Below the pieces are notes generated by a model. The model did not search any database. It was not told the DNA's origin and saw only the letters and a list, made by a program, of their open reading frames with translations. Below are positions 1-64,000 of a stretch of 64,000 bases of DNA, one piece after another. Origin of the DNA: Oscillospiraceae bacterium (GTDB taxonomy: Bacteria > Bacillota > Clostridia > Oscillospirales > Ruminococcaceae); assembly GCA_018110825.1 (NCBI GenBank), contig JAGBCL010000014.1, forward strand, positions 1-64,000, given 5' to 3'. Made by a program: the position numbers and the translations under genes. Positions within the stretch are counted from its first letter, which is position 1. Each line of letters begins with the position of its first letter.

Positions 1-51
1 AGCAGAGTGAATATCACCCTGGCGATAGTTGTAAAGTGCATCAATCATCAT
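1..51 (-). CDS. 5' end of an unidentified gene cut by the window edge
   Basis: An open frame on the minus strand starts at ATG 51 (a second ATG is at 48) and runs off the edge after 17 codons, giving MMIDALYNYRQGDIHSA. A purine-rich AAAGGACGG lies just upstream at about 57-65, a reasonable ribosome binding site. Too little is visible to name a product. It lies downstream of thiN on the same strand but 350 bp away, so it is probably a separate transcription unit. Confidence 0.45.
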   Translation of the reverse strand, partial: MMIDALYNYRQGDIHSA

Positions 52-403
52 AATCCGTCCTTTCGGTCATTTCAAACATCATTGTTATTTTACCGATTTT
101 AAGCTGTTTTGGATATGGTGTCCTAATTTATCACTTACAAATATTAAAAAATATGTGTTATTCGAATAATATTTATTATAACAGAGGTCTAAGCAGAATA
201 TGCTCAGACCCCTGTTTATTATATTACATTCAATTATTTATCTTTTATTTTCATGTATCAAAATCTTCGTTTTCCTTTTTTATTTTGAAGACTATTCTAA
301 AGAAACTTGAAAGAACTTTAGGACTCTTAATAACTACAATTTTCATATATAATACCTCCAAATTTAAAGTTATTATATACTATTCATATGTGAAAAAATT
401 GTG
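52..403. other. AT-rich intergenic stretch without a convincing gene
   Basis: This 350-bp region between thiN and the edge gene is very AT-rich. The open frames through it look like low-complexity translations of AT-rich DNA and overlap thiN antisense. The only structure I see is an imperfect hairpin at 184-208 (GGTCTAAGCA / TGCTCAGACC) that could end the thiN transcript. No tRNA or riboswitch was recognised. Confidence 0.5.
184..208 (-). terminator. possible hairpin terminator downstream of thiN
   Basis: A ten-base stem with one mismatch (GGTCTAAGCA and TGCTCAGACC) closes a five-base loop. The minus-strand continuation is only moderately T-rich and the hairpin lies about 200 bp beyond the thiN stop, so the call is tentative. 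Confidence 0.3.
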
Positions 404-1018
404 CTACATTTTCGAAAAGATAATCAATATTTGCCCCTCATATACATTTAAAATGCAATTATCATCTATAATTTCATTACTTACACCCAATGGAAAATTA
501 TTTGTAAGTGTATAATTGGTTAAGTTGTATTTTGTTCCAAGTGTTGTAATAACAGAAGTTTGACTATAGGAAAAGACGGAAAAATACATATTATTTATTT
601 TAGGAAAAATATATTTACCTGGATTTAATAATTGAACAAAATCATCTTCTCCTAAAAGTTTTCCTTGTCCTCCGTTATTTATAATATAAGCTAAAGTTTG
701 AATATTGGCAAATGTATGGTCAAGACGTCCGCCAATAGATGCAGCTATAGTAATATCAGTATACCCATCAGATAGTGCCTTCCTTACAGCATACATTGTA
801 TCTGTATCGTCTTTTTCTGCTGGAAGATGAATTATTTTGCAATTATCCGGAAAATCTTCGTGGAGGCTATCAAAATCACCAAGTAATAAGTCAGGCTGTA
901 TATTCATTCTTTTCAGCAAAGAATATCCATTATCAGCTGCAATTATATATGCATTATCCGGAGGAAAAATATTGAATTTATCTGAAGGGGCACCACAGAA
1001 AATCCAGCATGGTTTCAT
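404..1018 (-). CDS. thiN: Thiamine pyrophosphokinase
   Basis: The product (204 aa) should transfer pyrophosphate from ATP to thiamine to make the cofactor thiamine diphosphate, in the cytosol. The N-terminal half has the family signature ADNGYSLL and the metal-binding LLGDFDSL, followed by EKDDTDTMYA and GGRLDHTFAN, all typical of the TPK catalytic domain; the C-terminal third matches the thiamine-binding beta domain. Length is normal for bacterial ThiN. The ATG at 1018 is preceded by AGAGGT. It is the last gene of the large minus-strand cluster, 28 bp after rsgA. In many Firmicutes rpe sits between rsgA and thiN; here it is absent. Confidence 0.92.
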   Translation of the reverse strand: MKPCWIFCGAPSDKFNIFPPDNAYIIAADNGYSLLKRMNIQPDLLLGDFDSLHEDFPDNCKIIHLPAEKDDTDTMYAVRKALSDGYTDITIAASIGGRLDHTFANIQTLAYIINNGGQGKLLGEDDFVQLLNPGKYIFPKINNMYFSVFSYSQTSVITTLGTKYNLTNYTLTNNFPLGVSNEIIDDNCILNVYEGQILIIFSKM

Positions 1019-1046
1019 AATATACCTCTTTCTATGAGAAAGGTGT

Positions 1047-1946
1047 TTATTTTTTTATTTCCCATTCTTTAATAAGTTTTGCCTCGTTATACATTTCTAC
1101 ATAGCTATTGTGTCTTGAAATTGGAATTATTCCTGAATTGACAGCCTCAATAACTGCACATCCTTTTTCCTTAACATGAGCACAATCTAAAAATTTACAT
1201 TTATCTGCATACTCATTAAATTCAGGAAAACATGATGCAAGCTCGTCTTTAAAAATAATATCATATTTTTGAGTATCAAACGTTGAAAATCCAGGAGTAT
1301 CTGCAATATATCCGCCGTTATCAAGTTTATACAATTCAACATTTCTGGTTGTATGACGTCCACGTCCAAGTTTTTTACTTATTTCACCAGTTTTTATATC
1401 TGTATCTTTGAGAATGTGGTTAAGCAGTGTTGACTTACCTACACCTGTATTTCCGGTAAATGCAGTTATTTTTCCGGAAAGCATTTGATAAAGTGACAAG
1501 TACGAATTCGGATTTTCATAATCAATTTCAATAAAATCCGCTCCTGAATTAGAGTATATACCCAATAATTCTGAATTGCGTTGTAAATCAAGTTTTGTAA
1601 TTGCAATAATACTTTTTATCCCCTTATATTTAGCTATTGCAAGAAATTTATCGAGTAAGGTAAGATTAGGTGATGGTTCACATGTTGAGGTGACAAAAAC
1701 AATATAATCAAGGTTTGCAAGAGGTGGCCGTATAAGACTATTCTTTCTTGGAAGAATTTTATCAACAACACCATTATCATCTGCAATATCTGTTATAATA
1801 ACTTTATCACCAGCACATGGCGAAATATTTTGTTTTCTGAAAATTCCTCGTGCCTTGCATTCCAAAATGCCCAAAGGGGTCTCAGCGTAATAGAGACCCC
1901 CTATAGCTTTCAGAAGCATACCTTCAACTGAATTATTATTGCTCAT
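1047..1946 (-). CDS. rsgA: Ribosome small-subunit biogenesis GTPase RsgA
   Basis: This circularly permuted GTPase (299 aa) acts in late 30S subunit maturation. The order is an N-terminal OB-fold (residues about 10-75), then G4-like ITKLDL, the P-loop GNTGVGKSTLL, the switch region with GRGRHTTR, G3 DTPGF, and a C-terminal zinc motif with Cys residues in CFPEF, CKFLDC and GCAV, plus His in AHVKEKG. This G4-G1-G3 order is diagnostic of the YjeQ/RsgA family. Its ATG (1946) overlaps the stop codon of the PASTA kinase gene as TAATG, indicating translational coupling. Confidence 0.95.
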   Translation of the reverse strand: MSNNNSVEGMLLKAIGGLYYAETPLGILECKARGIFRKQNISPCAGDKVIITDIADDNGVVDKILPRKNSLIRPPLANLDYIVFVTSTCEPSPNLTLLDKFLAIAKYKGIKSIIAITKLDLQRNSELLGIYSNSGADFIEIDYENPNSYLSLYQMLSGKITAFTGNTGVGKSTLLNHILKDTDIKTGEISKKLGRGRHTTRNVELYKLDNGGYIADTPGFSTFDTQKYDIIFKDELASCFPEFNEYADKCKFLDCAHVKEKGCAVIEAVNSGIIPISRHNSYVEMYNEAKLIKEWEIKK

Positions 1947-4105
1947 TAATATCCAAAAACCTCATTCCAGAATGCTTCATCATCTTCATCAATGTATATT
2001 TCTTCAGGTACTTCATTATTATCAACATTAGTTGGTTCATCTTCTTCGGAGAAAAGATTTTTTAACAATTTCTTTTCAAAATTAACTTCAGTAACAGTTC
2101 CTTCTACAAAATCAACAGAGTACTCACCTATTGTTTCACTGTCATTTGTAGTGTTATTTACAGCTTCAAGAACTATCTTTTGCATTTCTGTTCCCTTAAT
2201 TGTAATTGAAACTGTTGATGCGTAAGCAAGATTGTCAATTGTTGTTGTTCCAATAATTGTACCATTTACATAACAATTAAAGGTAGCTTTGCCCTTTACA
2301 CCACTTGGTACACTAAATGTAATTACCTCTTCTGTTTCAGGCATAACACCAGTACTGAGAGTAAGAATAATCGTGGTATTAAGCTTAACAATATTATGCT
2401 GTCCTGATTCAGTAAGTGCAGGAATACTTTGTTCAATAACAGTTCCTTCTGGCTCGATAGAGTCAACTGTAATTGTTTGAATGGTAAACTTATCACCAAG
2501 AAGTGATTTTGCTTCATCAAATGTGTAGCCTACACACTGAGGAACTTTGATTTCCTGTTCCTCAGGACCACGGCTTACATACATTCTGATAGTTGATCCA
2601 TATGCAACTTTTTCGTTTCTTGCCGGATCTGTCATAATAACCTGATCTTTAGGAATTGTTTCATCAAATACGCTGGTAATTATTACATTAAATCCTTCAT
2701 TATCTCTGAGCATGGTCAAAGCTGTATTTGAATCAAGCTCATAAATATTAGGAATTGTAACCATACGAGGACCCTTGCTGACAACAACTTTTACTGTAGC
2801 GTTTCCAATAATATAATCTTTACCCTCGGATGGAGTCTGTTTAATTATAGCGCCTGCAGGAATATCATTTGAATATTCCTGAGTTTCAACCTCTAAATCA
2901 AAATAGTCTGCATAATATGTTTCTACTTCCTTGTAGCTATATTGAATAAGGTTTGGCATTTTTCCTATTTGTGTTTCAGTTTCATTTACGTTGATATATT
3001 TCATTATCATAATTGCAATGAATGCAACTACAATAATAATGATACCTGCTGCAATTGCAGTCAGTACAACAACAAAATATGAGGATTTAGATGGTTTATC
3101 ATCTTCTTCATAATCGTCATAATCGTCATAATCATTAACCCTGGAACGAGTATGCATTTTCTTTACATCACTGCCTTTTTCATTTCGTGCTTTTGATTCA
3201 GCAGCAGCTTTTGAAACCGCACTTGCATTGAAATACTGTGTTTTTTCAGATAAATACTTATATTCAAAAACTATGCTTGGATTTTTCTTGAATTCTTCAA
3301 TATCCTTAATCATTTCTGATGCAGACTGATAACGTTTTAAAGCTTCTTTCTGTATTGCTCTGATAACAATTTCTTCAAGACCTTCAGGAACAGCGTCGTT
3401 TACAGAACGAAGTGGTTTTGCTTCATTCTGCATATGCATTAAAGCAACTGAAACAGGGTTATCACCATCAAAAGGTTTTTCTCCGCAAAGCATTTCATAC
3501 ATCATTATACCAACAGAATAAATGTCGCTTTTTTCATCTGTTACATCGCCGCGGGCTTGTTCAGGACTTATATAATGTACACTTCCGATTGCTTTGTCAG
3601 AAATAGTTTTTCCTTCTTCTCTTGCAAAACGAGCAATACCAAAGTCCATGACTTTTATTGTGCCGTCAGAAAAAAGCATAATATTCTGAGGTTTTATATC
3701 ACGGTGTACTATTCCTCTATCATGAGCATGCTGCAATGCACGGAGTATCTGGATTATAAAATGAACACAGTCCTTCCATTTGATTACACCTTGCTGTTCC
3801 ATAAATTCTTTCAGAGTAATGCCGTCAATATATTCCATTACAATAAACTGGATTTTTTCATTGAAACCAACGTCAAAAATTTTGACGATGTTTGGATGCG
3901 AAAGAACGGCAATAGCTTTGGATTCATTTCGGAAACGTCTGACAAATTCTTCGTTATCAGCAAATTCTGTTTTGAGAATTTTTACAGCAACAGTTCTGTT
4001 TTCAAGAATATCTGTTGCTTTATAGACATCTGCCATGCCTCCGACACCAATTAGTTCGGTTATTTCATATCTTCCGTCAAGTTTTCTGCCAATGTTTTTA
4101 TCCAT
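1946..4105 (-). CDS. prkC: Membrane Ser/Thr protein kinase with PASTA repeats
   Basis: A PrkC/Stk1-type receptor kinase (719 aa). The cytosolic kinase domain (about residues 10-272) has the glycine loop GVGGMADVY, Lys42 in VAVK, HRDIKPQN with Asp136, and DFG at 154. A charged linker with a DDYDDYDDYEEDD stretch leads to one membrane helix (about 343-369). Three extracellular PASTA repeats (about 384-590), which in this family sense muropeptides, follow, then a C-terminal region of about 130 aa without a family I recognise. I chose ATG 4105 because the upstream GTG (4114) lies inside the GGAGTG ribosome binding site. The cognate PP2C phosphatase gene lies directly upstream. Confidence 0.93.
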   Translation of the reverse strand: MDKNIGRKLDGRYEITELIGVGGMADVYKATDILENRTVAVKILKTEFADNEEFVRRFRNESKAIAVLSHPNIVKIFDVGFNEKIQFIVMEYIDGITLKEFMEQQGVIKWKDCVHFIIQILRALQHAHDRGIVHRDIKPQNIMLFSDGTIKVMDFGIARFAREEGKTISDKAIGSVHYISPEQARGDVTDEKSDIYSVGIMMYEMLCGEKPFDGDNPVSVALMHMQNEAKPLRSVNDAVPEGLEEIVIRAIQKEALKRYQSASEMIKDIEEFKKNPSIVFEYKYLSEKTQYFNASAVSKAAAESKARNEKGSDVKKMHTRSRVNDYDDYDDYEEDDKPSKSSYFVVVLTAIAAGIIIIVVAFIAIMIMKYINVNETETQIGKMPNLIQYSYKEVETYYADYFDLEVETQEYSNDIPAGAIIKQTPSEGKDYIIGNATVKVVVSKGPRMVTIPNIYELDSNTALTMLRDNEGFNVIITSVFDETIPKDQVIMTDPARNEKVAYGSTIRMYVSRGPEEQEIKVPQCVGYTFDEAKSLLGDKFTIQTITVDSIEPEGTVIEQSIPALTESGQHNIVKLNTTIILTLSTGVMPETEEVITFSVPSGVKGKATFNCYVNGTIIGTTTIDNLAYASTVSITIKGTEMQKIVLEAVNNTTNDSETIGEYSVDFVEGTVTEVNFEKKLLKNLFSEEDEPTNVDNNEVPEEIYIDEDDEAFWNEVFGY

Positions 4106-4141
4106 TAAATTCACTCCTGTAAAATACGATCTATAGTAAAT

Positions 4142-4864
4142 TTATTTTATATATGCTACGGTAATATTATCGTTTCCACCGTTTTTTAAAGCAAGATTTA
4201 TTAATTCTTTCGGAATTTCATCAGGATTGTAATTCTTTACAATATTAAAAATATCTGATTCATCACAATAATTTGATAATCCATCCGTACATAATAATAC
4301 AGAACTATTTTCACTTAATTCAAATTCAAAATAATCCGGTTCTATGTTACTGGATACACCAACAGCTTTTGTAATATAATTACGCTGAGGGTGGTTTTTC
4401 AATTGTTCCTTAGTAATTTCTCCATTTTCATACATTCTCATTACAATAGTATGATCCTTAGATATTTGGCGTATCTCGTGGTTAATGATATATAGACGTG
4501 AATCTCCGACATTAATTGCATAAAGCTTATTATTTGAAATAAGAGCTACAACACATGTAGTACCCATGCCTACCATTTCATGGCTTGAAAGTGCCATGTC
4601 ATATATTACAGAATTAGCTGTTGTAACAGAAGAAATCAATAGATTTTTTATCGATTTGGTATCAAAATCAGAGCGGAAAACTTTTGTAATTCTGTCAAAA
4701 ATAATCTGTGAAGCTTTTTCACTGGCTTCACTGCCTGCATTTTGTCCACCCATACCATCACAAACAACTGCTAGTACTGTATTATCATCAATAACAGTAT
4801 TACAGACCCTGTCCTGATTTTCTTTTCTTGAAAGGCCTATATTTGTTTCAGAAGTTACTATCAT
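4142..4864 (-). CDS. prpC: PP2C-type Ser/Thr protein phosphatase (PrpC/Stp)
   Basis: This metal-dependent PPM-family phosphatase (240 aa) should reverse phosphorylation by the neighbouring PASTA kinase. Family motifs are visible in order: the N-terminal SRKENQDR, VCDGMGG with the metal-binding Asp, GMGTTCV, VGDSRLY, SKDHT, ITKAVG, LLCTDGLSN and NGGNDNITV. The open frame extends upstream to 4933 into rlmN, but ATG 4864 gives the usual MIVTSETN-like start and is preceded by GGAGTG at about 4870-4875, so I use it. The gap to rlmN is 16 bp. Confidence 0.93.
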   Translation of the reverse strand: MIVTSETNIGLSRKENQDRVCNTVIDDNTVLAVVCDGMGGQNAGSEASEKASQIIFDRITKVFRSDFDTKSIKNLLISSVTTANSVIYDMALSSHEMVGMGTTCVVALISNNKLYAINVGDSRLYIINHEIRQISKDHTIVMRMYENGEITKEQLKNHPQRNYITKAVGVSSNIEPDYFEFELSENSSVLLCTDGLSNYCDESDIFNIVKNYNPDEIPKELINLALKNGGNDNITVAYIK

Positions 4865-4880
4865 TTTCTCACTCCTTTTT

Positions 4881-5906
4881 TCAGAGTTCGTATTCTCTTC
4901 GTAATTGACCACATGCCGCATCAATATCAGCACCGAGGGTTCTTCTTATTGTTGCATTTAATCCGCCTTTAATTAAAATTGACTGAAAAGATAAAAGTGC
5001 GTTTTTGTCTGAACGATAATTACGTTCTTTTATCTCATTTACCGGAATTAGATTAATATGACAATTTAGTTTTTTTAAAAGTTTTATAAGGCGTGTAGCA
5101 TCTTCATGAGTATCATTGACACCATGAATTACTGCGTATTCAAATGAAATACGTCTTCCCGTTTTTTCAATATAATCCTTGCATGCTTGTAACAGTTCTG
5201 CAATATTATGTCTTTTATTTACAGGCATTATTTCATTTCTTTTTTCATCTGTTGTTGCATGAAGTGAAATGGAAAGGGTTAATCCAAATTTATATTCTGC
5301 CAGTTCATATATCTTATCGACTAAACCGCAGGTTGATAATGAAACATGCCTCAAACTCAGATTTTTACCGATTTCAAAAGAAAGAATTTTTAAAAATTTA
5401 ATTACATTATCAAAATTATCTAATGGTTCACCTATACCCATGAGAACAATACTATCAATATGTTTGCCACTGTTTTTTTCAGCTTCATAAACTTGTAGAA
5501 GCATTTCTGAAACAGTAAGATGTCTTTTAAAACCAGCAATAGTTGAGGCACAAAAATTGCATCCCATTTTGCATCCTACCTGAGTAGATATACAGAGACT
5601 ATTTCCATGCTTATATTCCATCATAACTGATTCTATATGGTTTCCATCTGACAATTCATAAAGATATTTTACAGTATTATCTATGGATGATTCAAGTGTT
5701 CTAACAACATTTATACGATTTATACAATAAATTTCACTTAATTTTGTGCGTAAAGCAGATGAAAGATTACTCATATCTTCAAAATTATGAATTCTTTTTG
5801 TATGTAACCATTCATAAATCTGTTTTCCTCTGAATTTTTTTTCACCGATATTCTCAAGATCAGAACATAATTCATTTAATTCCAAAGATAAAATATCTTT
5901 TTTCAA
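4881..5906 (-). CDS. rlmN: Dual-specificity 23S rRNA/tRNA adenine C2-methyltransferase RlmN
   Basis: This radical-SAM enzyme (341 aa) makes m2A2503 in 23S rRNA and m2A37 in some tRNAs. The cluster-binding CKMGCNFC (CX3CX2C), the preceding CISTQVG, GIGEPLDN and the C-terminal Cys in AACGQL (the methylated cysteine of the family) are all present. The start is a TTG at 5906 giving MKKDILSLEL. No in-frame ATG lies nearby: the ATG at 5911 is out of frame and hits a stop two codons on. AAAGG lies upstream. The gene follows rsmB by 5 bp, as in the usual Firmicutes cluster. Confidence 0.94.
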   Translation of the reverse strand: MKKDILSLELNELCSDLENIGEKKFRGKQIYEWLHTKRIHNFEDMSNLSSALRTKLSEIYCINRINVVRTLESSIDNTVKYLYELSDGNHIESVMMEYKHGNSLCISTQVGCKMGCNFCASTIAGFKRHLTVSEMLLQVYEAEKNSGKHIDSIVLMGIGEPLDNFDNVIKFLKILSFEIGKNLSLRHVSLSTCGLVDKIYELAEYKFGLTLSISLHATTDEKRNEIMPVNKRHNIAELLQACKDYIEKTGRRISFEYAVIHGVNDTHEDATRLIKLLKKLNCHINLIPVNEIKERNYRSDKNALLSFQSILIKGGLNATIRRTLGADIDAACGQLRREYEL

Positions 5907-5911
5907 AACAT

Positions 5912-7228
5912 TTAGTCAACCTTTCTTATTTTGCTGATAAAAAATCCTTCGCATCCAAAATGCATAGGAAAAATTGTAGCTTTATAGCCTTCTGAAATCT
6001 TATATTCTTGTAATATATCAACAGGTTCAAAATTTCTGTTTTCACGAAGAAATTTGTCAATTACCATATCATTTTCTTCCTTATTTATAGTACATGTAGA
6101 ATAAACAAGTTCTCCGCCTTTTTTCAGATATTGAGCTGCTGTAGACAATATTTCATATTGAATTTGAGGTAAATTATTTATTTTTTTTACATCAATATAC
6201 TTTATTTCAGGTTTTGAACGAATAACTCCTAACCCTGAACAAGGAACATCACATAATATTTTATCAGCTAAAGGAAAATCAGAATTGTAGTTTTTAGCAT
6301 CATTTTTTATGGCTTCAATTATGTTTATACCGAGTTGTTCAGCACCAATTTTTATTAAATTTACACGTTTTTCATGTAAATCTCCAGCAATAATTTTGCC
6401 TTGATTTTTCATCAGTTCTGCAACTGTAAATGTTTTTCCTCCTGGTGCAGCACAGAGGTCAATAACTGTTTCTCCAGGTTTTGGATTGAGTACTTTACAG
6501 CAGAGTTGTGACGATAAATCCTGAACATGAAAATATCCTTTGGTAAATTGATTGTAATCTGCAACATTTCCTGGTTTATCTAATAAAATGCAGTTATCCG
6601 TAACAGATGATTTTTCTGCTTGTATCCCAATTTTATTAAATTCTGTTATTAAATCATCAGAGGTGATTTTTAAATTATTGACACGAATAAATGTATTGTG
6701 TTTGTCAAGAGATGCTTTCAAAAAATTTTCTGCAATTTCATATGAATAGTCAAGACATATCTTTTTTACAATTTCTAAGTTACACGAATATTCAATACTT
6801 AATCGTTCTATTTTATTATCAGGATAATTTATTTCTTTTTTGTCCCTGATAAAATTACGCAATACAGCATTAACAAAGCCAGAGGCACTCCCCTTCTTTA
6901 CTTGTTTTGTTAGATTAACAGTTTCGTTGACAGCTGCATTATCAGGAATTGTATCCATATATTTTAATTGATATAATCCAATTTTTAAAATATTAATTAC
7001 ATCGGAATCTAACTTGTGTAAAGGTTTTGAACTGTACGATGAGATTATATATTCCAATGTTATTTTTCGTTCAATTATTCCGTAAAATAAATGAGATATG
7101 AATTTTTTATCGCTTTTTGAAAAATATGAGGAATTTAAAGTTGAATCAAGTAAAAGGTTAGAATAAGCGCCCTTATCCATTTTATTTAGCAATTCAACAA
7201 CTGTAAAGCGTGGTGACTTAACACTCAT
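5912..7228 (-). CDS. rsmB: 16S rRNA (cytosine967-C5)-methyltransferase RsmB
   Basis: The product (438 aa) methylates C967 of 16S rRNA using SAM. The N-terminal 140 residues form the NusB-like RNA-binding domain (YGIIERKITLEYII, VNAVLRNF). The C-terminal methyltransferase domain shows DLCAAPGGKT, DVPCSGLGV with the motif IV Cys, and STCTINKEEN with the catalytic motif VI Cys. Length matches the family. Its start lies 3 bp after the zinc protease stop, with AGAAGG ahead of the ATG. Confidence 0.95.
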   Translation of the reverse strand: MSVKSPRFTVVELLNKMDKGAYSNLLLDSTLNSSYFSKSDKKFISHLFYGIIERKITLEYIISSYSSKPLHKLDSDVINILKIGLYQLKYMDTIPDNAAVNETVNLTKQVKKGSASGFVNAVLRNFIRDKKEINYPDNKIERLSIEYSCNLEIVKKICLDYSYEIAENFLKASLDKHNTFIRVNNLKITSDDLITEFNKIGIQAEKSSVTDNCILLDKPGNVADYNQFTKGYFHVQDLSSQLCCKVLNPKPGETVIDLCAAPGGKTFTVAELMKNQGKIIAGDLHEKRVNLIKIGAEQLGINIIEAIKNDAKNYNSDFPLADKILCDVPCSGLGVIRSKPEIKYIDVKKINNLPQIQYEILSTAAQYLKKGGELVYSTCTINKEENDMVIDKFLRENRNFEPVDILQEYKISEGYKATIFPMHFGCEGFFISKIRKVD

Positions 7229-7231
7229 ATG

Positions 7232-7918
7232 TTACCTTCTTCTTCCTCTATTTGCAAGTAAAATTAATCTTAGTAAGCTCATAAGCGATGAAAACATAGC
7301 TGCTACATAAGTCATTGCTGCTGCTGTAAGCACCTTTTTGGCCATTTTAATTTCACCCTTATATAGAATTACATTATCATCGAGAGTTTTTAAAGCTCTA
7401 CTGCTGGCATTAAATTCAACAGGAAGTGTTACTGCCTGAAATAAAACGACACCTGTATATAGAAAAATTCCTACTGGAATTAACCATTCAAGAGCACTAA
7501 AAAGCATTCCCAATAAAACTAAAGGTACAGCAAGATTTGAACCAATTTGTGTAATTGGTATAATTGCTTGTCGTATTTTTATAGGACTATAGCCTTGTGC
7601 ATGTTGAATAGCATGTCCAACTTCATGTGCTGCAACACCTATTGCTGCAACAGATGTACTGTTATATACAGTATCAGAAAGTCGTATTACATTGGCTGAC
7701 GGATCATAATGGTCGGTAAGATTTCCACTAACATATTCTATTTGAACATTATGGAGTCCATTTTCGTCTAATATACGTCGAGCTATTTCCTTAGCAGTAT
7801 ATCCATGTTCATTTTTTTCTTTACTATATTTATTAAATGTTGATTTTACCATTAGCTGTGCAATTAAAGCAAAAATAATGGCTGGTAAAACAACTATATA
7901 AGTTGGATCAAACAACAT
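7232..7918 (-). CDS. YugP-type membrane zinc metallopeptidase
   Basis: A 228-aa membrane protein of the neutral zinc metallopeptidase family 2. An N-terminal membrane helix (about 3-24) precedes a globular part with the zinc motif HEVGH (AAHEVGHAIQHAQGY). Three to four further hydrophobic segments follow (about 120-165 and 195-220), and the C-terminus is basic (NRGRRR). Substrates of this family are unknown. The gene lies between fmt and rsmB, with gaps of 18 and 3 bp, a common position in Clostridia. The start ATG 7918 has GGAG upstream. Confidence 0.88.
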   Translation of the reverse strand: MLFDPTYIVVLPAIIFALIAQLMVKSTFNKYSKEKNEHGYTAKEIARRILDENGLHNVQIEYVSGNLTDHYDPSANVIRLSDTVYNSTSVAAIGVAAHEVGHAIQHAQGYSPIKIRQAIIPITQIGSNLAVPLVLLGMLFSALEWLIPVGIFLYTGVVLFQAVTLPVEFNASSRALKTLDDNVILYKGEIKMAKKVLTAAAMTYVAAMFSSLMSLLRLILLANRGRRR

Positions 7919-7936
7919 AATTGGTAATTCTCCTAT

Positions 7937-8872
7937 TTATTTTAATATTGTTCCGCTTTCAATTGATTTTCCACGAAGATAGTCAGCTGTACTCATTCGT
8001 TTGCTACCTTCTGCTTGTACTTCGATAAATTTTATGCATTTGCCATCACCACAAACAACTGTAAAGTCTTCTGTGTTTACAACAGTTCCCGGTGCTGCAG
8101 AAACAATATAATCTGTACAAATTGATTTATATACCTTAAGTCTTTTACCATTAAGCATAGTTACTGCACCTGGAAATGTTGACAAACCTCGTATATGATT
8201 ATGAATCTCAAGTGCTGATTTGTTGAAATCAATGACACACATATCTTTTGTAATCATTGGAGCATAACATGATAAAGAATCATCTTGTTGTTTTGGTGTA
8301 AGTGAATTTTCCTTTACAGCTTTTATTGTTTCCAAAAGCACTTCTGAACCAAGTATTGACAATCTATCATGTAATTCAGAAGCAGTTTCGTTTTCACCAA
8401 TTTCAATGGAACTGCTTAAAAGCATATCACCAGTGTCCAAACCTTCAGCCATAAGCATTGTTGTTACACCGGTATTTTTTTCGCCGTTAAGAACACTCCA
8501 CTGAATAGGTCCAGCTCCTCTGTATTTAGGAAGTAACGACGCATGAACATTAATGCAATACTTTGGTAAATCGAGTATTGTCTTTGGAAGTATTTTTCCA
8601 TATGCAACTACAATTATCAAATCAGGAGAAAGTTCATTTAATACGTTTATAGTTGTTTCAGCATCATCACCGCTTTTCAAACTAACAGGTTGATAAACAG
8701 GAATGTTATATTGTAAAGCGAGTTCTTTTACAGGTGGTGGAGTAAGTTTGTAACCTCTTCCTTTGGGTTTATCGGGCTGAGTAAATACAGCTTGAACATT
8801 TTCACCGGTTTCTATCAGTGCTCTTAAGCATGGTACAGCAAAGTCAGGAGTTCCCATAAAAACGATATTCAT
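7937..8872 (-). CDS. fmt: Methionyl-tRNA formyltransferase
   Basis: This enzyme (311 aa) formylates initiator Met-tRNA with 10-formyl-THF. The N-terminal Rossmann domain opens with IVFMGTPDFAVPCL. The catalytic segment has NVHASLLPKYRGAGPIQW and VTTMLMAEGLDTGDML, with the conserved Asn, His and Asp. The C-terminal OB-like domain (from about 205) carries IRGLSTFPGA. It precedes def in transcription order reversed (def then fmt, 18 bp apart), coupling formylation and deformylation. A GAAAGG motif precedes the ATG. Confidence 0.96.
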   Translation of the reverse strand: MNIVFMGTPDFAVPCLRALIETGENVQAVFTQPDKPKGRGYKLTPPPVKELALQYNIPVYQPVSLKSGDDAETTINVLNELSPDLIIVVAYGKILPKTILDLPKYCINVHASLLPKYRGAGPIQWSVLNGEKNTGVTTMLMAEGLDTGDMLLSSSIEIGENETASELHDRLSILGSEVLLETIKAVKENSLTPKQQDDSLSCYAPMITKDMCVIDFNKSALEIHNHIRGLSTFPGAVTMLNGKRLKVYKSICTDYIVSAAPGTVVNTEDFTVVCGDGKCIKFIEVQAEGSKRMSTADYLRGKSIESGTILK

Positions 8873-8890
8873 TGTAGGTGATTCCTTTCT

Positions 8891-9358
8891 TTAATCTTTA
8901 AGTTCATTAGGGTCGACCATTTCATCTGCTATGTCGATAAAAAGTTTACCATCAAGATGATCGAGTTCATGGCAAACAGCTCTTGCAAAAAATTCTTTAA
9001 GTTTAAGCTGACAATGTTTACCGGAACGATTCTGAAACTTTACAATAATTTCATTTGGACGTACAACATATCCCCATTCATTTGGACATGAAAGGCATCC
9101 TTCTACATCACGTTGTGTACCTTTGGATTTTATGATTTCCGGATTAATTAATTCAAGTAATCCTTCACCAACATCAACAACAGCTATACGGCGCAAAACC
9201 CCAACTTGTGGTCCTGCAAGACCAACACCATTAGCTTTGTACATAGTTTCTGCCATATCATCAAGAAGTATACCGAGTTTTTCATCGAAGTTCTCTATTG
9301 GTTTACATTTTTTTCTGAGAATATCATCATTTTTTATTACGATTTTACGTAAAGCCAT
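8891..9358 (-). CDS. def: Peptide deformylase
   Basis: This metalloenzyme (155 aa) removes the N-formyl group from nascent proteins. All three family motifs are present: GVGLAGPQVG, EGCLSCPN (metal-binding Cys) and HELDHLDG (two metal-binding His and the catalytic Glu). Length is typical of the compact type I enzyme. It lies 21 bp after priA and 18 bp before fmt. The ribosome binding site is AAAGGG. Confidence 0.96.
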   Translation of the reverse strand: MALRKIVIKNDDILRKKCKPIENFDEKLGILLDDMAETMYKANGVGLAGPQVGVLRRIAVVDVGEGLLELINPEIIKSKGTQRDVEGCLSCPNEWGYVVRPNEIIVKFQNRSGKHCQLKLKEFFARAVCHELDHLDGKLFIDIADEMVDPNELKD

Positions 9359-9379
9359 ATTAATTCAGCCCTTTCATTG

Positions 9380-11815
9380 TTATAGACCAATATCTCCATT
9401 TATATCAAGAGTAGTCTGGACATTAGCAAATTCTTTCATTTTTAATGCTTTTTTATAAATGCTTCCTATATATTCGCGAAACATCTGATTGTTTTTACAT
9501 TTTATTATTATACGATATCTATATTTGCCGTTTATTTTTTCATATATGCATTTTGAAGGTCCTAATGCTTTTATAGGAACATTAATTTGTCCTGCATTAA
9601 TAGAATTCCTTATTAAATCTATGAATGCTTTTGAAGCAATGTCTGCACATTTTTCTATAACTGATGCAAATTCAATAACACAAATATCACAAAAAGGTGG
9701 ATACATTAATACCTTTCGTGCAGAGATTTCCTGTGCATAAAAAGCTTTATAATTCTGTTCAGATGCAAGATTAATTACATAATGTTCCGGAGCAAACGTC
9801 TGAATAATTGCTCTTCCTTGTTTTTCACCTCTTCCACAACGTCCTACAACCTGAGTAACGAGTGAAAAAGTACGTTCATAGCTTCTGAAATCTCCGGCAA
9901 ATAAAGCTTTGTCTATTGATAGTACTCCAACTAATGTTACATCAGGAAAATCAAGTCCTTTTGCAATCATTTGTGTTCCAAGCATTATATCATATTCTTT
10001 ATTTTCAAAAGCCTTGAAATTTTTTTCGTATGCATATCTTGAATAAGTTGTATCTGCATCCATTCTGAGAATACGTGCATTTGGAAATAATTCTGCGATT
10101 TCATCTTCAACTTTTTGCGTACCTACTCCGGTTAATCTTAAATGTTCAGAACCGCATTCAGGACACTTATTTATCATTTCAGTGTTATAATTACAATAAT
10201 GACAAATCAGTCTTTTATTGATTTTATGATAGGTAAGAGGGATACTGCAATTAGGACAAACTAAAGGTTCCTTACAATCAGAACAACTTATATATGTATG
10301 GTATCCTCGTCTGTTAAGTAACAGAATTACTTGTTCTTTTTTTTCAAGATTATAATTAATTTCTTCAACCAATCTTTCTGAAAAAATTGTTGAGTGACCA
10401 TAAAAACCATCAGTAGCCATATCAACAATTTCTACAGAAGGCAAATTATTATGTGAATATCTTTTTTGAATTTCAAACAACTTATATCGTCCGGATTTGG
10501 CATAAAAATAGCTTTCGATAGAAGGGGTTGCTGAAGCCATTAACACCAAAGCATTATGTGTAATACATCTTTTTTTAGCAACTTCCTTGGCATTATATCG
10601 TGGAGCAGATTCAGATTTATATGTCATTTCCCCTTCTTCATCAATAATTATCAGACCTATATTATCCATAGGTGCAAAAACGGCACTTCTTGTACCAACT
10701 ACAATTTTTGCCTGCCCTTTTTTTATTCGTTTGTATTCATTCAGTCTTTGTGTTAACGATAAATTACTGTGCATTACAGCGACAAGGTCACCAAATAAAG
10801 TCTGAAATTTCTGTACCATTTGAGGTGTGAGAGAAATTTCAGGAATAAGCATAATTACATTTCGATTCATTTGCAAAGTATATTGAATGAGTTTTGCAAA
10901 GACTGATGTTTTACCGCTTCCTGTTACACCATATAATAAAGCAACATTGGGAATCCTTTGTTCTATTAATTTACTTATTCCATCAAATACTTGTTGCTGT
11001 TCATCATTAAATTTTATATTATTTACATCATATTCAGCTTTTACATCAGGAGTCTTAATAACCTCATAGTCGTATGTTTCCAAAACATTTTTGTTGATTA
11101 GATTTTTCACAACACTTGTTGTTATACCGCAAATATATGTTATTTCTTTTAATGATGCGGTTTTATTTTCTTCGAGAAGTTCAACAACAGAGCTTTGTTT
11201 TGCCGAAAGATTAATTTTAATATTTCCGGATAAATAATCATCTGTAAGGCAAACCATTTTAATGGTTTCATCATTTTTACGTCTTTTAAATACATTCTGT
11301 TCAATTAAAAAACCGTTATTGACAAGTTCAGCGATAATATTATTATCAGCATAATCAATTAATGAGAAGTCATCTTGTATTTCACTAAGCACCTTTGTTG
11401 CTTTTTCTGATAAATTATCGTTAGAACAATTAATATCCTCAGATAATTTATATTTGATTGTATGATTAACACTCATTCCAACAGGAATAAGTGTTTTAAA
11501 GGCATCAAAATACGTACATAATGTCGTATTCCTTATCCACATCAATAAATCAATCATTTCTTCGTTCAACAACGACTCATTATCAATTATTGAATATATT
11601 GGCTTAAATTTACTTAAATCTTCTTCTATAGCATCATCGATACGAATAATAACACCTATTCTTTTTCGGTTCCCTTTTCCAAACGGAACAAGAACTCTTA
11701 CACCAACAGCAGCTTTTTCTTCCATTTCATATGGAATAGTATACTGATATCTTCTATCATATTCAAAAGATGTTGAGCTAACAGCAACAGCTGCCAGGTG
11801 CTTGATTTTAAGCAA
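9380..11815 (-). CDS. priA: Primosomal replication-restart helicase PriA
   Basis: A 3'-5' superfamily 2 helicase (811 aa) that reloads the replisome at collapsed forks. An N-terminal DNA-binding domain (about 1-110) is followed by the helicase core with Walker A GVTGSGKT and motif II IIDEEGEMTYK, where most PriA proteins have DEEH. The zinc region has eight cysteines (CSDCKEPLVCPNC, CHYC, CPECG). The helicase C-terminal part shows GTQMIAKGLDFPDV and the QVVGRCGRG motif. The start is TTG 11815, supported by GGAGG seven bases upstream and by alignment to the usual N-terminus. coaBC, often between rpoZ and priA, is absent. Confidence 0.94.
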   Translation of the reverse strand: MLKIKHLAAVAVSSTSFEYDRRYQYTIPYEMEEKAAVGVRVLVPFGKGNRKRIGVIIRIDDAIEEDLSKFKPIYSIIDNESLLNEEMIDLLMWIRNTTLCTYFDAFKTLIPVGMSVNHTIKYKLSEDINCSNDNLSEKATKVLSEIQDDFSLIDYADNNIIAELVNNGFLIEQNVFKRRKNDETIKMVCLTDDYLSGNIKINLSAKQSSVVELLEENKTASLKEITYICGITTSVVKNLINKNVLETYDYEVIKTPDVKAEYDVNNIKFNDEQQQVFDGISKLIEQRIPNVALLYGVTGSGKTSVFAKLIQYTLQMNRNVIMLIPEISLTPQMVQKFQTLFGDLVAVMHSNLSLTQRLNEYKRIKKGQAKIVVGTRSAVFAPMDNIGLIIIDEEGEMTYKSESAPRYNAKEVAKKRCITHNALVLMASATPSIESYFYAKSGRYKLFEIQKRYSHNNLPSVEIVDMATDGFYGHSTIFSERLVEEINYNLEKKEQVILLLNRRGYHTYISCSDCKEPLVCPNCSIPLTYHKINKRLICHYCNYNTEMINKCPECGSEHLRLTGVGTQKVEDEIAELFPNARILRMDADTTYSRYAYEKNFKAFENKEYDIMLGTQMIAKGLDFPDVTLVGVLSIDKALFAGDFRSYERTFSLVTQVVGRCGRGEKQGRAIIQTFAPEHYVINLASEQNYKAFYAQEISARKVLMYPPFCDICVIEFASVIEKCADIASKAFIDLIRNSINAGQINVPIKALGPSKCIYEKINGKYRYRIIIKCKNNQMFREYIGSIYKKALKMKEFANVQTTLDINGDIGL

Positions 11816-11833
11816 ATTTATTCCTCCAGATGA

Positions 11834-12049
11834 TTAGTCTTTAGCAGAGCGAAGAGAAGAGTCTTCAACAAAACTATATTTTCTGCTTGCAAATTCTTCA
11901 ACAGCTGTTTTTACTGGTTTTTCTTCTAAAATCTCATTGTTTGTATACAGTTCATCTGCAATTTCTCTTGCACGTTTTGCAACAGCAAGTACAACAGAAT
12001 AATAACTTTCATTTTTTGTAGCAATTTGGTTAAGGGATGGTCTAAGCAT
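11834..12049 (-). CDS. rpoZ: RNA polymerase omega subunit
   Basis: A short protein (71 aa) with the omega signature: the N-terminal RPSLNQI, then SYYSVVLAVAKRAREI and a conserved VKTAVEEFASRKYSF tail. Omega helps assemble and stabilise RNA polymerase. It overlaps the end of gmk by 8 bp and precedes priA by 18 bp, the usual gmk-rpoZ arrangement. GAGGTG precedes the ATG. Confidence 0.92.
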   Translation of the reverse strand: MLRPSLNQIATKNESYYSVVLAVAKRAREIADELYTNNEILEEKPVKTAVEEFASRKYSFVEDSSLRSAKD

Positions 12050-12650
12050 TTTTTAACACCTCATTAATAATATTGTTTGAATTTTTCAAATTTAGTTCTT
12101 CTGCACGGATTATAGCCAATAAATCATCTACTGCTAAAGAAAGTTCACCATTGACTAAAGCATAATCATATTTATAGGATTGTTCAATTTCTCCTACAGC
12201 TTCGTTCAATCTTTTTCCGATTACTTCAGCACTTTCTGTACCTCTTTTATTAAGCCGTCTTTTTAATTCTTGAAGTGAAGGCGGAAGAATAAAAATAAAC
12301 TTTGCTTCTGGACATTTTTCTTTAATTTTCATTGCTCCCTGAACTTCTATTTCGAGAATAACATGTTTACCTTCATTGAGCATATCCTCAACTGGTTTTC
12401 TTGGTGTGCCATAGTAATTATCACAATATGATGCATATTCAAGCATGCCATCATTTGCTATCAATTCTTCAAATTTATCTTTTGTAAGAAAATGATAATT
12501 TACTCCATCAATTTCACCAGGTCTTGGATTTCTTGTTGTAGCAGAAATAGAATAAAAAAATTTATCGTCTTTTAATATTTCTGATAAAACAGTTCCTTTT
12601 CCACATCCTGAAGGTCCGGAGATTACAATCAGTAATCCTTTATTCATCAT
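12042..12650 (-). CDS. gmk: Guanylate kinase
   Basis: This enzyme phosphorylates GMP to GDP (202 aa from ATG 12650). Walker A is [10 protein letters not shown]. The GMP-binding segment has [19 protein letters not shown] and [13 protein letters not shown], and the lid has RLNKRGTES. The frame is open to 12716 but would extend into remA; the tandem ATGs at 12650/12647 are preceded by GAGGAGG, which fixes the start. It overlaps remA by about 10 bp. The order yicC-remA-gmk-rpoZ is conserved in Firmicutes. Confidence 0.95.
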
Positions 12651-12894
12651 CAGGTACCTCCTCATTGTTAAGTCGTTTTGCAATAGTTTCCGGTTGAACA
12701 GCAGATAAAATGACATGATCGCTGTCCATAATAACTACCGAACGTGTTCTTCTTCCATATGTTGCATCAACTAACGCACTTTTTTCTTTTGCATCTTGAA
12801 TAATGCGTTTTATCGGAGCAGATTCAGGACTTACAATTGTAATTAAGCGGCTTGCATTAATCATATTACCGAAACCAATATTAATTAATTGCAT
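12640..12894 (-). CDS. remA: RemA-family extracellular matrix regulator (DUF370)
   Basis: A small DNA-binding regulator (84 aa) of the RemA family, which in Bacillus controls biofilm matrix and osmoprotection genes. The family core is clear: [53 protein letters not shown]. An upstream in-frame ATG (12906) lies within the GGAGG ribosome binding site, so ATG 12894 (MQLINIGFG) is the likely start. It lies between yicC and gmk. Confidence 0.92.
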
Positions 12895-12906
12895 ATAATC
12901 CTCCAT

Positions 12907-13785
12907 TTATTCAATGTTTTGAATTTGCTCTCTTATTTTTTCAATTTCAGATTTTAACTCAACAACAATTCTTGTAATTTCAACATCTTGAGCTTTTGAA
13001 CCAATTGTATTGCTTTCACGATTAAATTCCTGAATTAAGAAGTCGAGCTTTCTTCCTACAGCTTCTGTAGAATCAAGAAGTACTGTAAATTGCTGAATGT
13101 GACTTTTTAAGCGTACAGTTTCTTCATCAACAGCAGTTTTTTCAGAAAATATTGCTGCTTCTGTAAGAATACGTTGTTCATCAATTTTTTTGTCATTGAG
13201 TATTTCCGAAATTTTGTTATATAAGCGTTCGCGATATGCTTCTGTTACTAATGGCGAACGGGTTTCAACCTTACCTACTAATTCACTTATATATGAAAGT
13301 CTTGATTTGATATCTTCCTTCATTTTTTGACCTTCTGTTTCGCGCATCGAAACAAAGTTATCAAGAGCTTCTTCAGCTACGGTTTTAACAAGATTCCAAA
13401 TAATTTCTTCATCCTCTGTTGTTTTAACAACATTGAATATATCAGGAAGTTTTATAAGCTGTGATAATGCAAGATCATCAGTAAGACCTATTGTTTCGTT
13501 AGCTTTTCTAAGTGCATCGACATAGCCTGTTGCAATAGAATGATTTACTTCAATCTGAGCATCTTTGCCCTCAATATTGAAAACAGTTACACCAACATCA
13601 ACTTTACCTCTTGAAACTTTATTCTGAATATGAGTTTTTAGCTTTTCTTCGAGATATCCATATGCTCTTGGGACTCTCGCTGAAAATTCAAAATATCTAT
13701 GATTAACAGATTTAATTTCTACCGTAATTTCTCTTCCGTCTATAATCTGCTGACTTCTCCCGTATCCTGTCATGCTCTTAATCAT
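12907..13785 (-). CDS. yicC: YicC-family endoribonuclease
   Basis: A 292-aa protein of the YicC/YloC family. E. coli YicC and B. subtilis YloC have been described as RNases that cleave structured RNA. Conserved ends are visible: the N-terminal MIKSMTGYGRS and SVNHRYFEFSARVPR, and the C-terminal GRKLDFLIQEFNRESNTIGSKAQD (quoted in part: RKLDFLIQEFNRE, SNTIGSKA). It is the first gene of the 13-kb minus-strand cluster and has a good sigma-A promoter at 13838-13866. AAAGG precedes the ATG. Confidence 0.92.
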   Translation of the reverse strand: MIKSMTGYGRSQQIIDGREITVEIKSVNHRYFEFSARVPRAYGYLEEKLKTHIQNKVSRGKVDVGVTVFNIEGKDAQIEVNHSIATGYVDALRKANETIGLTDDLALSQLIKLPDIFNVVKTTEDEEIIWNLVKTVAEEALDNFVSMRETEGQKMKEDIKSRLSYISELVGKVETRSPLVTEAYRERLYNKISEILNDKKIDEQRILTEAAIFSEKTAVDEETVRLKSHIQQFTVLLDSTEAVGRKLDFLIQEFNRESNTIGSKAQDVEITRIVVELKSEIEKIREQIQNIE

Positions 13786-13837
13786 CTATGATAATCCTTT
13801 CCGCAAATGCAAATATTAGTTTTAACACTTACTTTTA

Positions 13838-13866
13838 ATTATATCATTTTTAACATTAAAAATCAA
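13838..13866 (-). promoter_or_regulatory. sigma-A promoter of the yicC-thiN cluster
   Basis: On the minus strand, TTGATT (13866-13861) is followed by exactly 17 bp and TATAAT (13843-13838), with an extended TGA before the -10. It lies about 50 bp upstream of yicC and is the only clear promoter in front of the cluster. Confidence 0.7.
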
Positions 13867-13873
13867 GTGTTTT

Positions 13874-13906
13874 GCAATAAAAAAGAGCCGTTTAAACGGC
13901 TCTTTT
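13874..13906 (-). terminator. rho-independent terminator of the oadA operon
   Basis: A perfect 26-bp palindrome at 13881-13906 (arms AAAAGAGCCGTTT / AAACGGCTCTTTT) lies 10 bp beyond the oadA-like stop and is followed on the minus strand by a run of Ts. It separates that operon from the yicC promoter. Confidence 0.85.
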
Positions 13907-13916
13907 AACGATTAAA

Positions 13917-15314
13917 TTAAACAGCGTGTACTTTATTTTCAACATCTGCATGTGCACTGTCAACACCATACTTCAAGTCACGTCTTTTAGCAAAGAATTT
14001 AGGAGCAACCTGTGGGAACATAGCATAGCTGAGTACGTCTTCTTCCTGTTCAACCCATTCAGATGCTTCTTCCTTAAGCTTGTCCAGTTCAGGTTTAAGG
14101 AGATCAGCAGGACGGCAAGTGATAGGTTCTTCGCCTTTAAGAATCATTTTGCTGAATTCTGGAGAAATTTCAGAAGGTGTTTTTCCGTATTCACCCTTAA
14201 CAAGCGCCTTGAATTCCTTTGTTACAGTCTTATAACGTTCACCAGTAATAACATTGAATACAGCCTGTGTACCAACAATCTGGGATGTAGGTGTAACAAG
14301 CGGTGGATAACCGGAATCCTTACGAACATTAGGTACTTCCTTGAGAACTTCTGTAAGTTGATCTTCCTTACCTGCCTGTTTGAGTTGAGAAAGAAGGTTG
14401 GAAAGCATACCACCTGGAACCTGATAAATAAGAGCATTTGCGTCAACAGCAAGCATCTTAGGGTCAAGAAGGCCACTATCAATATATTTTTTACGGAGTC
14501 CCATAAAGTAATCTCTTACTTCTGTAAGAAGAACAAGGTCAAGACCTGTATCGTATTCTGTACCCTGAAGAGCAGCAACCATAGATTCAGTTGGAGCATG
14601 GGAAGTGCCGAGAGCAAGTGGTGACATAGCTGTATCAATCATGTCAGCACCGTTTTCAATACCCTTAAGAAGACACATAGAAGCAAGGCCAGAAGTATAG
14701 TGAGTGTGAATCTGTACTGGGATTTTTACAGCAGCCTTAATAGCCTTTGTAAGCTCAGCTGTTCTATAAGGTGTAAGAAGAGCAGCCATGTCCTTGATAC
14801 AGATAGAATCAGCACCTTCTTCTTCAATCTGCTTACAATAGTTTACATAATAATCAGTTGTAAACACATCACCAAGTGTATAAGAAATAGCAACCTGAGC
14901 ATGTGCACCTTCCTTCTTGGCAGCAGCAATAGCTGTCTTAAGGTTTCTGATATCGTTAAGCGCATCAAAAATACGAATAATATCAATACCATTAGCTACA
15001 GACTTCTGAACAAAATATTCAAGTACGTCATCTGCATAATGACGATAACCGAGCATATTCTGCCCTCTGAAAAGCATCTGAAGCTTTGTGTTAGGCATTT
15101 CATTTCTAATAATACGGAGTCTTTCCCATGGGTCTTCATTAAGGAAACGGAGACAAGAGTCAAATGTTGCACCGCCCCATACTTCAGCGGAATAGAATCC
15201 AACCTTATCCATTGTGGAAAGGATAGGACGCATTTCGTCTATTGTCATTCTTGTAGCAAGAAGTGACTGATGAGCGTCACGAAGGACAGTTTCGGTAACT
15301 TTAATTTTAGCCAT
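13917..15314 (-). CDS. oadA: Oxaloacetate decarboxylase alpha-type carboxyltransferase
   Basis: A 465-aa HMGL/PYC-fold carboxyltransferase (OadA or PycB type) that moves CO2 between oxaloacetate or a similar 2-oxo acid and carrier-bound biotin. Visible motifs are TVLRDAHQSLLATRM, VEVWGGATFD-like AEVWGGATFD, RGQNMLGYRHY, IRIFDALND, SICIKDMAALL with the biotin-accepting Lys, and the metal ligands IHTHYTSG. The PYC/OADA conserved domain follows to about 440. It lacks a C-terminal biotinyl domain; that is the adjacent gene. ATG 15314 (MAKIKVTETV) is chosen over an upstream TTG because GAAAGG lies about 10 bp before it. It is the third gene of a three-gene operon. The true substrate is not decided by sequence alone. 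Confidence 0.85.
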   Translation of the reverse strand: MAKIKVTETVLRDAHQSLLATRMTIDEMRPILSTMDKVGFYSAEVWGGATFDSCLRFLNEDPWERLRIIRNEMPNTKLQMLFRGQNMLGYRHYADDVLEYFVQKSVANGIDIIRIFDALNDIRNLKTAIAAAKKEGAHAQVAISYTLGDVFTTDYYVNYCKQIEEEGADSICIKDMAALLTPYRTAELTKAIKAAVKIPVQIHTHYTSGLASMCLLKGIENGADMIDTAMSPLALGTSHAPTESMVAALQGTEYDTGLDLVLLTEVRDYFMGLRKKYIDSGLLDPKMLAVDANALIYQVPGGMLSNLLSQLKQAGKEDQLTEVLKEVPNVRKDSGYPPLVTPTSQIVGTQAVFNVITGERYKTVTKEFKALVKGEYGKTPSEISPEFSKMILKGEEPITCRPADLLKPELDKLKEEASEWVEQEEDVLSYAMFPQVAPKFFAKRRDLKYGVDSAHADVENKVHAV

Positions 15315-15335
15315 CTTAATCAACCTTTCGTAAGA

Positions 15336-15713
15336 TTACTGGATAGATGCAAGTGCATCGTTGGAGTTTACAGAATCGCCCTTCTTTACGTTGATAGAAG
15401 CGACCTTACCTGCAACTGGAGCAACAATATCATTTTCCATCTTCATAGCTTCAAGAATCATGAGTACCTGACCTTCAGTAACAGTATCACCTACATTAAC
15501 CTTTACGTCAAGGATTGTACCTGGCATCGGAGCGTTGACTGCTGTTCCGCCTGTTACGACAGGAGCTACTGGAGCAGGAGTAGCTGCAGGTGCAGGAGCT
15601 GCTGTCTGAACAACAGGTGCCGCAGGGGCGGTTGCTACAGGAGCACCGCCTGTTACTTCTTCAACAGCTACATCGTATGCTTTGCCATTTACTGTAATAT
15701 TGAATCTTTTCAT
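15336..15713 (-). CDS. Biotin carrier protein (biotinyl/lipoyl domain)
   Basis: A 125-aa carrier protein. It has a short N-terminal segment (MKRFNITVNGKAYDV), an Ala/Pro/Val-rich flexible linker (about residues 22-58), and a C-terminal biotinyl domain with the biotinylation site EAMKMEN (Lys91). It should shuttle carboxybiotin between the two carboxyltransferases of the operon or to the sodium-pump beta subunit. The linker and domain are typical of OadA/MmdC/GcdC tails. It lies between the two carboxyltransferase genes. Confidence 0.9.
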   Translation of the reverse strand: MKRFNITVNGKAYDVAVEEVTGGAPVATAPAAPVVQTAAPAPAATPAPVAPVVTGGTAVNAPMPGTILDVKVNVGDTVTEGQVLMILEAMKMENDIVAPVAGKVASINVKKGDSVNSNDALASIQ

Positions 15714-15758
15714 AACTATATACCACCATTCATATATTTTTAAATTTACTTAACAAAA

Positions 15759-17120
15759 TCAGAAAGGCATATTGCTGTGCTTCTTAGGAAGACGCTTTGT
15801 CATTCTCTTGCCTGACATTACTTCAAGAACTGCCTGAACCTTAGCACGAGCTTCTTCAGCTGTGATAATATCATCTACGCAGTTCTTTGCAGCAGCATCA
15901 AATGCGGAAGCATTTTCATCAGCGTACTGAACAGCAAGTTTATTTCTTTCAGCAGTAAGGTCTGTAGCACCCTTGAGCTTGTCATGCCACAGGAATTCAA
16001 CTGCTGTAACAGGTGCAACAGGAGAAATAACTGCATCTGCATAAGCATAAGTTACATCAGCATTACCTGCACCAAACGCAGCCATTGCAGCACCATATGC
16101 TTTGCCAGTAATTACGGAAACCTTAAGTGTTGTAGCTTCTGCATACGCATTTGCAACCTTAGCCATATCTCTTACGCAAGTATCAGAATCGAAACCTTCT
16201 GTATCAATAATAGTAAGTACAGGAATTGTGAAAGCATCACAGGTTCTTACAAATCTTGCAATCTTAGCACAATCGTCTGAAGTGAGCTTATTTGTAGTTC
16301 TGTTTGTAGCAACAATGCCCACAGCAGAACCGCCAATTGTTGCAATTGCAGTGTAGGAAGCTGTACCAAAACCATCAGAAAGTTCAACAATGCTGTCAGC
16401 ATCAGCGATTGCTTCTGCGACATCGGCAGCAGTACCGCTTGCTGTTTTACCTGTAGCTGTAAATTCAAACATAGGAATTGCGGAAATATTATTTGCTGGA
16501 AGCATAGCAATAAGCTTCTTGACAGCTTCCATAGCTTCCTTATCGTTCTTAGCAGCGATAGCAGCTGTACCATTTGCTACAGCATCTTCACCCTTTATTT
16601 CCTTTCCGACTGTTGTATAAAGTTCAGCATCATCTGTTACTACAACAAAATCAGCAGAACATGCAACCATAGCGGCACTTCCCGCACAAGTTCCTGCAAT
16701 AACAGAAATAAGAGGAACAACACCAGAAAGGTTATTTGTCCACATAAGCATATCACTGTAAGCCTTGATTGCTTCTGCTCCATCATCAATGAATGCACCG
16801 TTAGAGTCATAGATGCCTACAACAGGAACACCTGTTCTTGAAGCAAGATCATAAATCTTGCAAATCTTTTCAGCGTGTTGCTTGCTTACAGCACCACCCT
16901 TTACAGATTTATCCTGAGCAAACGCATATACAGGACTTCCATCAATATAACCATATGCAGTTACAACACCTGCATAATCTTCGCCGTTTTTGACACCTGC
17001 ATTAATTTCGGTATACATTCCTTCATCAAATAAATTGGCAAGTCTTTCCTTAGCCTTGCTGCTATTTGCCGAAGCTGTTTTATATGCTTCAAACTTAGCT
17101 TTCTGGCTTTCAGTCAACAT
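15759..17120 (-). CDS. Acyl-CoA carboxyltransferase subunit (MmdA/PccB-like)
   Basis: A 453-aa crotonase-fold carboxyltransferase. The N-terminal half has AKERLANLFDEG, GVVTAYGYIDGSPVYAFAQD and the oxyanion-type GTCAGSAAMVACSADFVV (in pieces: GTCAGSAAM). The C-terminal half has GIVATNR, IPVLTIIDTEGF and AYGAAMAAFG. Relatives are the alpha subunits of methylmalonyl-CoA or glutaconyl-CoA decarboxylase and PccB. It is shorter than most of these (about 510 aa), so substrate is uncertain. ATG 17120 is preceded by GGAGG; an upstream ATG at 17138 lacks a site. A sigma-A promoter lies at 17159-17187. It is the first gene of the operon. Confidence 0.82.
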   Translation of the reverse strand: MLTESQKAKFEAYKTASANSSKAKERLANLFDEGMYTEINAGVKNGEDYAGVVTAYGYIDGSPVYAFAQDKSVKGGAVSKQHAEKICKIYDLASRTGVPVVGIYDSNGAFIDDGAEAIKAYSDMLMWTNNLSGVVPLISVIAGTCAGSAAMVACSADFVVVTDDAELYTTVGKEIKGEDAVANGTAAIAAKNDKEAMEAVKKLIAMLPANNISAIPMFEFTATGKTASGTAADVAEAIADADSIVELSDGFGTASYTAIATIGGSAVGIVATNRTTNKLTSDDCAKIARFVRTCDAFTIPVLTIIDTEGFDSDTCVRDMAKVANAYAEATTLKVSVITGKAYGAAMAAFGAGNADVTYAYADAVISPVAPVTAVEFLWHDKLKGATDLTAERNKLAVQYADENASAFDAAAKNCVDDIITAEEARAKVQAVLEVMSGKRMTKRLPKKHSNMPF

Positions 17121-17158
17121 AAACGTTCCTCCGTTCAATATTTAAAATATTCCAATAT

Positions 17159-17187
17159 ATTATACAACATTTTTCAAAAATTTACAA
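17159..17187 (-). promoter_or_regulatory. sigma-A promoter of the carboxyltransferase operon
   Basis: On the minus strand TTGTAA (17187-17182), a 17-bp spacer, then TATAAT (17164-17159), about 39 bp before the ATG at 17120. Confidence 0.7.
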
Positions 17188-17230
17188 GGCAAAAACAATA
17201 TTTTTTTGTATATTTTCAAAAAATTCATAT

Positions 17231-17959
17231 TTATTTGTCGCCCATTGCGCTTCTTAACGCTCGAAGTTCTTCGGATGTAAGTTCTCTATATGTCCCAGGT
17301 TTAAGCATTCCAAGTTTGACAGGACCGATTGCAGTTCTTTTAAGACGTGCAACCTCGAGCCCTACTGCTTCACACATTTTTCTGACCTGACGATTTCTTC
17401 CTTCATGTATTACAACCTGAAGCACAACTCTACCCTGTTCTTGTGTAAGAACAGTAACATTTGCCGGAAGAGTTTTTCTGTCATCAATTACAACACCTTC
17501 AGAAAGCTGGACAAGCTGTTCATCTGTAATTCCTGGTCTAACGGTTACACGATATGTTTTAGAAACGTGTCGGCTCGGATGCATAATATCATTTGCAAAT
17601 TTACCATCATTAGTGAACAGTAAAAGTCCTTCTGAATTACGGTCAAGACGTCCAATAGGATATACTCTTTCCGGAAAATCATCTAGAAGCTCAGTTACAC
17701 AACGCCTGTCAAGTTCATCAGACATAGTTGTCACATATCCTCTTGGTTTATTAAGCATAAGATAATATTTTTCACGTTTCTTCGAAAGGTAAATACGTTC
17801 TCCGTCAACACTGATTACATCTTTTAATGTTGCCCCGTCACCAATTGATGCAACGTGGCCATTGACTTTAACTTTACCTTGCTTTATATATTCCTCAGCT
17901 TTTCTTCTGGAACACAAGCCGCTTTCGGCAATAAGTTTCTGAAGTCTGATTTTTTCCAC
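17231..17959 (-). CDS. rluB: 23S rRNA pseudouridine synthase (RluB/RsuA family)
   Basis: A 242-aa pseudouridine synthase. The N-terminal S4 RNA-binding domain (RLQKLIAESGLCSRRKAEEY) is followed by the catalytic domain with the RsuA/RluB signature YPIGRLDRNSEGLLL, whose Asp is catalytic, and HEGRNRQVRKM. In Gram-positives this protein modifies 23S rRNA near U2605. The start codon is GTG 17959, with AGGAG upstream. It is the last gene of the scpA-scpB-dacF cluster. Confidence 0.9.
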   Translation of the reverse strand: MEKIRLQKLIAESGLCSRRKAEEYIKQGKVKVNGHVASIGDGATLKDVISVDGERIYLSKKREKYYLMLNKPRGYVTTMSDELDRRCVTELLDDFPERVYPIGRLDRNSEGLLLFTNDGKFANDIMHPSRHVSKTYRVTVRPGITDEQLVQLSEGVVIDDRKTLPANVTVLTQEQGRVVLQVVIHEGRNRQVRKMCEAVGLEVARLKRTAIGPVKLGMLKPGTYRELTSEELRALRSAMGDK

Positions 17960-17970
17960 TGCTTTTCTCC

Positions 17971-19110
17971 TTATTTAAACAATTCTTTAATATAATTAAA
18001 TAATTTTTCTAAAAGTGAAGGCTTATATTCAAAACGTAATGCTTCACATTTTTCCTGAGTAATTAGGTCAGTAGAAAAAATCATTTTATCATTTGAATAG
18101 AAAATAATTTTTCCTACTTTCTTTTTAGCTTCAACAGGAGCATATATAAACTTATCCAGTATAATTTCATATGAAATAGTTGTAGAATTTCCATCAATTC
18201 TTGTATACATAGGCTCTTCTAATGGTGCAATTGCTATTTGCTTTTTTGTACCTCCAACTACACTTGCAGATAGTTTTGAATAATCAAGGTCAATATTCAC
18301 TGATTCTGATACTGAAAAACCATATTCATAAAGCTTTATATGATCATTCCAATCATTAGGTGCATTCAATGTAACGCAAATTAAGAAAACACCGTCTTTT
18401 TCTGCGGCAGAAACCAAACATCTCCCTGCTTCGTCAGTGAATCCTGTTTTCACACCTATACAATGTTCGTACAAATACAATAATTTATTTGTATTTGTAA
18501 GCCATCTTTCATACGGCGGGTTTCCGAAATATGTTTTTGCTTGTTCGGTACTGCAGATTTTTTTGAACAAATTGTTTTTTAATGCTTCTCTTGTTAGCAT
18601 AGCCATATCAAATGCTGTTGAATAATGATTTTCATCATGTAAACCTGATGGGGTAACAAAATTAGTGTTTTTTAAACCTATTTCAGCAGCGCGTTTGTTC
18701 ATTAATTCAGCAAATCCATTTGTATTTTCTGCTAATAATACAGCAGTTTGATTAGCTGCATCGTTTCCGGATGGCAACATCATACCATAACAAAGAGCAA
18801 GTTTGGTTACTATATCATCTTCACATAATCCCATTGATGAGCCTTCAACCTTTATTGCTTCATTATCGACCTTAAACTCTTCTTCAAGATTTCCGCTTTC
18901 AAGAAGCAACAAAGTTGTCATTATCTTTGTTGTACTGGCCATAGGACGTTTTTGGGTTTCATTGTGAGAAGCGATTATATTACCTGAATTAGCTTCAATA
19001 AGCACATACGATTCGGCAGAAATTCCTTCCAATGAAACTGCTTTCGCATCAAATGGTAAAAAAAGCAATACTGAAATAAAAAAAACTATACTTGAAAGGA
19101 TATGTTTCAT
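17971..19110 (-). CDS. dacF: D-alanyl-D-alanine carboxypeptidase (DacF type)
   Basis: A secreted low-molecular-weight penicillin-binding protein (379 aa) trimming the terminal D-Ala from peptidoglycan stems. An N-terminal signal peptide (about 1-25) is followed by the active-site tetrad MASTTKIM (SxxK), SGNDAAN (SxN) and KTGFTDEAG (KTG), then a beta-rich C-terminal domain and an amphipathic tail ending LEKLFNYIKELFK that probably anchors it to the membrane. ATG 19110 is chosen because an upstream ATG (19122) lies in the GGAGG site itself. It is next to ytfJ and scpAB, the location of sporulation-linked dacF/dacB genes in Clostridia. Confidence 0.9.
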   Translation of the reverse strand: MKHILSSIVFFISVLLFLPFDAKAVSLEGISAESYVLIEANSGNIIASHNETQKRPMASTTKIMTTLLLLESGNLEEEFKVDNEAIKVEGSSMGLCEDDIVTKLALCYGMMLPSGNDAANQTAVLLAENTNGFAELMNKRAAEIGLKNTNFVTPSGLHDENHYSTAFDMAMLTREALKNNLFKKICSTEQAKTYFGNPPYERWLTNTNKLLYLYEHCIGVKTGFTDEAGRCLVSAAEKDGVFLICVTLNAPNDWNDHIKLYEYGFSVSESVNIDLDYSKLSASVVGGTKKQIAIAPLEEPMYTRIDGNSTTISYEIILDKFIYAPVEAKKKVGKIIFYSNDKMIFSTDLITQEKCEALRFEYKPSLLEKLFNYIKELFK

Positions 19111-19171
19111 ATAAACCTCCATACAACATATTATTCTAAAATAATAATATGGAGGCTGAAGTTAAAATATA

Positions 19172-19621
19172 TCAGAAATCAAAACCTTCTGTATTGATTT
19201 CTACTTTTTCAAGTTCAGGTTCAACGGAATTAGGAGTATCATCAATGGTTTCTTCATTCTTTTTCTTTGAGAACATTCCCTGAATTTTTGTAATGAGTTC
19301 AGGAACTGCACTTACAATAGCATTGGCCGGAGAACTACCGGAACCAAGTTCAAGAAGCTTTACTTCACCATTATTTATTACAATGAATGCAAGCGGCTGT
19401 ATTGACATACCAGCTCCACTTCCACCGCCGAAAAGTTCTTTTTCATTTTTAGAAGGAAGATCAGAACCACCTGCTGCAAATCCATATGATATCTTTGAAA
19501 CTGGTATAATAGTAATTTTATCGTCGATTTTTATAGGATCGCCGATAATGGTGTCAGCATCGGAAAGTTCATGAATTTTACCGATTGAAGAAGCGATTAA
19601 ATCTTTTACTTTTGTATCCAT
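19172..19621 (-). CDS. ytfJ: YtfJ/GerW-family sporulation protein
   Basis: A 149-aa protein of the GerW family, needed in Bacillus for full spore germination. The family core is visible: IIGDPIKIDDKITIIPVSKISYGFAAGG (parts: KITIIPVSKIS, YGFAAGG), GGGSGAGMSIQPLAF, and GEVKLLEL. The C-terminal 35 residues are charged and low complexity. It is 12 bp after the DUF2953 gene, as in many clostridial genomes, supporting a role in sporulation. Confidence 0.88.
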   Translation of the reverse strand: MDTKVKDLIASSIGKIHELSDADTIIGDPIKIDDKITIIPVSKISYGFAAGGSDLPSKNEKELFGGGSGAGMSIQPLAFIVINNGEVKLLELGSGSSPANAIVSAVPELITKIQGMFSKKKNEETIDDTPNSVEPELEKVEINTEGFDF

Positions 19622-19633
19622 AATTATTCTCCT

Positions 19634-20413
19634 TTACATTGAAACAGCTTTTTTATCAGTAGGCTGTTTCTTTTTTTTGTTACCAATAAGTTTTTTGATG
19701 TTTATTAATAAACCGAACAATATTCCGAAAGCTGCCGAAAGTATTGTTGCAGGTTTTACCGTAATTTTTGTTGATATATCATATATTGGTTCTTTAGCAT
19801 CGAAATCGCACACGATATCAACAGTTTTTATTGTTACTGTAAAAAATGTCCTGATTAGATTAATAAGATTATATACAGCTGCATTAATCCTACCATAATT
19901 CATTGCAGTATTGTAAGCATCTTCATCTGCAACTAAAAAATCAATCATTAATTCTTCAATATATATGTGTTTGAAAATATTAAGTAAATGTTTTTTAGAA
20001 ACATTCCAAATAATCTTAACTTTTTCAATTATATCAACCAGCTTGTCGATTTTATCAGAAAGCGGTTCTTTAGATTTGTCCTTCTTTTTTTCTTTATTTT
20101 TCTTTTCTTTTTCATTGTTAGCTTGTTCAGTGGGTGGTTCAGATGATACGTCATCAGTTCTATCAGGATCATCTGATAAGTCTTGTTCTGATTTGGATTG
20201 CTCTATAGAAATGGATTCTTCGTCACGGATATCTTTCTTTTTTGTTTTGGTGGATTTTTCCTTTTTTTCTTTGAAAGGAAAAATTGTAAAGCATAAATAC
20301 TTCACCTTAAATGTAAATACTCCACTCAGATAACTGATTTCTGCCTTGATTTTTATATTCAGCAGGATTGCAAATACTAGAATTATTATTGAAATCATTA
20401 TAATTGCAGTCAA
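19634..20413 (-). CDS. DUF2953 membrane protein
   Basis: A 259-aa protein with an N-terminal membrane helix (about 3-22), a highly charged Lys/Glu/Ser region (about 50-125), and a C-terminal DUF2953-like domain, VADEDAYNTAMNYGRINAA with DFDAKEPIYDISTKITVKP (partial). It ends with a hydrophobic segment (about 215-240) and a basic tail. The function is unknown; the family lies beside ytfJ in spore formers. The start is probably TTG 20413, because AAAGGATGG lies six bases upstream; the first ATG is five codons later. Confidence 0.75.
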   Translation of the reverse strand: MTAIIMISIIILVFAILLNIKIKAEISYLSGVFTFKVKYLCFTIFPFKEKKEKSTKTKKKDIRDEESISIEQSKSEQDLSDDPDRTDDVSSEPPTEQANNEKEKKNKEKKKDKSKEPLSDKIDKLVDIIEKVKIIWNVSKKHLLNIFKHIYIEELMIDFLVADEDAYNTAMNYGRINAAVYNLINLIRTFFTVTIKTVDIVCDFDAKEPIYDISTKITVKPATILSAAFGILFGLLINIKKLIGNKKKKQPTDKKAVSM

Positions 20414-20455
20414 TATTTACCATCCTTTCTGAATTGAATTCATTAATTACAGTGA

Positions 20456-21013
20456 TTATTTATCTTTGGAAATAAGAATTTCATCAAAAGTTACCTGCCC
20501 TTCGGAATTAGGGAGTGCAGGCATATCATCAAGTGATGAAAGTTGAAAACATCTTAAAAAAGCTGGAGTTGTTTTATAGGCAATAGGTTTACCAGGAACG
20601 TCAAGTCTTCCGGCTTCTTCGAGAAGATTTTTTTCTACAAGTGAGTTTACAACACTCGAACTATCTACACCTCTGATGTGCTCAATAAAACCTTTTGTAA
20701 CAGGTTGATTATAAGCAATAATTGTAAGTACTTCCATTGCAGCTGGAGATAGTGGTGTGTTTTTCTTTGACTCCATAGCTGCACGTATATATTCAATATA
20801 ATCTGCTTTTGCAGCAAGCTGATAGCATGAACCTAATTTTAGTACAGTTAATGCACTTTCTGATGACTCATATCTGTCCATAAGAAGCTGTATAAGCTTT
20901 ACTAAAGTTTCATGTTCTATACCTGCCGCAGCAGAAAGCTTTTCAGCTTCAATCGGTTCGCCATGAGCAAAAAGAATTGCTTCTATTACAGAAACGCCTT
21001 CATTTATTTTCAT
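20456..21013 (-). CDS. scpB: Segregation and condensation protein B
   Basis: A winged-helix kleisin-interacting subunit (185 aa) of the SMC-ScpAB condensin. Motifs: EAILFAHGEPIEAEKL at the N-terminus, LSPAAMEVLTIIAYNQPVTK (partial: AAMEVLTIIAYNQP), IRGVDSSSVV and GRLDVPGKPIAYKTT. The length is normal. Its start overlaps the end of scpA by 4 bp (coupled translation), and GGAGG precedes the ATG. Confidence 0.94.
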   Translation of the reverse strand: MKINEGVSVIEAILFAHGEPIEAEKLSAAAGIEHETLVKLIQLLMDRYESSESALTVLKLGSCYQLAAKADYIEYIRAAMESKKNTPLSPAAMEVLTIIAYNQPVTKGFIEHIRGVDSSSVVNSLVEKNLLEEAGRLDVPGKPIAYKTTPAFLRCFQLSSLDDMPALPNSEGQVTFDEILISKDK

Positions 21014-21756
21014 TGGTAAGATACCTCCGTATCGGTAAGTTCTGTTGTATCAGCTGTTCTACGATTTTTATTGAATGTAATAATCGTATTATCATCATTC
21101 AGCCATATTCTTCCCGATTTAGTAAGTTCCAATATTGCGAGAAATGTTGCTACACGCTCGGAACGATTTGTCATTCCATCGAAAAGTCCGTCCATCATAC
21201 AGCTTCCTGATTTGTACAGATGACGAAGAACGTAGATGATTTTTGAAGTAACTGAAACAATTTTCTTTTTTACTATTGTATTAAATGCTTCAGTTCTGAT
21301 TTTTTCGTTTTGTGGTTTAATCTGTATTTTAAGATAAGCATCAAGAAGTTCCTGAGGTTCGTGAGTTAGTGTATAGGTATTGTCAAACTCTATTTTCAGA
21401 GGCTTTCTTATGGCATTAACGTTTCCTATATAACGGTCTTTCATTAACTCAGCAGCTTTTTTACAGAGAGAATACTCAATAAGTCTGCCTTGAAGTTCCT
21501 TTTTAAGCTGTTCAGCTTCTTCGTGTTGAGGGAGAAGTGAAACAGTCTTGATATAGACAAGACGTGCAGCCATTTCCAGAAACTCCCCTGCTATTTCCAT
21601 ATTCTGCTCAGACATTCTGTCAATATATTCCATATATTGATCAAGCAGGGTGACAATCGGAATATCATTGATATTAAGTTTATGCTTTGAAATCAGATGC
21701 AGAAGCAGATCAAGTGGTCCTTCAAAGATTTCAAGCTTAAACGACATTTGTTCCAT
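21010..21756 (-). CDS. scpA: Segregation and condensation protein A (kleisin)
   Basis: The kleisin subunit of bacterial condensin (248 aa). The N-terminal SMC-neck-binding part has FEGPLDLLLHLISKHKLNI, and LEMAARLVYIKTVSLLP follows. The C-terminal winged helix shows FLAILELTKSGRIWL. It lies directly upstream of scpB, with which it overlaps, and 15 bp after the M50 protease gene. Together these proteins organise chromosome arms with SMC. Confidence 0.93.
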   Translation of the reverse strand: MEQMSFKLEIFEGPLDLLLHLISKHKLNINDIPIVTLLDQYMEYIDRMSEQNMEIAGEFLEMAARLVYIKTVSLLPQHEEAEQLKKELQGRLIEYSLCKKAAELMKDRYIGNVNAIRKPLKIEFDNTYTLTHEPQELLDAYLKIQIKPQNEKIRTEAFNTIVKKKIVSVTSKIIYVLRHLYKSGSCMMDGLFDGMTNRSERVATFLAILELTKSGRIWLNDDNTIITFNKNRRTADTTELTDTEVSYQ

Positions 21757-21771
21757 TTAATTTACTCCAAA

Positions 21772-22407
21772 TCATATAAATAGCATATCTATCCAACCTG
21801 ATAGAAAATTCATAGTTTCAAGTGCTTTTACTTGCAGAAAAGCAAGTGGTGTATCAAGCAAGCCCAGCCATATTATTGCAAAAAGGATAATGAAAATAAC
21901 ATTTTCATATTTCATAACCTTAAAATAAAGTTTTTCAGGCAGGATTAACAGTAAAATTCTTGAGCCATCAAGCGGTGGTACGGGAAGAAGGTTGAAAACG
22001 GCTAACCCAACATTGATAAGCATTGCATTTATACATATTATCGAAAGTTCTTCACTTGTTTCGGTGTACAAAAGAATTTTGGACAGAATCATTGAAATAT
22101 AAGCAAGTATAAGGTTTGAAACAGGACCAGCTAAAGATGAAAGTGCCATTCCCAGCTTACGCTTCTTGAAATTGTTGGGATTAATCGGTACAGGCTTTGC
22201 CCAACCGAAACCAGCAAAAAGCATAAGGATTGTTCCGAATAAATCAAGGTGTTTTACTGGATTAAGCGTAATTCTTCCCTGCTTTTCTGCTGTATCGTCA
22301 CCAAGCCATTTTGCCACGAGTGCATGAGCACATTCATGAATCGGAAATGCAATAAGCAAAATTATTCCGTGGATAAGGATTTCGGTTATTCGTTCGGTAG
22401 AGAACAT
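21772..22407 (-). CDS. Site-2-protease-type M50 membrane metallopeptidase
   Basis: A 211-aa intramembrane zinc protease of the YwhC/rhomboid-like M50 branch. The zinc motif HECAH lies in the first membrane helix (AFPIHECAHALVAKW). A second motif, NLLPVPPLDGSRIL with the metal-binding Asp, lies near residue 145. Four to five hydrophobic segments are visible. Its substrate is unknown. It is the first gene of the scpAB cluster, and AAAGGGG lies somewhat far (about 14 bp) upstream of the ATG. Confidence 0.88.
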   Translation of the reverse strand: MFSTERITEILIHGIILLIAFPIHECAHALVAKWLGDDTAEKQGRITLNPVKHLDLFGTILMLFAGFGWAKPVPINPNNFKKRKLGMALSSLAGPVSNLILAYISMILSKILLYTETSEELSIICINAMLINVGLAVFNLLPVPPLDGSRILLLILPEKLYFKVMKYENVIFIILFAIIWLGLLDTPLAFLQVKALETMNFLSGWIDMLFI

Positions 22408-22551
22408 AATTAAATATGTATGCCCCTTTCGGATATAATTACAATCATATTTAATATACCATATTCCTCACAAAATTACAAGGACAATTCTCAATTTTTA
22501 GCCGTATTTCCAAAAATAATTTGAATTTTCAAACTTTTTTTCAAAAAAGGC

Positions 22552-22580
22552 TTGCAATTAGGAAAGTTTTGTGATAAAAT
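22552..22580 (+). promoter_or_regulatory. sigma-A promoter of rpmB
   Basis: TTGCAA (22552-22557), 17 bp, TAAAAT (22575-22580) with an extended TGA before the -10. It lies 46 bp upstream of the rpmB ATG. Confidence 0.75.
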
Positions 22581-22626
22581 AGTAGCGTTGACTTTATAAA
22601 TGATATTGAAAAGGAGGTGTAACCCC

Positions 22627-22815
22627 ATGGCAAAGTGCGATATTTGCGGAAAGGGTGTTACTTTCGGTATAAAGGTTTCCCACTCACATCACCGTTCCAA
22701 CAGAACTTGGAAGCCAAACGTTAAGCGTGTAAAGGCTATTGTAAACGGTACTCCTAAGCATATCTATGTATGCACAAGATGTCTCCGTTCCGGCAAGGTT
22801 ACAAGAGCTGTGTAA
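22627..22815 (+). CDS. rpmB: 50S ribosomal protein L28
   Basis: L28 (62 aa), a component of the large ribosomal subunit. It starts MAKCDICGKGVTFG and contains SHSHHRSNRTWKPNVKRV and VCTRCLRSGKV. The two CxxC pairs mark the zinc-binding form. ATG 22627 is preceded by AAGGAGGTG. The gene is monocistronic, between its own promoter and a terminator at 22837-22873, as in many Firmicutes. Confidence 0.96.
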   Translation: MAKCDICGKGVTFGIKVSHSHHRSNRTWKPNVKRVKAIVNGTPKHIYVCTRCLRSGKVTRAV

Positions 22816-22836
22816 TTTACCGTATATGTACACAAC

Positions 22837-22873
22837 AAACGGCACTGATTTTCAGTTGCCGTTTTTCTTTTTG
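22837..22873 (+). terminator. rho-independent terminator of rpmB
   Basis: An AAACGGCACTGA stem pairs (with one bulge) with TCAGTTGCCGTTT around a TT loop and is followed by a T-rich run (TTTTTCTTTTTG). Confidence 0.85.
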
Positions 22874-22900
22874 TGTGCTCCCCTGCTCTTTATAAAAGTT

Positions 22901-22927
22901 TGACCCGAGAATTTGTTTCTCGGGTCA
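22901..22927 (-). terminator. terminator of the GH5 gene
   Basis: TGACCCGAGA and TCTCGGGTCA form a perfect ten-base stem 11 bp past the minus-strand GH5 stop codon at 22938. The minus-strand continuation (AACTTTTATAAAG) is moderately T-rich. Confidence 0.75.
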
Positions 22928-22937
22928 TTTTAGTTAT

Positions 22938-24965
22938 TTATTTTACATCAGAAAGCGTAATACCATTTTCACCAAGCGGAATTTCGTGGTCAAGACCAAC
23001 AAATTTGCCGTTCTGCTGCCAGAGAACTTCCTTTACAAAGGCATATTTGTCCTCGTCCCAGGTTGTGAAGTCATCAAGAACAAGTCCGCCTGTGTCGCCT
23101 GAGTTGGAATTGAAGCACCAGAATGTATGGTTAATTTTATTTTCCTTGATAAGCTGACGGAGGTATGTCATCCACTTGAGGTTAGGGTCACGCATAAAGC
23201 CGCCCCACTCGCCTATCAACAATGGTGCGATGTCCTGTTCTTGAATGTAAAACCAGTTATCGTACCAACAATCTTCGTACAAGCTGTCAAAAGTATATCC
23301 TCCCTTGAACCAAGGCTGTTCGTATACAGTTGGACCATAATCATGCGGTGAATAAACAAGCTTATTCTGATATTTGCCGAGGTCAACAGGATTATCCTTT
23401 ACGCCACGGAGGTTACCGCCCCACCAGGTACAATAATAGTCACCCATATTTGTTGAGGAGAAGTCACCATTGGATTTTATATCAATCGGGTAGATTTCGA
23501 TACCCTCTACCATTACAAGAACATTAGGATTCTTGCTAAGCACGGCATTTGCTGCCTTTTCAGCAATATATTTCCAGTTATCAGAGTCCTTTGAGTCGTC
23601 CCATTTAGCTCTCGGAGATTCGTTTGCTTTTCCGTGAGGTTCGTTTTTCAAATCGTAGGCAATAATTGTGTCGTCATTTTTATAGCGTGCGGACATCCAT
23701 GAAAGTGAATCAAGGAAGTCCTGTTCGGATATATTGCCTTCTGACCATATTGGTTTCATATGACCCATGGCGTCAGTTTTTGCACTGTGAATGTCAATCA
23801 TAATCTTGATACCGTTTGCACGACACTGACCTACTACATAGTCAAAAATTTCAAGGCTGTTCATACCGACCAGATAGGAATTGGTTGCCTGATTGAAATT
23901 TGCATTTGGATAATTTCCGTTAGACCAATTTTTGATTAGTTCGGTTGAAATCGGAATTCTAAGCAGATTAAATCCTCTGTCAGCAATTGCGGAAATAGAT
24001 GTGTTTAGGTCACATGCCCAAAGTCCGTCAAAAGTGTTTGTGCCTGTGTTGTATCCAAACCAGTTGATGCCTGTAAGCCAAACTTCCTTGCCGTTTTTGT
24101 CAATAATTTTGTTTCCGTCAGTATAGAGCCAGTCATCCGTTGTTGGCTCAGGTACATCCTTTGCCTGCTTGATTTCGGGATTATTGTTTCCGACTGTGCC
24201 GTTGTTGGAATTGTTATTATTTGGGTTATTAGCAGAAGAACCTTCAACGGTTTTTGTACCGTATTTAACTGTTGAATCGGAAGCATTAATATTTCCTGCA
24301 TTGCACAGAATCATACCAAATGTCCCCTCGCTTCCACAATCAATTTTTGAATTGTGTTCAACAGGAGTAACTGTAAGTGTTCCGCCATTTACAGAAATTT
24401 CACAATTCCAGAACTGGTCTACAGACACACCAGAAGCTGCTTTGATTGTTACTGTCCAGCTACCGATTGACTTATCAGAATCATTTTTGACTGTACCATC
24501 AACTTGAGTAAATTTATTACTTCCATTTTCCCAACTGTTTGAGGTATTAAGCATAAGTGAAACGTCACTGCTTGATGATTGAGTTTCGGAAGAAACAGGT
24601 TTATTATCTGATTTTTGATCTTTTTCTTCTTTATTTGATGTTGTTGATTCAGTTATAGCTTCAGTTTCAGTAGTTGTTTCTGAAACTGATTCTACTATAT
24701 TGGTTTCAGGTGTATGCTCAGCACCTACAGCCTTATTACCGCCATAAGGGTCATAATTATCTGCAAAAGGGTCATAGCCCTCACCAAAAAAATCAACAGT
24801 TTCTGTTTCAGAGTTTCCGATTGTTTCTGAAATCCCTGTTTCTGATGTCTTTGTATTTGAGATAGTTGTATCTGAGATGATTGATTCTGTATTGGATTTA
24901 CCGCAGGCAGAACATGTTGTAAAAATCATTACTGCTGATAAAAGCAATGCTAATCTTTTTTTCAT
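22938..24965 (-). CDS. GH5 endoglucanase-like lipoprotein with a CBM2-like module
   Basis: A 675-aa surface glycoside hydrolase. An N-terminal signal peptide ends in a cysteine cluster (TTCSACGKS; Cys21 could be lipid-anchored, though the lipobox is not canonical). A Ser/Thr/Glu-rich linker (about 24-133) follows, then a beta-rich module (about 135-240) whose [21 protein letters not shown] and [11 protein letters not shown] resemble CBM2-type cellulose-binding domains, an Asn-rich linker (241-265), and a GH5 catalytic domain (about 278-655). The acid/base is Glu442 (KNEPHG) and the nucleophile Glu586 (IGEWGG). [11 protein letters not shown] and DGLWACD suggest subfamily GH5_1 and beta-1,4-glucan hydrolysis. 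It is the last gene after a D,D-carboxypeptidase and ung, 17 bp from ung. Confidence 0.87.
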
Positions 24966-24982
24966 GATGTATTCTCCTTTTG

Positions 24983-25651
24983 TTAGTCAATTTTCCAATC
25001 TATTGGTGTAATTCCTTGGGATATAAGGAAATCATTTGTTTTAGAAAAATGCTTACAGCCGAAAAAACCATTGAATGCTGATAATGGACTAGGATGTGCG
25101 GCTTGCAAAATAAGATGATTTGGATTTGTTATAAGTTTCATTTTTTGTTTGGCATTATTACCCCAAAGTAAATAAACTATTGGTTGTTCACGATTATTGA
25201 GAAGTTCAATCACTTTATCCGTAAATATTTCCCATCCCATATTACGATGTGAGTTGGCTTGTCCACCTCTTACAGTTAGAACAGTATTCATCATAAGTAC
25301 ACCGTTATCGGCCCATTTTTTTAAATACCCATGGTTTGCTGGCGGTATACCAAGGTCAGAATATAATTCCTTATACATATTCTGCAATGATGGCGGGATT
25401 GCTACTCCTTTTTGGACAGAGAAGCAAAGTCCATGCGCTTGTCCTGGACCGTGATAAGGGTCCTGTCCTATAATTACAGCTTTTACGTCTGAAAACGATG
25501 TGTATTTTAATGCGTTGAATATGTCATACATGTTGGGATATACTTGATATGTAAAATATTCTTTTTTGAGAAATTCACGTAGTTTAAGGTAATATTCCTT
25601 TTTAAATTCGTCTTTAAGAAGGTCATCCCATTCGTTGCCTATATTAACCAT
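24983..25651 (-). CDS. ung: Uracil-DNA glycosylase (family 1)
   Basis: This base-excision repair enzyme removes uracil from DNA (222 aa). Family 1 motifs are complete: the water-activating [41 protein letters not shown] and the leucine-loop motif [16 protein letters not shown] 25651 directly abuts the stop codon of the upstream D,D-carboxypeptidase, with GGAAGG upstream. Confidence 0.96.
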
Positions 25652-26803
25652 TTATATACCTTCCTTATTTCTTATTTGTACAAATGCTGCGTCAAGAAGT
25701 GCAATTGTATCATTCCATCTGATTGCAGAAGTTTCTGCACCGAATACAATACATACAACATCGTGTTCAAAGCGTTCTGCTGTAGCTACAACACAGTAAC
25801 CGGATTGATCTGTCATACCTGTTTTAAGTCCGTTAGCGTACATATAATAACAATCGCTGTATTCATGTAATAGTAAATTTGAGTTTTCCCAGGAAACTTC
25901 TTCGCCTGATTCGAAGATTGCATATTTGTTTGTTTTCCCTGCTGATTCCATAAGAAGCGGTTTCTGACGGGCATATAGTGTTATTTTCAACATGTCGAGG
26001 ACTGTTGTATAATGGTTGTCATCATGAAAACCGTCAGGGACTGTGAAATGTGTATTTTCCGCGCCTATGTACATAGCTGCCCTATTCATTTCATCAACAA
26101 AGGTTTGCACGGCCTTTTCAGTTGTAATCATGTCATTTCCGGCAATAACACGTCCTACGTTTGCAGCTGCAACATAAGAAGCATCATTTCCCGAAGGAAG
26201 CATAATTGCATCAATCATGGTAGGAAGGTCAAGAATACTTCCTTTATTTACATATGCAAGACTTGAGCCAGGATTTACCATATCAAGCTCATCACCTGCG
26301 GTAAACTTAAAATCATCTGCAACATTATCAAGAATTACAGCTGAGGTCAGAATTTTAGTTGTACTTGCCGGGAAACATTTCTGATCGGCATTTTTTGCAT
26401 AAAGCACTTCGTCAGCAGTTATGTCATATACAATTGCGTATTCTGAACGGATAATCATATCAATAGGATATGTACTTTTAAGTCTTGGCTGTGTAATATT
26501 GTACTTTAAAAGAGATTTATCAATTTCTACATCATCAAGATTAACAACTGCATCTACATCTTCCGTCTCTTCCAGTAAATCATTGTTAATTTCATTTTCT
26601 TCTTTAATTTGATAATAATTTTCAGCATTTACGCTTAATGGACGTTCTAATGATTTGTTGAACTGTATAACTCCTATTACAGTTCCAACAATTAAAACAA
26701 TAGCTAAAGCAGCTCTGACGCGTGCATAAAAAATTCTTTTCTGACGTTTTTTATGTGCTTTTACAATAGGAGTTCCTTTTGAGGAACGTGATTTTTTTTT
26801 CAT
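25652..26803 (-). CDS. D-alanyl-D-alanine carboxypeptidase, membrane-anchored
   Basis: A 383-aa serine peptidase of the S11 family. It has a basic cytosolic N-terminus (KKKSRSSKG...KKRQKR), a membrane helix (about 30-50), an acidic spacer, and the catalytic domain with PASTTKIL (SxxK), PSGNDASY (SxN) and LKTGMTDQSG (KTG). It lacks the long C-terminal domain of the other two paralogues here. ATG 26803 is chosen over an upstream ATG at 26872 because GAAAGGTG precedes it and the promoter at 26844-26872 would lie inside the longer version. Confidence 0.87.
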   Translation of the reverse strand: MKKKSRSSKGTPIVKAHKKRQKRIFYARVRAALAIVLIVGTVIGVIQFNKSLERPLSVNAENYYQIKEENEINNDLLEETEDVDAVVNLDDVEIDKSLLKYNITQPRLKSTYPIDMIIRSEYAIVYDITADEVLYAKNADQKCFPASTTKILTSAVILDNVADDFKFTAGDELDMVNPGSSLAYVNKGSILDLPTMIDAIMLPSGNDASYVAAANVGRVIAGNDMITTEKAVQTFVDEMNRAAMYIGAENTHFTVPDGFHDDNHYTTVLDMLKITLYARQKPLLMESAGKTNKYAIFESGEEVSWENSNLLLHEYSDCYYMYANGLKTGMTDQSGYCVVATAERFEHDVVCIVFGAETSAIRWNDTIALLDAAFVQIRNKEGI

Positions 26804-26843
26804 AAAAACATAGCACCTTTCAAAACCATACATATTTAATAAT

Positions 26844-26872
26844 ATTTTATCATATATTTTCTTCCATTTCAA
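26844..26872 (-). promoter_or_regulatory. sigma-A promoter of the carboxypeptidase-ung-GH5 operon
   Basis: On the minus strand TTGAAA (26872-26867), 17 bp, TAAAAT (26849-26844), with an extended TGA before the -10. It lies about 40 bp before the ATG at 26803. Confidence 0.7.
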
Positions 26873-26925
26873 GAGAATTTTTTGTTATATATAATTATTA
26901 TGGCATCAATTAAGAATCAAATTAA

Positions 26926-26954
26926 TTGACAATGACAATAATTTGTGTTAATAT
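26926..26954 (+). promoter_or_regulatory. sigma-A promoter of the Ca/Na exchanger operon
   Basis: TTGACA (26926-26931), 17 bp, TAATAT (26949-26954), with TGT as the extended -10 element. The coding start follows 36 bp downstream. Confidence 0.7.
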
Positions 26955-26989
26955 AATTTTTATAAATATTTTAGAAAGAAGTTGAAAAA

Positions 26990-27949
26990 ATGGTAATATC
27001 ATTCATACTGCTTATTATTGGCTTCGTTTTACTTGTTAAGGGAGCAGATTTTTTTGTTGAAGGAAGTTCTACTATAGCTAAATTCTTGAAAATTCCTTCT
27101 ATTATAATTGGTTTAACAATTGTAGCTATGGGAACGAGTGCTCCTGAGGCTGCTGTAAGTATTATTGCAGGAATAAACGGCTCAAACGATATTGCTGTAA
27201 GTAATGTTATGGGTTCAAATCTTTTTAATTTGTTGGTAGTTGTAGGTATAAGTGCAATTATTAAACCAATTACTATTCAAAATCAGATTATTAAGAAAGA
27301 ATATCCTTTTATGCTTATGGCAACAATTGTTCTAATTGTAATGTCTTTTGATGTTGTAATCGGAAACAGTGCGGATAATATGATTACAAGAAGTGAAGCT
27401 ATTGTTTTGCTTATATTTATGTGCGTGTTTATGTATTCAATTATTTCTTCTGCACTTCAATCAAGAAAAGAAGCTGTTGATGAAGAAACAGAAAAACCAA
27501 AACATAGCATACCTTTAAGCATTGTATTTACAATTGGCGGACTTGCGGGTATTATTATAGGCGGTCAGTTTGTTGTTGACAGTGCTGAAAAAATTGCACT
27601 TGGCTTTGGCATGAGCCCAACACTTGTCGGACTTACCATTGTAGCGGTGGGTACTTCCCTTCCTGAACTTGTTACAAGTATTGTTGCTGCCAGAAAAGGA
27701 GAAAGTGATATTGCTGTCGGTAATGTGGTGGGCTCAAATATATTCAATATTCTTTTTGTACTTGCTTCATCAGCGGTAATTACACCAATGAGTATTAATG
27801 CACTTTGCCTTACAGATATGCTTATTCTTATTGCAGCTTCATTGTTTGCTTATGTTTTTTGCATTACCAAAAACAAAGTTAACAGAACTGAAGGTATCAT
27901 TCTTACAGTAACATATGTCATTTATCTTGCATACGCAATTATCAGATAA
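26990..27949 (+). CDS. Calcium/sodium antiporter (YrbG/CaCA family)
   Basis: An integral membrane cation exchanger (319 aa) with about ten membrane helices in two inverted halves. Each half carries an alpha-repeat signature: IVAMGTSAPEAAVSIIA with SNVMGSNLFN in the first, and IVAVGTSLPELVTSIVA with GNVVGSNIFN in the second. These contain the conserved ion-binding Glu residues. The family exchanges Na+ (or H+/K+) for Ca2+; direction and ion are not predictable here. The ribosome binding site (AGAAAGAAG) is weak. It is followed 23 bp later by a pyridoxal kinase gene. Confidence 0.92.
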   Translation: MVISFILLIIGFVLLVKGADFFVEGSSTIAKFLKIPSIIIGLTIVAMGTSAPEAAVSIIAGINGSNDIAVSNVMGSNLFNLLVVVGISAIIKPITIQNQIIKKEYPFMLMATIVLIVMSFDVVIGNSADNMITRSEAIVLLIFMCVFMYSIISSALQSRKEAVDEETEKPKHSIPLSIVFTIGGLAGIIIGGQFVVDSAEKIALGFGMSPTLVGLTIVAVGTSLPELVTSIVAARKGESDIAVGNVVGSNIFNILFVLASSAVITPMSINALCLTDMLILIAASLFAYVFCITKNKVNRTEGIILTVTYVIYLAYAIIR

Positions 27950-27972
27950 GGATTCGGAAAGGTTGCAAAAAT

Positions 27973-28833
27973 ATGTATAATAATTCAGTAAAGGTTGCAG
28001 CTATTCATGACTTATCAGGAGTTGGACGCTGCTCACTTTCGGTAATTCTTCCAACACTTTCAGCACAAGGGATTCAGGTTTGTCCTGTTCCGACTGCGAT
28101 TTTATCTGCACATACCGGTGGATTCGGTGATGTTGTTCTCAGAGATTTGACAGATTATATTTCCCCTGCTCTTGAACATTATAAGGTGCTTAATTATAAA
28201 TTTGATTGTGTATATAGCGGTTTTCTTGCTTCAACAGAACAGATTGACCATTGCCTTGAATTTTTTGAATATTATAAAAATTCACTCAAGGTTGTTGATC
28301 CTGTAATGGCTGATCATGGAAAACCTTATAAGACATGTACTTCTGAACTCCGTTCACGGATGAAGGAACTTGTAGCAATTGCTGATATAATTACACCAAA
28401 CATTACAGAAGCGGCAATTTTACTTGGCGAAAATCCAATGCAATCTGATGTTTCTATGCAGCAGATAAAAAGCTATCTTGTACGTCTTTCAGAACTCGGT
28501 CCTAAAATTGTTGTAATTACAAGCGTTTTCTCTGACGGAAAAACTTATAATGTAGGTTATGACCGTGAGCATAGTAAATTCTGGAGAATTCCATACAATA
28601 TGATTAGTGCAAATTATCCCGGAACAGGTGATGTTTTTGCTTCGGTTCTGACAGGTTCTATTCTGCGAGGTGACAGTCTTCCGATTGCAATGAACAGAGC
28701 GACTGCTTTTTTAGAACGAGCTATAAAAACAACATATAGTTATTCAACTGATACACGTGATGGAATTATGTTGGAAAATTGTCTTGATTTTCTTATTTCC
28801 AATCCAACTCTTTGTGACTATGAACAGATGTAA
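27973..28833 (+). CDS. pdxY: Pyridoxal/pyridoxamine kinase
   Basis: A ribokinase-fold vitamin B6 salvage kinase (286 aa). The N-terminus has IHDLSGVGRCSLSVILPTLSAQGIQ (parts: DLSGVGRCSLSV) and LSAHTGGFGD, the substrate-binding part of the PdxY/PdxK family. VDPVMADHGKPY and the anion-hole motif YPGTGDVFASVL with catalytic Asp follow. It should phosphorylate pyridoxal, pyridoxine or pyridoxamine. The ribosome binding site is GAAAGG. It is co-transcribed with the exchanger, apparently without functional link. Confidence 0.88.
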   Translation: MYNNSVKVAAIHDLSGVGRCSLSVILPTLSAQGIQVCPVPTAILSAHTGGFGDVVLRDLTDYISPALEHYKVLNYKFDCVYSGFLASTEQIDHCLEFFEYYKNSLKVVDPVMADHGKPYKTCTSELRSRMKELVAIADIITPNITEAAILLGENPMQSDVSMQQIKSYLVRLSELGPKIVVITSVFSDGKTYNVGYDREHSKFWRIPYNMISANYPGTGDVFASVLTGSILRGDSLPIAMNRATAFLERAIKTTYSYSTDTRDGIMLENCLDFLISNPTLCDYEQM

Positions 28834-28845
28834 GGAGCGGTTATT

Positions 28846-29343
28846 ATTTATAATCTTAATATAGTGCTTGTAGAACCTCAGATTCCGCAGAATACTGGGA
28901 ATATTTCGAGGACTTGTGCAGTTACGGGGGCAAGACTTCATCTTGTCAGACCTCTTGGATTTGAAGTTACTGACAAAAATCTCAAAAGAGCCGGATTAGA
29001 TTACTGGAATGAGCTGGATATTACTTACTATGACAATATTGAGGAGTTTTTTGAGAAAAATCCTGGTAATTATTTTTTCTTTACAACAAAAGGCAGAAAT
29101 ACATACAGTGATATTCCATTTCCAAACAATAGCTATCTGATTTTCGGACGTGAAGACGCAGGACTGCCTGAAACTTTGCTTGTGCAGCATCCTGATAGAT
29201 GTCTGAGAATCCCTATGCGTCCTCGTCTGAGAAGTCTTAATTTGTCAAATTCAGTTGCAATTGCAACTTATGAAGTTTTAAGACAGTGGAATTACCCTGA
29301 ACTTGCTTCAGAAGGCAAACTTACTCAATATGAATGGGAATAA
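28846..29343 (+). CDS. trmL: tRNA (cytidine34/cmU34-2'-O)-methyltransferase TrmL
   Basis: A minimal SPOUT methyltransferase (165 aa) that methylates the ribose of tRNA wobble base 34. The SAM-binding knot is clear: VEPQIPQNTGNISRTC, HLVRPLGF, FGREDAGLPE, and IPMRPRLRSLNLSNSVAI (in parts: RSLNLSNSV). The expected N-terminus (about NIVLVEPQ) is encoded, but no ATG, GTG or TTG precedes it: the frame reads ATT ATT TAT AAT CTT AAT ATA GTG CTT. The conventional start would be GTG 28864, which removes most of the first beta strand and has no ribosome binding site. ATT 28846 has AAGGAG eight bases upstream and keeps the whole fold, so I annotate it as a probable AUU start. Confidence 0.85.
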   Translation: MYNLNIVLVEPQIPQNTGNISRTCAVTGARLHLVRPLGFEVTDKNLKRAGLDYWNELDITYYDNIEEFFEKNPGNYFFFTTKGRNTYSDIPFPNNSYLIFGREDAGLPETLLVQHPDRCLRIPMRPRLRSLNLSNSVAIATYEVLRQWNYPELASEGKLTQYEWE

Positions 29344-29349
29344 TTATAA

Positions 29350-29387
29350 AAATCCGTTAAGAAATAAATCTTGACGGATTTTTTTGC
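29350..29387 (+). terminator. terminator after trmL
   Basis: AAAATCCGTTAAGA pairs with TCTTGACGGATTTT (one wobble) and is followed by seven Ts. It separates trmL from the pyrB promoter. Confidence 0.85.
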
Positions 29388-29395
29388 ATAATGTC

Positions 29396-29424
29396 TTGAA
29401 TATTGTCTTAAAATCTGCTAAAAT
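29396..29424 (+). promoter_or_regulatory. sigma-A promoter of pyrB
   Basis: TTGAAT (29396-29401), 17 bp, TAAAAT (29419-29424). The leader to the ATG is only about 30 nt, leaving no room for a pyrimidine-type attenuator. Confidence 0.65.
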
Positions 29425-29457
29425 AAAGTGATATATATAGAAAGGCAGTGTTTGATT

Positions 29458-30540
29458 ATGATTTCACAATTCACTAACCTTATTGACTTGAACGATATGC
29501 CGGTAAACTGGTGGAACGAGGTTATTGACCTTGGTGCAAAAATATCAGATAATCCATCAGCATATGCACATGAATGTTACGGAAAAATTATGGCAACACT
29601 TTTCTATGAACCGTCAACAAGAACACAAATGTCCTTTCAGACGGCTATGCTCAAGCTTGGTGGCACAATAATCGGATTTGACAATCCTGCTACTTCATCT
29701 GTTTCAAAAGGTGAAAATCTTAAGGATACGACTAAAATTGTATCAAGCTATGCGGATATTATGGTTATGCGTCACAATCTTGAAGGTGCTGCAAAGGCTG
29801 CTGCCCTTACAGCAGATTGTCCTGTTATAAATGCCGGTGACGGTGGACACCTCCACCCTACTCAGACTCTGACAGATTTACTTACATTATCCAAAGAAAA
29901 AGGAAGGCTTGATAATCTTGTAATTGGTCTTTGTGGAGACCTGAAGAACGGACGTACAGTTCACTCACTTTGCAAGGCATTGTCTTGTTATAAAAACAAT
30001 AAATTTATACTTATTTCAACACCTGAGCTCAGACTTCCATTTTATATAAAAAGCATACTTAACGCTTCCAACAGTACATTTGAAGAGGTCGATTCTATTG
30101 AAGATGCAATCGGAAAGCTGGATGTACTTTATATGACAAGAATTCAGCGTGAACGATTTGCTTCACCTGAAGAATATGAAAAACAAAAGGATGTATATAG
30201 ACTTGACCATACCAAAATGCTTAAGGCTAAAAAGGATTTATGTGTACTTCATCCGCTCCCTAGAGTTGATGAAATTGCTGTAGAGGTTGATGATGATCCA
30301 AGAGCTTTATATTTCAAGCAGGCTAAGTATGGAATGTATGTAAGAATGGCACTTATAATGACTATTCTGAAAAATGAATATCCAACAAAACTTCTTGTTG
30401 GTAAAACAAGAGCCGGTAACGCATGTACAAATCCTAACTGCATTACTAACAAAGAAACTTATCTTCCTAAAAGTTTCAGAGGCAGCGGTGATACCCTTGA
30501 ATGTGAGTATTGTGATGAACGTTTTCTGCAAAAGCATTAA
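29458..30540 (+). CDS. pyrB: Aspartate carbamoyltransferase with C-terminal PyrI-like zinc domain
   Basis: The committed enzyme of pyrimidine synthesis (360 aa; carbamoyl phosphate plus aspartate). Catalytic motifs are intact: PSTRTQMSF (52-60), [20 protein letters not shown] (133-143), TRIQRERF and HPLPRVDEI. After the usual ATCase end (about 310) comes a tail with Cys323, Cys328, Cys349 and Cys352: CTNPNCIT...LECEYC, closely resembling the zinc domain of the PyrI regulatory chain (C-X4-C-Xn-C-X2-C). The nucleotide-binding part of PyrI is missing, so this is a PyrB-zinc-domain fusion. ATG 29458 is used because the frame upstream lacks a ribosome binding site; AAAGG lies 12 bp before it. Confidence 0.92.
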
Positions 30541-30544
30541 ATAA

Positions 30545-30584
30545 AAAAGATAACTCCACTTTCTTAATGAAAATGGAGTTATCA
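30545..30584 (-). terminator. convergent terminator between pyrB and the HPr-like gene
   Basis: GATAACTCCACTTTC and GAAAATGGAGTTATC form a 15-base stem with a five-base loop. On the minus strand it is followed by TTTTTT, so it mainly ends the HPr-like transcript; it can also fold in the pyrB transcript. Confidence 0.8.
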
Positions 30585-30607
30585 ATTGTTTGTTATTGTA
30601 TAATCAA

Positions 30608-30838
30608 TTAGTCAACGATATATTCCTTGATTTTTGCAAAGAATTCAGAAGCGTCATCAGTGTGAGCTTCAAGCTTGATTGGCTTAGAGAGGTCAAGGCT
30701 GAAGATACCCATGATAGACTTAGCGTCGATTGCATATCTGCCGGAAATAAGGTCAACATCGTAGTCGCAGAGAGAAACTGTTGCAACAAAATTCTTGACA
30801 TCATTAATTGTACCTAACATTACTGTAGTCTTGTTCAT
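30608..30838 (-). CDS. HPr/Crh-like protein lacking the active-site histidine
   Basis: A 76-aa HPr-fold protein. The second half matches HPr closely (DLISGRYAIDAKSIMGIFSLDL), including the Ser41 in KSIMG, equivalent to the HPr Ser46 phosphorylated by HPr kinase. The first half lacks the GxHARP motif and any histidine near position 15, so it cannot carry PEP-derived phosphate. This resembles Crh, a regulatory HPr homologue in Bacillus; that analogy is inferred. ATG 30838 is preceded by AAAGGTGG. A promoter lies at 30947-30975, and a long leader with a possible hairpin (30865-30909) precedes the gene. Confidence 0.85.
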   Translation of the reverse strand: MNKTTVMLGTINDVKNFVATVSLCDYDVDLISGRYAIDAKSIMGIFSLDLSKPIKLEAHTDDASEFFAKIKEYIVD

Positions 30839-30864
30839 AAAAATGACCACCTTTCTTACGTTGC

Positions 30865-30909
30865 GAGGCTGGTATAATCATCTTTTTTTCTTGTGATTCA
30901 AGCCTCTGA
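30865..30909 (-). other. possible leader hairpin of the HPr-like gene
   Basis: GAGGCT (30865-30870) and AGCCTC (30901-30906), extended by TAATCA / TGATT pairing, can fold in the roughly 100-nt untranslated leader. There is no following T run, so it is not a terminator. Its significance is unknown. Confidence 0.3.
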
Positions 30910-30946
30910 AATTGTTGCTTTTTATTTACCTTTTCGGTATGTGCAT

Positions 30947-30975
30947 AGCATATCACCTTTGATTTATTAAGTCAA
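30947..30975 (-). promoter_or_regulatory. sigma-A promoter of the HPr-like gene
   Basis: On the minus strand TTGACT (30975-30970), 17 bp, TATGCT (30952-30947), with an extended TGA before the -10. Confidence 0.6.
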
Positions 30976-31078
30976 GAGAATTTTGGAAAGTTTTTTTATT
31001 TTTGTAACAGTATGAATTTTCAAACAAATCGAAAAGGTTTTTGTTTGTTAAAATGCACAAAAAATATATGAGGTATTT

Positions 31079-32380
31079 ATGAATATTTACTTTATAACCT
31101 TTGGGTGTAAGGTTAACTTATATGAATCTGAAAATATGAAGCAGAATTTTGTCAATCATGGTTATACATTATCAAAGGTAGAAAATGAAGCTGATATTTT
31201 TGTGATTAATTCCTGTACTGTTACCGGTACGGGCGATAAAAAGCTAAAAAAAGAAATCAGACGTTTGAAAAGAATATATCCTGATTCATTAATTGTATTG
31301 ACTGGCTGTTTTCCTCAGGCTTTTTCTGCTGAAGCTGAACAAATTGATGGCGTTGACATTGTTACAGGAACCAAAAATCGTAATATTCTGCCTGAGCTCG
31401 TTTCTGAATATATCACGAAACGTGATAAAATTTGCTGTGTATCGAAATATACCAGAAATGAAACCTTTGAATTTATGTCAAATTTAGGTTACGAAAATAA
31501 TACCCGTGCATTCGTTAAAATTCAGGATGGCTGTAATATGTTCTGCACATATTGTATTATCCCCTATTCCCGTGGAAATTTTCGTTCCAAACCAATAGAG
31601 GATATTATTTCTGAAGTTGACCAGCTTGCAAAATCTGGATACAAAGAAGTTGTTTTAGTTGGAATCAACCTTTCTTTTTATGGGATTGATTTCGGAAAAA
31701 GACTTGTTGATGCTGTTGAAGCTGTTTGTGGTGTAAATGGTATTGAACGAGTGCGATTGGGGTCTATTGAACCCGAAATGATTACAGAGCAAGATGTTTT
31801 AAGATTAGCTGGATTGAAAAAGTTATGTCCGCAGTTCCATTTATCGTTGCAGAGTGGTTGTGATAAAACTCTTAAAGCAATGAACAGACGTTATTTGACA
31901 GCAGATTATGAAAAAATAGTTGATTTGCTTAGGAAAAATTTTGATAATTGCTCGATTACTACGGATATTATGGTTGGTTTTCCGGGTGAAACCGATGGTG
32001 ATTTTGAAGAATCTTTGAAATTTGTAGAAAAAATTGGATTTGCTAAATCACATATTTTTCCATATTCTCCAAGAAAAGGAACTCCGGCAGCTAATTTTGA
32101 TAGTCAAGTTCCTGAAAACGTAAAAAATCAACGTTCAACAAGAATGATTGAATTAACTGACAAAAGTACGCATAAATTCCTTGAAAGTCAGTTAGGAAAA
32201 GAGTTTCCCGTTCTTTTCGAACGTGAGAAAAGCGACGGAATACATCACGGATTTACACCAAATTATACACATATAAAAATTTTAACAAAAAATTCAGATA
32301 AAAGTTTGCGTAATTTGCTTTTTTATGTTAAAATATTAGAGTTAGGAAAAGATTGCTGTATTGGCGAAATTTTATCTTAA
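31079..32380 (+). CDS. mtaB: tRNA t6A37 methylthiotransferase MtaB
   Basis: A radical-SAM methylthiotransferase (433 aa) converting t6A37 to ms2t6A37 in tRNA. The N-terminal UPF0004 domain (TFGCKVNLYES, NSCTVT and TGCFPQ) supplies three cysteines for the auxiliary cluster; the radical-SAM motif is CNMFCTYC (CX3CX2C). VPYSRG-like IPYSRG and SLQSGCDKTLKAMNRRY mark the MtaB branch. The C-terminal TRAM domain seems short and weak. GAGGT precedes the ATG. purL follows 21 bp later. Confidence 0.92.
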   Translation: MNIYFITFGCKVNLYESENMKQNFVNHGYTLSKVENEADIFVINSCTVTGTGDKKLKKEIRRLKRIYPDSLIVLTGCFPQAFSAEAEQIDGVDIVTGTKNRNILPELVSEYITKRDKICCVSKYTRNETFEFMSNLGYENNTRAFVKIQDGCNMFCTYCIIPYSRGNFRSKPIEDIISEVDQLAKSGYKEVVLVGINLSFYGIDFGKRLVDAVEAVCGVNGIERVRLGSIEPEMITEQDVLRLAGLKKLCPQFHLSLQSGCDKTLKAMNRRYLTADYEKIVDLLRKNFDNCSITTDIMVGFPGETDGDFEESLKFVEKIGFAKSHIFPYSPRKGTPAANFDSQVPENVKNQRSTRMIELTDKSTHKFLESQLGKEFPVLFEREKSDGIHHGFTPNYTHIKILTKNSDKSLRNLLFYVKILELGKDCCIGEILS

Positions 32381-32401
32381 TAAACAAGGAGAGTATTATT
32401 T

Positions 32402-35400
32402 ATGTCAGTTTTTCGTATCTATGTTGAAAAAAAGCCAGAATTTGCAGTTGAAGCAAAAAATCTGCTTTCCGACGCAAAAACGGCTCTTCGTCTTGACAAT
32501 CTCAGAAATATTCGTCTTCTGAATCGTTATGACGCTGAAGGCCTTAGCGACGCTGATTTTGCACTTGCTATCGGCAATGTATTTTCAGAGCCTGCTGTAG
32601 ACACTTGTTATCGTACAATGCCTGAGCTCAAGGAAAATGAGACTGTTTTTGCTGTTGAGTATCTTCCAGGTCAGTTTGACCAGCGTGCAGACTCATGTGA
32701 ACAGTGTATTCAGATTCTTACTCAAGGCGAGCGTTGCAAGGTTAAAAATGCCCGTGTTTACATTGTAGAAGGTAAGCTTTCTGTTGATGAGCTTGCTCAG
32801 CTCAAGGCATATATTATCAACCCTGTTGAAAGCCGTGAAGCTTCTCTTGAAGAGGTTGAAACTCTTGCTTCTGAATATGATATTCCAACAGAGGTTGAAA
32901 CTCTTAATAATTTCATTTATCTTGAAGAAGTTGAACTGGTTAACTTTATCAACAAGTATGGTCTTGCTATGGACCTTGATGATATTAAATTCTGTCAGAA
33001 GTATTTTAAGGACACTGAAAAGCGTGACCCAACAATTACTGAAATCAGAATGATTGATACATACTGGTCTGACCACTGCCGTCACACAACATTCTCAACA
33101 ATTATTGATGAAGCCAATATCAATGCTGATTATATTCAGAAAACTTATGATGAATATATCAATATAAGAAAAGAACTTGGACGAAGCGATAAGCCAATTA
33201 CACTTATGGATATTGCTACTATCGGTGCAAGGAAGCTTAAGAAGGACGGAGTTCTCAAGGATCTTGATGAATCTGAGGAAATCAATGCTTGTTCCGTAGA
33301 AATCAAGGTTGATGTTGATGGTGAACTTCAGGATTGGTTCCTTATGTTTAAGAATGAAACTCACAATCACCCTACTGAAATTGAACCTTTTGGTGGTGCG
33401 GCAACTTGTCTTGGCGGTGCTATCCGTGACCCACTTTCCGGTCGTTCATATGTATATCAGGCTATGCGTGTAACAGGTGCGGCTAATCCGCTTGTTCCTG
33501 TTGAAGATACAGTTCACGGTAAGCTTCCACAGAGAAAGATTACTGTAGGTGCAGCTGCCGGTTACAGTTCTTATGGTAACCAGATTGGTCTTGCTACTGG
33601 TCACGTTTCTGAAATCTATCACCCTGGTTATGTTGCAAAGCGTATGGAAATCGGTGCTGTTGTTGGTGCTGCTCCAAAGGCAAATGTTATCCGTGAAGTT
33701 CCTGATCCTGACGACGTAATCATCCTTCTCGGCGGACGTACAGGTCGTGACGGCTGTGGTGGTGCTACAGGTTCTTCCAAGTCTCACACCGAAGAATCAA
33801 TTGAAAACTGCGGTGCAGAAGTTCAGAAGGGTAACCCACCTGAGGAAAGAAAACTTCAGAGACTTTTCAGAAATCCTGAAGTTACAAAGATGATCAAGCG
33901 TTGTAATGACTTCGGTGCAGGCGGTGTTTCCGTTGCTATCGGTGAACTTACAGATGGTTTGATTATTGACCTTAACAAGGTACCTAAGAAGTATGATGGT
34001 CTTGATGGTACAGAACTTGCTATTTCTGAAAGTCAGGAACGTATGGCTGTAGTTGTACGTAAGACAGATGCTGACAAGTTTATTGCTGAAGCTGCTAAGG
34101 AAAACCTTGAAGCAACTCTTGTTGCTGTTGTTACTGCTGAGCCACGTCTCAGAATGAAGTGGAATGACAAGGTTATTGTTGACCTTTCAAGAGAATTCCT
34201 CAATTCTAATGGTGCTGAAAAACATACTACTGTTGCAGTTCCTGTTCCTGTTACAAATCAGATCAAGACTTACAGCGATACACCTGAAAGCTGGGAACAG
34301 CTTATGACAAACCTTAATGTCTGCTCTCAGAAGGGTCTTGTTGAACGTTTCGACTCAACAATCGGTGCAGGTACAGTTCTTATGCCTTACGGTGGTACAT
34401 ATCAGCTTACACCAACACAGGCTATGGCAGCTAAAATTCCTGTTCTCAAGGGTGAAACTGACACTTGTTCTATTATGGGTTGGGGTTTTAACCCTTATGT
34501 TTCTGACAGAAGCCCATACCATGGTGCTATGTTTGCTGTAATTGAGTCTATTGCTAAGGTTGTTGCTGCTGGTGGTAGCTACAAGCATTGCTGGCTCACA
34601 TTCCAGGAATATTTTGAAAGAACACAGAATAATCCTACACGTTGGGGCAAGCCTTTCTCTGCTCTTCTTGGTGCTCTTAAAGCACAGCTTGAGCTTGGCT
34701 GCGGTTCTATTGGCGGTAAGGACTCAATGTCAGGTACATTTGAAAATATTGATGTACCACCTACACTCGTTTCCTTTGCTGTTTCCACAGCTTCTGCAAA
34801 GAAGGTTATTTCTCCTGAATTCAAGAAGGCTGGCGATAAGGTTATCCTTATTGTTCCTGAACTTGATGAAAATGGTCTGCCTGTATTTGACAGTGTTAAG
34901 GAATGCTACGAAAAGGTTGAAAAGCTCATTGCTGATGGCACAGCTGTTGCCGCTTGGGCTGTAGGTTTCGGCGGTGTTGCTGAAGCTGTTGCAAAGATGT
35001 CCCTTGGTAACAGAATCGGCTTCAAGTTTGACAAGAAACTTTCCGAAGACCTTCTCTTCTACTCCAGATATGGTGCATTTGTTGTTGAGCTTGACGGTGA
35101 TCCATTCACAGTTGAAAATGTAATCGGTGAAACAATTTCTGATTATAAGATTGACTGCAAGGATTATGTTGTTGATATGGCTGATATTCAGAAGAAGTGG
35201 GAGGACAGACTTGAACCTGTATTTCCTTGCAATATCAAGACAGAAGACAAGCCTGCCAAGATATTCACATACACAACTAAGGATCCTATTCAGCATGCTT
35301 CTTCTTTCGCTAAGCCACGTGTACTTATTCCTGTATTCCCAGGTACAAACTGTGAATATGATACTGCAAGAGTATTCGAACGTGCTGGTGCTGATCCTGA

Positions 35401-36109
35401 GGTTGTTGTAATCAAAAATCTTTCTACTGCAGCACTTGAGGACAGCGTTTCCTACTTTGAAAAGGCTATCAAGCAGTCCCAGATTATTATGATTCCTGGT
35501 GGCTTCTCAGGTGGTGACGAGCCAGATGGTTCCGGTAAGTTTATTACTGCATTCTTCCGTAACCCACGTATCAAGGATGCTGTTCACGATCTTCTCAATA
35601 ATCGTGATGGTCTTATGCTTGGTATCTGTAACGGCTTCCAGGCTCTTATCAAGCTTGGTCTTGTGCCTTACGGAAAGATTGTTGATATGGAAGACAACTC
35701 CCCTACACTTACATTTAACACTATCGGCAGACACCAGTCTATGATGGTTAATACAAGAATTGCTTCCAACAAGTCTCCTTGGCTTGCAGGTTGTGAAGTT
35801 GGTGACATTCACAGAATTGCAATTTCTCACGGTGAAGGTCGTTTCGTTGCTTCTCCTGAACTTATCAAGCAGCTTGCTGACAACGGCCAGATTGCTACAC
35901 AGTACGTTGACCTCAGCGGTGCTCCTACAATGGATATCCGCTTCAACCCTAATACTTCCTTTGACGCTATTGAAGGTATCACATCCCCTGATGGACGTGT
36001 ACTCGGTAAGATGGGTCACAGCGAACGTATTGGCTCCGAAATCTGCAAGAATGTTCCTGGTAACAAGGACCAGAAGATTTTCGAAAGCGGCGTAGCTTAT
36101 TTCAAGTAA
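32402..36109 (+). CDS. purL: Phosphoribosylformylglycinamidine synthase, single-chain
   Basis: A 1235-aa FGAM synthase, step four of purine synthesis, with synthetase and glutaminase fused as in Clostridia and Proteobacteria. After the N-terminal PurS-like region come DTYWSDHCRHTTFST, FKNETHNHPTEIEPFGGAATC (in parts: ETHNHPTEIEPFGG), GGRTGRDGCGGATGSS and GSIGGKDSM. The C-terminal glutaminase (from about 970) has PGGFSGGDEP, LGICNGFQAL with the nucleophile Cys, and SHGEGRF with the catalytic His. Codons are strongly biased (AAG for Lys, CTT/GCT), suggesting high expression. AAGGAG precedes the ATG, and a strong terminator follows. Confidence 0.95.
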   Translation: MSVFRIYVEKKPEFAVEAKNLLSDAKTALRLDNLRNIRLLNRYDAEGLSDADFALAIGNVFSEPAVDTCYRTMPELKENETVFAVEYLPGQFDQRADSCEQCIQILTQGERCKVKNARVYIVEGKLSVDELAQLKAYIINPVESREASLEEVETLASEYDIPTEVETLNNFIYLEEVELVNFINKYGLAMDLDDIKFCQKYFKDTEKRDPTITEIRMIDTYWSDHCRHTTFSTIIDEANINADYIQKTYDEYINIRKELGRSDKPITLMDIATIGARKLKKDGVLKDLDESEEINACSVEIKVDVDGELQDWFLMFKNETHNHPTEIEPFGGAATCLGGAIRDPLSGRSYVYQAMRVTGAANPLVPVEDTVHGKLPQRKITVGAAAGYSSYGNQIGLATGHVSEIYHPGYVAKRMEIGAVVGAAPKANVIREVPDPDDVIILLGGRTGRDGCGGATGSSKSHTEESIENCGAEVQKGNPPEERKLQRLFRNPEVTKMIKRCNDFGAGGVSVAIGELTDGLIIDLNKVPKKYDGLDGTELAISESQERMAVVVRKTDADKFIAEAAKENLEATLVAVVTAEPRLRMKWNDKVIVDLSREFLNSNGAEKHTTVAVPVPVTNQIKTYSDTPESWEQLMTNLNVCSQKGLVERFDSTIGAGTVLMPYGGTYQLTPTQAMAAKIPVLKGETDTCSIMGWGFNPYVSDRSPYHGAMFAVIESIAKVVAAGGSYKHCWLTFQEYFERTQNNPTRWGKPFSALLGALKAQLELGCGSIGGKDSMSGTFENIDVPPTLVSFAVSTASAKKVISPEFKKAGDKVILIVPELDENGLPVFDSVKECYEKVEKLIADGTAVAAWAVGFGGVAEAVAKMSLGNRIGFKFDKKLSEDLLFYSRYGAFVVELDGDPFTVENVIGETISDYKIDCKDYVVDMADIQKKWEDRLEPVFPCNIKTEDKPAKIFTYTTKDPIQHASSFAKPRVLIPVFPGTNCEYDTARVFERAGADPEVVVIKNLSTAALEDSVSYFEKAIKQSQIIMIPGGFSGGDEPDGSGKFITAFFRNPRIKDAVHDLLNNRDGLMLGICNGFQALIKLGLVPYGKIVDMEDNSPTLTFNTIGRHQSMMVNTRIASNKSPWLAGCEVGDIHRIAISHGEGRFVASPELIKQLADNGQIATQYVDLSGAPTMDIRFNPNTSFDAIEGITSPDGRVLGKMGHSERIGSEICKNVPGNKDQKIFESGVAYFK

Positions 36110-36116
36110 TATTTTT

Positions 36117-36152
36117 AAAGGTCACTTCCGATTAGTCGGGAGTGACCTTTTT
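36117..36152 (+). terminator. rho-independent terminator of purL
   Basis: AAAGGTCACT and AGTGACCTTT form the outer stem, with CCGA / TCGG as the inner stem, followed by a T run. The near-palindromic hairpin can work both ways. Confidence 0.88.
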
Positions 36153-36187
36153 ACCAATCAATTACTGTAACTTTTAATATATGATAG

Positions 36188-36216
36188 TAGCCTGAGAAAC
36201 CAAATTTCTCAGGCTA
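36188..36216 (-). terminator. hairpin downstream of spoIVA
   Basis: TAGCCTGAGAAA and TTTCTCAGGCTA form a perfect 12-base stem 8 bp past the minus-strand spoIVA stop. The T run after it is poor, but the position fits a terminator. Confidence 0.65.
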
Positions 36217-36223
36217 TAACTTT

Positions 36224-37702
36224 TTAAAGGATAAAACAAATCAGACCGCCGCAGCCCTCGTTGATAATACGTTCAAGGGTTTCCTGAAGCTTCATACGGG
36301 CATCAACAGGCATACGGTAAAGCTTGTTATGCAGTCCCTCATTGACAAGCTCGTGGAGGGATTTGCCGAAGATATTGGACTCCCAAATTTTCTGCGGACT
36401 TTCTTCAAACTCTTTAAGCAGGTACATAACAAGTTCTTCCGACTGCTTCTCCGAGCCGACAATCGGACTTACTTCGGTTACGATATCGGCTTTCATCATA
36501 TGGATTGACGGTGCAGAGGCTTTGAGGCGTACTCCGTATTTACCGCCCTGCTTTACAATTTCAGGTTCTTCAAGGGAAAGTTCCTCGATGGACGGCATTA
36601 CAATTCCGTAGCCAGTTGCGTCTACCTCAGAAAGTGCGTTTTCAATCTTCTCATATTTACGCTTAACAGCGGTAAGCTCCTTGAGAAGCGGCATAAGGTC
36701 GCTTTCACTGTTGATTTCAATACCTGTTTCCTCTCCAAGAATTTTGAAAAAAAGATTATTTTCAAGCTCAACACAGATTTCAGTGCTTCCCTTTCCCAAG
36801 TCAATTTCCGTGATATTGGCTTTATTTATGTAATCGCAAGCTGTAATTGTATCGGTTACTCCATTTACATCACGGACATACTTTACATTTTCAGCGGCGG
36901 CTCTGATACAATCAAAGACATCTTTTTTAAGCCAATGGCCTTTAACAAGTCCAGTTACCCACTTAGGCATACAGATGTTGATTTCCTTGATTGGAAAAGC
37001 ATAAAGTACTTGTTTAAGAATGTTGTTGATATCTTCTTCATTAAGGTCAACACAATTTACGGGAATAACGGGAGTGTTATATTTTTCTGAAAGATCAGAT
37101 GCAAGTCTTTTTGATTCAACTGAATCAGGATATAGACAGTTAAGCAGAATTACATAAGGTTTGTTGATTGAATTAAGCTCGTTTATCACACGCTGTTCTG
37201 CTTCTTCGTATTCGTCACGAGGAATATCAGAAATACTTCCGTCAGTTGTAATAACGAGTCCTATTGTGGAGTGATCCTGAATTACCTTTTGTGTACCTAC
37301 TTCAGCTGCCATGGCAAAAGGAATTTCTTCTTCAAACCATGGTGTAACAACCATTCTGGGTGCTTCGTTTTCAATATATCCGATTGCACTGGGTACAATA
37401 TATCCAACGCAGTCAATCATTCTTACGTTGAAACGTGCTTTATCTCCGATTGTCACTTCAACAGCTTCCTCAGGGATGAATTTTGGTTCTGTAGTCATAA
37501 TTGTTTTACCTGCTGATGATTGTGGAAGCTCATCAACTGCACGTTCACGTCTGTACTCACTTGAAATATTAGGGATAACAAGTTGTTCCATAAATTTTTT
37601 TATGAAAGTTGATTTTCCTGTGCGTACGGGGCCTACAATACCGATATAGATATCCCCGTCTGTTCGTTTAGCTATATCGCAATAGATATCGTTATTTACC
37701 AT
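36224..37702 (-). CDS. spoIVA: Stage IV sporulation protein A (spore coat base ATPase)
   Basis: A cytoskeletal ATPase (492 aa) that polymerises on the forespore surface to found the spore coat. The N-terminus MVNNDIYCDIAKRTDGDIYIG-type start leads to the Walker A GPVRTGKSTF (24-33). MIDCVGYIVP, HSTIGLVITTDGS and LLNCLYP follow. The C-terminal domain ends LERIINEGCGGLICFIL, the strongly conserved membrane-surface tail. Length equals that of B. subtilis SpoIVA. It lies 23 bp downstream of the SPOCS/LysM gene and marks the organism as a spore former or a recent descendant of one. Confidence 0.96.
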   Translation of the reverse strand: MVNNDIYCDIAKRTDGDIYIGIVGPVRTGKSTFIKKFMEQLVIPNISSEYRRERAVDELPQSSAGKTIMTTEPKFIPEEAVEVTIGDKARFNVRMIDCVGYIVPSAIGYIENEAPRMVVTPWFEEEIPFAMAAEVGTQKVIQDHSTIGLVITTDGSISDIPRDEYEEAEQRVINELNSINKPYVILLNCLYPDSVESKRLASDLSEKYNTPVIPVNCVDLNEEDINNILKQVLYAFPIKEINICMPKWVTGLVKGHWLKKDVFDCIRAAAENVKYVRDVNGVTDTITACDYINKANITEIDLGKGSTEICVELENNLFFKILGEETGIEINSESDLMPLLKELTAVKRKYEKIENALSEVDATGYGIVMPSIEELSLEEPEIVKQGGKYGVRLKASAPSIHMMKADIVTEVSPIVGSEKQSEELVMYLLKEFEESPQKIWESNIFGKSLHELVNEGLHNKLYRMPVDARMKLQETLERIINEGCGGLICFIL

Positions 37703-37725
37703 TTAAGTATACCTCCATGATTTTA

Positions 37726-39270
37726 TTAAACAATTGGAATAAGGATCATTCCGTTGCCGGTAATCATATCATCTTCAATTTCATTTTCCTCAATTATTGC
37801 AGTGACTGATGTACCATATTTCTTTGCAATTTCCCATAAATCCTCATTTTCATCGGTGTAATATATTTTCAGTGCATAATTTTGATTCTTATCCAATAGC
37901 TCATCTTCATTAATTTCAATGTCAGTAATACCGTTAATTATCTTTGTATTTCTGATACAGCCTAACATTTTTAATTCAGCTTTAATTTCAACATTACTAT
38001 CGGATGCAAGGTTATACGAACAAGACATCGGAATAAGCTTTACTTCCAAAATAGAATTTTCAGATATTCCTTCCGTGTTGAATTGTGATATGAAACTGTC
38101 TTCTTTTTCATAGAATATGGGATTACCTTCAGAGTTTTTTCCCATTACATAGTACACAACATTACCATTTATTACGAAGATATTATTATCATTGTTTACA
38201 GTATAGTTTTTTATTGTACACCATACATCATTAACACAGTCTATTTCATCATCTGTTGAACTTAATGTATTTTTGATTACACAAGATGAATTAACAGCTT
38301 GAGAAGGAAGTTCTATTTTGATACTTGATTTTTCACTATTGGTTTTATATGAGGTTGAATATTCATCAATAACCAAATCTGCTGTGGCTGTTCTATATGC
38401 GGAAGCGAAAATAATAACTTTCATATCACATTCAACTGATTTAGAATTACCATCTCCGTCAGAATATGGTTTGATATTACACAATACAACATCTGCATTA
38501 ACTGAACATTTGAACCTGTCATCAATTCCTTCCATATCAAGTACATGAGAAAACGGTAAAGTAAATTGCATTGCTTCAATTCCATTATTGGTTTCTGATA
38601 AATATGTATATAGCATATTTATACATATTTCTCCTTTTATGATAAGCTTATTAGCTATAATTTTATTATCAATGGATGTAATGACAGCGTCACTTCTTAT
38701 TATGTTTAATATAGGTGGTTTAGACATTCCCAAATCAAATTTATCTGAAATATTAACGGTCTTTTGACTTTTGATATAATCTGATTGGTATGTTACAGAT
38801 TCCTTTTTCAACTGAATATTTCCTCCGGATACATCTGTAATAATATCATTTGAAATTAAATCTTTTACAATAATTGTTGTAAGGACAGCTCCTCGTATAT
38901 CAAGACGTCGCTGATTTACCGCACGGCAATTTATATAATTTACCTGAGGTGTTACAGATATATCAGGATTTGTACATTTTCTCCCTAGCTCAATTTTTTT
39001 GAAATAGGTTAGCTTTTGCTCAATTGATTGAACAGAAGGGTTGTTTTCTGTACAATAAAGTACACGAATGCATACTTCCATTTCATAACTTAGTTTATCA
39101 TCAACAATATCATGTGAAATTATACTCGGAATAGTAATGCATTTAAGTATTTTGAATATTTCAGGACAATAATCCGGAAGAATATAATCAAGTTCTACCG
39201 ATTGTTCATTCGTGTCTGAAAAAATTATCTCCAATGATGAGATTGTTTCTTTTGTAACTTTTAAATCCAT
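37726..39270 (-). CDS. SPOCS/DUF3794 and LysM domain protein (spore envelope)
   Basis: A 514-aa protein without signal peptide. It has repeated DUF3794 (SPOCS) modules: an N-terminal one (LDYILPDYCPEIFKILKC), a second around 165-310, and a third around 330-450. A C-terminal LysM motif (about 460-514: YALKIYYTDENEDLWEIAKKYGTS-type, ending GNGMILIPIV) should bind peptidoglycan. Such proteins are found in spore coats or cortex of Clostridia. It lies immediately upstream of spoIVA, suggesting joint mother-cell expression; a possible sigma-E promoter lies at 39333-39360. GGAGG precedes the ATG. Confidence 0.88.
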   Translation of the reverse strand: MDLKVTKETISSLEIIFSDTNEQSVELDYILPDYCPEIFKILKCITIPSIISHDIVDDKLSYEMEVCIRVLYCTENNPSVQSIEQKLTYFKKIELGRKCTNPDISVTPQVNYINCRAVNQRRLDIRGAVLTTIIVKDLISNDIITDVSGGNIQLKKESVTYQSDYIKSQKTVNISDKFDLGMSKPPILNIIRSDAVITSIDNKIIANKLIIKGEICINMLYTYLSETNNGIEAMQFTLPFSHVLDMEGIDDRFKCSVNADVVLCNIKPYSDGDGNSKSVECDMKVIIFASAYRTATADLVIDEYSTSYKTNSEKSSIKIELPSQAVNSSCVIKNTLSSTDDEIDCVNDVWCTIKNYTVNNDNNIFVINGNVVYYVMGKNSEGNPIFYEKEDSFISQFNTEGISENSILEVKLIPMSCSYNLASDSNVEIKAELKMLGCIRNTKIINGITDIEINEDELLDKNQNYALKIYYTDENEDLWEIAKKYGTSVTAIIEENEIEDDMITGNGMILIPIV

Positions 39271-39332
39271 ATGTAATCCTCCTTGTTATGGTTCACTTTA
39301 ACTGCTAGAATATTTATATTCCTTAAAGAAAG

Positions 39333-39360
39333 CTTGTATGCCGTTTTTAGAAATTTATAT
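39333..39360 (-). promoter_or_regulatory. candidate sigma-E-type sporulation promoter
   Basis: On the minus strand ATATA (39360-39356), a 15-bp spacer, then CATACAAG (39340-39333), similar to the sigma-E consensus ATATT-N14-CATACA-T. It lies 63 bp upstream of the SPOCS/LysM-spoIVA pair, whose products are mother-cell proteins in Bacillus. Confidence 0.42.
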
Positions 39361-39390
39361 ATGAACAAAACGTTAAAATTTCTAAACCCC

Positions 39391-39419
39391 TTGCAATTTT
39401 TATGTATATGTTGTACAAT
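39391..39419 (+). promoter_or_regulatory. sigma-A promoter of the GH31 gene
   Basis: TTGCAA (39391-39396), 17 bp, TACAAT (39414-39419), 32 bp upstream of the ATG. Confidence 0.7.
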
Positions 39420-39451
39420 GTAATCAATTACATAACAAAGGAGTTTTGTAT

Positions 39452-41788
39452 ATGAAGTTTGCAGACGGCTTTTGGCTTAACAAAAGAGGATATGAGGTAA
39501 ATTATGCTTCTCAGGCCTATGAAATTCAGACAGGCAAGAACTCTATTAACGTTCTTGCTACAACAAATTATATCCAGAACAGAGGTATGACTCTCGGTGG
39601 TCCTGTTCTTGATATTACTTTCTCTTCTACTCAGAAGGATGTTATCAAGGTTACTGTTGATCATTATAAGGGCACACTTGATAATATGCCTAAATTTGAG
39701 CTCCATGAAGATCAGGGCTTCGTTCCTGAAATTGTAGAAGGACCCGATTATTGGGAACTTATCTCAGGTGGTACAAAGGTAAGAATCGGCAAATTCAGCT
39801 GGAATGTTCAGTATTACTACAAGGATAAGAAACTTACAGGCGGTGCTTGGAGAGCTACTACTGTTGTAAATGAAAACCAGTTCAGAGTTTCTACTCGTCT
39901 TGCTCATACACAGGATGAAACTTTTTGGAGCTATCCACAGGATGAACGCAGCACATATATGCGTGAGCAGCTTACTCTTTCTGTCGGTGAAAATATTTAC
40001 GGTTTCGGTGAAAAGTTCACAACATTCGTAAAGAATGGTCAGAGTGTTGAAACATGGAATTCTGACGGCGGTACTTGTTCCGACCAGTCCTATAAGTGTA
40101 TTCCTTTCTATGTTTCATCAAGAGGCTATGGTGTATTTGTAAACAGCTCCGATAAAGTTTCCTATGAAGTTGCTTCTGATACAGTCTCCAAGGTATCCTT
40201 TACTGTTCCTGGTGAGCGTCTTGAATATTTTATGATCGGTGGCGAAAATCTTACAGAGGTTCTTGCTAATTATACAACACTTACAGGTAAGCCTGCACTC
40301 CCTCCTGCTTATACATTCGGTCTGTGGCTTACTACTTCCTTCACAACAAACTATGATGAAGAAACTGTAAGTTCCTTTATTGACGGTATGGCTGAACGTG
40401 ATATTCCGCTTCAGGTATTCCACTTTGACTGCTTCTGGATGAAGGAATTTGAATGGTGCAACTTTGAGTGGGACAAGCGTCAGTTCCCTGACCCTGCGGC
40501 TATGCTTAAGCGTCTTAAGGCAAGAGGTCTTGAAATCTGCGTATGGATTAACCCATACATTGCACAGCGTTCCAAGCTTTTTGATGAAGGTAAGGAAAAC
40601 GGCTACTTCATCAAGAACCTTGACGGCAGCGTATTCCAGTGCGATATGTGGCAGCCTGGTATGGCAATTGTAGACTTTACAAATCCTGCTGCTTGTGAAT
40701 GGTATGCTTCCAAGCTTCGTGCGCTCTGCGACATGGGTGTTGATTGCTTCAAGACAGACTTTGGTGAGAGAATTCCTACCAAGGTTAAGTATTTTGATGG
40801 CTCTGACCCGATTGCAATGCACAACTACTATACATATCTCTATAACAAATGCGTATTTAACGTTCTCAAGGAATACTATGGTGAAAATAAGGCTTGTCTG
40901 TTTGCACGTTCTGCAACAGCTGGCGGTCAGCAGTTCCCTGTACACTGGGGTGGTGACTGTTCTGCAGAATACACTTCTATGGCAGAAACTCTCCGTGGCG
41001 GTCTTTCACTTTGTCTCTCCGGTTTCGGTTACTTCAGCCACGATATGAGTGGTTTTGAAGCAACTGCTACACCTGATATTTACAAAAGATGGGCAGCTTT
41101 TGGTTTGTTCTCTTCTCACTCCCGTCTCCACGGTAACAGCTCTTACAGAGTGCCTTGGAACTTTGACGAGGAAAGCTGTGACGTACTCCGCTTCTTTACA
41201 AAGCTCAAAGGTAAGCTGATGCCTTATATCTGGGGACAGGCTATCAAGACTTCTACAGTCGGCGTACCAATGATGAGAGCAATGGTTATTGACTATGCTG
41301 ATGACCCAGTTTGTCTCAACCTTGACCGTCAATATATGTTCGGTGACAATATTCTTGTTGCTCCTATCTTTAATGAAGAAGGTACAGCTGAATTCTATGT
41401 ACCTGCTGGTAAGTGGACAGATATTATTTCTGGCAAGCAGTATGAGGGTGGCAAGTTCTACAACGAAAAGTTCGACTATTTCTCTCTCCCATGCCTTGCT
41501 AAGCCAAACAGTGTTGTTGCTTACGGTAACTTCGAGAAGAACTTTGAATATGATTATCTTACAGACACAGAGTTTGTAATTTACGAACTTGAAGAAGGCA
41601 AGACAGCTGAGTGCAAGATTTACAACACTGAAGCTGAACAGATTTTCACTCTTACTGCTACAAATAACGGCGGAAAGATTGAAGTTTCTTATACTAACAC
41701 AACTTCTTCCTTCAAGGTTAAGGTATTCGGCAAGGATGCTATTACTGTAAATCCTACTTCCGAAGGTAAGGTTATTATCAATCTTTAA
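39452..41788 (+). CDS. yicI: GH31 alpha-xylosidase (YicI type)
   Basis: A 778-aa family 31 glycosidase, probably removing alpha-1,6-xylose from xyloglucan oligosaccharides. It lacks a signal peptide, so it acts in the cytosol on imported sugars. An N-terminal beta-sandwich (about 1-280) precedes the (beta/alpha)8 barrel with HFDCFWMKEFEWCNFEWD, the nucleophile Asp436 (FKTDFGERIP) and the acid/base Asp502 (HWGGDCSAEY). These match E. coli YicI motifs at an offset of 20. The FWMKEF and GERIP motifs favour alpha-xylosidase over alpha-glucosidase. Codon use is highly biased. AAAGGAG precedes ATG 39452; a TTG two codons earlier is less likely. The gene is monocistronic. Confidence 0.9.
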   Translation: MKFADGFWLNKRGYEVNYASQAYEIQTGKNSINVLATTNYIQNRGMTLGGPVLDITFSSTQKDVIKVTVDHYKGTLDNMPKFELHEDQGFVPEIVEGPDYWELISGGTKVRIGKFSWNVQYYYKDKKLTGGAWRATTVVNENQFRVSTRLAHTQDETFWSYPQDERSTYMREQLTLSVGENIYGFGEKFTTFVKNGQSVETWNSDGGTCSDQSYKCIPFYVSSRGYGVFVNSSDKVSYEVASDTVSKVSFTVPGERLEYFMIGGENLTEVLANYTTLTGKPALPPAYTFGLWLTTSFTTNYDEETVSSFIDGMAERDIPLQVFHFDCFWMKEFEWCNFEWDKRQFPDPAAMLKRLKARGLEICVWINPYIAQRSKLFDEGKENGYFIKNLDGSVFQCDMWQPGMAIVDFTNPAACEWYASKLRALCDMGVDCFKTDFGERIPTKVKYFDGSDPIAMHNYYTYLYNKCVFNVLKEYYGENKACLFARSATAGGQQFPVHWGGDCSAEYTSMAETLRGGLSLCLSGFGYFSHDMSGFEATATPDIYKRWAAFGLFSSHSRLHGNSSYRVPWNFDEESCDVLRFFTKLKGKLMPYIWGQAIKTSTVGVPMMRAMVIDYADDPVCLNLDRQYMFGDNILVAPIFNEEGTAEFYVPAGKWTDIISGKQYEGGKFYNEKFDYFSLPCLAKPNSVVAYGNFEKNFEYDYLTDTEFVIYELEEGKTAECKIYNTEAEQIFTLTATNNGGKIEVSYTNTTSSFKVKVFGKDAITVNPTSEGKVIINL

Positions 41789-41798
41789 TTGAAATGCG

Positions 41799-41828
41799 AA
41801 ACCTCCTGTCTTTTGGCGGGAGGTTTTT
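41799..41828 (+). terminator. terminator of the GH31 gene
   Basis: AACCTCCTG and CGGGAGGTT pair (one wobble) around a TCTTTTGG loop, followed by five Ts. Confidence 0.85.
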
Positions 41829-41838
41829 GTGTACTTGC

Positions 41839-41867
41839 TTGACTTTTTATAGTAGCATTGCTATAAT
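41839..41867 (+). promoter_or_regulatory. sigma-A promoter of the GNAT gene
   Basis: TTGACT (41839-41844), 17 bp, TATAAT (41862-41867), 40 bp before the ATG. Confidence 0.75.
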
Positions 41868-41907
41868 TTACTTATTAACATAACAGAATGTGGGGAGGAT
41901 AAACATA

Positions 41908-42369
41908 ATGAATATTACAATCAGACCCGTTGTTATTGAAGATTACGATGGTATTTATGAGCTTTGGAACAGTACTGAGCAATCAAAACGTGCGTTGAAT
42001 CCCGTTGATGATAGTAGAGAGGGTATTGAACGCTACTTGAAACGTAATCCTACAACTTGTTTTTTGGCATATCTGAATGATAATACTGAGAAAATTGTTG
42101 GTGTTATACTTACTGGTCACGACGGTAGACGTGCGATTGTTCATCATATGTGTGTACATCCTAATTATCGTCGTCAAGGCATTGCTCATATGCTTGTTCA
42201 GAAGGCAGAAAATGCTTTGCATGATGAGGGTATATCTAAAATATTCGGCTTGGTTTTTAAGGATAATGATGCGGCAAATGCATTTTGGGAAGAACAAGGA
42301 TATACGCTTCGTACAAACTTGAATTATCGTAACAAAAGTCTGAATGAAGATGTTCCACAAGGAGAATAG
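41908..42369 (+). CDS. GNAT-family N-acetyltransferase
   Basis: A 153-aa acetyl-CoA-dependent acetyltransferase. The fold starts NITIRPVVIEDYDGIYELW; the CoA-binding signature is VHPNYRRQGIAHMLV (consensus R/QxxGxG/A), followed by KIFGLVFKDNDAANAFWEEQGY. The substrate cannot be predicted; relatives include YpeA- and RimI-like enzymes. ATG 41908 has GGGAGG ahead of it. It is followed 7 bp later by a frameshifted unknown gene, probably in the same transcript. Confidence 0.87.
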   Translation: MNITIRPVVIEDYDGIYELWNSTEQSKRALNPVDDSREGIERYLKRNPTTCFLAYLNDNTEKIVGVILTGHDGRRAIVHHMCVHPNYRRQGIAHMLVQKAENALHDEGISKIFGLVFKDNDAANAFWEEQGYTLRTNLNYRNKSLNEDVPQGE

Positions 42370-42376
42370 TTAATTC

Positions 42377-42810
42377 ATGGAAGAATTATTAGTTTACGCG
42401 ATATTGATATGTGAGGGCTTTGATTTGGAAGATGAATTTCATAGTCGCCTTGATGAAATGTTTATCAATAATCCGAATAATAATGTTTTATTAGAATTAG
42501 AATGTATGAATAATAAAAAAATCAAGTTGTTTACATAAGAGTGAATTTTGATTACAATAATATCAACATTGAAAACTTTGGTAAAACGTTAATGAAAAAG
42601 TTAAGGATATTATATTATTCTACTGATTTAACCTATTTCGCCAGCAAAATGTATCAAGTATGGAAATCATTACCCGATAATATACAGGATATTAAACCAT
42701 TTCAGACATTAGTATATGGGGATGACTTGCTAAGTTTTAATGGCAAAAAACAAACAAAAGCTATTATTGAAAAAATGCTTAATTATTATGAAAACAGCTG
42801 TCAGGATTAA
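42377..42810 (+). pseudogene. unknown gene split by a frameshift in an A7 run
   Basis: Two frames seem to belong to one gene of about 144 aa. The first (ATG 42377, stop 42536-42538) encodes MEELLVYAILICEGFDLEDE to MNNKKIKLFT (53 aa). The second runs to 42810 but has no credible start: GTG 42541 lacks a ribosome binding site. Moving one base back in the A7 run at 42515-42521 joins them as ...ECMNNKKNQVVYIRVNFDYN..., reading like continuous protein. It may be a pseudogene, a sequencing error in a homopolymer, or slippage. I do not recognise the family; it is acidic and soluble with no signal or membrane segment. It follows the GNAT gene. Confidence 0.6.
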
Positions 42811-42833
42811 TTCCCGACAGCTGTTGTTTTTTT
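42793..42833 (+). terminator. terminator after the frameshifted gene, shared with the acyl-CoA synthetase end
   Basis: AACAGCTGTC and GACAGCTGTT form a ten-base stem with a 13-base loop, followed by GTTTTTTTA. The stem includes the last codons of the upstream gene and abuts the convergent acyl-CoA synthetase stop at 42832. Confidence 0.85.
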
Positions 42834-44490
42834 ACTTATTATCTTTATCTCTGATTGCAGTTCTTCTGATTTTACCGCTGATTGTCTTTGGAAGCTCATC
42901 AACGAACTCGATAATTCTTGGATACTTATAAGGTGCGGTATTAACCTTAACGTGATTCTGAAGCTCCTTGACAAGTGCTTCGTCACCCTTATCCTTATAT
43001 TCCTTTGTAAGAACAATTGTTGCCTTAACAACCTGACCTCTGATTGGGTCCTTGGCGCCTGTTACAGCAACTTCAAGAACAGCTGGGTGTTCCATAAGGA
43101 CGCTTTCGATTTCGAATGGTCCGATACGGTAGCCTGACGCCTTGATTACGTCGTCTGTACGTCCAACATACCAGAAATAACCATCTTCATCCTTCCAAGC
43201 GGTATCGCCTGTGTGGTAAATATCGTTGTTCCATGTACTGTTGGTTGCTTCAGGGTTTCTGTAATACTCCTTCATCAACCCAATCTGTTTCATACCATTT
43301 GTACGGATAACAATTTCACCTGTTTCACCTGCCGGAAGAGAATTGCCGTCCTCGTCAACTATATCTGCATTGAAAAGAGGTGTAGGTCTTCCCATTGAAC
43401 CTGGTTTTGGTTCCATACCAGGGAAATTTGCAACAATCGGAACAGATTCTGTCTGACCAAAGCCTTCCATAAGTTTCAGGCCTGTGTATTCAAACCATCT
43501 GTTATATACTTCAGGATTGAGGGCTTCACCTGCGATTGTTGAATACTTAAGACTGGAAAGGTCATAGTTTTCGATACCCTCCTTAATAAACATACGATAC
43601 ATTGTAGGAGGTGCGCAGAAAGATGTAATCTTATAATTCTGAATTTTTGTAAGAATATCTGCAGAATTGAAGCGGTTGAAGTCGTATACAAAAATTGTAG
43701 CAGCACAAGAGAACTGACCGTACATTTTGCCCCACATACACTTACCCCATCCTGATTCGGAAATTGTAAGGTGGATAGTATCCTCTTTAATATTGTGCCA
43801 ATATTTACCTGTAAGAATATGAGCAGCTGCATAGTGGTGACCATGAAGAACCATCTTCGGATATCCTGTTGTGCCGCTTGTAAAATAAAGAAGCATATCA
43901 TCATCAACCTTATTTTCAATGCGGTCAAGAGTTTCTGGGTACTTTTCCATTTCTTCATCAAAGCTTACCCAACCGTCACGCTCACCTCTTACGATATATT
44001 TTTCCTTAATTGCTGTGTATTCTGTAAGAGCTTCTTCGATATGTTCCTTTACTTCTCCATCAGCTGTTGCTACAACATATTTTACATCAGCAGCCTGAAA
44101 ACGATAAGTATAATCTTTTTTCATAAGCTGGTTTGTAGCAGGAATAAGAACTGCACCAATTTTACAGAGTGCAATTGTAAGAAACCAGAACTGATAGTGA
44201 CGCTTAAGAACTGCAAGAACTTTATCGCCTTTCTTTATGCCATGTGCAAGGAGCATATTTGCAACCTGATTGGACTTTTTCATAAGGTCGGAGTATGTGA
44301 AGATATGTTCCTCACCTTCTTCATTAACCCAAATCATTGCACGGCGATCAGGCTCATTTTTGGCAATTTCGTCGATTATATCATAACCGAAATTAAAGTT
44401 TTCAGGAATATGAACATCGAATTTGTTAAGTACACCGTCAGCATCATATCCATCAGAAACATACCTTTTATATAAGTCTTTCATTTCCAT
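42832..44490 (-). CDS. AMP-forming acyl-CoA synthetase (acetyl/medium-chain type)
   Basis: A 552-aa adenylate-forming ligase (ANL superfamily) that activates a carboxylic acid with ATP and CoA. Motifs: LLYFTSGTTGYPKMVLHGH (parts: YFTSGTTGYPKM), MEGFGQTES, YHTGDTAWKDEDGYFWYVGRTDD (parts: HTGDTAWKDEDGY) and the C-terminal catalytic Lys region PKTISGKIRRTAIR. The N-terminus matches the MACS/AcsA-like branch. The true acid is unknown. ATG 44490 (MEMKDLY) is used because the longer frame overlaps the regulator gene; GAAGG lies about 11 bp upstream. It is 25 bp downstream of an XRE-cupin regulator. Confidence 0.88.
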   Translation of the reverse strand: MEMKDLYKRYVSDGYDADGVLNKFDVHIPENFNFGYDIIDEIAKNEPDRRAMIWVNEEGEEHIFTYSDLMKKSNQVANMLLAHGIKKGDKVLAVLKRHYQFWFLTIALCKIGAVLIPATNQLMKKDYTYRFQAADVKYVVATADGEVKEHIEEALTEYTAIKEKYIVRGERDGWVSFDEEMEKYPETLDRIENKVDDDMLLYFTSGTTGYPKMVLHGHHYAAAHILTGKYWHNIKEDTIHLTISESGWGKCMWGKMYGQFSCAATIFVYDFNRFNSADILTKIQNYKITSFCAPPTMYRMFIKEGIENYDLSSLKYSTIAGEALNPEVYNRWFEYTGLKLMEGFGQTESVPIVANFPGMEPKPGSMGRPTPLFNADIVDEDGNSLPAGETGEIVIRTNGMKQIGLMKEYYRNPEATNSTWNNDIYHTGDTAWKDEDGYFWYVGRTDDVIKASGYRIGPFEIESVLMEHPAVLEVAVTGAKDPIRGQVVKATIVLTKEYKDKGDEALVKELQNHVKVNTAPYKYPRIIEFVDELPKTISGKIRRTAIRDKDNK

Positions 44491-44515
44491 ATTAGTTACA
44501 ACCTTCTTTGAATTA

Positions 44516-45079
44516 TTACTTGATAAGTATTGCAAGGAACTCGCAGTTTTCACCATTTGTAGCAATCATACCATGAGGTGCGCTTGAATCGTAAATAATT
44601 GAATCACCTGCTGTAAGAACCTTGATTTTACCGTCGATAACAAGCTTCAGACTACCTGAAAGTATGTAGTCATATTCCTGGCCTTCATGAACAGAAAGTG
44701 AAATAGGCATATCCTGTGCTTCAGTTGAATATGGTGCTTTAACAAGGAATGGCTCAATTTTCTTATCCTTGAACATATAAGCGAGATGATGATATTCAAA
44801 ACCTTCACGGCGTTTTACAGGAAGACCTGTGTCTTTTCTTACTACACAATAACGCTTGAGTTTTGGATTTTCACCTGTAAGAATTTCAATAATATCAACA
44901 CCAAAAATTTCTGCACATTTATAGATAAAGGTTACAGAAAAATCCTTTTCTCCATTTTCGATAAGTGCATAATCTTCAGCGGAACAGCCTGTTTTTTCAC
45001 ACATTTCCTCTACGGAAATACCGAGAATATCACGAAGTCCCCTTAATCTTTCAGCTACTTCTTTAATACTGTAGTTCAT
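44516..45079 (-). CDS. XRE-family regulator with C-terminal cupin domain
   Basis: A 187-aa transcription regulator. The helix-turn-helix (about 7-62) has LRGLRDILGISVEEMCEKTGCS (part: RDILGISVEEMCEKTG). A cupin domain (about 110-185) has SVHEGQEYDYILSGSLKL and LTAGDSIIYDSSAPHGM, which could bind a small effector. It is always close to acyl-CoA synthetases in related clostridia, and here it is first in the operon with one. A sigma-A promoter overlapped by a palindrome (45153-45182) suggests autoregulation. GGAGT precedes the ATG. Confidence 0.88.
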   Translation of the reverse strand: MNYSIKEVAERLRGLRDILGISVEEMCEKTGCSAEDYALIENGEKDFSVTFIYKCAEIFGVDIIEILTGENPKLKRYCVVRKDTGLPVKRREGFEYHHLAYMFKDKKIEPFLVKAPYSTEAQDMPISLSVHEGQEYDYILSGSLKLVIDGKIKVLTAGDSIIYDSSAPHGMIATNGENCEFLAILIK

Positions 45080-45142
45080 ACTCCTGACTCCTTTTTTATT
45101 GGATTTAGGTCATATCAGCGTTGCGTAACAATATACTTTAAT

Positions 45143-45171
45143 ATTATAACATAAATATAGTTATTTTTCAA
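45143..45171 (-). promoter_or_regulatory. sigma-A promoter of the XRE regulator-acyl-CoA synthetase operon
   Basis: On the minus strand TTGAAA (45171-45166), 17 bp, TATAAT (45148-45143). It lies 64 bp before the regulator ATG. Confidence 0.7.
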
Positions 45172-45182
45172 TAACTATATTT
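45153..45182. promoter_or_regulatory. inverted repeat overlapping the regulator promoter, candidate operator
   Basis: AAATATAGTTATT (45153-45165) and AATAACTATATTT (45170-45182) form a perfect 13-base inverted repeat with a 4-bp centre. It covers the -35 box and half of the spacer of the XRE-cupin gene promoter. It is AT-only and without a T run in the direction of tgt, so it fits an operator better than a tgt terminator. Confidence 0.55.
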
Positions 45183-45206
45183 AAAAAGAACATCAAATTG
45201 AAAAAA

Positions 45207-46346
<1,140 letters not shown>

Positions 46347-46354
46347 CTAACTTC

Positions 46355-47638
46355 TTATATTATAATCATTGAGTCGCCAAAGCTGAAAAATCTGTATTTT
46401 TCTTCAACAGCTTTTTTATAAGCATTCATAGTATTATCGTATCCCATAAATGCAGAAACAAGCATAATCAACGTGCTTTCAGGCAGGTGAAAGTTTGTGA
46501 TAAGTCCATCAAGCACCATGAATTCATATCCGGGATAAATGAAAATATCGGTATAGCCTTCAGATTCCTTGATTTCACCATTAAATGTTGCAACGCTTTC
46601 AAGTGTGCGGCAGGAAGTTGTGCCTACAGCAATAACACGTCCGCCGTTGGCTTTTGTTTGTTTGATAAGGTCAGCTGTTTCCTTTGGCATATAGTAATGC
46701 TCACTGTGCATTTTATGGTCAAGGACATTATCTTCTTTAACAGGACGGAATGTTCCGAGACCGACGTGGAGTGTTACATACGCAAGGTTTATTCCTTTAC
46801 ACTTTAATTCTTCAAGCATTTCTTTTGTGAAATGCAAGCCTGCTGTCGGAGCTGCCGAAGAACCTAATTCACGGGAATAAACCGTCTGATAACGTTCCTT
46901 ATCTTCAAGTTTTTCGGTAATGTATGGCGGGAGTGGCATTTGTCCAATATCCTCAAGTGCTGTAAAGAAGTTGCCTTCACACTCAAATTTGGCGATTCTA
47001 TTTCCGCCTTCAACTGTTTCGATGATTTCAGCTGTAAGTCTGCCGTCACCAAAAGAGAACTTTGCTCCCGGTTTTGCTTTTTTACCAGGACGGACAAGAA
47101 GTTCCCAGAGTTTGTCACCTTTTTGTTCGAGCAACAAGAACTCTACAACTGCACCAGTTCCCTCTTTTACTCCGAAAAGACGTGCAGGAAGAACACGGGA
47201 GTCATTCATTATCAACAAGTCACCTTCTTTAAGGTAATTGCATAAATTATAGAAATGGTTGTGCTCAATTTCGCCTGTTGTTCTGTTCACTTTGAGCAGA
47301 CGTGAGTGATTTCTTGGTTCAACAGGAGTTTGTGCAATCAGTTCTTCGGGTAAATCATAATAGAAATCTGAACGTTTCATAGTTGAAATGTCAAGCTGAG
47401 TGTTGCAGATTACATTTTCAGCATCACGAAGAACGGCAAGAATGGGTTTGCTCCACTCGCCTGCTGTACTTGAATTAACAAGAGTTACTTCAATTGTATC
47501 GTTAATTTCAGAAATACAATCGTTAAGCGCATCAGCATTATTTCCAAAATGTTCAGGAAAATCAAGCTGTTCAGAAATAAAAGAGTAAAATTTTTCTTTT
47601 GTATCGAGTGTGTTAAAGTCAAGGGTAAGTTTTATCAT
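46355..47638 (-). CDS. queA: Barstar domain fused to S-adenosylmethionine:tRNA ribosyltransferase-isomerase QueA
   Basis: A 427-aa fusion. Residues 1-86 form a barstar (barnase inhibitor) domain: [20 protein letters not shown] aligns with barstar LPEYYGENLDALWDCLT, with Asp36 and Asp40 at the places of barstar Asp35 and Asp39. Residues 87-427 (341 aa) are a full Que[49 protein letters not shown] and HYYMPKETA. QueA makes epoxyqueuosine from preQ1-tRNA. No stop or ribosome binding site lies at the internal ATG (47380), whereas AAGGAG precedes ATG 47638. It lies 11 bp after the barnase gene and 17 bp before tgt. Confidence 0.9.
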
Positions 47639-47649
47639 TGTATTGCTCC

Positions 47650-48288
47650 TTAATAAAGCTGTGTAAAGCTTTCATAATGGTCATCTGTATAGAAAATTAA
47701 GCCGTCATTTGAAAATACTATGCGTTCTCCGCCGCGGTAGCCGCCCTCATAGTTTACGTCACATTCTGTGTATTTACGTCCGTCAGCTTCGGGAAGCAGT
47801 CCTTCGTAATTGCCGAAATAGTCGCCGCCAATACTCATCTGGTTGGTAACATCCCAAAGGTTGCCCTTTTTATTATCCCAGCCGAGCTTCTGAGCTTCTT
47901 TTTTGGTGATGAAGTTTGAAGGAAGCGTGCCAAATGTATGAATATATTCAGCTACATCTTCGGGTGTGGTATATCTGCCATCTTTTTCTACGGACAGTTT
48001 TTCAACAGAACTTTCTGTTACTGTTTCTGTTTCCGGATATTCAGGAATTGAAGATTCTGAAGTTATTGTTTCAGATATTGTTTCAACAGTTGTTTCGGAT
48101 GTTTCTGATTGTTCTGTCATATCTTCATCCACATAATTTTCGACATTGTCATTATAATATTCCTCTGTTACAACTTCTTCTGACAGAATGTATTCCAGTG
48201 CTTCTTCACAGCCTGTAAATGTGCACAGAACAGTTGCAATCATTACTAAAATACATATAAGTTTGGTTTTTAAAGTTAATTTTTTCAT
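47650..48288 (-). CDS. Barnase-type ribonuclease, secreted lipoprotein
   Basis: A 212-aa extracellular RNase. The signal peptide ends in TFTGC (lipid-anchored Cys27). An acidic Ser/Thr/Glu linker runs to about 98, and a barnase domain occupies 100-212: [47 protein letters not shown], and [11 protein letters not shown]. The catalytic set is complete by alignment: Lys129 (barnase K27), Glu175 (E73), Arg185 (R83), Arg189 (R87) and His204 (H102). At the position of barnase Arg59, the guanine and barstar contact, there is Tyr161. It should cleave RNA outside the cell or after entering target cells. GGAAGG precedes the ATG. The inhibitor domain is in the next gene. Confidence 0.93.
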
Positions 48289-48326
48289 TTTGATACCTTC
48301 CTATCTTATTTATTTTAAAAAATCTA

Positions 48327-48355
48327 TTGACAAAGGTTTTTAGTTTGGCTATAAT
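48327..48355 (+). promoter_or_regulatory. consensus sigma-A promoter of the lysine-riboswitch operon
   Basis: A perfect TTGACA (48327-48332), 17 bp and TATAAT (48350-48355), directly ahead of the riboswitch. It is divergent from the barnase gene, whose start is 39 bp away on the other strand. Confidence 0.9.
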
Positions 48356-48363
48356 AATTATTG

Positions 48364-48535
48364 AACCGATAGAGGCGCAGTAAAAATGAGTATTGCCGCA
48401 AAGACAGCCAGGGTCGATTGTATGCGGTATTGAAAGGTGATACTGCCGAAGGAACTCGTTTGGCAAGCGGCTTCCTGATTGCATATTTAAGAAGTATGCA
48501 ATTGTCATCATTCGTATGGTGGAGTGCTATCGACA
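48364..48535 (+). ncRNA. Lysine riboswitch (L-box)
   Basis: The aptamer is recognised by P1 CGATAG (48367-48372) pairing with CTATCG (48527-48532), the GATAGAGGCGC core, GAAAGGTGATACTGCCGAAGGAA in the middle (in parts: GGTGATACTGCCGAAG), TTGGCAAGCGGCTTC and the closing GGTGGAGTGCTATC. These are the conserved positions of the lysine aptamer. It sits upstream of asd-dapA-dapB and should switch off transcription of diaminopimelate/lysine synthesis when lysine is high, by letting the terminator at 48588-48611 form. Confidence 0.94.
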
Positions 48536-48587
48536 TAAATTTATGTACAACATAAAAATGTCAGTATTTCTATTATATAGTATGATT

Positions 48588-48611
48588 AGTCGGTTTGCAA
48601 CCGATTTTTTT
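48588..48611 (+). terminator. riboswitch-controlled terminator
   Basis: TCGGTT (48590-48595) and AACCGA (48599-48604) form a short stem followed by seven Ts, located 55 bp after the lysine aptamer and 38 bp before asd. It is the expression platform of the riboswitch. Confidence 0.8.
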
Positions 48612-48648
48612 ATTTTTATGTAAATTTTTAATTAAAGGAGCTTTTATT

Positions 48649-49731
48649 ATGAAAAAGTATAATGTCGGTATTATTGGTGCAACAGGTATGGTAGGCCAGA
48701 GATTCTCCCTCCTGCTTGAAAATCACCCATGGTTCAATGTAGTTGCTCTTGCAGCTTCCCCAAGAAGTGCTGGTAAGCGTTACGAAGATGCTGTTGGTGC
48801 AAAGTGGGCTATGACTTCCCCTATTCCTGCTGCTATGAAGGATATGGTTGTTATGGATGCTACAGCTGATGTAAACAAGATTGCTTCTATGGTTGATTTT
48901 GTTTTCTGTGCTGTTGATATGAAGAAGGATGAAATCAAGGCTCTTGAAGAAATGTATGCTAAGGCTGAATGTCCTGTTGTTTCCAACAACTCCGCTCACC
49001 GTGGCACACCTGATGTTCCGATGGTAGTTCCGGAAATCAACCCTGATCACATTGAAATTATCAAGGCTCAGCGTGAACGTCTTGGCACAAAGCGCGGCTT
49101 TATTGCTGTTAAGTCAAACTGTTCTCTCCAGAGCTATGTTCCTGCTCTTCACCCACTTATGGCTGAATTCGGCGTAACTAAGGCTCTCGTTTGTACATAT
49201 CAGGCTATCAGCGGCGCTGGCAAGACTTTTGAAACAATGCCTGAAATCGTTGATAATATCATTCCTTTCATCGGCGGTGAAGAAGAAAAGTCCGAACAGG
49301 AACCACTTAAGATCTGGGGTAAGATTGAAGGCGATAAGATTGTAAATGCTACAACTCCTTCTATCACAGCTCAGTGTCTCCGTGTACCTGTTTCTGATGG
49401 CCACACAGCTGCTGTTTTTGCTTCCTTCGAAAAGAAGCCAACTAAGGAACAGATGCTTGAAGCTTGGAAAAACTTCAGCGGTGTTCCACAGGAACTTGAA
49501 CTTCCATCTGCTCCAAAGCAGTTCCTTAACTATTTTGAAGAAGATAACCGTCCGCAGGCTAAGCTTGACAGAAACCTTGAAAATGGTATGGCTGTTTCTA
49601 TCGGTCGTCTCCGTGAAGATACACAGTATGACTACAAGTTTGTATGTCTTTCCCACAACACACTCCGTGGTGCAGCTGGCGGTGCTGTACTTATGGCAGA
49701 ACTTCTTGCTGCAAAGGGTTATTTTGACTAA
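48649..49731 (+). CDS. asd: Aspartate-semialdehyde dehydrogenase
   Basis: A 360-aa NADPH-dependent enzyme reducing aspartyl phosphate to the semialdehyde, the branch point for lysine, threonine and methionine. The Rossmann motif is IIGATGMVGQRF; the nucleophile Cys158 is in SNCSLQ; RVPVSDGHTAAV carries the catalytic His. SSNNSAHR-like NNSAHRGTPD and the NCSLQ context fit the archaeal/fungal-type ASADH branch rather than the E. coli one. ATG 48649 has AAAGGAG upstream and lies after the terminator. Codon use is strongly biased. It is controlled by the lysine riboswitch. Confidence 0.93.
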   Translation: MKKYNVGIIGATGMVGQRFSLLLENHPWFNVVALAASPRSAGKRYEDAVGAKWAMTSPIPAAMKDMVVMDATADVNKIASMVDFVFCAVDMKKDEIKALEEMYAKAECPVVSNNSAHRGTPDVPMVVPEINPDHIEIIKAQRERLGTKRGFIAVKSNCSLQSYVPALHPLMAEFGVTKALVCTYQAISGAGKTFETMPEIVDNIIPFIGGEEEKSEQEPLKIWGKIEGDKIVNATTPSITAQCLRVPVSDGHTAAVFASFEKKPTKEQMLEAWKNFSGVPQELELPSAPKQFLNYFEEDNRPQAKLDRNLENGMAVSIGRLREDTQYDYKFVCLSHNTLRGAAGGAVLMAELLAAKGYFD

Positions 49732-49770
49732 TTTGAGTATTCCCTACTATTCTTTTAAGGAGTAATATTT

Positions 49771-50661
49771 ATGAAAAATACAATTTTTACCGGTGCCGGA
49801 GTTGCTATTATTACTCCGATGAATGCCGACGGCTCTATCAACTGGGATGAATTCGGAAGAATTATTGATTTCCAGATTGAAAATGGTACAGATGCAATTA
49901 TTGTATGTGGTACAACAGGTGAATCTGCTACAATGACTGATGATGAGCATGTTGAAGCTATCCGTTATTGTGTTAATCGTGTAAATAAGCGTGTCCCTGT
50001 TATTGCAGGTACAGGAAGTAACGATACAAAATATGCCGTTGCTCTTTCCAAACACGCTGAAGAGCTTGGTGCTGATGCACTTCTTGTTGTTACACCTTAT
50101 TATAACAAAACTTCTCAGCGCGGATTGGTTGCACACTTTACAGCTATTGCTGACAGTGTTAATATTCCGATTATTCTTTATAATGTACCTTCAAGAACAG
50201 GCACAAATATTGCTCTTGATACATACATTACACTTTCCAAGCATAAGAATATTGTTGCAACAAAGGAAGCAAGCGGTAATCTTTCTACAATTGCTCAGAT
50301 TATTGACGCATGCGGTGATGACCTTGATGTATACAGTGGAAATGACGACCAGATTGTTCCTATTATGGCTCTTGGCGGTAAGGGTGTAATCAGTGTTCTT
50401 TCAAATGTTCTTCCTAAGGAAACTCACGAAATGACAAAGCTTTGTCTTGATAACAAAGTTCTTGATGCTGCTAAGATGCAGATTAAGTATCTTGACCTTG
50501 CAAACAACCTTTTTATTGATGTTAACCCGATTCCTGTAAAGGAAGCTATGAATCTTATGGGATTCAATGCAGGTGAATGCAGACTTCCTCTTCTCAAGAT
50601 GGAGCAGAGCAAGATTGATAAGCTTGCTTCTTCAATGAAAAATGTTGGTTTAATCAAGTAA
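49771..50661 (+). CDS. dapA: 4-hydroxy-tetrahydrodipicolinate synthase
   Basis: A 296-aa class I aldolase condensing aspartate semialdehyde and pyruvate. Motifs: GVAIITPMNADGSINWDE, GTTGESATMTDDEH, LVVTPYYNKTSQRG, ILYNVPSRTGTN with the catalytic Tyr, and VATKEASGNL with the Schiff-base Lys. Length is normal. It is second in the asd-dapA-dapB operon, 39 bp after asd, with AAGGAG before the ATG. Confidence 0.96.
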   Translation: MKNTIFTGAGVAIITPMNADGSINWDEFGRIIDFQIENGTDAIIVCGTTGESATMTDDEHVEAIRYCVNRVNKRVPVIAGTGSNDTKYAVALSKHAEELGADALLVVTPYYNKTSQRGLVAHFTAIADSVNIPIILYNVPSRTGTNIALDTYITLSKHKNIVATKEASGNLSTIAQIIDACGDDLDVYSGNDDQIVPIMALGGKGVISVLSNVLPKETHEMTKLCLDNKVLDAAKMQIKYLDLANNLFIDVNPIPVKEAMNLMGFNAGECRLPLLKMEQSKIDKLASSMKNVGLIK

Positions 50662-50730
50662 TGATAAATGGCAGTGTATAAGTATATAGCTTTACACTGC
50701 CGTATTTATAAATTGAAAGGAATAATAAAA

Positions 50731-51486
50731 ATGGTTAAGATTACACTTACTGGCGCAAACGGAAAAATGGGCAGAGTCATTGCGTCTGTTATCAGTGAAC
50801 GTTCCGATTGTGAGATAATTTCCGGAATTGACCTCAATACAGCGCAGAATGATAATTTCCCGATATATAAACTACCTCAGGAATTACCTGAAAATCCTGA
50901 TGTTATAATCGATTTCTCACATCCATCTGCACTTGATGATTTACTGGAATATGGTCTTTCTACAGGTACAGCCATTGTATTTGCAACAACAGGCTATGAT
51001 GATGAACAGATTGCTAAAATCAAAAAGGCGGCTGAACAGATACCTGTATTCTTTACATTTAATATGTCCCTCGGTATTAATTTACTTTGCAAACTTGCAA
51101 AAGCTGCTGCAAGTGTTCTTGGTGGGCAGTTTGATATTGAAATAATTGAAAAGCACCATAATCAGAAAATTGATGCTCCGAGTGGTACAGCAATTATGCT
51201 TGCAAACGCAATTAACGAAACACTTGATAACAAGTATCAGTATGTTTATGACAGACATTCTCAGCGTAAAAAGCGTGAAAAGAATGAAATCGGTATGCAT
51301 GCAATCAGAGGCGGAACGATTGTTGGTGAACATGATGTAATTTTTGCGGGTCGTGATGAAGTTATTACACTTTCCCACTCTGCTGCTTCAAAGGAAGTCT
51401 TTGCAGTTGGTGCTGTAAATGCAGCTGTTTTTCTTGCTGAGCAAAAAGCAGGACTTTATGATATGGCGGCACTTCTTGATATATAA
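50731..51486 (+). CDS. dapB: 4-hydroxy-tetrahydrodipicolinate reductase
   Basis: A 251-aa NAD(P)H-dependent reductase, third step of the diaminopimelate route. The nucleotide-binding loop is LTGANGKMGR, then IDFSHPSAL, FATTGYDDEQ, NMSLGINLL and the substrate site EIIEKHHNQKIDAPSGTA (part: EKHHNQKIDAPSGT). ATG 50731 (MVKITLTG) is chosen because GAAAGG lies just ahead; the frame upstream would start with an unlikely extension. It ends the lysine-riboswitch operon at a terminator. Confidence 0.95.
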   Translation: MVKITLTGANGKMGRVIASVISERSDCEIISGIDLNTAQNDNFPIYKLPQELPENPDVIIDFSHPSALDDLLEYGLSTGTAIVFATTGYDDEQIAKIKKAAEQIPVFFTFNMSLGINLLCKLAKAAASVLGGQFDIEIIEKHHNQKIDAPSGTAIMLANAINETLDNKYQYVYDRHSQRKKREKNEIGMHAIRGGTIVGEHDVIFAGRDEVITLSHSAASKEVFAVGAVNAAVFLAEQKAGLYDMAALLDI

Positions 51487-51491
51487 ATTAA

Positions 51492-51521
51492 AACGGACTA
51501 TTGCAAATGCAGTAGTCCGTT
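51492..51521. terminator. bidirectional terminator between dapB and mscS
   Basis: AACGGACTATTGC and GCAGTAGTCCGTT pair with one wobble around an AAAT loop. T-rich tracts flank both sides, fitting convergent genes. Confidence 0.85.
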
Positions 51522-51525
51522 AGTT

Positions 51526-52344
51526 TTACTTGTTTTCAACAACGTGTACATCAAGCTGATTATAAGGTATAGATATTCCCTCTTCATCAAACTTATCCTT
51601 GATTTGTTCCAGTAAATCGTAATATACTGTCCAATAGTCAGAATTTTTTACCCATACTCTTACCTTTATATCAAGCGAGCTGGAAGCAAGTTCACTCAGA
51701 CGTATGAATATTTCTTCATTTTTAAGGACAAGTTTATTTTGATTAATTACATTTTTAATTGCTTCAATGGCTTTCTTATAGTCATTATCATAGGAAATGC
51801 TGAAAATCTGGTCAACTCTTCTTTTGCCTTCACTACTAAAGTTAATGAAAGGTGATGTTGCAATCAAACCATTCGGGAAGAATATGTCCTTATTATCTAC
51901 CGTTGTAAGTTTAGTGTACAGTATAGAAATTTCGTCAACAGTTCCTTCATAGGAATCAATCTGAACGTAGTCGCCTACTTTGATTGTTCTGTTGATAAGC
52001 AGGATTACACCACCTGCAACGTTGGATAAGCTGTCCTTGAGGGCAAGACCTACAGCTACACCAGCTGTACCAAGAACGGTGATGATTGAGGTCATCGGAA
52101 TACCTAAGACTGTGAGTACGATTATAAGTGTAAGTGTTGTAATCAGAATTTTGATTACAGAAGCAAGGAATTTGTGTACAGTTCTGTCAAGTTTTGATTT
52201 TTCTACACCTTTTGCAAAGAGTTTCATTACAATGTGGTTCAAAATGCAACCAATACTAAAGATTACAACTGCCCAAAATAATGTAGGCAGATAATATAGG
52301 ATTTTTTCAGCAAGACTTTCAATAAATTCTAAAATAGTTTCCAT
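51526..52344 (-). CDS. mscS: Small-conductance mechanosensitive channel (MscS family)
   Basis: A 272-aa channel protein that opens under membrane tension to release solutes. It has three membrane helices (about 17-35, 60-85 and 88-120); the pore-lining third helix has GTAGVAVGLALKDSLSNVAGG. The beta domain follows (VGDYVQIDSYEGTVDEISI), then the C-terminal domain with VRVWVKNSDYW and ISIPYNQLDVHV. Length is normal for the minimal MscS type. It is monocistronic, convergent to dapB. Confidence 0.94.
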   Translation of the reverse strand: METILEFIESLAEKILYYLPTLFWAVVIFSIGCILNHIVMKLFAKGVEKSKLDRTVHKFLASVIKILITTLTLIIVLTVLGIPMTSIITVLGTAGVAVGLALKDSLSNVAGGVILLINRTIKVGDYVQIDSYEGTVDEISILYTKLTTVDNKDIFFPNGLIATSPFINFSSEGKRRVDQIFSISYDNDYKKAIEAIKNVINQNKLVLKNEEIFIRLSELASSSLDIKVRVWVKNSDYWTVYYDLLEQIKDKFDEEGISIPYNQLDVHVVENK

Positions 52345-52503
52345 TTTTACATCCTTTCTGACAAGATATATTCAATATATATTATTTGACAGGATTTTGA
52401 TACTTAATCATCCTAAAAAACAATTAAGAAATTGTTAAAAAAATTAATTTCTGGAAAAGATACGGAAAAAATATAAATTATGATAAAAATATACAAAAAC
52501 ATC

Positions 52504-52532
52504 TTGCAAAATTTCGTAAAAAGATGTATAAT
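52504..52532 (+). promoter_or_regulatory. sigma-A promoter of oadG-oadB
   Basis: TTGCAA (52504-52509), 17 bp, TATAAT (52527-52532), 32 bp before the ATG. Confidence 0.75.
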
Positions 52533-52563
52533 AAATTAGATATTGATTAAAGGAGGTTATTCT

Positions 52564-52941
52564 ATGAATATGCAGATGGAACTATCTGAAGTAATCGCTA
52601 TAACAATAACAGGTCTTGTGGTTGTATTCCTTGGATTAGTTATTCTTATTGCTTTTATCAGCATTGTCGGAAAAATATTTTCAGCTATTGACAAGTCAAA
52701 AAAAAACAAAAATGTTGAAGCACCATCAAAAGATATAAAAGTAACACCTTCTGTTAAGGAAACGGTTGCTGTATCTGACGACACTGAAGTTGTTGCCGCA
52801 ATTGCTGCTGCTATTGCAATGATGGGAATTGCAGACAATACGACATATAAAATCAAATCAATTAAAGCTGCAAATAATGCTCGTCCATCAAGAAATGCCT
52901 GGGCTATGGCGGGTCTTAACGAATCAACCTCCCCATTCTGA
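52564..52941 (+). CDS. oadG: Decarboxylase sodium pump gamma subunit (OadG family)
   Basis: A 125-aa membrane protein with one N-terminal helix (about 10-37, VIAITITGLVVVFLGLVILI-type, here quoted as ITGLVVVFLGLVIL), a charged linker, an Ala-rich helix (VVAAIAAAIAMMGI), and the tail RPSRNAWAMAGLNESTSPF. This matches OadG subunits, which hold the alpha and beta subunits of sodium-pumping decarboxylases together. The start ATG 52564 has AAAGGAGG. The beta-subunit gene follows 39 bp later; the soluble subunits lie at 13.9-17.1 kb. Confidence 0.85.
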   Translation: MNMQMELSEVIAITITGLVVVFLGLVILIAFISIVGKIFSAIDKSKKNKNVEAPSKDIKVTPSVKETVAVSDDTEVVAAIAAAIAMMGIADNTTYKIKSIKAANNARPSRNAWAMAGLNESTSPF

Positions 52942-52980
52942 TTGTGCGATATTATTTCAGTATAGAAAGGAATTGTCCAG

Positions 52981-54171
52981 ATGTTTGATGTTTTTAAAGA
53001 CGCCATTGTCGGACTTGCCAATGACAGTGGTTTTATGAACATTGGAATAAAAGAAATTATTATGATTTTAATTTCTTTTGTTTTTATGTATCTTGCAATT
53101 GCAAAGAATTTTGAGCCGTTGCTTCTTCTTCCGATTTCATTCGGTATGCTTCTCACTAATCTTCCAGGTGCAGAATTGTATCACCCTGAATTATTTGTTA
53201 TTAATGACACTGGTCATATTAATGTTCTCAAGGTGCTTGAAGAAGGCGGTTTACTTGACTTGCTTTATTTAGGTGTAAAGCTACAGATTTATCCACCGCT
53301 TATCTTCCTCGGAATTGGTTGTATGACAGACTTCTCCGCACTTATTGCTAATCCTAAGAGTTTCCTTCTCGGTGCTGCAGCTCAGGCAGGTATTTTCTTC
53401 ACATTTATTGGTGCTGCTATTCTTGGCATGTCCCCTACTGAATGTGGTTCCATTGCAATCATCGGTGGTGCTGACGGTCCTACAGCTATTTATGTATCAA
53501 GTAAGCTTCTTAAACCTACTGATTCTATCAATACAGGTACTATTGCTCTTGCTGCTTATACTTACATGGCACTTGTTCCTATTATTCAGCCTCCTATTAT
53601 GAAGGCACTTACAACCAAAAAGGAACGCGGCGTTGTTATGGAACAGCTCAGAACTGTTTCACAGACAGAAAAAATTCTTTTCCCTATCATTGTTACAATC
53701 GTTGTATCACTGCTTGTTCCTTCTGCTGCTCCACTGGTTGGTATGCTTATGCTTGGTAACCTTCTTAAGGAAAGCGGCGTATGTCAGCGTCTTGTTGATA
53801 CAGCTCAGAATGCGCTTATGAACATTGTTACAATATTCCTTGGTGTATCTGTTGGTGCTACAACAAAGGCTGAATATATCCTTAACGCTTCTTTTGCTAA
53901 GGTTATTGTACTTGGCGTTATTGCATTCTCTATTGGTACAGCTTGTGGTGTACTCTTTGGTAAGCTTATGTATGTTGTTACTAAGGGTAAGGTTAACCCA
54001 CTTATTGGTTCTGCTGGTGTATCTGCAGTTCCAATGGCTGCTCGTGTTTCCCAGAAGGTTGGTGCTCAGGAAAATCCAACAAACTTCCTGCTTATGCACG
54101 CTATGGGTCCAAATGTTGCTGGTGTTATCGGTTCAGCAGTTGCTGCAGGTGTACTTCTCAGTATTCTTTAA
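52981..54171 (+). CDS. oadB: Sodium-pumping decarboxylase beta subunit (OadB/GcdB/MmdB)
   Basis: A 396-aa integral membrane protein with nine or more helices. It decarboxylates carboxybiotin and couples this to export of sodium ions. Motifs: GIGCMTDFSALIANP, the sodium-site motif IGGADGPTAIYVSSKL, TYMALVPIIQPP and VSAVPMAARVSQKVG. These match OadB of oxaloacetate decarboxylase. The exact decarboxylase type depends on the alpha subunit, encoded elsewhere. It is the last gene after oadG and before a strong terminator. Confidence 0.93.
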   Translation: MFDVFKDAIVGLANDSGFMNIGIKEIIMILISFVFMYLAIAKNFEPLLLLPISFGMLLTNLPGAELYHPELFVINDTGHINVLKVLEEGGLLDLLYLGVKLQIYPPLIFLGIGCMTDFSALIANPKSFLLGAAAQAGIFFTFIGAAILGMSPTECGSIAIIGGADGPTAIYVSSKLLKPTDSINTGTIALAAYTYMALVPIIQPPIMKALTTKKERGVVMEQLRTVSQTEKILFPIIVTIVVSLLVPSAAPLVGMLMLGNLLKESGVCQRLVDTAQNALMNIVTIFLGVSVGATTKAEYILNASFAKVIVLGVIAFSIGTACGVLFGKLMYVVTKGKVNPLIGSAGVSAVPMAARVSQKVGAQENPTNFLLMHAMGPNVAGVIGSAVAAGVLLSIL

Positions 54172-54177
54172 TCAATT

Positions 54178-54205
54178 AAGGGTATCGGAAACGATACCCT
54201 TTTTA
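54178..54205 (+). terminator. terminator of oadG-oadB
   Basis: AAGGGTATCG and CGATACCCTT form a perfect ten-base stem with a GAAA loop, followed by TTTTT. Confidence 0.9.
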
Positions 54206-54210
54206 TTATA

Positions 54211-54246
54211 CAAAAAGGATACATAAGACTAATCTTATGTATCCTT
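54211..54246 (-). terminator. terminator of the GH25 lysozyme gene
   Basis: AAGGATACATAAGA (54215-54228) and TCTTATGTATCCTT (54233-54246) form a 14-base perfect stem. The minus-strand continuation is TTTTTG. Confidence 0.85.
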
Positions 54247-54249
54247 AAT

Positions 54250-55596
54250 TTATTTATTCAATCCAAACTTATCAATAATTGCTGCATAGTCCTTATATGC
54301 ATAATCTAAGTCTACATCTTCTGTAATACCATTTACAGAGCCTTTATCTGTATATTGCCACATTCCATAATGTCCATCATAATAAGAATTAAGTTTTTCT
54401 TCATCACCCCATGATGCAATCCATATATCATATTGAGAAATTCTTGATGAATCCAGATTATCTTTAATAAATGAAGGTGAACAATATATCATTGCATAAT
54501 ATCCGGCGTCTTCAAGCTCTTCCATAAACGTAACAACAATATCAGTAACTTTTTTTCTGCTCATTTTATTATAGAAGCTTTCCTCAATATCCATAACAAT
54601 AGGATAATCAGGATCATATTTTTTTATTGTTTTTAAAAAATATTTTGCTTCTTTTTTTGCTTCTGAAACATTTCGTGCATATGTGTAATGATAAAAACCA
54701 TAGTCAATGCCATACTTTTCACAACCATCCACATTAATTTTTAATTTAGGGTCTGTATCCTCATATCCATATGAACTTCTTATCATTACAAAATCAATAC
54801 CATCATTTGCAACCTTTTTCCAATCAATAGTTCCCTGCCATTTTGACACATCAATTCCATTAAAATAATCATTATAAACTGTTACTTCTACTTCTGCCGA
54901 TACCCCATCATCTGTCGTAACTTTAATTATTGTTGAACCGGATTTTACTGCGGTAATAAGTCCGTTTTCAGAAACTGTTGCTATACTTGTATCAGCTGAT
55001 TTATATACAACATTATCATATATTCCAAGCGGATAAAAAATAGGTTCAATCTGAGTTGTTTTACCTTTTCTAACCATTGCATATTTATCAACAAACTCAA
55101 TTGATGTAGCATCGCCTTTTACAAGTTCAGTTTGGACATTTCCTTCAGCATCGGTTACAGTAAAATAAATATTTCTTTTTACTCCGCTTGATGCTTCAAT
55201 CTGAATCTTGGCAGTACCATATCCAATTGCAGTAACAAGTCCATTCTCATCGACCTTAACAACCTTTTTGTTAAAGTTTCTGTATGTAACATAATCATCT
55301 GACTTTAAAGGACGAAGGCTATATTTAATCTGAAAAGTTTGTCCAATAACAATTTTATTCTGCTGAGTAGTTTTTAGACGGATATTCCTTGCAGGGACTG
55401 AAACCTTTCTATTGTCTTCATTATTGCTTCCGGCTATAGCATCATCTATATTTTTTTCAGTAACTACTTCTTCTGTTTCGGTATCTATTGTTTCAACCTC
55501 TTCAAGATTTTCTCCATACACAGCAAACGTCATTACAGAAGTAATCATTACAAATGCTAAAATAGTACTTAATATATTTTTTATCGCTTTTTTCAC
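54250..55596 (-). CDS. Secreted GH25 lysozyme with two Ig-like (Big2) domains
   Basis: A 448-aa peptidoglycan muramidase. A signal peptide (about 1-28) and acidic spacer are followed by two bacterial Ig-like domains (about 66-148 and 160-242; VDENGLVTAIGYGTAKI and VSENGLITAVKSGSTIIKV). The GH25 barrel (about 245-448) has NGIDVSKWQGTIDW, YGFYHYTYA and the catalytic acidic residues Asp336/Glu338 (VMDIEES), with Asp249 and VDLDYAY near the end. Its role may be cell-wall turnover or lysis of competitors. The start codon is GTG 55596, with GGAGAAG upstream. A promoter lies at 55627-55655. Confidence 0.92.
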   Translation of the reverse strand: MKKAIKNILSTILAFVMITSVMTFAVYGENLEEVETIDTETEEVVTEKNIDDAIAGSNNEDNRKVSVPARNIRLKTTQQNKIVIGQTFQIKYSLRPLKSDDYVTYRNFNKKVVKVDENGLVTAIGYGTAKIQIEASSGVKRNIYFTVTDAEGNVQTELVKGDATSIEFVDKYAMVRKGKTTQIEPIFYPLGIYDNVVYKSADTSIATVSENGLITAVKSGSTIIKVTTDDGVSAEVEVTVYNDYFNGIDVSKWQGTIDWKKVANDGIDFVMIRSSYGYEDTDPKLKINVDGCEKYGIDYGFYHYTYARNVSEAKKEAKYFLKTIKKYDPDYPIVMDIEESFYNKMSRKKVTDIVVTFMEELEDAGYYAMIYCSPSFIKDNLDSSRISQYDIWIASWGDEEKLNSYYDGHYGMWQYTDKGSVNGITEDVDLDYAYKDYAAIIDKFGLNK

Positions 55597-55626
55597 TTTT
55601 GCTTCTCCTTATTTTTTCTTTTATTT

Positions 55627-55655
55627 ATTCTATAATAATACATTGATTTTGTCAA
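55627..55655 (-). promoter_or_regulatory. sigma-A promoter of the GH25 lysozyme gene
   Basis: On the minus strand TTGACA (55655-55650), 17 bp, TAGAAT (55632-55627), 31 bp before the GTG start. Confidence 0.7.
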
Positions 55656-55684
55656 GTAATTTATGTTTTTTCCATATTTTATAT

Positions 55685-55719
55685 AAAAAAGCTCCTATGT
55701 TTTTCATAGGAGCTTTTTT
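55685..55719 (-). terminator. terminator of gpsA
   Basis: AAAAAAGCTCCTATG and CATAGGAGCTTTTTT form a 15-base perfect stem with a four-base loop. It overlaps the gpsA stop codon at 55718-55720 and ends the minus-strand der-plsY-gpsA transcript. Confidence 0.88.
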
Positions 55720-56722
55720 AATCTACCCAAATATTTTCTGTTTCATGACGTTTAGGACGCCCCATAAGATTACTTAATGCACTTTTTACATTAAGAGAAT
55801 TAAACAAAACGTTATTGCATTGCTCTACAATTGGCATATCTATTCCTACCTTTTGTGCAAGAGCATAGGCTGTTTTAGTACACATGTATCCTTCAACTGT
55901 TCCTACACGTTCCACTGCTTCAATAGGAGAAACACCCTGGCCAATAAGAATTCCAGCACGTCTGTTACGACTATGCATACTTGTACATGTTACAATTAAA
56001 TCTCCTATTCCCGTAAGGCCTGCAAAAGTTTCATCTTTAGCTCCCAAAGCGACCCCAAGACGAGCAATTTCAGTTATACCTCGTGTCATAAGTGCTGCCT
56101 TTGTATTGTCTCCAAGTCCCATTCCGTCACAGATTCCTGCGCAGAGAGCAATAATGTTTTTGAAAGAACCGCCAAGTTCACAACCAATTACGTCATCATT
56201 GATATAAATTCGGAAAGTGTTATTTGACATTATACTTTGAATATAATCTGCATACTGCATATTTTTCGATGTAACAACAACAGTTGTGGGTATTCCAAGG
56301 GCAACTTCTTCTGCATGTGAAGGACCAGTGAGGACTACTATAGGATTTTCAGGAAGTTCTTCCTCTATTACTTCACTCATTCTCTTGAGGCTGTCTTCTT
56401 CAAGACCCTTACTTGTATTTACAATTATTATATCTTTAGATAGATAATCAGAAATTTGTTTTGCAACAGAACGGACAAATTTAGTTGGAACGCCCAAAAT
56501 AATAATTTCAGTATTGCAAGCTATGCTTAAATCATCTGTAAGGGTGATCTCATCACTTATTTTTATACCCGGAAGCTTGATTTTATTTTCACCATCACGG
56601 CGTATATCATCAATTTCCTGTTTAAATGCTGACCAAACTATAACTTCATGCCCAAAATTATTTAGCATTACAGCAAGAGCAAGTCCGAATCCGCCCATAC
56701 CTAAAATTGTGAATTTAGCCAT
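55718..56722 (-). CDS. gpsA: Glycerol-3-phosphate dehydrogenase [NAD(P)+]
   Basis: A 334-aa enzyme reducing dihydroxyacetone phosphate to sn-glycerol-3-phosphate for phospholipid synthesis. The nucleotide motif is ILGMGGFGLALAV (most GpsA have GxGxxG with S/A). VNTSKGLEE, LTGPSHAEEVA, GCELGGSFKNIIALCAGI with the catalytic Lys, and GLTGIGDLIVTC follow. ATG 56722 is used because the longer frame overlaps plsY deeply; GGAG precedes it. It overlaps plsY by 8 bp, linking G3P synthesis and its acylation. Confidence 0.95.
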   Translation of the reverse strand: MAKFTILGMGGFGLALAVMLNNFGHEVIVWSAFKQEIDDIRRDGENKIKLPGIKISDEITLTDDLSIACNTEIIILGVPTKFVRSVAKQISDYLSKDIIIVNTSKGLEEDSLKRMSEVIEEELPENPIVVLTGPSHAEEVALGIPTTVVVTSKNMQYADYIQSIMSNNTFRIYINDDVIGCELGGSFKNIIALCAGICDGMGLGDNTKAALMTRGITEIARLGVALGAKDETFAGLTGIGDLIVTCTSMHSRNRRAGILIGQGVSPIEAVERVGTVEGYMCTKTAYALAQKVGIDMPIVEQCNNVLFNSLNVKSALSNLMGRPKRHETENIWVD

Positions 56723-57389
56723 TGTTCTTCTCCTTCTTCTTACCAAATTTATTTTCTGTACCGTTTCTCAAACGTTTTATATTTTCGCGATGCATATAGA
56801 TAAGGAGTATTCCGGTTACTGCAACGAGGCAAGTATGAACAATACAAAGATTAATATCTATATCTTCAACAAAGTAATGAAGAATAAATGTAAGTATAGG
56901 ATAGAATATTGCCGCAGAAATTGAACCTACGGATACATAACGTGTAATAAAAGTAATAATTAGGAAAAATGGGATAATAATTGCAAATGTCAATGGATCA
57001 ATAACGATAAGAATTGATGATGAAACAAGTACACCTTTGCCGCCTTTAAATCCGTAATAAATCGGAAAAATGTGCCCAATTATTGCGGCAATACCTGATA
57101 TGTAGCCGATTGTCTGCAAATCGAAATTATCTGCACCAACGACAAGCGAAAATATAAGACGACTGATAAGAACAGCGATAATTCCTTTTGCAAGGTCACC
57201 TATCAGTGTTATAAGTGCAGGAATTTTACCGTAGCAGCGTAAAGTGTTGGTTAAACCGGCATTTTTGCTTCCATGTTCTCTGATATCCTCGTTTTTCAAG
57301 AGACGTACAGTTATTATGGCAGAATTACAACTACCAAGCAAATACGAAATAATTAATGAAATAACACCTGCAATAATCAATTTTATCAT
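56715..57389 (-). CDS. plsY: Acyl-phosphate:glycerol-3-phosphate acyltransferase
   Basis: A 224-aa membrane enzyme that starts phosphatidic acid synthesis by acylating G3P with acyl phosphate. Five or more membrane helices; motifs SYLLGSCNSAII, DIREHGSKNAGLTNTLR (catalytic motif 1 region), GIAAIIGHIFPIYYGFKGGKGV (parts: GHIFPIYYGFKGGKGV) and IYMHRENIKRLRNGTE. The basic C-terminal tail (KFGKKKEKNNG) is common. It lies between der and gpsA, overlapping the latter. Confidence 0.94.
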   Translation of the reverse strand: MIKLIIAGVISLIISYLLGSCNSAIITVRLLKNEDIREHGSKNAGLTNTLRCYGKIPALITLIGDLAKGIIAVLISRLIFSLVVGADNFDLQTIGYISGIAAIIGHIFPIYYGFKGGKGVLVSSSILIVIDPLTFAIIIPFFLIITFITRYVSVGSISAAIFYPILTFILHYFVEDIDINLCIVHTCLVAVTGILLIYMHRENIKRLRNGTENKFGKKKEKNNG

Positions 57390-57401
57390 TCTGATTTCCC
57401 C

Positions 57402-58733
57402 TTATTTATCATCATTTTTTCCACGTTCACGAATTATGAAACGCACTGGTGTTCCTTCAAGTCCGAATGTTTGACGAATCTGATTTTCAAGATAACGCTG
57501 GTATGAAAAATGGAACAAATCTGCACGATTGACAAAAACTACAAATGTTGGTGGCTTTGTAGATGGTTGTGTCATATAATAGATTTTTAGACGCTTACCT
57601 TTATCTGACGGTGGCTGAACACGGGTTGTTGCATAGGAAAGCACGTCATTGAGCATACCTGTAGTAACACGCATACTATTCTGACGATTGACATTATTAA
57701 TCATATCGAAAAGCTTTTCTACACGCTGACCTGTTTTAGCAGATATAAATATGAACGGAACATAAGACATAAAGCTGAAATCTTCTTTGAGCTTGTTTCT
57801 GAATTCGTCCATTGTATTGGTTGTTTTTTCAATCGCATCCCATTTGTTGATAGCGACGATACATGCTTTTCCTTGTTCGTGAGCATATCCGGCAACCTTT
57901 GAGTCCTGTTCAGTAAAACCAACAGAGGCGTCAATGAGGATTACACAAACATCGGAGCGGTCAACTGCCATATAGGCACGGAGCACACTGTAATGCTCAA
58001 TTTTTTCAAGAACCTTTGATTTTTTGCGGATACCTGCTGTATCAATAAAAACATATTTACCATGTTCATTTTCTACGATTGTATCTGTAGCATCACGTGT
58101 TGTGCCAGCAATATCTGAAACAATAACACGTTCTTCACCTGCAATACGATTGATGAGTGAAGATTTACCTACATTTGGTTTACCGATAACTGCAACCTTA
58201 ACGTAGTCTTCATCATATTCTTCTTCATCATTTTCGGGGAAATACTTGAAAATTTCATCAAGCATATCGCCTGAACCGTGACCGTGGGCTGCTGAAATAG
58301 CAATTGGATCACCAAGACCAAGGCTATAGAATTCATAAAATTCAGCTGGTGGTTTACCAATGGAATCACATTTATTTACACAGAGGACAATAGGCTTACC
58401 ACTCTTGCGAAGCATACGGGATACATCATAGTCATCGGCAGTTACACCTGTCTTCATATCTGTAATAAACACAATTACATCAGCACGCTGAATAGCAAGT
58501 TCAGCTTGTCTTCTCATTTGTGAAAGAATGATATCATCACTTTTAGGTTCGATACCACCTGTATCTACTACCATAAATTTTCTGTTTCGCCATTCACATT
58601 CAGAATAGATACGGTCACGGGTTACACCAGGAGTATCTTCTACAATAGAAAGACGTTTACCTACCAGTTTGTTGAAAAGAGTTGATTTTCCAACATTTGG
58701 TCTTCCTACTACAGCAACTATTGGTAAAGCCAT
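57402..58733 (-). CDS. der: Ribosome-assembly GTPase Der (EngA)
   Basis: A 443-aa protein with two tandem GTPase domains for 50S subunit assembly. The first has VGRPNVGKSTLFN, DTPGVTRDR, DTGGIE and NKCD. The second has IGKPNVGKSSLIN, GTTRD, DTAGIRKKSKV and NKWD. A KH-like C-terminal domain follows (VQPPSDKGKRLKIYY-like; ends IRFIIRERGKNDDK). It begins 18 bp after the DUF512 gene and is followed by plsY-gpsA, a widespread order in Firmicutes. CGGAG precedes the ATG. Confidence 0.96.
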   Translation of the reverse strand: MALPIVAVVGRPNVGKSTLFNKLVGKRLSIVEDTPGVTRDRIYSECEWRNRKFMVVDTGGIEPKSDDIILSQMRRQAELAIQRADVIVFITDMKTGVTADDYDVSRMLRKSGKPIVLCVNKCDSIGKPPAEFYEFYSLGLGDPIAISAAHGHGSGDMLDEIFKYFPENDEEEYDEDYVKVAVIGKPNVGKSSLINRIAGEERVIVSDIAGTTRDATDTIVENEHGKYVFIDTAGIRKKSKVLEKIEHYSVLRAYMAVDRSDVCVILIDASVGFTEQDSKVAGYAHEQGKACIVAINKWDAIEKTTNTMDEFRNKLKEDFSFMSYVPFIFISAKTGQRVEKLFDMINNVNRQNSMRVTTGMLNDVLSYATTRVQPPSDKGKRLKIYYMTQPSTKPPTFVVFVNRADLFHFSYQRYLENQIRQTFGLEGTPVRFIIRERGKNDDK

Positions 58734-58751
58734 ATTATCATCTCCGTTCTT

Positions 58752-60053
58752 TTAGTTTCCGGTAATTGCATCAAATAATGCAAAACCATCATTATCTATA
58801 ACTTTAATTTTTATATTAAGAGCATTTTCAACATCTGAAATTGAATAGTTGTCAAGGAATAAATCACTTTCACTTTTTAACATATTTGATGTGATCAGCA
58901 ATGTATCACCTAACTTCTGATTTTTTAACTGTGCAATCAAATCCTGTCCTGTTATCAATCCTGTAACAGTAATTGTTTCGCCAAAAAAATCATTCCTGAT
59001 TTTATAAACCTTACAACTAATATTATGCCACTTTTTTTCTGTTTTTTCAATAAGTTTGCAAATAAAATTATATGCAAGTGCACCTGTTGCAATAGATGTA
59101 TTACATTCATTTATTTCGTTATCTTCAGCGTTTTCAAATGCGCTATCAAATTCATTAATAAATGAACGCATCATGCCTACGCCATTTTCGTATTGACAGT
59201 AATCCTCATATTCTTCTTCTGCAGGAAAATCACGTTCTGCAGTAATATAAAATTCGTCTGCAGGAAAAACAAGTCGTGTTCCATATTTTTCAAGGAATTC
59301 ATTCTGAAATTTTTCAATCAAATCAATGGTTTCGATTGCGCCTTGTTTATCAAAAAGTTTTAATGGATAAAGTCCGTCTCTGTATTTAGTTAATCCCACT
59401 GGAACAACTGCTATACTCTGTATATTAGGCATAAAATTTCCCAAATCATTAATCGTACGCTCAAGTTCTCTTCCATCATTTATTCCAGGGCAAAGAACAA
59501 TCTGACAGTTCATAGATATGCCTGCATTAGCAAACTGCTTCAGATAGTCAAGCTTTTCACCAGCAAATCGATTATTCATCATCATGCAGCGTAGTTCTGG
59601 GTTAGTTGTATGCACTGACACATTTATACTTAATTTCATTTGAATGATTCTGTCAATATCTTTCTGATTAAGATTGGTCAGGGTTACATAGTTACCTTGC
59701 AAAAAAGATAATCTTGCATCGTCATCCTTGAAATAGAGAGTTTCACGCATATTTGGAGGCATTTGGTCAATAAAGCAGAAGATGCACTTATTACAGCAAC
59801 TTTGTTTTTTATCCATAAGAAAAGTTTCAAATTCCAACCCCAAATCATCATATTCACTTTTAGTGACAGAAAATGTTTGTTGTAATCCGTTTCTTTCGAT
59901 ACATAACTTTGTATGGATTTCAGCTGAATAATACATATAATCAAGAACATCAACAATTTGATGTCCGTTAACAGAAACAAGTATGTCCCCTGATTTAATA
60001 TCAAATTTGCTAACAGGTGAATTATTTATAACTGATTTGATTTCTACTGCCAT
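58752..60053 (-). CDS. DUF512 radical-SAM protein with N-terminal PDZ domain
   Basis: A 433-aa protein. An N-terminal PDZ-like domain (about 1-75: FDIKSGDILVSVNGHQI) is followed by an iron-sulfur motif CCNKCIFC (CX3CX2C within residues 86-93), a radical-SAM-like barrel (LQGNYVTLTNL, VVLCPGINDG-like IVLCPGINDG) and the DUF512 C-terminal domain (about 270-433). The family is conserved beside der in Firmicutes, but its reaction is unknown. GAAAGG precedes the ATG. The gap to der is 18 bp. Confidence 0.9.
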   Translation of the reverse strand: MAVEIKSVINNSPVSKFDIKSGDILVSVNGHQIVDVLDYMYYSAEIHTKLCIERNGLQQTFSVTKSEYDDLGLEFETFLMDKKQSCCNKCIFCFIDQMPPNMRETLYFKDDDARLSFLQGNYVTLTNLNQKDIDRIIQMKLSINVSVHTTNPELRCMMMNNRFAGEKLDYLKQFANAGISMNCQIVLCPGINDGRELERTINDLGNFMPNIQSIAVVPVGLTKYRDGLYPLKLFDKQGAIETIDLIEKFQNEFLEKYGTRLVFPADEFYITAERDFPAEEEYEDYCQYENGVGMMRSFINEFDSAFENAEDNEINECNTSIATGALAYNFICKLIEKTEKKWHNISCKVYKIRNDFFGETITVTGLITGQDLIAQLKNQKLGDTLLITSNMLKSESDLFLDNYSISDVENALNIKIKVIDNDGFALFDAITGN

Positions 60054-60124
60054 ATTCAGCTTCCTTTCTATTGATTTAAAAAAAATAGAGGAAGATTTCT
60101 CCTCCTCTATCGCTTTGAAGCAAA

Positions 60125-60307
60125 TTAAGCTTCCTTCTTAATAACTTCAACACCCTTATAGAATCCGCAATTCTTGCAAACCTTGTGAGGAGCAGTCAGC
60201 GCTCCGCAGTTTGTGCATCTTGAGAACGCAGGTGTATCCAGCTTCCATACAGCTGAACGTCTCTTGTCACGTCTAGCTTTTGATACCTTTCTCTTTGGTA
60301 CTGCCAT
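60125..60307 (-). CDS. rpmF: 50S ribosomal protein L32
   Basis: L32 (60 aa), starting MAVPKRKVSKARRDKRRS. Four cysteines (CTNCGALTAPHKVCKNCG) show the zinc-binding form. ATG 60307 is preceded by GGAGGTG. It follows the DUF177 (YceD) gene by 14 bp, the near-universal yceD-rpmF pairing. Confidence 0.96.
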   Translation of the reverse strand: MAVPKRKVSKARRDKRRSAVWKLDTPAFSRCTNCGALTAPHKVCKNCGFYKGVEVIKKEA

Positions 60308-60321
60308 TATTCAGCACCTCC

Positions 60322-60768
60322 TTATCCATTACAGTCGCATTCATTTTCATTCAAATCTGTTCCGCAATGAGGACATAAGCCTAAGCAATCCTCTCTACAG
60401 AGCATTTTTGAAGGTAATTGCAACAGACAATCAGTTAATGCAAGCTCGTCCATATCAAGCTTATCTGATTCTGTGACAACATACTCATCGTTATCTCCGT
60501 TCATTGAACGAACGACGGTATGTTCAAAATCAAAGCTATAATCACGGTCAAACTCAATCAGACATCTGTCACAGCAAGCGTGCAGAGTAAACGCTGCAGT
60601 ATAATCAAGCGTTACTACGCCTGCACGGTTTACGATTGCACCATTGATTGTTATAGGGCGGGAAAAGCTATAACCTTTTAAATCATTCAGATTCTGAATA
60701 TCAACTTCATAATTCAGCGCAATTTTTTCACCTACTATATCATAAAGCTGTTTTAAGTTAATAACCAT
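60322..60768 (-). CDS. yceD: DUF177/YceD family protein
   Basis: A 148-aa protein of the YceD family, linked to 23S rRNA accumulation in other bacteria. Core motifs: the CDRCLIEFDRDYSFDFEH region, ALTDCLLQLPSKMLCREDCLGLCPHCGTDLN (in parts: LPSKMLCREDCLGLCPHCG) with conserved cysteines, and a Cys-rich end (ECDCNG). ATG 60768 is preceded by GGGGTG; a start seven codons upstream is less likely. The consensus promoter is at 60795-60823. Confidence 0.9.
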   Translation of the reverse strand: MVINLKQLYDIVGEKIALNYEVDIQNLNDLKGYSFSRPITINGAIVNRAGVVTLDYTAAFTLHACCDRCLIEFDRDYSFDFEHTVVRSMNGDNDEYVVTESDKLDMDELALTDCLLQLPSKMLCREDCLGLCPHCGTDLNENECDCNG

Positions 60769-60794
60769 ATTGCACCCCAAACATAACAAAAATT

Positions 60795-60823
60795 ATTATA
60801 ACATATTATACCTGATATGTCAA
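60795..60823 (-). promoter_or_regulatory. sigma-A promoter of yceD-rpmF
   Basis: On the minus strand TTGACA (60823-60818), 17 bp, TATAAT (60800-60795), 27 bp before the ATG. Confidence 0.82.
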
Positions 60824-60837
60824 TACTTTTGTTAGAA

Positions 60838-61248
60838 TTAATTAGAAGAATATTTTGTTACACTTTCAGGGAGATCAGCAAGATCAGCAGATACTGTAAG
60901 AACAACCTTTACATCGTTGCCTGTGAGCTTGTCAATCTTATTGAGCATTGCTCCAAGAGCTTCAAAATCAGCGCCACCCACCTTAAGGATAGAGTCAACA
61001 AAAATTTCCTTGATGTCATAGTTACCAGCCACAAGACCAGCAACAAGGCCATAGAATGCTTCGAAAGAATAGATATTGTTAGCGTCTGTATCAACAATTC
61101 TTACAGAATGTGGAATATCATATCTGAGCTTTTCACTCTTGTCGATGCAAACAACATAACCGCTTGTAGACTTAGCAGCATTATTAATCATATCAATTAA
61201 GATCTTAGTTTTACCTGTACCCTTAGTTCCTGTAATAATTTTTACCAT
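60838..61248 (-). CDS. Small P-loop protein of unknown function
   Basis: A 136-aa protein with a Walker A motif at its very start (ITGTKGTGKTKILIDM) and an acidic Walker-B-like strand (EIFVDSIL) near residue 90. The remainder (LTGNDVKVVLTVSADLADLP) has a strand-rich, P-loop NTPase look, but no sensor or family motif that I can name; it resembles compact twitching- or kinase-like ATPase cores. ATG 61248 is preceded by CGGAGTG. It is 75 bp downstream of pgi. Codon use is biased like that of highly expressed genes nearby. Confidence 0.75.
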   Translation of the reverse strand: MVKIITGTKGTGKTKILIDMINNAAKSTSGYVVCIDKSEKLRYDIPHSVRIVDTDANNIYSFEAFYGLVAGLVAGNYDIKEIFVDSILKVGGADFEALGAMLNKIDKLTGNDVKVVLTVSADLADLPESVTKYSSN

Positions 61249-61289
61249 AAAAACACTCCGTTCCGCCGTTTCCGGCATTTTTTATTAAA

Positions 61290-61310
61290 CACCTGATAAC
61301 TCTGCAGGTG
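61290..61310 (-). other. hairpin between pgi and the P-loop gene
   Basis: CACCTG and CAGGTG form a six-base stem with a nine-base loop 14 bp after the pgi stop. There is no strong T run, so it may be a weak terminator or an mRNA end protector. Confidence 0.35.
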
Positions 61311-61323
61311 ATAACAGACTTAA

Positions 61324-62658
61324 TTAACCAAGTTTGGCTTCAAGTGCAGCTTTCTGGTCTTCATAACCAGGCTTACCGAGGAGAGCAAACATGTTCTTCT
61401 TGTAGCTTTCAACACCTGGCTGATTAAATGGATTTACACCAAGCATGTAACCACTTACTGCGCAAGCCTTTTCGAAGAAGTATACCATATAACCAAAGCT
61501 CTTTTCGGAAGTATCATCAAGCTCAAGAACGATATTAGGTACGCCACCTTCTGTATGAGCAAGAACTGTACCTTCGAAAGCCTTTCTGTTTACAACAGAC
61601 ATATTCTGGTTTGTAAGGAAGTTAAGACCATCAAGGTTTTCTGCATCGTCATCAAGGAAGAAATCCTGCTTTGGCTTCTTTATATCAACAACGGTTTCAA
61701 ATATAATTCTGGAACCGTCCTGAATAAACTGACCGAGAGAGTGAAGGTCTGTAGAGAAGATTGCGGAAGATGGGAAAATACCCTTGTTATCCTTACCTTC
61801 ACTTTCGCCGAAGAGCTGTTTCCACCATTCAGCCATCATTGTAAAGCTTGGGTCGTAGGAAATAAGCATTTCAACAGACTTGTTCTTTGAATAAAGGATA
61901 TTTCTGATTGCAGCGTACTTGTAGCAATCGTTATTATCAAAATCAGCACATAGTTCATCCTGAGCCTGCTTTGCACCAGCCATGATTGCATCAATATCAC
62001 AGCCAGCAACAGCGATAGGAAGAAGACCTACAGCTGTAAGAACAGAGAATCTTCCGCCTACATCATCAGCAATAACGAATGTTTCGTAGCCTTCTGTATC
62101 AGCAAGCTGCTTGAGTGTACCTCTTGCCTTATCTGTTGTACAGAAAATTCTGTCCTTAGCACCTTCCTTGCCGTACTTCTTTTCAACCATACTGCGGAAC
62201 ACTCTGAAAGCAAGTGCAGGTTCAGTTGTTGTACCGGACTTGGAAATAACATTAACAGAAAAATCCTTGCCATCGCAAAGAGAAATAATTTCGTTGAGGT
62301 ATGTTGGGCTGATATTGTTACCAACATAATAAATTTCAGGAGTATCCTTCTTGAGATTATTGTAGAGTGGTGATTTAAGAAGTTCGATTGCAGCTCTTGC
62401 ACCAAGGTAAGAACCACCAATACCGATTACGATAAGAACATCAGAATTGTTCTTGATTTTTTCAGCAGCAGCCTTGATTCTTGCAAATTCCTCTTTATCA
62501 TAGTTTGTAGGAAGGTCCACCCAACCAAGAAAATCGTTTCCTGCACCAGAACGTTCAGCAAGAGTTTTTGCTGCAAGTTCAACAGAAGCCTTAGCAGATT
62601 CCATTTCATGAGGTGCGATAAAATTCTGTAAATATTTAGTATTCAATGAGATTGACAT
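61324..62658 (-). CDS. pgi: Glucose-6-phosphate isomerase
   Basis: A 444-aa glycolytic enzyme interconverting glucose-6-P and fructose-6-P. Motifs: [49 protein letters not shown] (parts: [11 protein letters not shown]), [10 protein letters not shown] and the C-terminal [13 protein letters not shown] with the catalytic Lys. The length fits the short Firmicute/Thermotoga type. ATG 62658 has GGAGG upstream. Its promoter (62691-62719) is clear. Strong codon bias indicates high expression. Confidence 0.96.
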
Positions 62659-62690
62659 AACTATCTCCTCCAAAAATAATTCCTAATATA

Positions 62691-62719
62691 ATATTACTAT
62701 AAAACTGTAAATTTTGCAA
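62691..62719 (-). promoter_or_regulatory. sigma-A promoter of pgi
   Basis: On the minus strand TTGCAA (62719-62714), 17 bp, TAATAT (62696-62691), 33 bp before the ATG. Confidence 0.75.
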
Positions 62720-62769
62720 CGTTTTTTATCAATCTAAAGCACTTCAAAGGTGACTTTTGGATGTTTTCA

Positions 62770-63915
62770 CTAAAATGTTAAAAGTTTTTTGAGTATTATG
62801 TTTAGTGCTTTGGGTATATTGATTTCATCTATATTTTCTTTCGTAACTATATCTACACAAAACATTAATTTATCGTTTCTGAAAAATTGTATCTCCCCTA
62901 CCTTATATCCTTTTTTTACAGGAGCGTATACATAATCTGTAATAATTATTTTTGAAGAAACAGAGTTAATGGCACTATTGGGCAAAACAACATTTCTGAT
63001 TTTTTCGTATTCAACAGGCACACTTTTATTTAATCCGCCCTTTACAATTATTTCTGTTGGAATTTTATCAGGTAGCTCCGGGGTTACAATTTTATACTGA
63101 GAAAACGCTGTATCAAGCAATGATTTTGCTAATGAAAGATTATCGGATTTATCCTCGTTGCCAAGCACAATTGCTACGTAGGTTGCATTATCTCTGACCG
63201 CCGCAACTGCTGTACAGTATCCTGCATGTTCTGTATATCCGGTTTTAAAACCAACTATTCCTTTATATGATTTAACCAGTTCATTTGTATTGACAAGTTC
63301 GGTTTGTTCATTCCGGACAAAGTCACGCCAACAGGTAAAATAATCATACAGGAAATTGTACTTGATAAGTGCAGAACAAAGAATTGCAAGGTCATAGGCC
63401 GTTGAAAGCTGTTTATTATCATCATAAAATCCGTTGCAGTTTGTAAAAGTTGTATTTATCATGCCAAGCTGTTTGGCTGTTTTGTTCATTTTTTCAGTAA
63501 ATTCATTTTCCGTTCCTGATATTTTTTCAGCAAGTACAACTGCTGCGTCATTTGCATTTCCGATGATAACAGCTTTAAGTAATTCATCAACTGTGATTTC
63601 TTCGCCCGGCATAAGCCAAATTGTTGCACCTTTTGCAGAATTTGCATATGTAGATGTTTTTAAAGTATCAGTTAACATTAGTCTGTTTTGTTCTATTTCT
63701 TCTGCAACAAGATATATTGTCATAAGTTTTGACATTACACCAATAGGTACAACTTTATTTTCATTATTACTTGAAATAATCACCTTGCTGTTCGCTTCTA
63801 CAAGAACAAAACATTCTGATAATTCGTTTTTGGTAGCACATACGGAAAAACTATTTGAAATTATGCTGTATAACAAAATAATGCAAATAAAAATTATCAT
63901 GAATTTATTTCGCAT
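62770..63915 (-). CDS. D-alanyl-D-alanine carboxypeptidase (DacF/PBP5-type)
   Basis: A 381-aa secreted S11 peptidase. A signal peptide (about 1-27) precedes the catalytic domain, where the SxxK position reads GVMSKLM, then IIGNANDAAVV where SxN would be expected as SGN but here is GNAND, and GFKTGYTEHAG (KTG). The C-terminal beta domain and an amphipathic tail follow (VTKENIDEINIPKALNII, partial). The usual PSGNDA is thus replaced by IGNANDA. The related enzymes at 17971-19110 and 25652-26803 have SGNDA. GGAGG precedes ATG 63915. Confidence 0.85.
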   Translation of the reverse strand: MRNKFMIIFICIILLYSIISNSFSVCATKNELSECFVLVEANSKVIISSNNENKVVPIGVMSKLMTIYLVAEEIEQNRLMLTDTLKTSTYANSAKGATIWLMPGEEITVDELLKAVIIGNANDAAVVLAEKISGTENEFTEKMNKTAKQLGMINTTFTNCNGFYDDNKQLSTAYDLAILCSALIKYNFLYDYFTCWRDFVRNEQTELVNTNELVKSYKGIVGFKTGYTEHAGYCTAVAAVRDNATYVAIVLGNEDKSDNLSLAKSLLDTAFSQYKIVTPELPDKIPTEIIVKGGLNKSVPVEYEKIRNVVLPNSAINSVSSKIIITDYVYAPVKKGYKVGEIQFFRNDKLMFCVDIVTKENIDEINIPKALNIILKKLLTF

Positions 63916-64000
63916 ATGAAATTCCTCCCTAAATGTTTATATTGAAGTTTATGCGGACAAATTCACTTTTAGTAAAACGGCTATTGACTTTTGCACATAA
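63916..64000. other. right edge, no feature recognised
   Basis: The last 85 bp are the upstream region of the carboxypeptidase gene. I see no clear promoter pair or open frame there. Confidence 0.4.

Follow-up and report, generated by a model that had tools for sequence, protein, structure and literature searches.

Related systems and layout of the locus

The closest described relative of the locus reported here is the barnase-barstar pair of Bacillus (RNase N1/T1 family, PF01337), in which barstar is the intracellular inhibitor of an exported RNase. The present locus is like the Bacillus pair in the catalytic columns of the RNase and in both key Asp residues of barstar, but it differs in that the RNase is predicted to be a lipoprotein with an acidic linker, the inhibitor is the N-terminal domain of QueA and not a separate protein, and the R59 and W38 positions are replaced. 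Immunity genes are usually seen as small separate genes beside the toxin, and standalone barnase-barstar pairs of the same family have the barstar frame, in most cases about 90-115 aa long, close downstream of the barnase as is the case here, but theirs is unfused. Compared to QueA as described (TIGR00113, PRK00147), the protein of this locus matches over the full length above the equivalog cut-offs and is followed by tgt, but a barstar domain of 86 residues precedes it and its own start has almost no signal. In the part of PMC3482391 that was available, simple barnase-barstar pairs are treated as a possible incipient TI order and DxxxD is named for the Imm-Barstar of polymorphic toxins. The toxin-then-immunity gene order of those systems is the same here, whereas the fusion of the immunity domain to the following metabolic gene is not described there, and no mention of fused immunity was found in that part of the text. 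Delivery machinery like that of polymorphic toxins was not noticed here. No paper was found that treats barstar and QueA together in a search mostly outside the subscription journals, and nothing among the literature matches listed (titles and starts of abstracts) dealt with barstar fused to an enzyme.

The window, which is the whole stretch of 64,000 nucleotides that was analysed, carries on the minus strand, in the order of transcription between 45207 and 48288, the barnase lipoprotein, the barstar-QueA fusion and tgt. The features are as follows.

47650..48288, minus: barnase-type ribonuclease (PF00545), predicted lipoprotein, 212 aa (profile and structure-sequence matches)
within 47650..48288, minus: signal with Cys27, 82-residue acidic linker and catalytic domain (aa 112-211)
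47646..47651, minus: AAGGAG, ribosome binding site of the fusion (sequence; duplex energy -7.1 kcal/mol)
46355..47638, minus: barstar-QueA fusion, a single open frame of 427 aa and the sole QueA match in the genome
47381..47638, minus: barstar (barnase inhibitor) domain, aa 1-86 of the fusion (PF01337)
47507..47551, minus: barnase-binding helix region, fusion aa 30-44, including D36 and D40 (alignment)
47378..47380, minus: internal QueA Met codon, ATG, with hardly any ribosome binding signal
46358..47380, minus: QueA (S-adenosylmethionine:tRNA ribosyltransferase-isomerase), fusion aa 87-427 (profiles)
45207..46337, minus: tgt, tRNA-guanine transglycosylase, the next gene after the fusion (profiles)
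48362..48537, plus: lysine riboswitch (RF00168) ahead of a divergent asd-like gene, which is named from its reading frame without a profile match

The gap between the barnase stop codon (47652-47650) and the barstar ATG (47638) is 11 nt, and the AAGGAG (47651-47646) overlaps the barnase stop codon and is followed seven bases on by the barstar ATG. The initial annotation had read this stretch as an 86-residue barstar running into full-length QueA and then tgt, 11 nt behind the barnase, and the coordinates, the frame and the profiles all agree with that reading.

The barnase and its putative inhibitor

The barnase domain is complete, as had been claimed: PF00545 matched with 73.1 bits (cut-off 24) over aa 112-211 of 212, and solved barnases matched the window RNase at 4.5e-32. 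The lipoprotein signal and long acidic linker noted earlier were also found, the linker between the lipobox Cys and the RNase domain being 82 residues long with 30% D/E and 4% K/R. In 14 aligned sequences K129, E175, R185, R189 and H204 (window numbering) were invariant; in the alignment of the window protein to a solved barnase they correspond to the catalytic and binding residues K27, E73, R83, R87 and H102. The window protein is a putatively active RNase, and its signal would take it out to the cell surface as a lipoprotein. Pattern matching showed a lipobox in 21 of the 25 barnases examined; by eye, those of G255 and G014 are lipoprotein-like and those of G187 and G110 are not. In type II toxin-antitoxin modules both parts are cytosolic, the antitoxin is unstable and there is autoregulation; the export signal on the toxin argues against a module of this type. 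A second, weaker barnase-like domain lies 5' of the first in G110 (L162, about 4082-4375, minus), a genome with one barstar match.

The identity of the barstar part rests on the profile match, PF01337 giving 47.3 bits over aa 3-74 of the fusion (cut-off 23.4); a single-sequence search of solved structures with the fused part found barstars weakly, at E 0.02 only. D36 and D40 of the fusion align with barstar D35 and D39, the two key Asp of the binding helix, and both Asp of this DxxxD are present in 20 of 20 intact fusions. The W38 position of barstar is not conserved, no position in the alignment could be assigned to E76, and the barnase R59 position, a barstar contact, holds Tyr in the fusion clade, the window barnase included, and Arg in L113 and L165; because of these differences the barnase-barstar affinity may differ from that of the known pair. 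In the intact barstar parts dN/dS was 0.07-0.26 in 10 of 11 pairs, the eleventh being saturated. In 17 of the 19 barnase-bearing genomes PF01337 matches nothing but the fused barstar, the exceptions being G015, which has a second barnase and barstar on the same contig, and the window's own genome (G000), which has an orphan. The window barnase is the only barnase match in G000. With both Asp kept and with its joint loss with barnase, described below, the fused barstar is very probably a working immunity protein against the barnase. The orphan of G000 is a standalone barstar (L139, contig C100, about 1531-1734, minus) that is 31% identical to the fused one.

The QueA part and its translation start

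Queuosine_synth (PF02547) matched aa 90-426 of the fusion with 475 bits and the TIGR00113 equivalog matched with 460 bits (cut-off 267.45) over positions 2-345 of 345; the NCBIfam QueA models begin at aa 87 and therefore QueA is complete. A strong ribosome binding site at the barstar start and none visible at the internal ATG had been noted, and the predicted anti-SD energies in the window, -7.1 and -0.6 kcal/mol, respectively, are in line with this. In the 20 intact fusions the mean duplex energy was -7.5 kcal/mol at the barstar start compared to -2.5 at the internal QueA codon, and the barstar start paired more strongly in 18 of the 20 (Wilcoxon p 1.6e-4). Unfused QueA starts average -6.9 kcal/mol (n = 53 of 65 loci tried), which is significantly stronger than the internal codons (p 5.9e-9). 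In five of the 20 fusions the internal codon is not ATG, GTG or TTG but CTA (G017), CTT (G305 and G110) or CTG (G196 and G422), and CTG is a rare start codon at best. The two fusions that do not follow the general pattern are that of G422, where the internal CTG pairs better (-7.5 compared to -6.1 at the barstar start), and that of G418, where the internal and barstar sites are about equal (-4.3 and -4.1). There is one QueA match per genome in both genera described below, that of G017 being split over two contigs. Because the start signal is at the barstar, little of it is seen at the internal codon and this codon is CTN in 5 of 20, we conclude that the cells probably make QueA in no other form than the fusion.

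Spread of the fusion in two genera

Twenty-one genomes of the window's genus and 20 of a sister genus (g91) were surveyed, and QueA was matched in 17 and 16 of them, respectively. One match (G423) was left out since it has no N-terminus, and thus 32 of the 41 genomes were readable. When these relatives were searched for barstar-QueA fusions, as opposed to homologues that are always separate, the fused frame was found in 26 of the 32. The barstar part was intact and in frame with QueA in 20 genomes and fused but degenerate in six (G420, G346, G414, G419, G416 and G415). In two more (G011 and G008) a barstar remnant is cut by in-frame stops, and these were scored by hand as barstar lost; the remaining four (G005, G010, G383 and G410) have no barstar part and keep QueA. 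Homologues of the fusion at about 63-96% identity were found in other assemblies, recorded mostly as Oscillospiraceae, Ruminococcus and uncultured Clostridia, many of them from animal gut or rumen samples; these loci probably belong largely to the same species and were kept out of the genome counts.

On the QueA tree two pairs of unfused rows (L021/L022 and L023/L024) fall between the two genera. The fusion may have arisen once or twice; the similar junction without a linker speaks for one origin. A pre-fusion state, i.e., a separate barstar directly before queA, was found in none of 80 related QueA loci with very uneven upstream lengths, of which nine had barnase and barstar, six barstar alone and 65 neither. 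Likewise, there was no QueA hit in any of 30 loci chosen for their barstar (L113-L142; roughly 2-3 kb for each).

Barnase and intact barstar are mostly kept or lost together

A search of relatives for the upstream barnase had also been suggested. Barnase was present in 19 of the 20 genomes with both Asp, whereas the 12 others had none (Fisher 5.8e-8). Among the 28 genomes that have a barstar part or remnant, it was present in 19 of 20 in which this is intact and in 0 of 8 in which it is not (Fisher 2.9e-6); both tests treat related genomes as independent. On the QueA tree, which takes kinship into account, there were three well-supported contrasts, and barnase went the same way in 2.8 of the 3 on average and the opposite way in none (sign p 0.25). 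Seen from the other side, the barstar part is deleted, broken or absent in 12 of the 13 barnase-less genomes. Eight of these 12 genomes are at least 90% complete and four are 77-86% complete, and because of the latter a missed barnase is possible; in G011 the sequence upstream of QueA is only 243 nt long. The thirteenth (G422, 81% complete) has an intact barstar with no barnase in the 6.4 kb upstream or elsewhere in the genome. In G418 the fused barstar is intact and the barnase, on another contig, is interrupted by an in-frame stop (L193:200-1660, minus); this genome was counted as barnase present. In G255 the barnase is about 2.2 kb upstream of the fusion with other frames between.

Five barnase-less genomes have no binding helix, and this looks like one shared in-frame deletion. 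What is left is a leader of about 68 codons that stays open, with a dN/dS of 0.26-0.34 in nine of ten pairs (the tenth is saturated), which is above that of most intact barstar parts but below 1 (Fisher p <= 2.4e-3 in all ten pairs), and therefore the leader is probably still translated. In a neutral simulation from one sequence the leader frame was stop-free in 5-14% of the runs, which is a modest argument by itself. When aligned to the other fusions the leader would start at TTG, with a pairing of -4.9 to -5.5 in four of the five genomes; the true start is unsure because there are other in-frame starts upstream.

Barstar fusions to other proteins

Barstar was surveyed in 396 genomes of the family (95 matched) and in 394 of the order (96 matched), the two sets overlapping. 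Eighteen long barstar frames were checked and in seven of them (L163, L164, L165, L166, L176, L177 and L178) barstar is followed in frame by another protein. The other 11, together with L167 and L168, were rejected as an upstream open frame, tandem barstars, C-terminal barstars or a doubtful match. The partners are as follows.

G201: M32 carboxypeptidase (peptidase)
G064 and G401, one genus: radical SAM protein
G698: DUF6847 protein
G565: beta-helix protein
G187: protein without a Pfam match
G542: protein without a Pfam match, cut by the contig end

In all seven the barnase is directly upstream and barstar starts -4 to +12 nt from the barnase stop. There are at least seven such loci; the surveys gave further barstar frames of about 140-300 aa besides those checked, including four of 252-295 aa in a survey of the phylum. 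In that survey barstar was found in 20 of 398 genomes, and no barstar frame longer than 300 aa was found in these besides the window's own. Some partners still show good pairing at their own start (-11.3 in G565), and fusion-only synthesis is therefore less sure for them. We read this as recurrent capture of the downstream gene by barstar, and stop-loss fusion is apparently tolerated with several partners.

Origin and meaning of the fusion

The fusion and its spread, the start signals, the joint loss and the other partners are read directly from the sequences. A quite probable explanation of them is that this is a pair of an exported RNase and its immunity protein whose immunity gene absorbed the gene behind it. 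The barnase would be synthesised in the cytosol, from where it would reach the cell surface as a lipoprotein, and it would have to be held in check before export; the fused barstar domain would bind and block any barnase that folds in the cytosol. Barstar would be translated by translational coupling from the start 11 nt behind the barnase stop. The fusion probably arose by loss of the stop codon between barstar and queA, and with this stop codon gone QueA would be made only as the C-terminal part of the fusion, where it presumably works as a normal queuosine enzyme. In the QueA line the partner would later have lost its own start signal, by which the fusion became fixed. Once barnase is lost the binding helix would decay or be deleted in frame, and the rest of the barstar domain could stay as a leader because it carries the start of QueA.

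A wider reading, possible but rather doubtful, is that there is an order-wide, repeated route by which an inhibitor that acts on a surface RNase captures the 5' end of the gene behind it, tying the expression of that gene to the toxin operon and protecting the cassette from loss. Barstar-QueA would then be the widest success found, with a life cycle from working fusion to helix-less leader to shedding.

It is somewhat less likely still that selection itself joined the immunity to a useful gene, so that the cassette could not be deleted without losing QueA. The little or no start signal of QueA in most intact fusions, the leader kept in frame after barnase loss in six genomes and the recurrence of fusions to unrelated downstream proteins are all in keeping with this. 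However, stop-codon loss without selection gives an identical picture. QueA, which is not known to be essential, would be a weak hostage, and the four genomes with no barstar part and the two with a broken one all keep QueA, and therefore escape looks easy.

The initial annotation was right about a real fusion beside barnase and about the start signal at barstar, and the barstar part is kept intact almost only with barnase, but the link to queuosine is not supported. It had proposed that immunity follows queuosine synthesis; the enzymes joined to barnase-linked barstars in other genera have no known queuosine tie, and QueA stays, with or without a barstar remnant, where barnase is lost. An improbable explanation is that free and barnase-bound barstar alter the activity or stability of QueA differently and queuosine thereby reports RNase export. 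The join of barstar to QueA without a visible linker (alignment) is compatible with this, and in g91 (e.g. L156 and L191) the QueA/Tgt ratio of outgroup distances was 1.7-1.8 in two barnase-bearing fusions compared to 0.8-0.9 in two helix-less relatives. In the window's genus, however, the ratio does not separate the states, being 1.2-1.3 with the fusion and 1.28 without it (13 ingroup rows), and over the 24 rows with both genes there was no consistent signal in the relative speed of QueA. The dN/dS of QueA is equally low with barnase (0.02-0.08) and without it (0.01-0.05), and none of the partners in other genera is known to be linked to queuosine.

An artefact, i.e., a frameshift or missed stop, or synthesis of QueA mostly from the internal start is very improbable. 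A wrong frame and an assembly or sequencing slip are ruled out by the fused frame being found in 26 of 32 genomes and in other assemblies. The window does have ATG as its internal codon, and in G418 and G422 pairing at the internal site equals or exceeds that at the barstar site, but the internal signal is weak in most fusions and the codons other than ATG, GTG or TTG in 5 of 20 make internal initiation unlikely as the main route to QueA. Least probable of all is the other proposal of the initial annotation, that the barnase cuts tRNAs which the QueA modification protects or marks, for which there is only the proximity to queA and tgt and a QueH gene that makes the queuosine pathway plausible in the window's genome, and against which stand the predicted export of the barnase and the other barnase-linked barstars that stand alone or carry, in other genera, partners with no known queuosine tie.

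On the preferred reading, that of an immunity gene that absorbed its neighbour, a conserved tRNA enzyme here includes, as one of its domains, what is probably the inhibitor of an RNase that could kill the cell, and in other genera several unrelated proteins have been joined to barstar in this way. The working, helix-less, broken and absent states form a natural series for asking how a toxin cassette gets bound to housekeeping genes, and an immunity protein can be hidden under a name like 'QueA' or 'carboxypeptidase'.

Transcription context

No clear promoter of the barnase operon was seen in the promoter scan (15 sites observed compared to 9.5 expected), which on the minus strand gave a 10-of-12 site at 48600-48572. 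The region 5' of barnase is antisense to the lysine riboswitch, as a leader transcript of the barnase operon would be. An exact TTGACA-17-TATAAT match lies directly 5' of the lysine riboswitch of the asd-like gene (48327-48537, plus strand).
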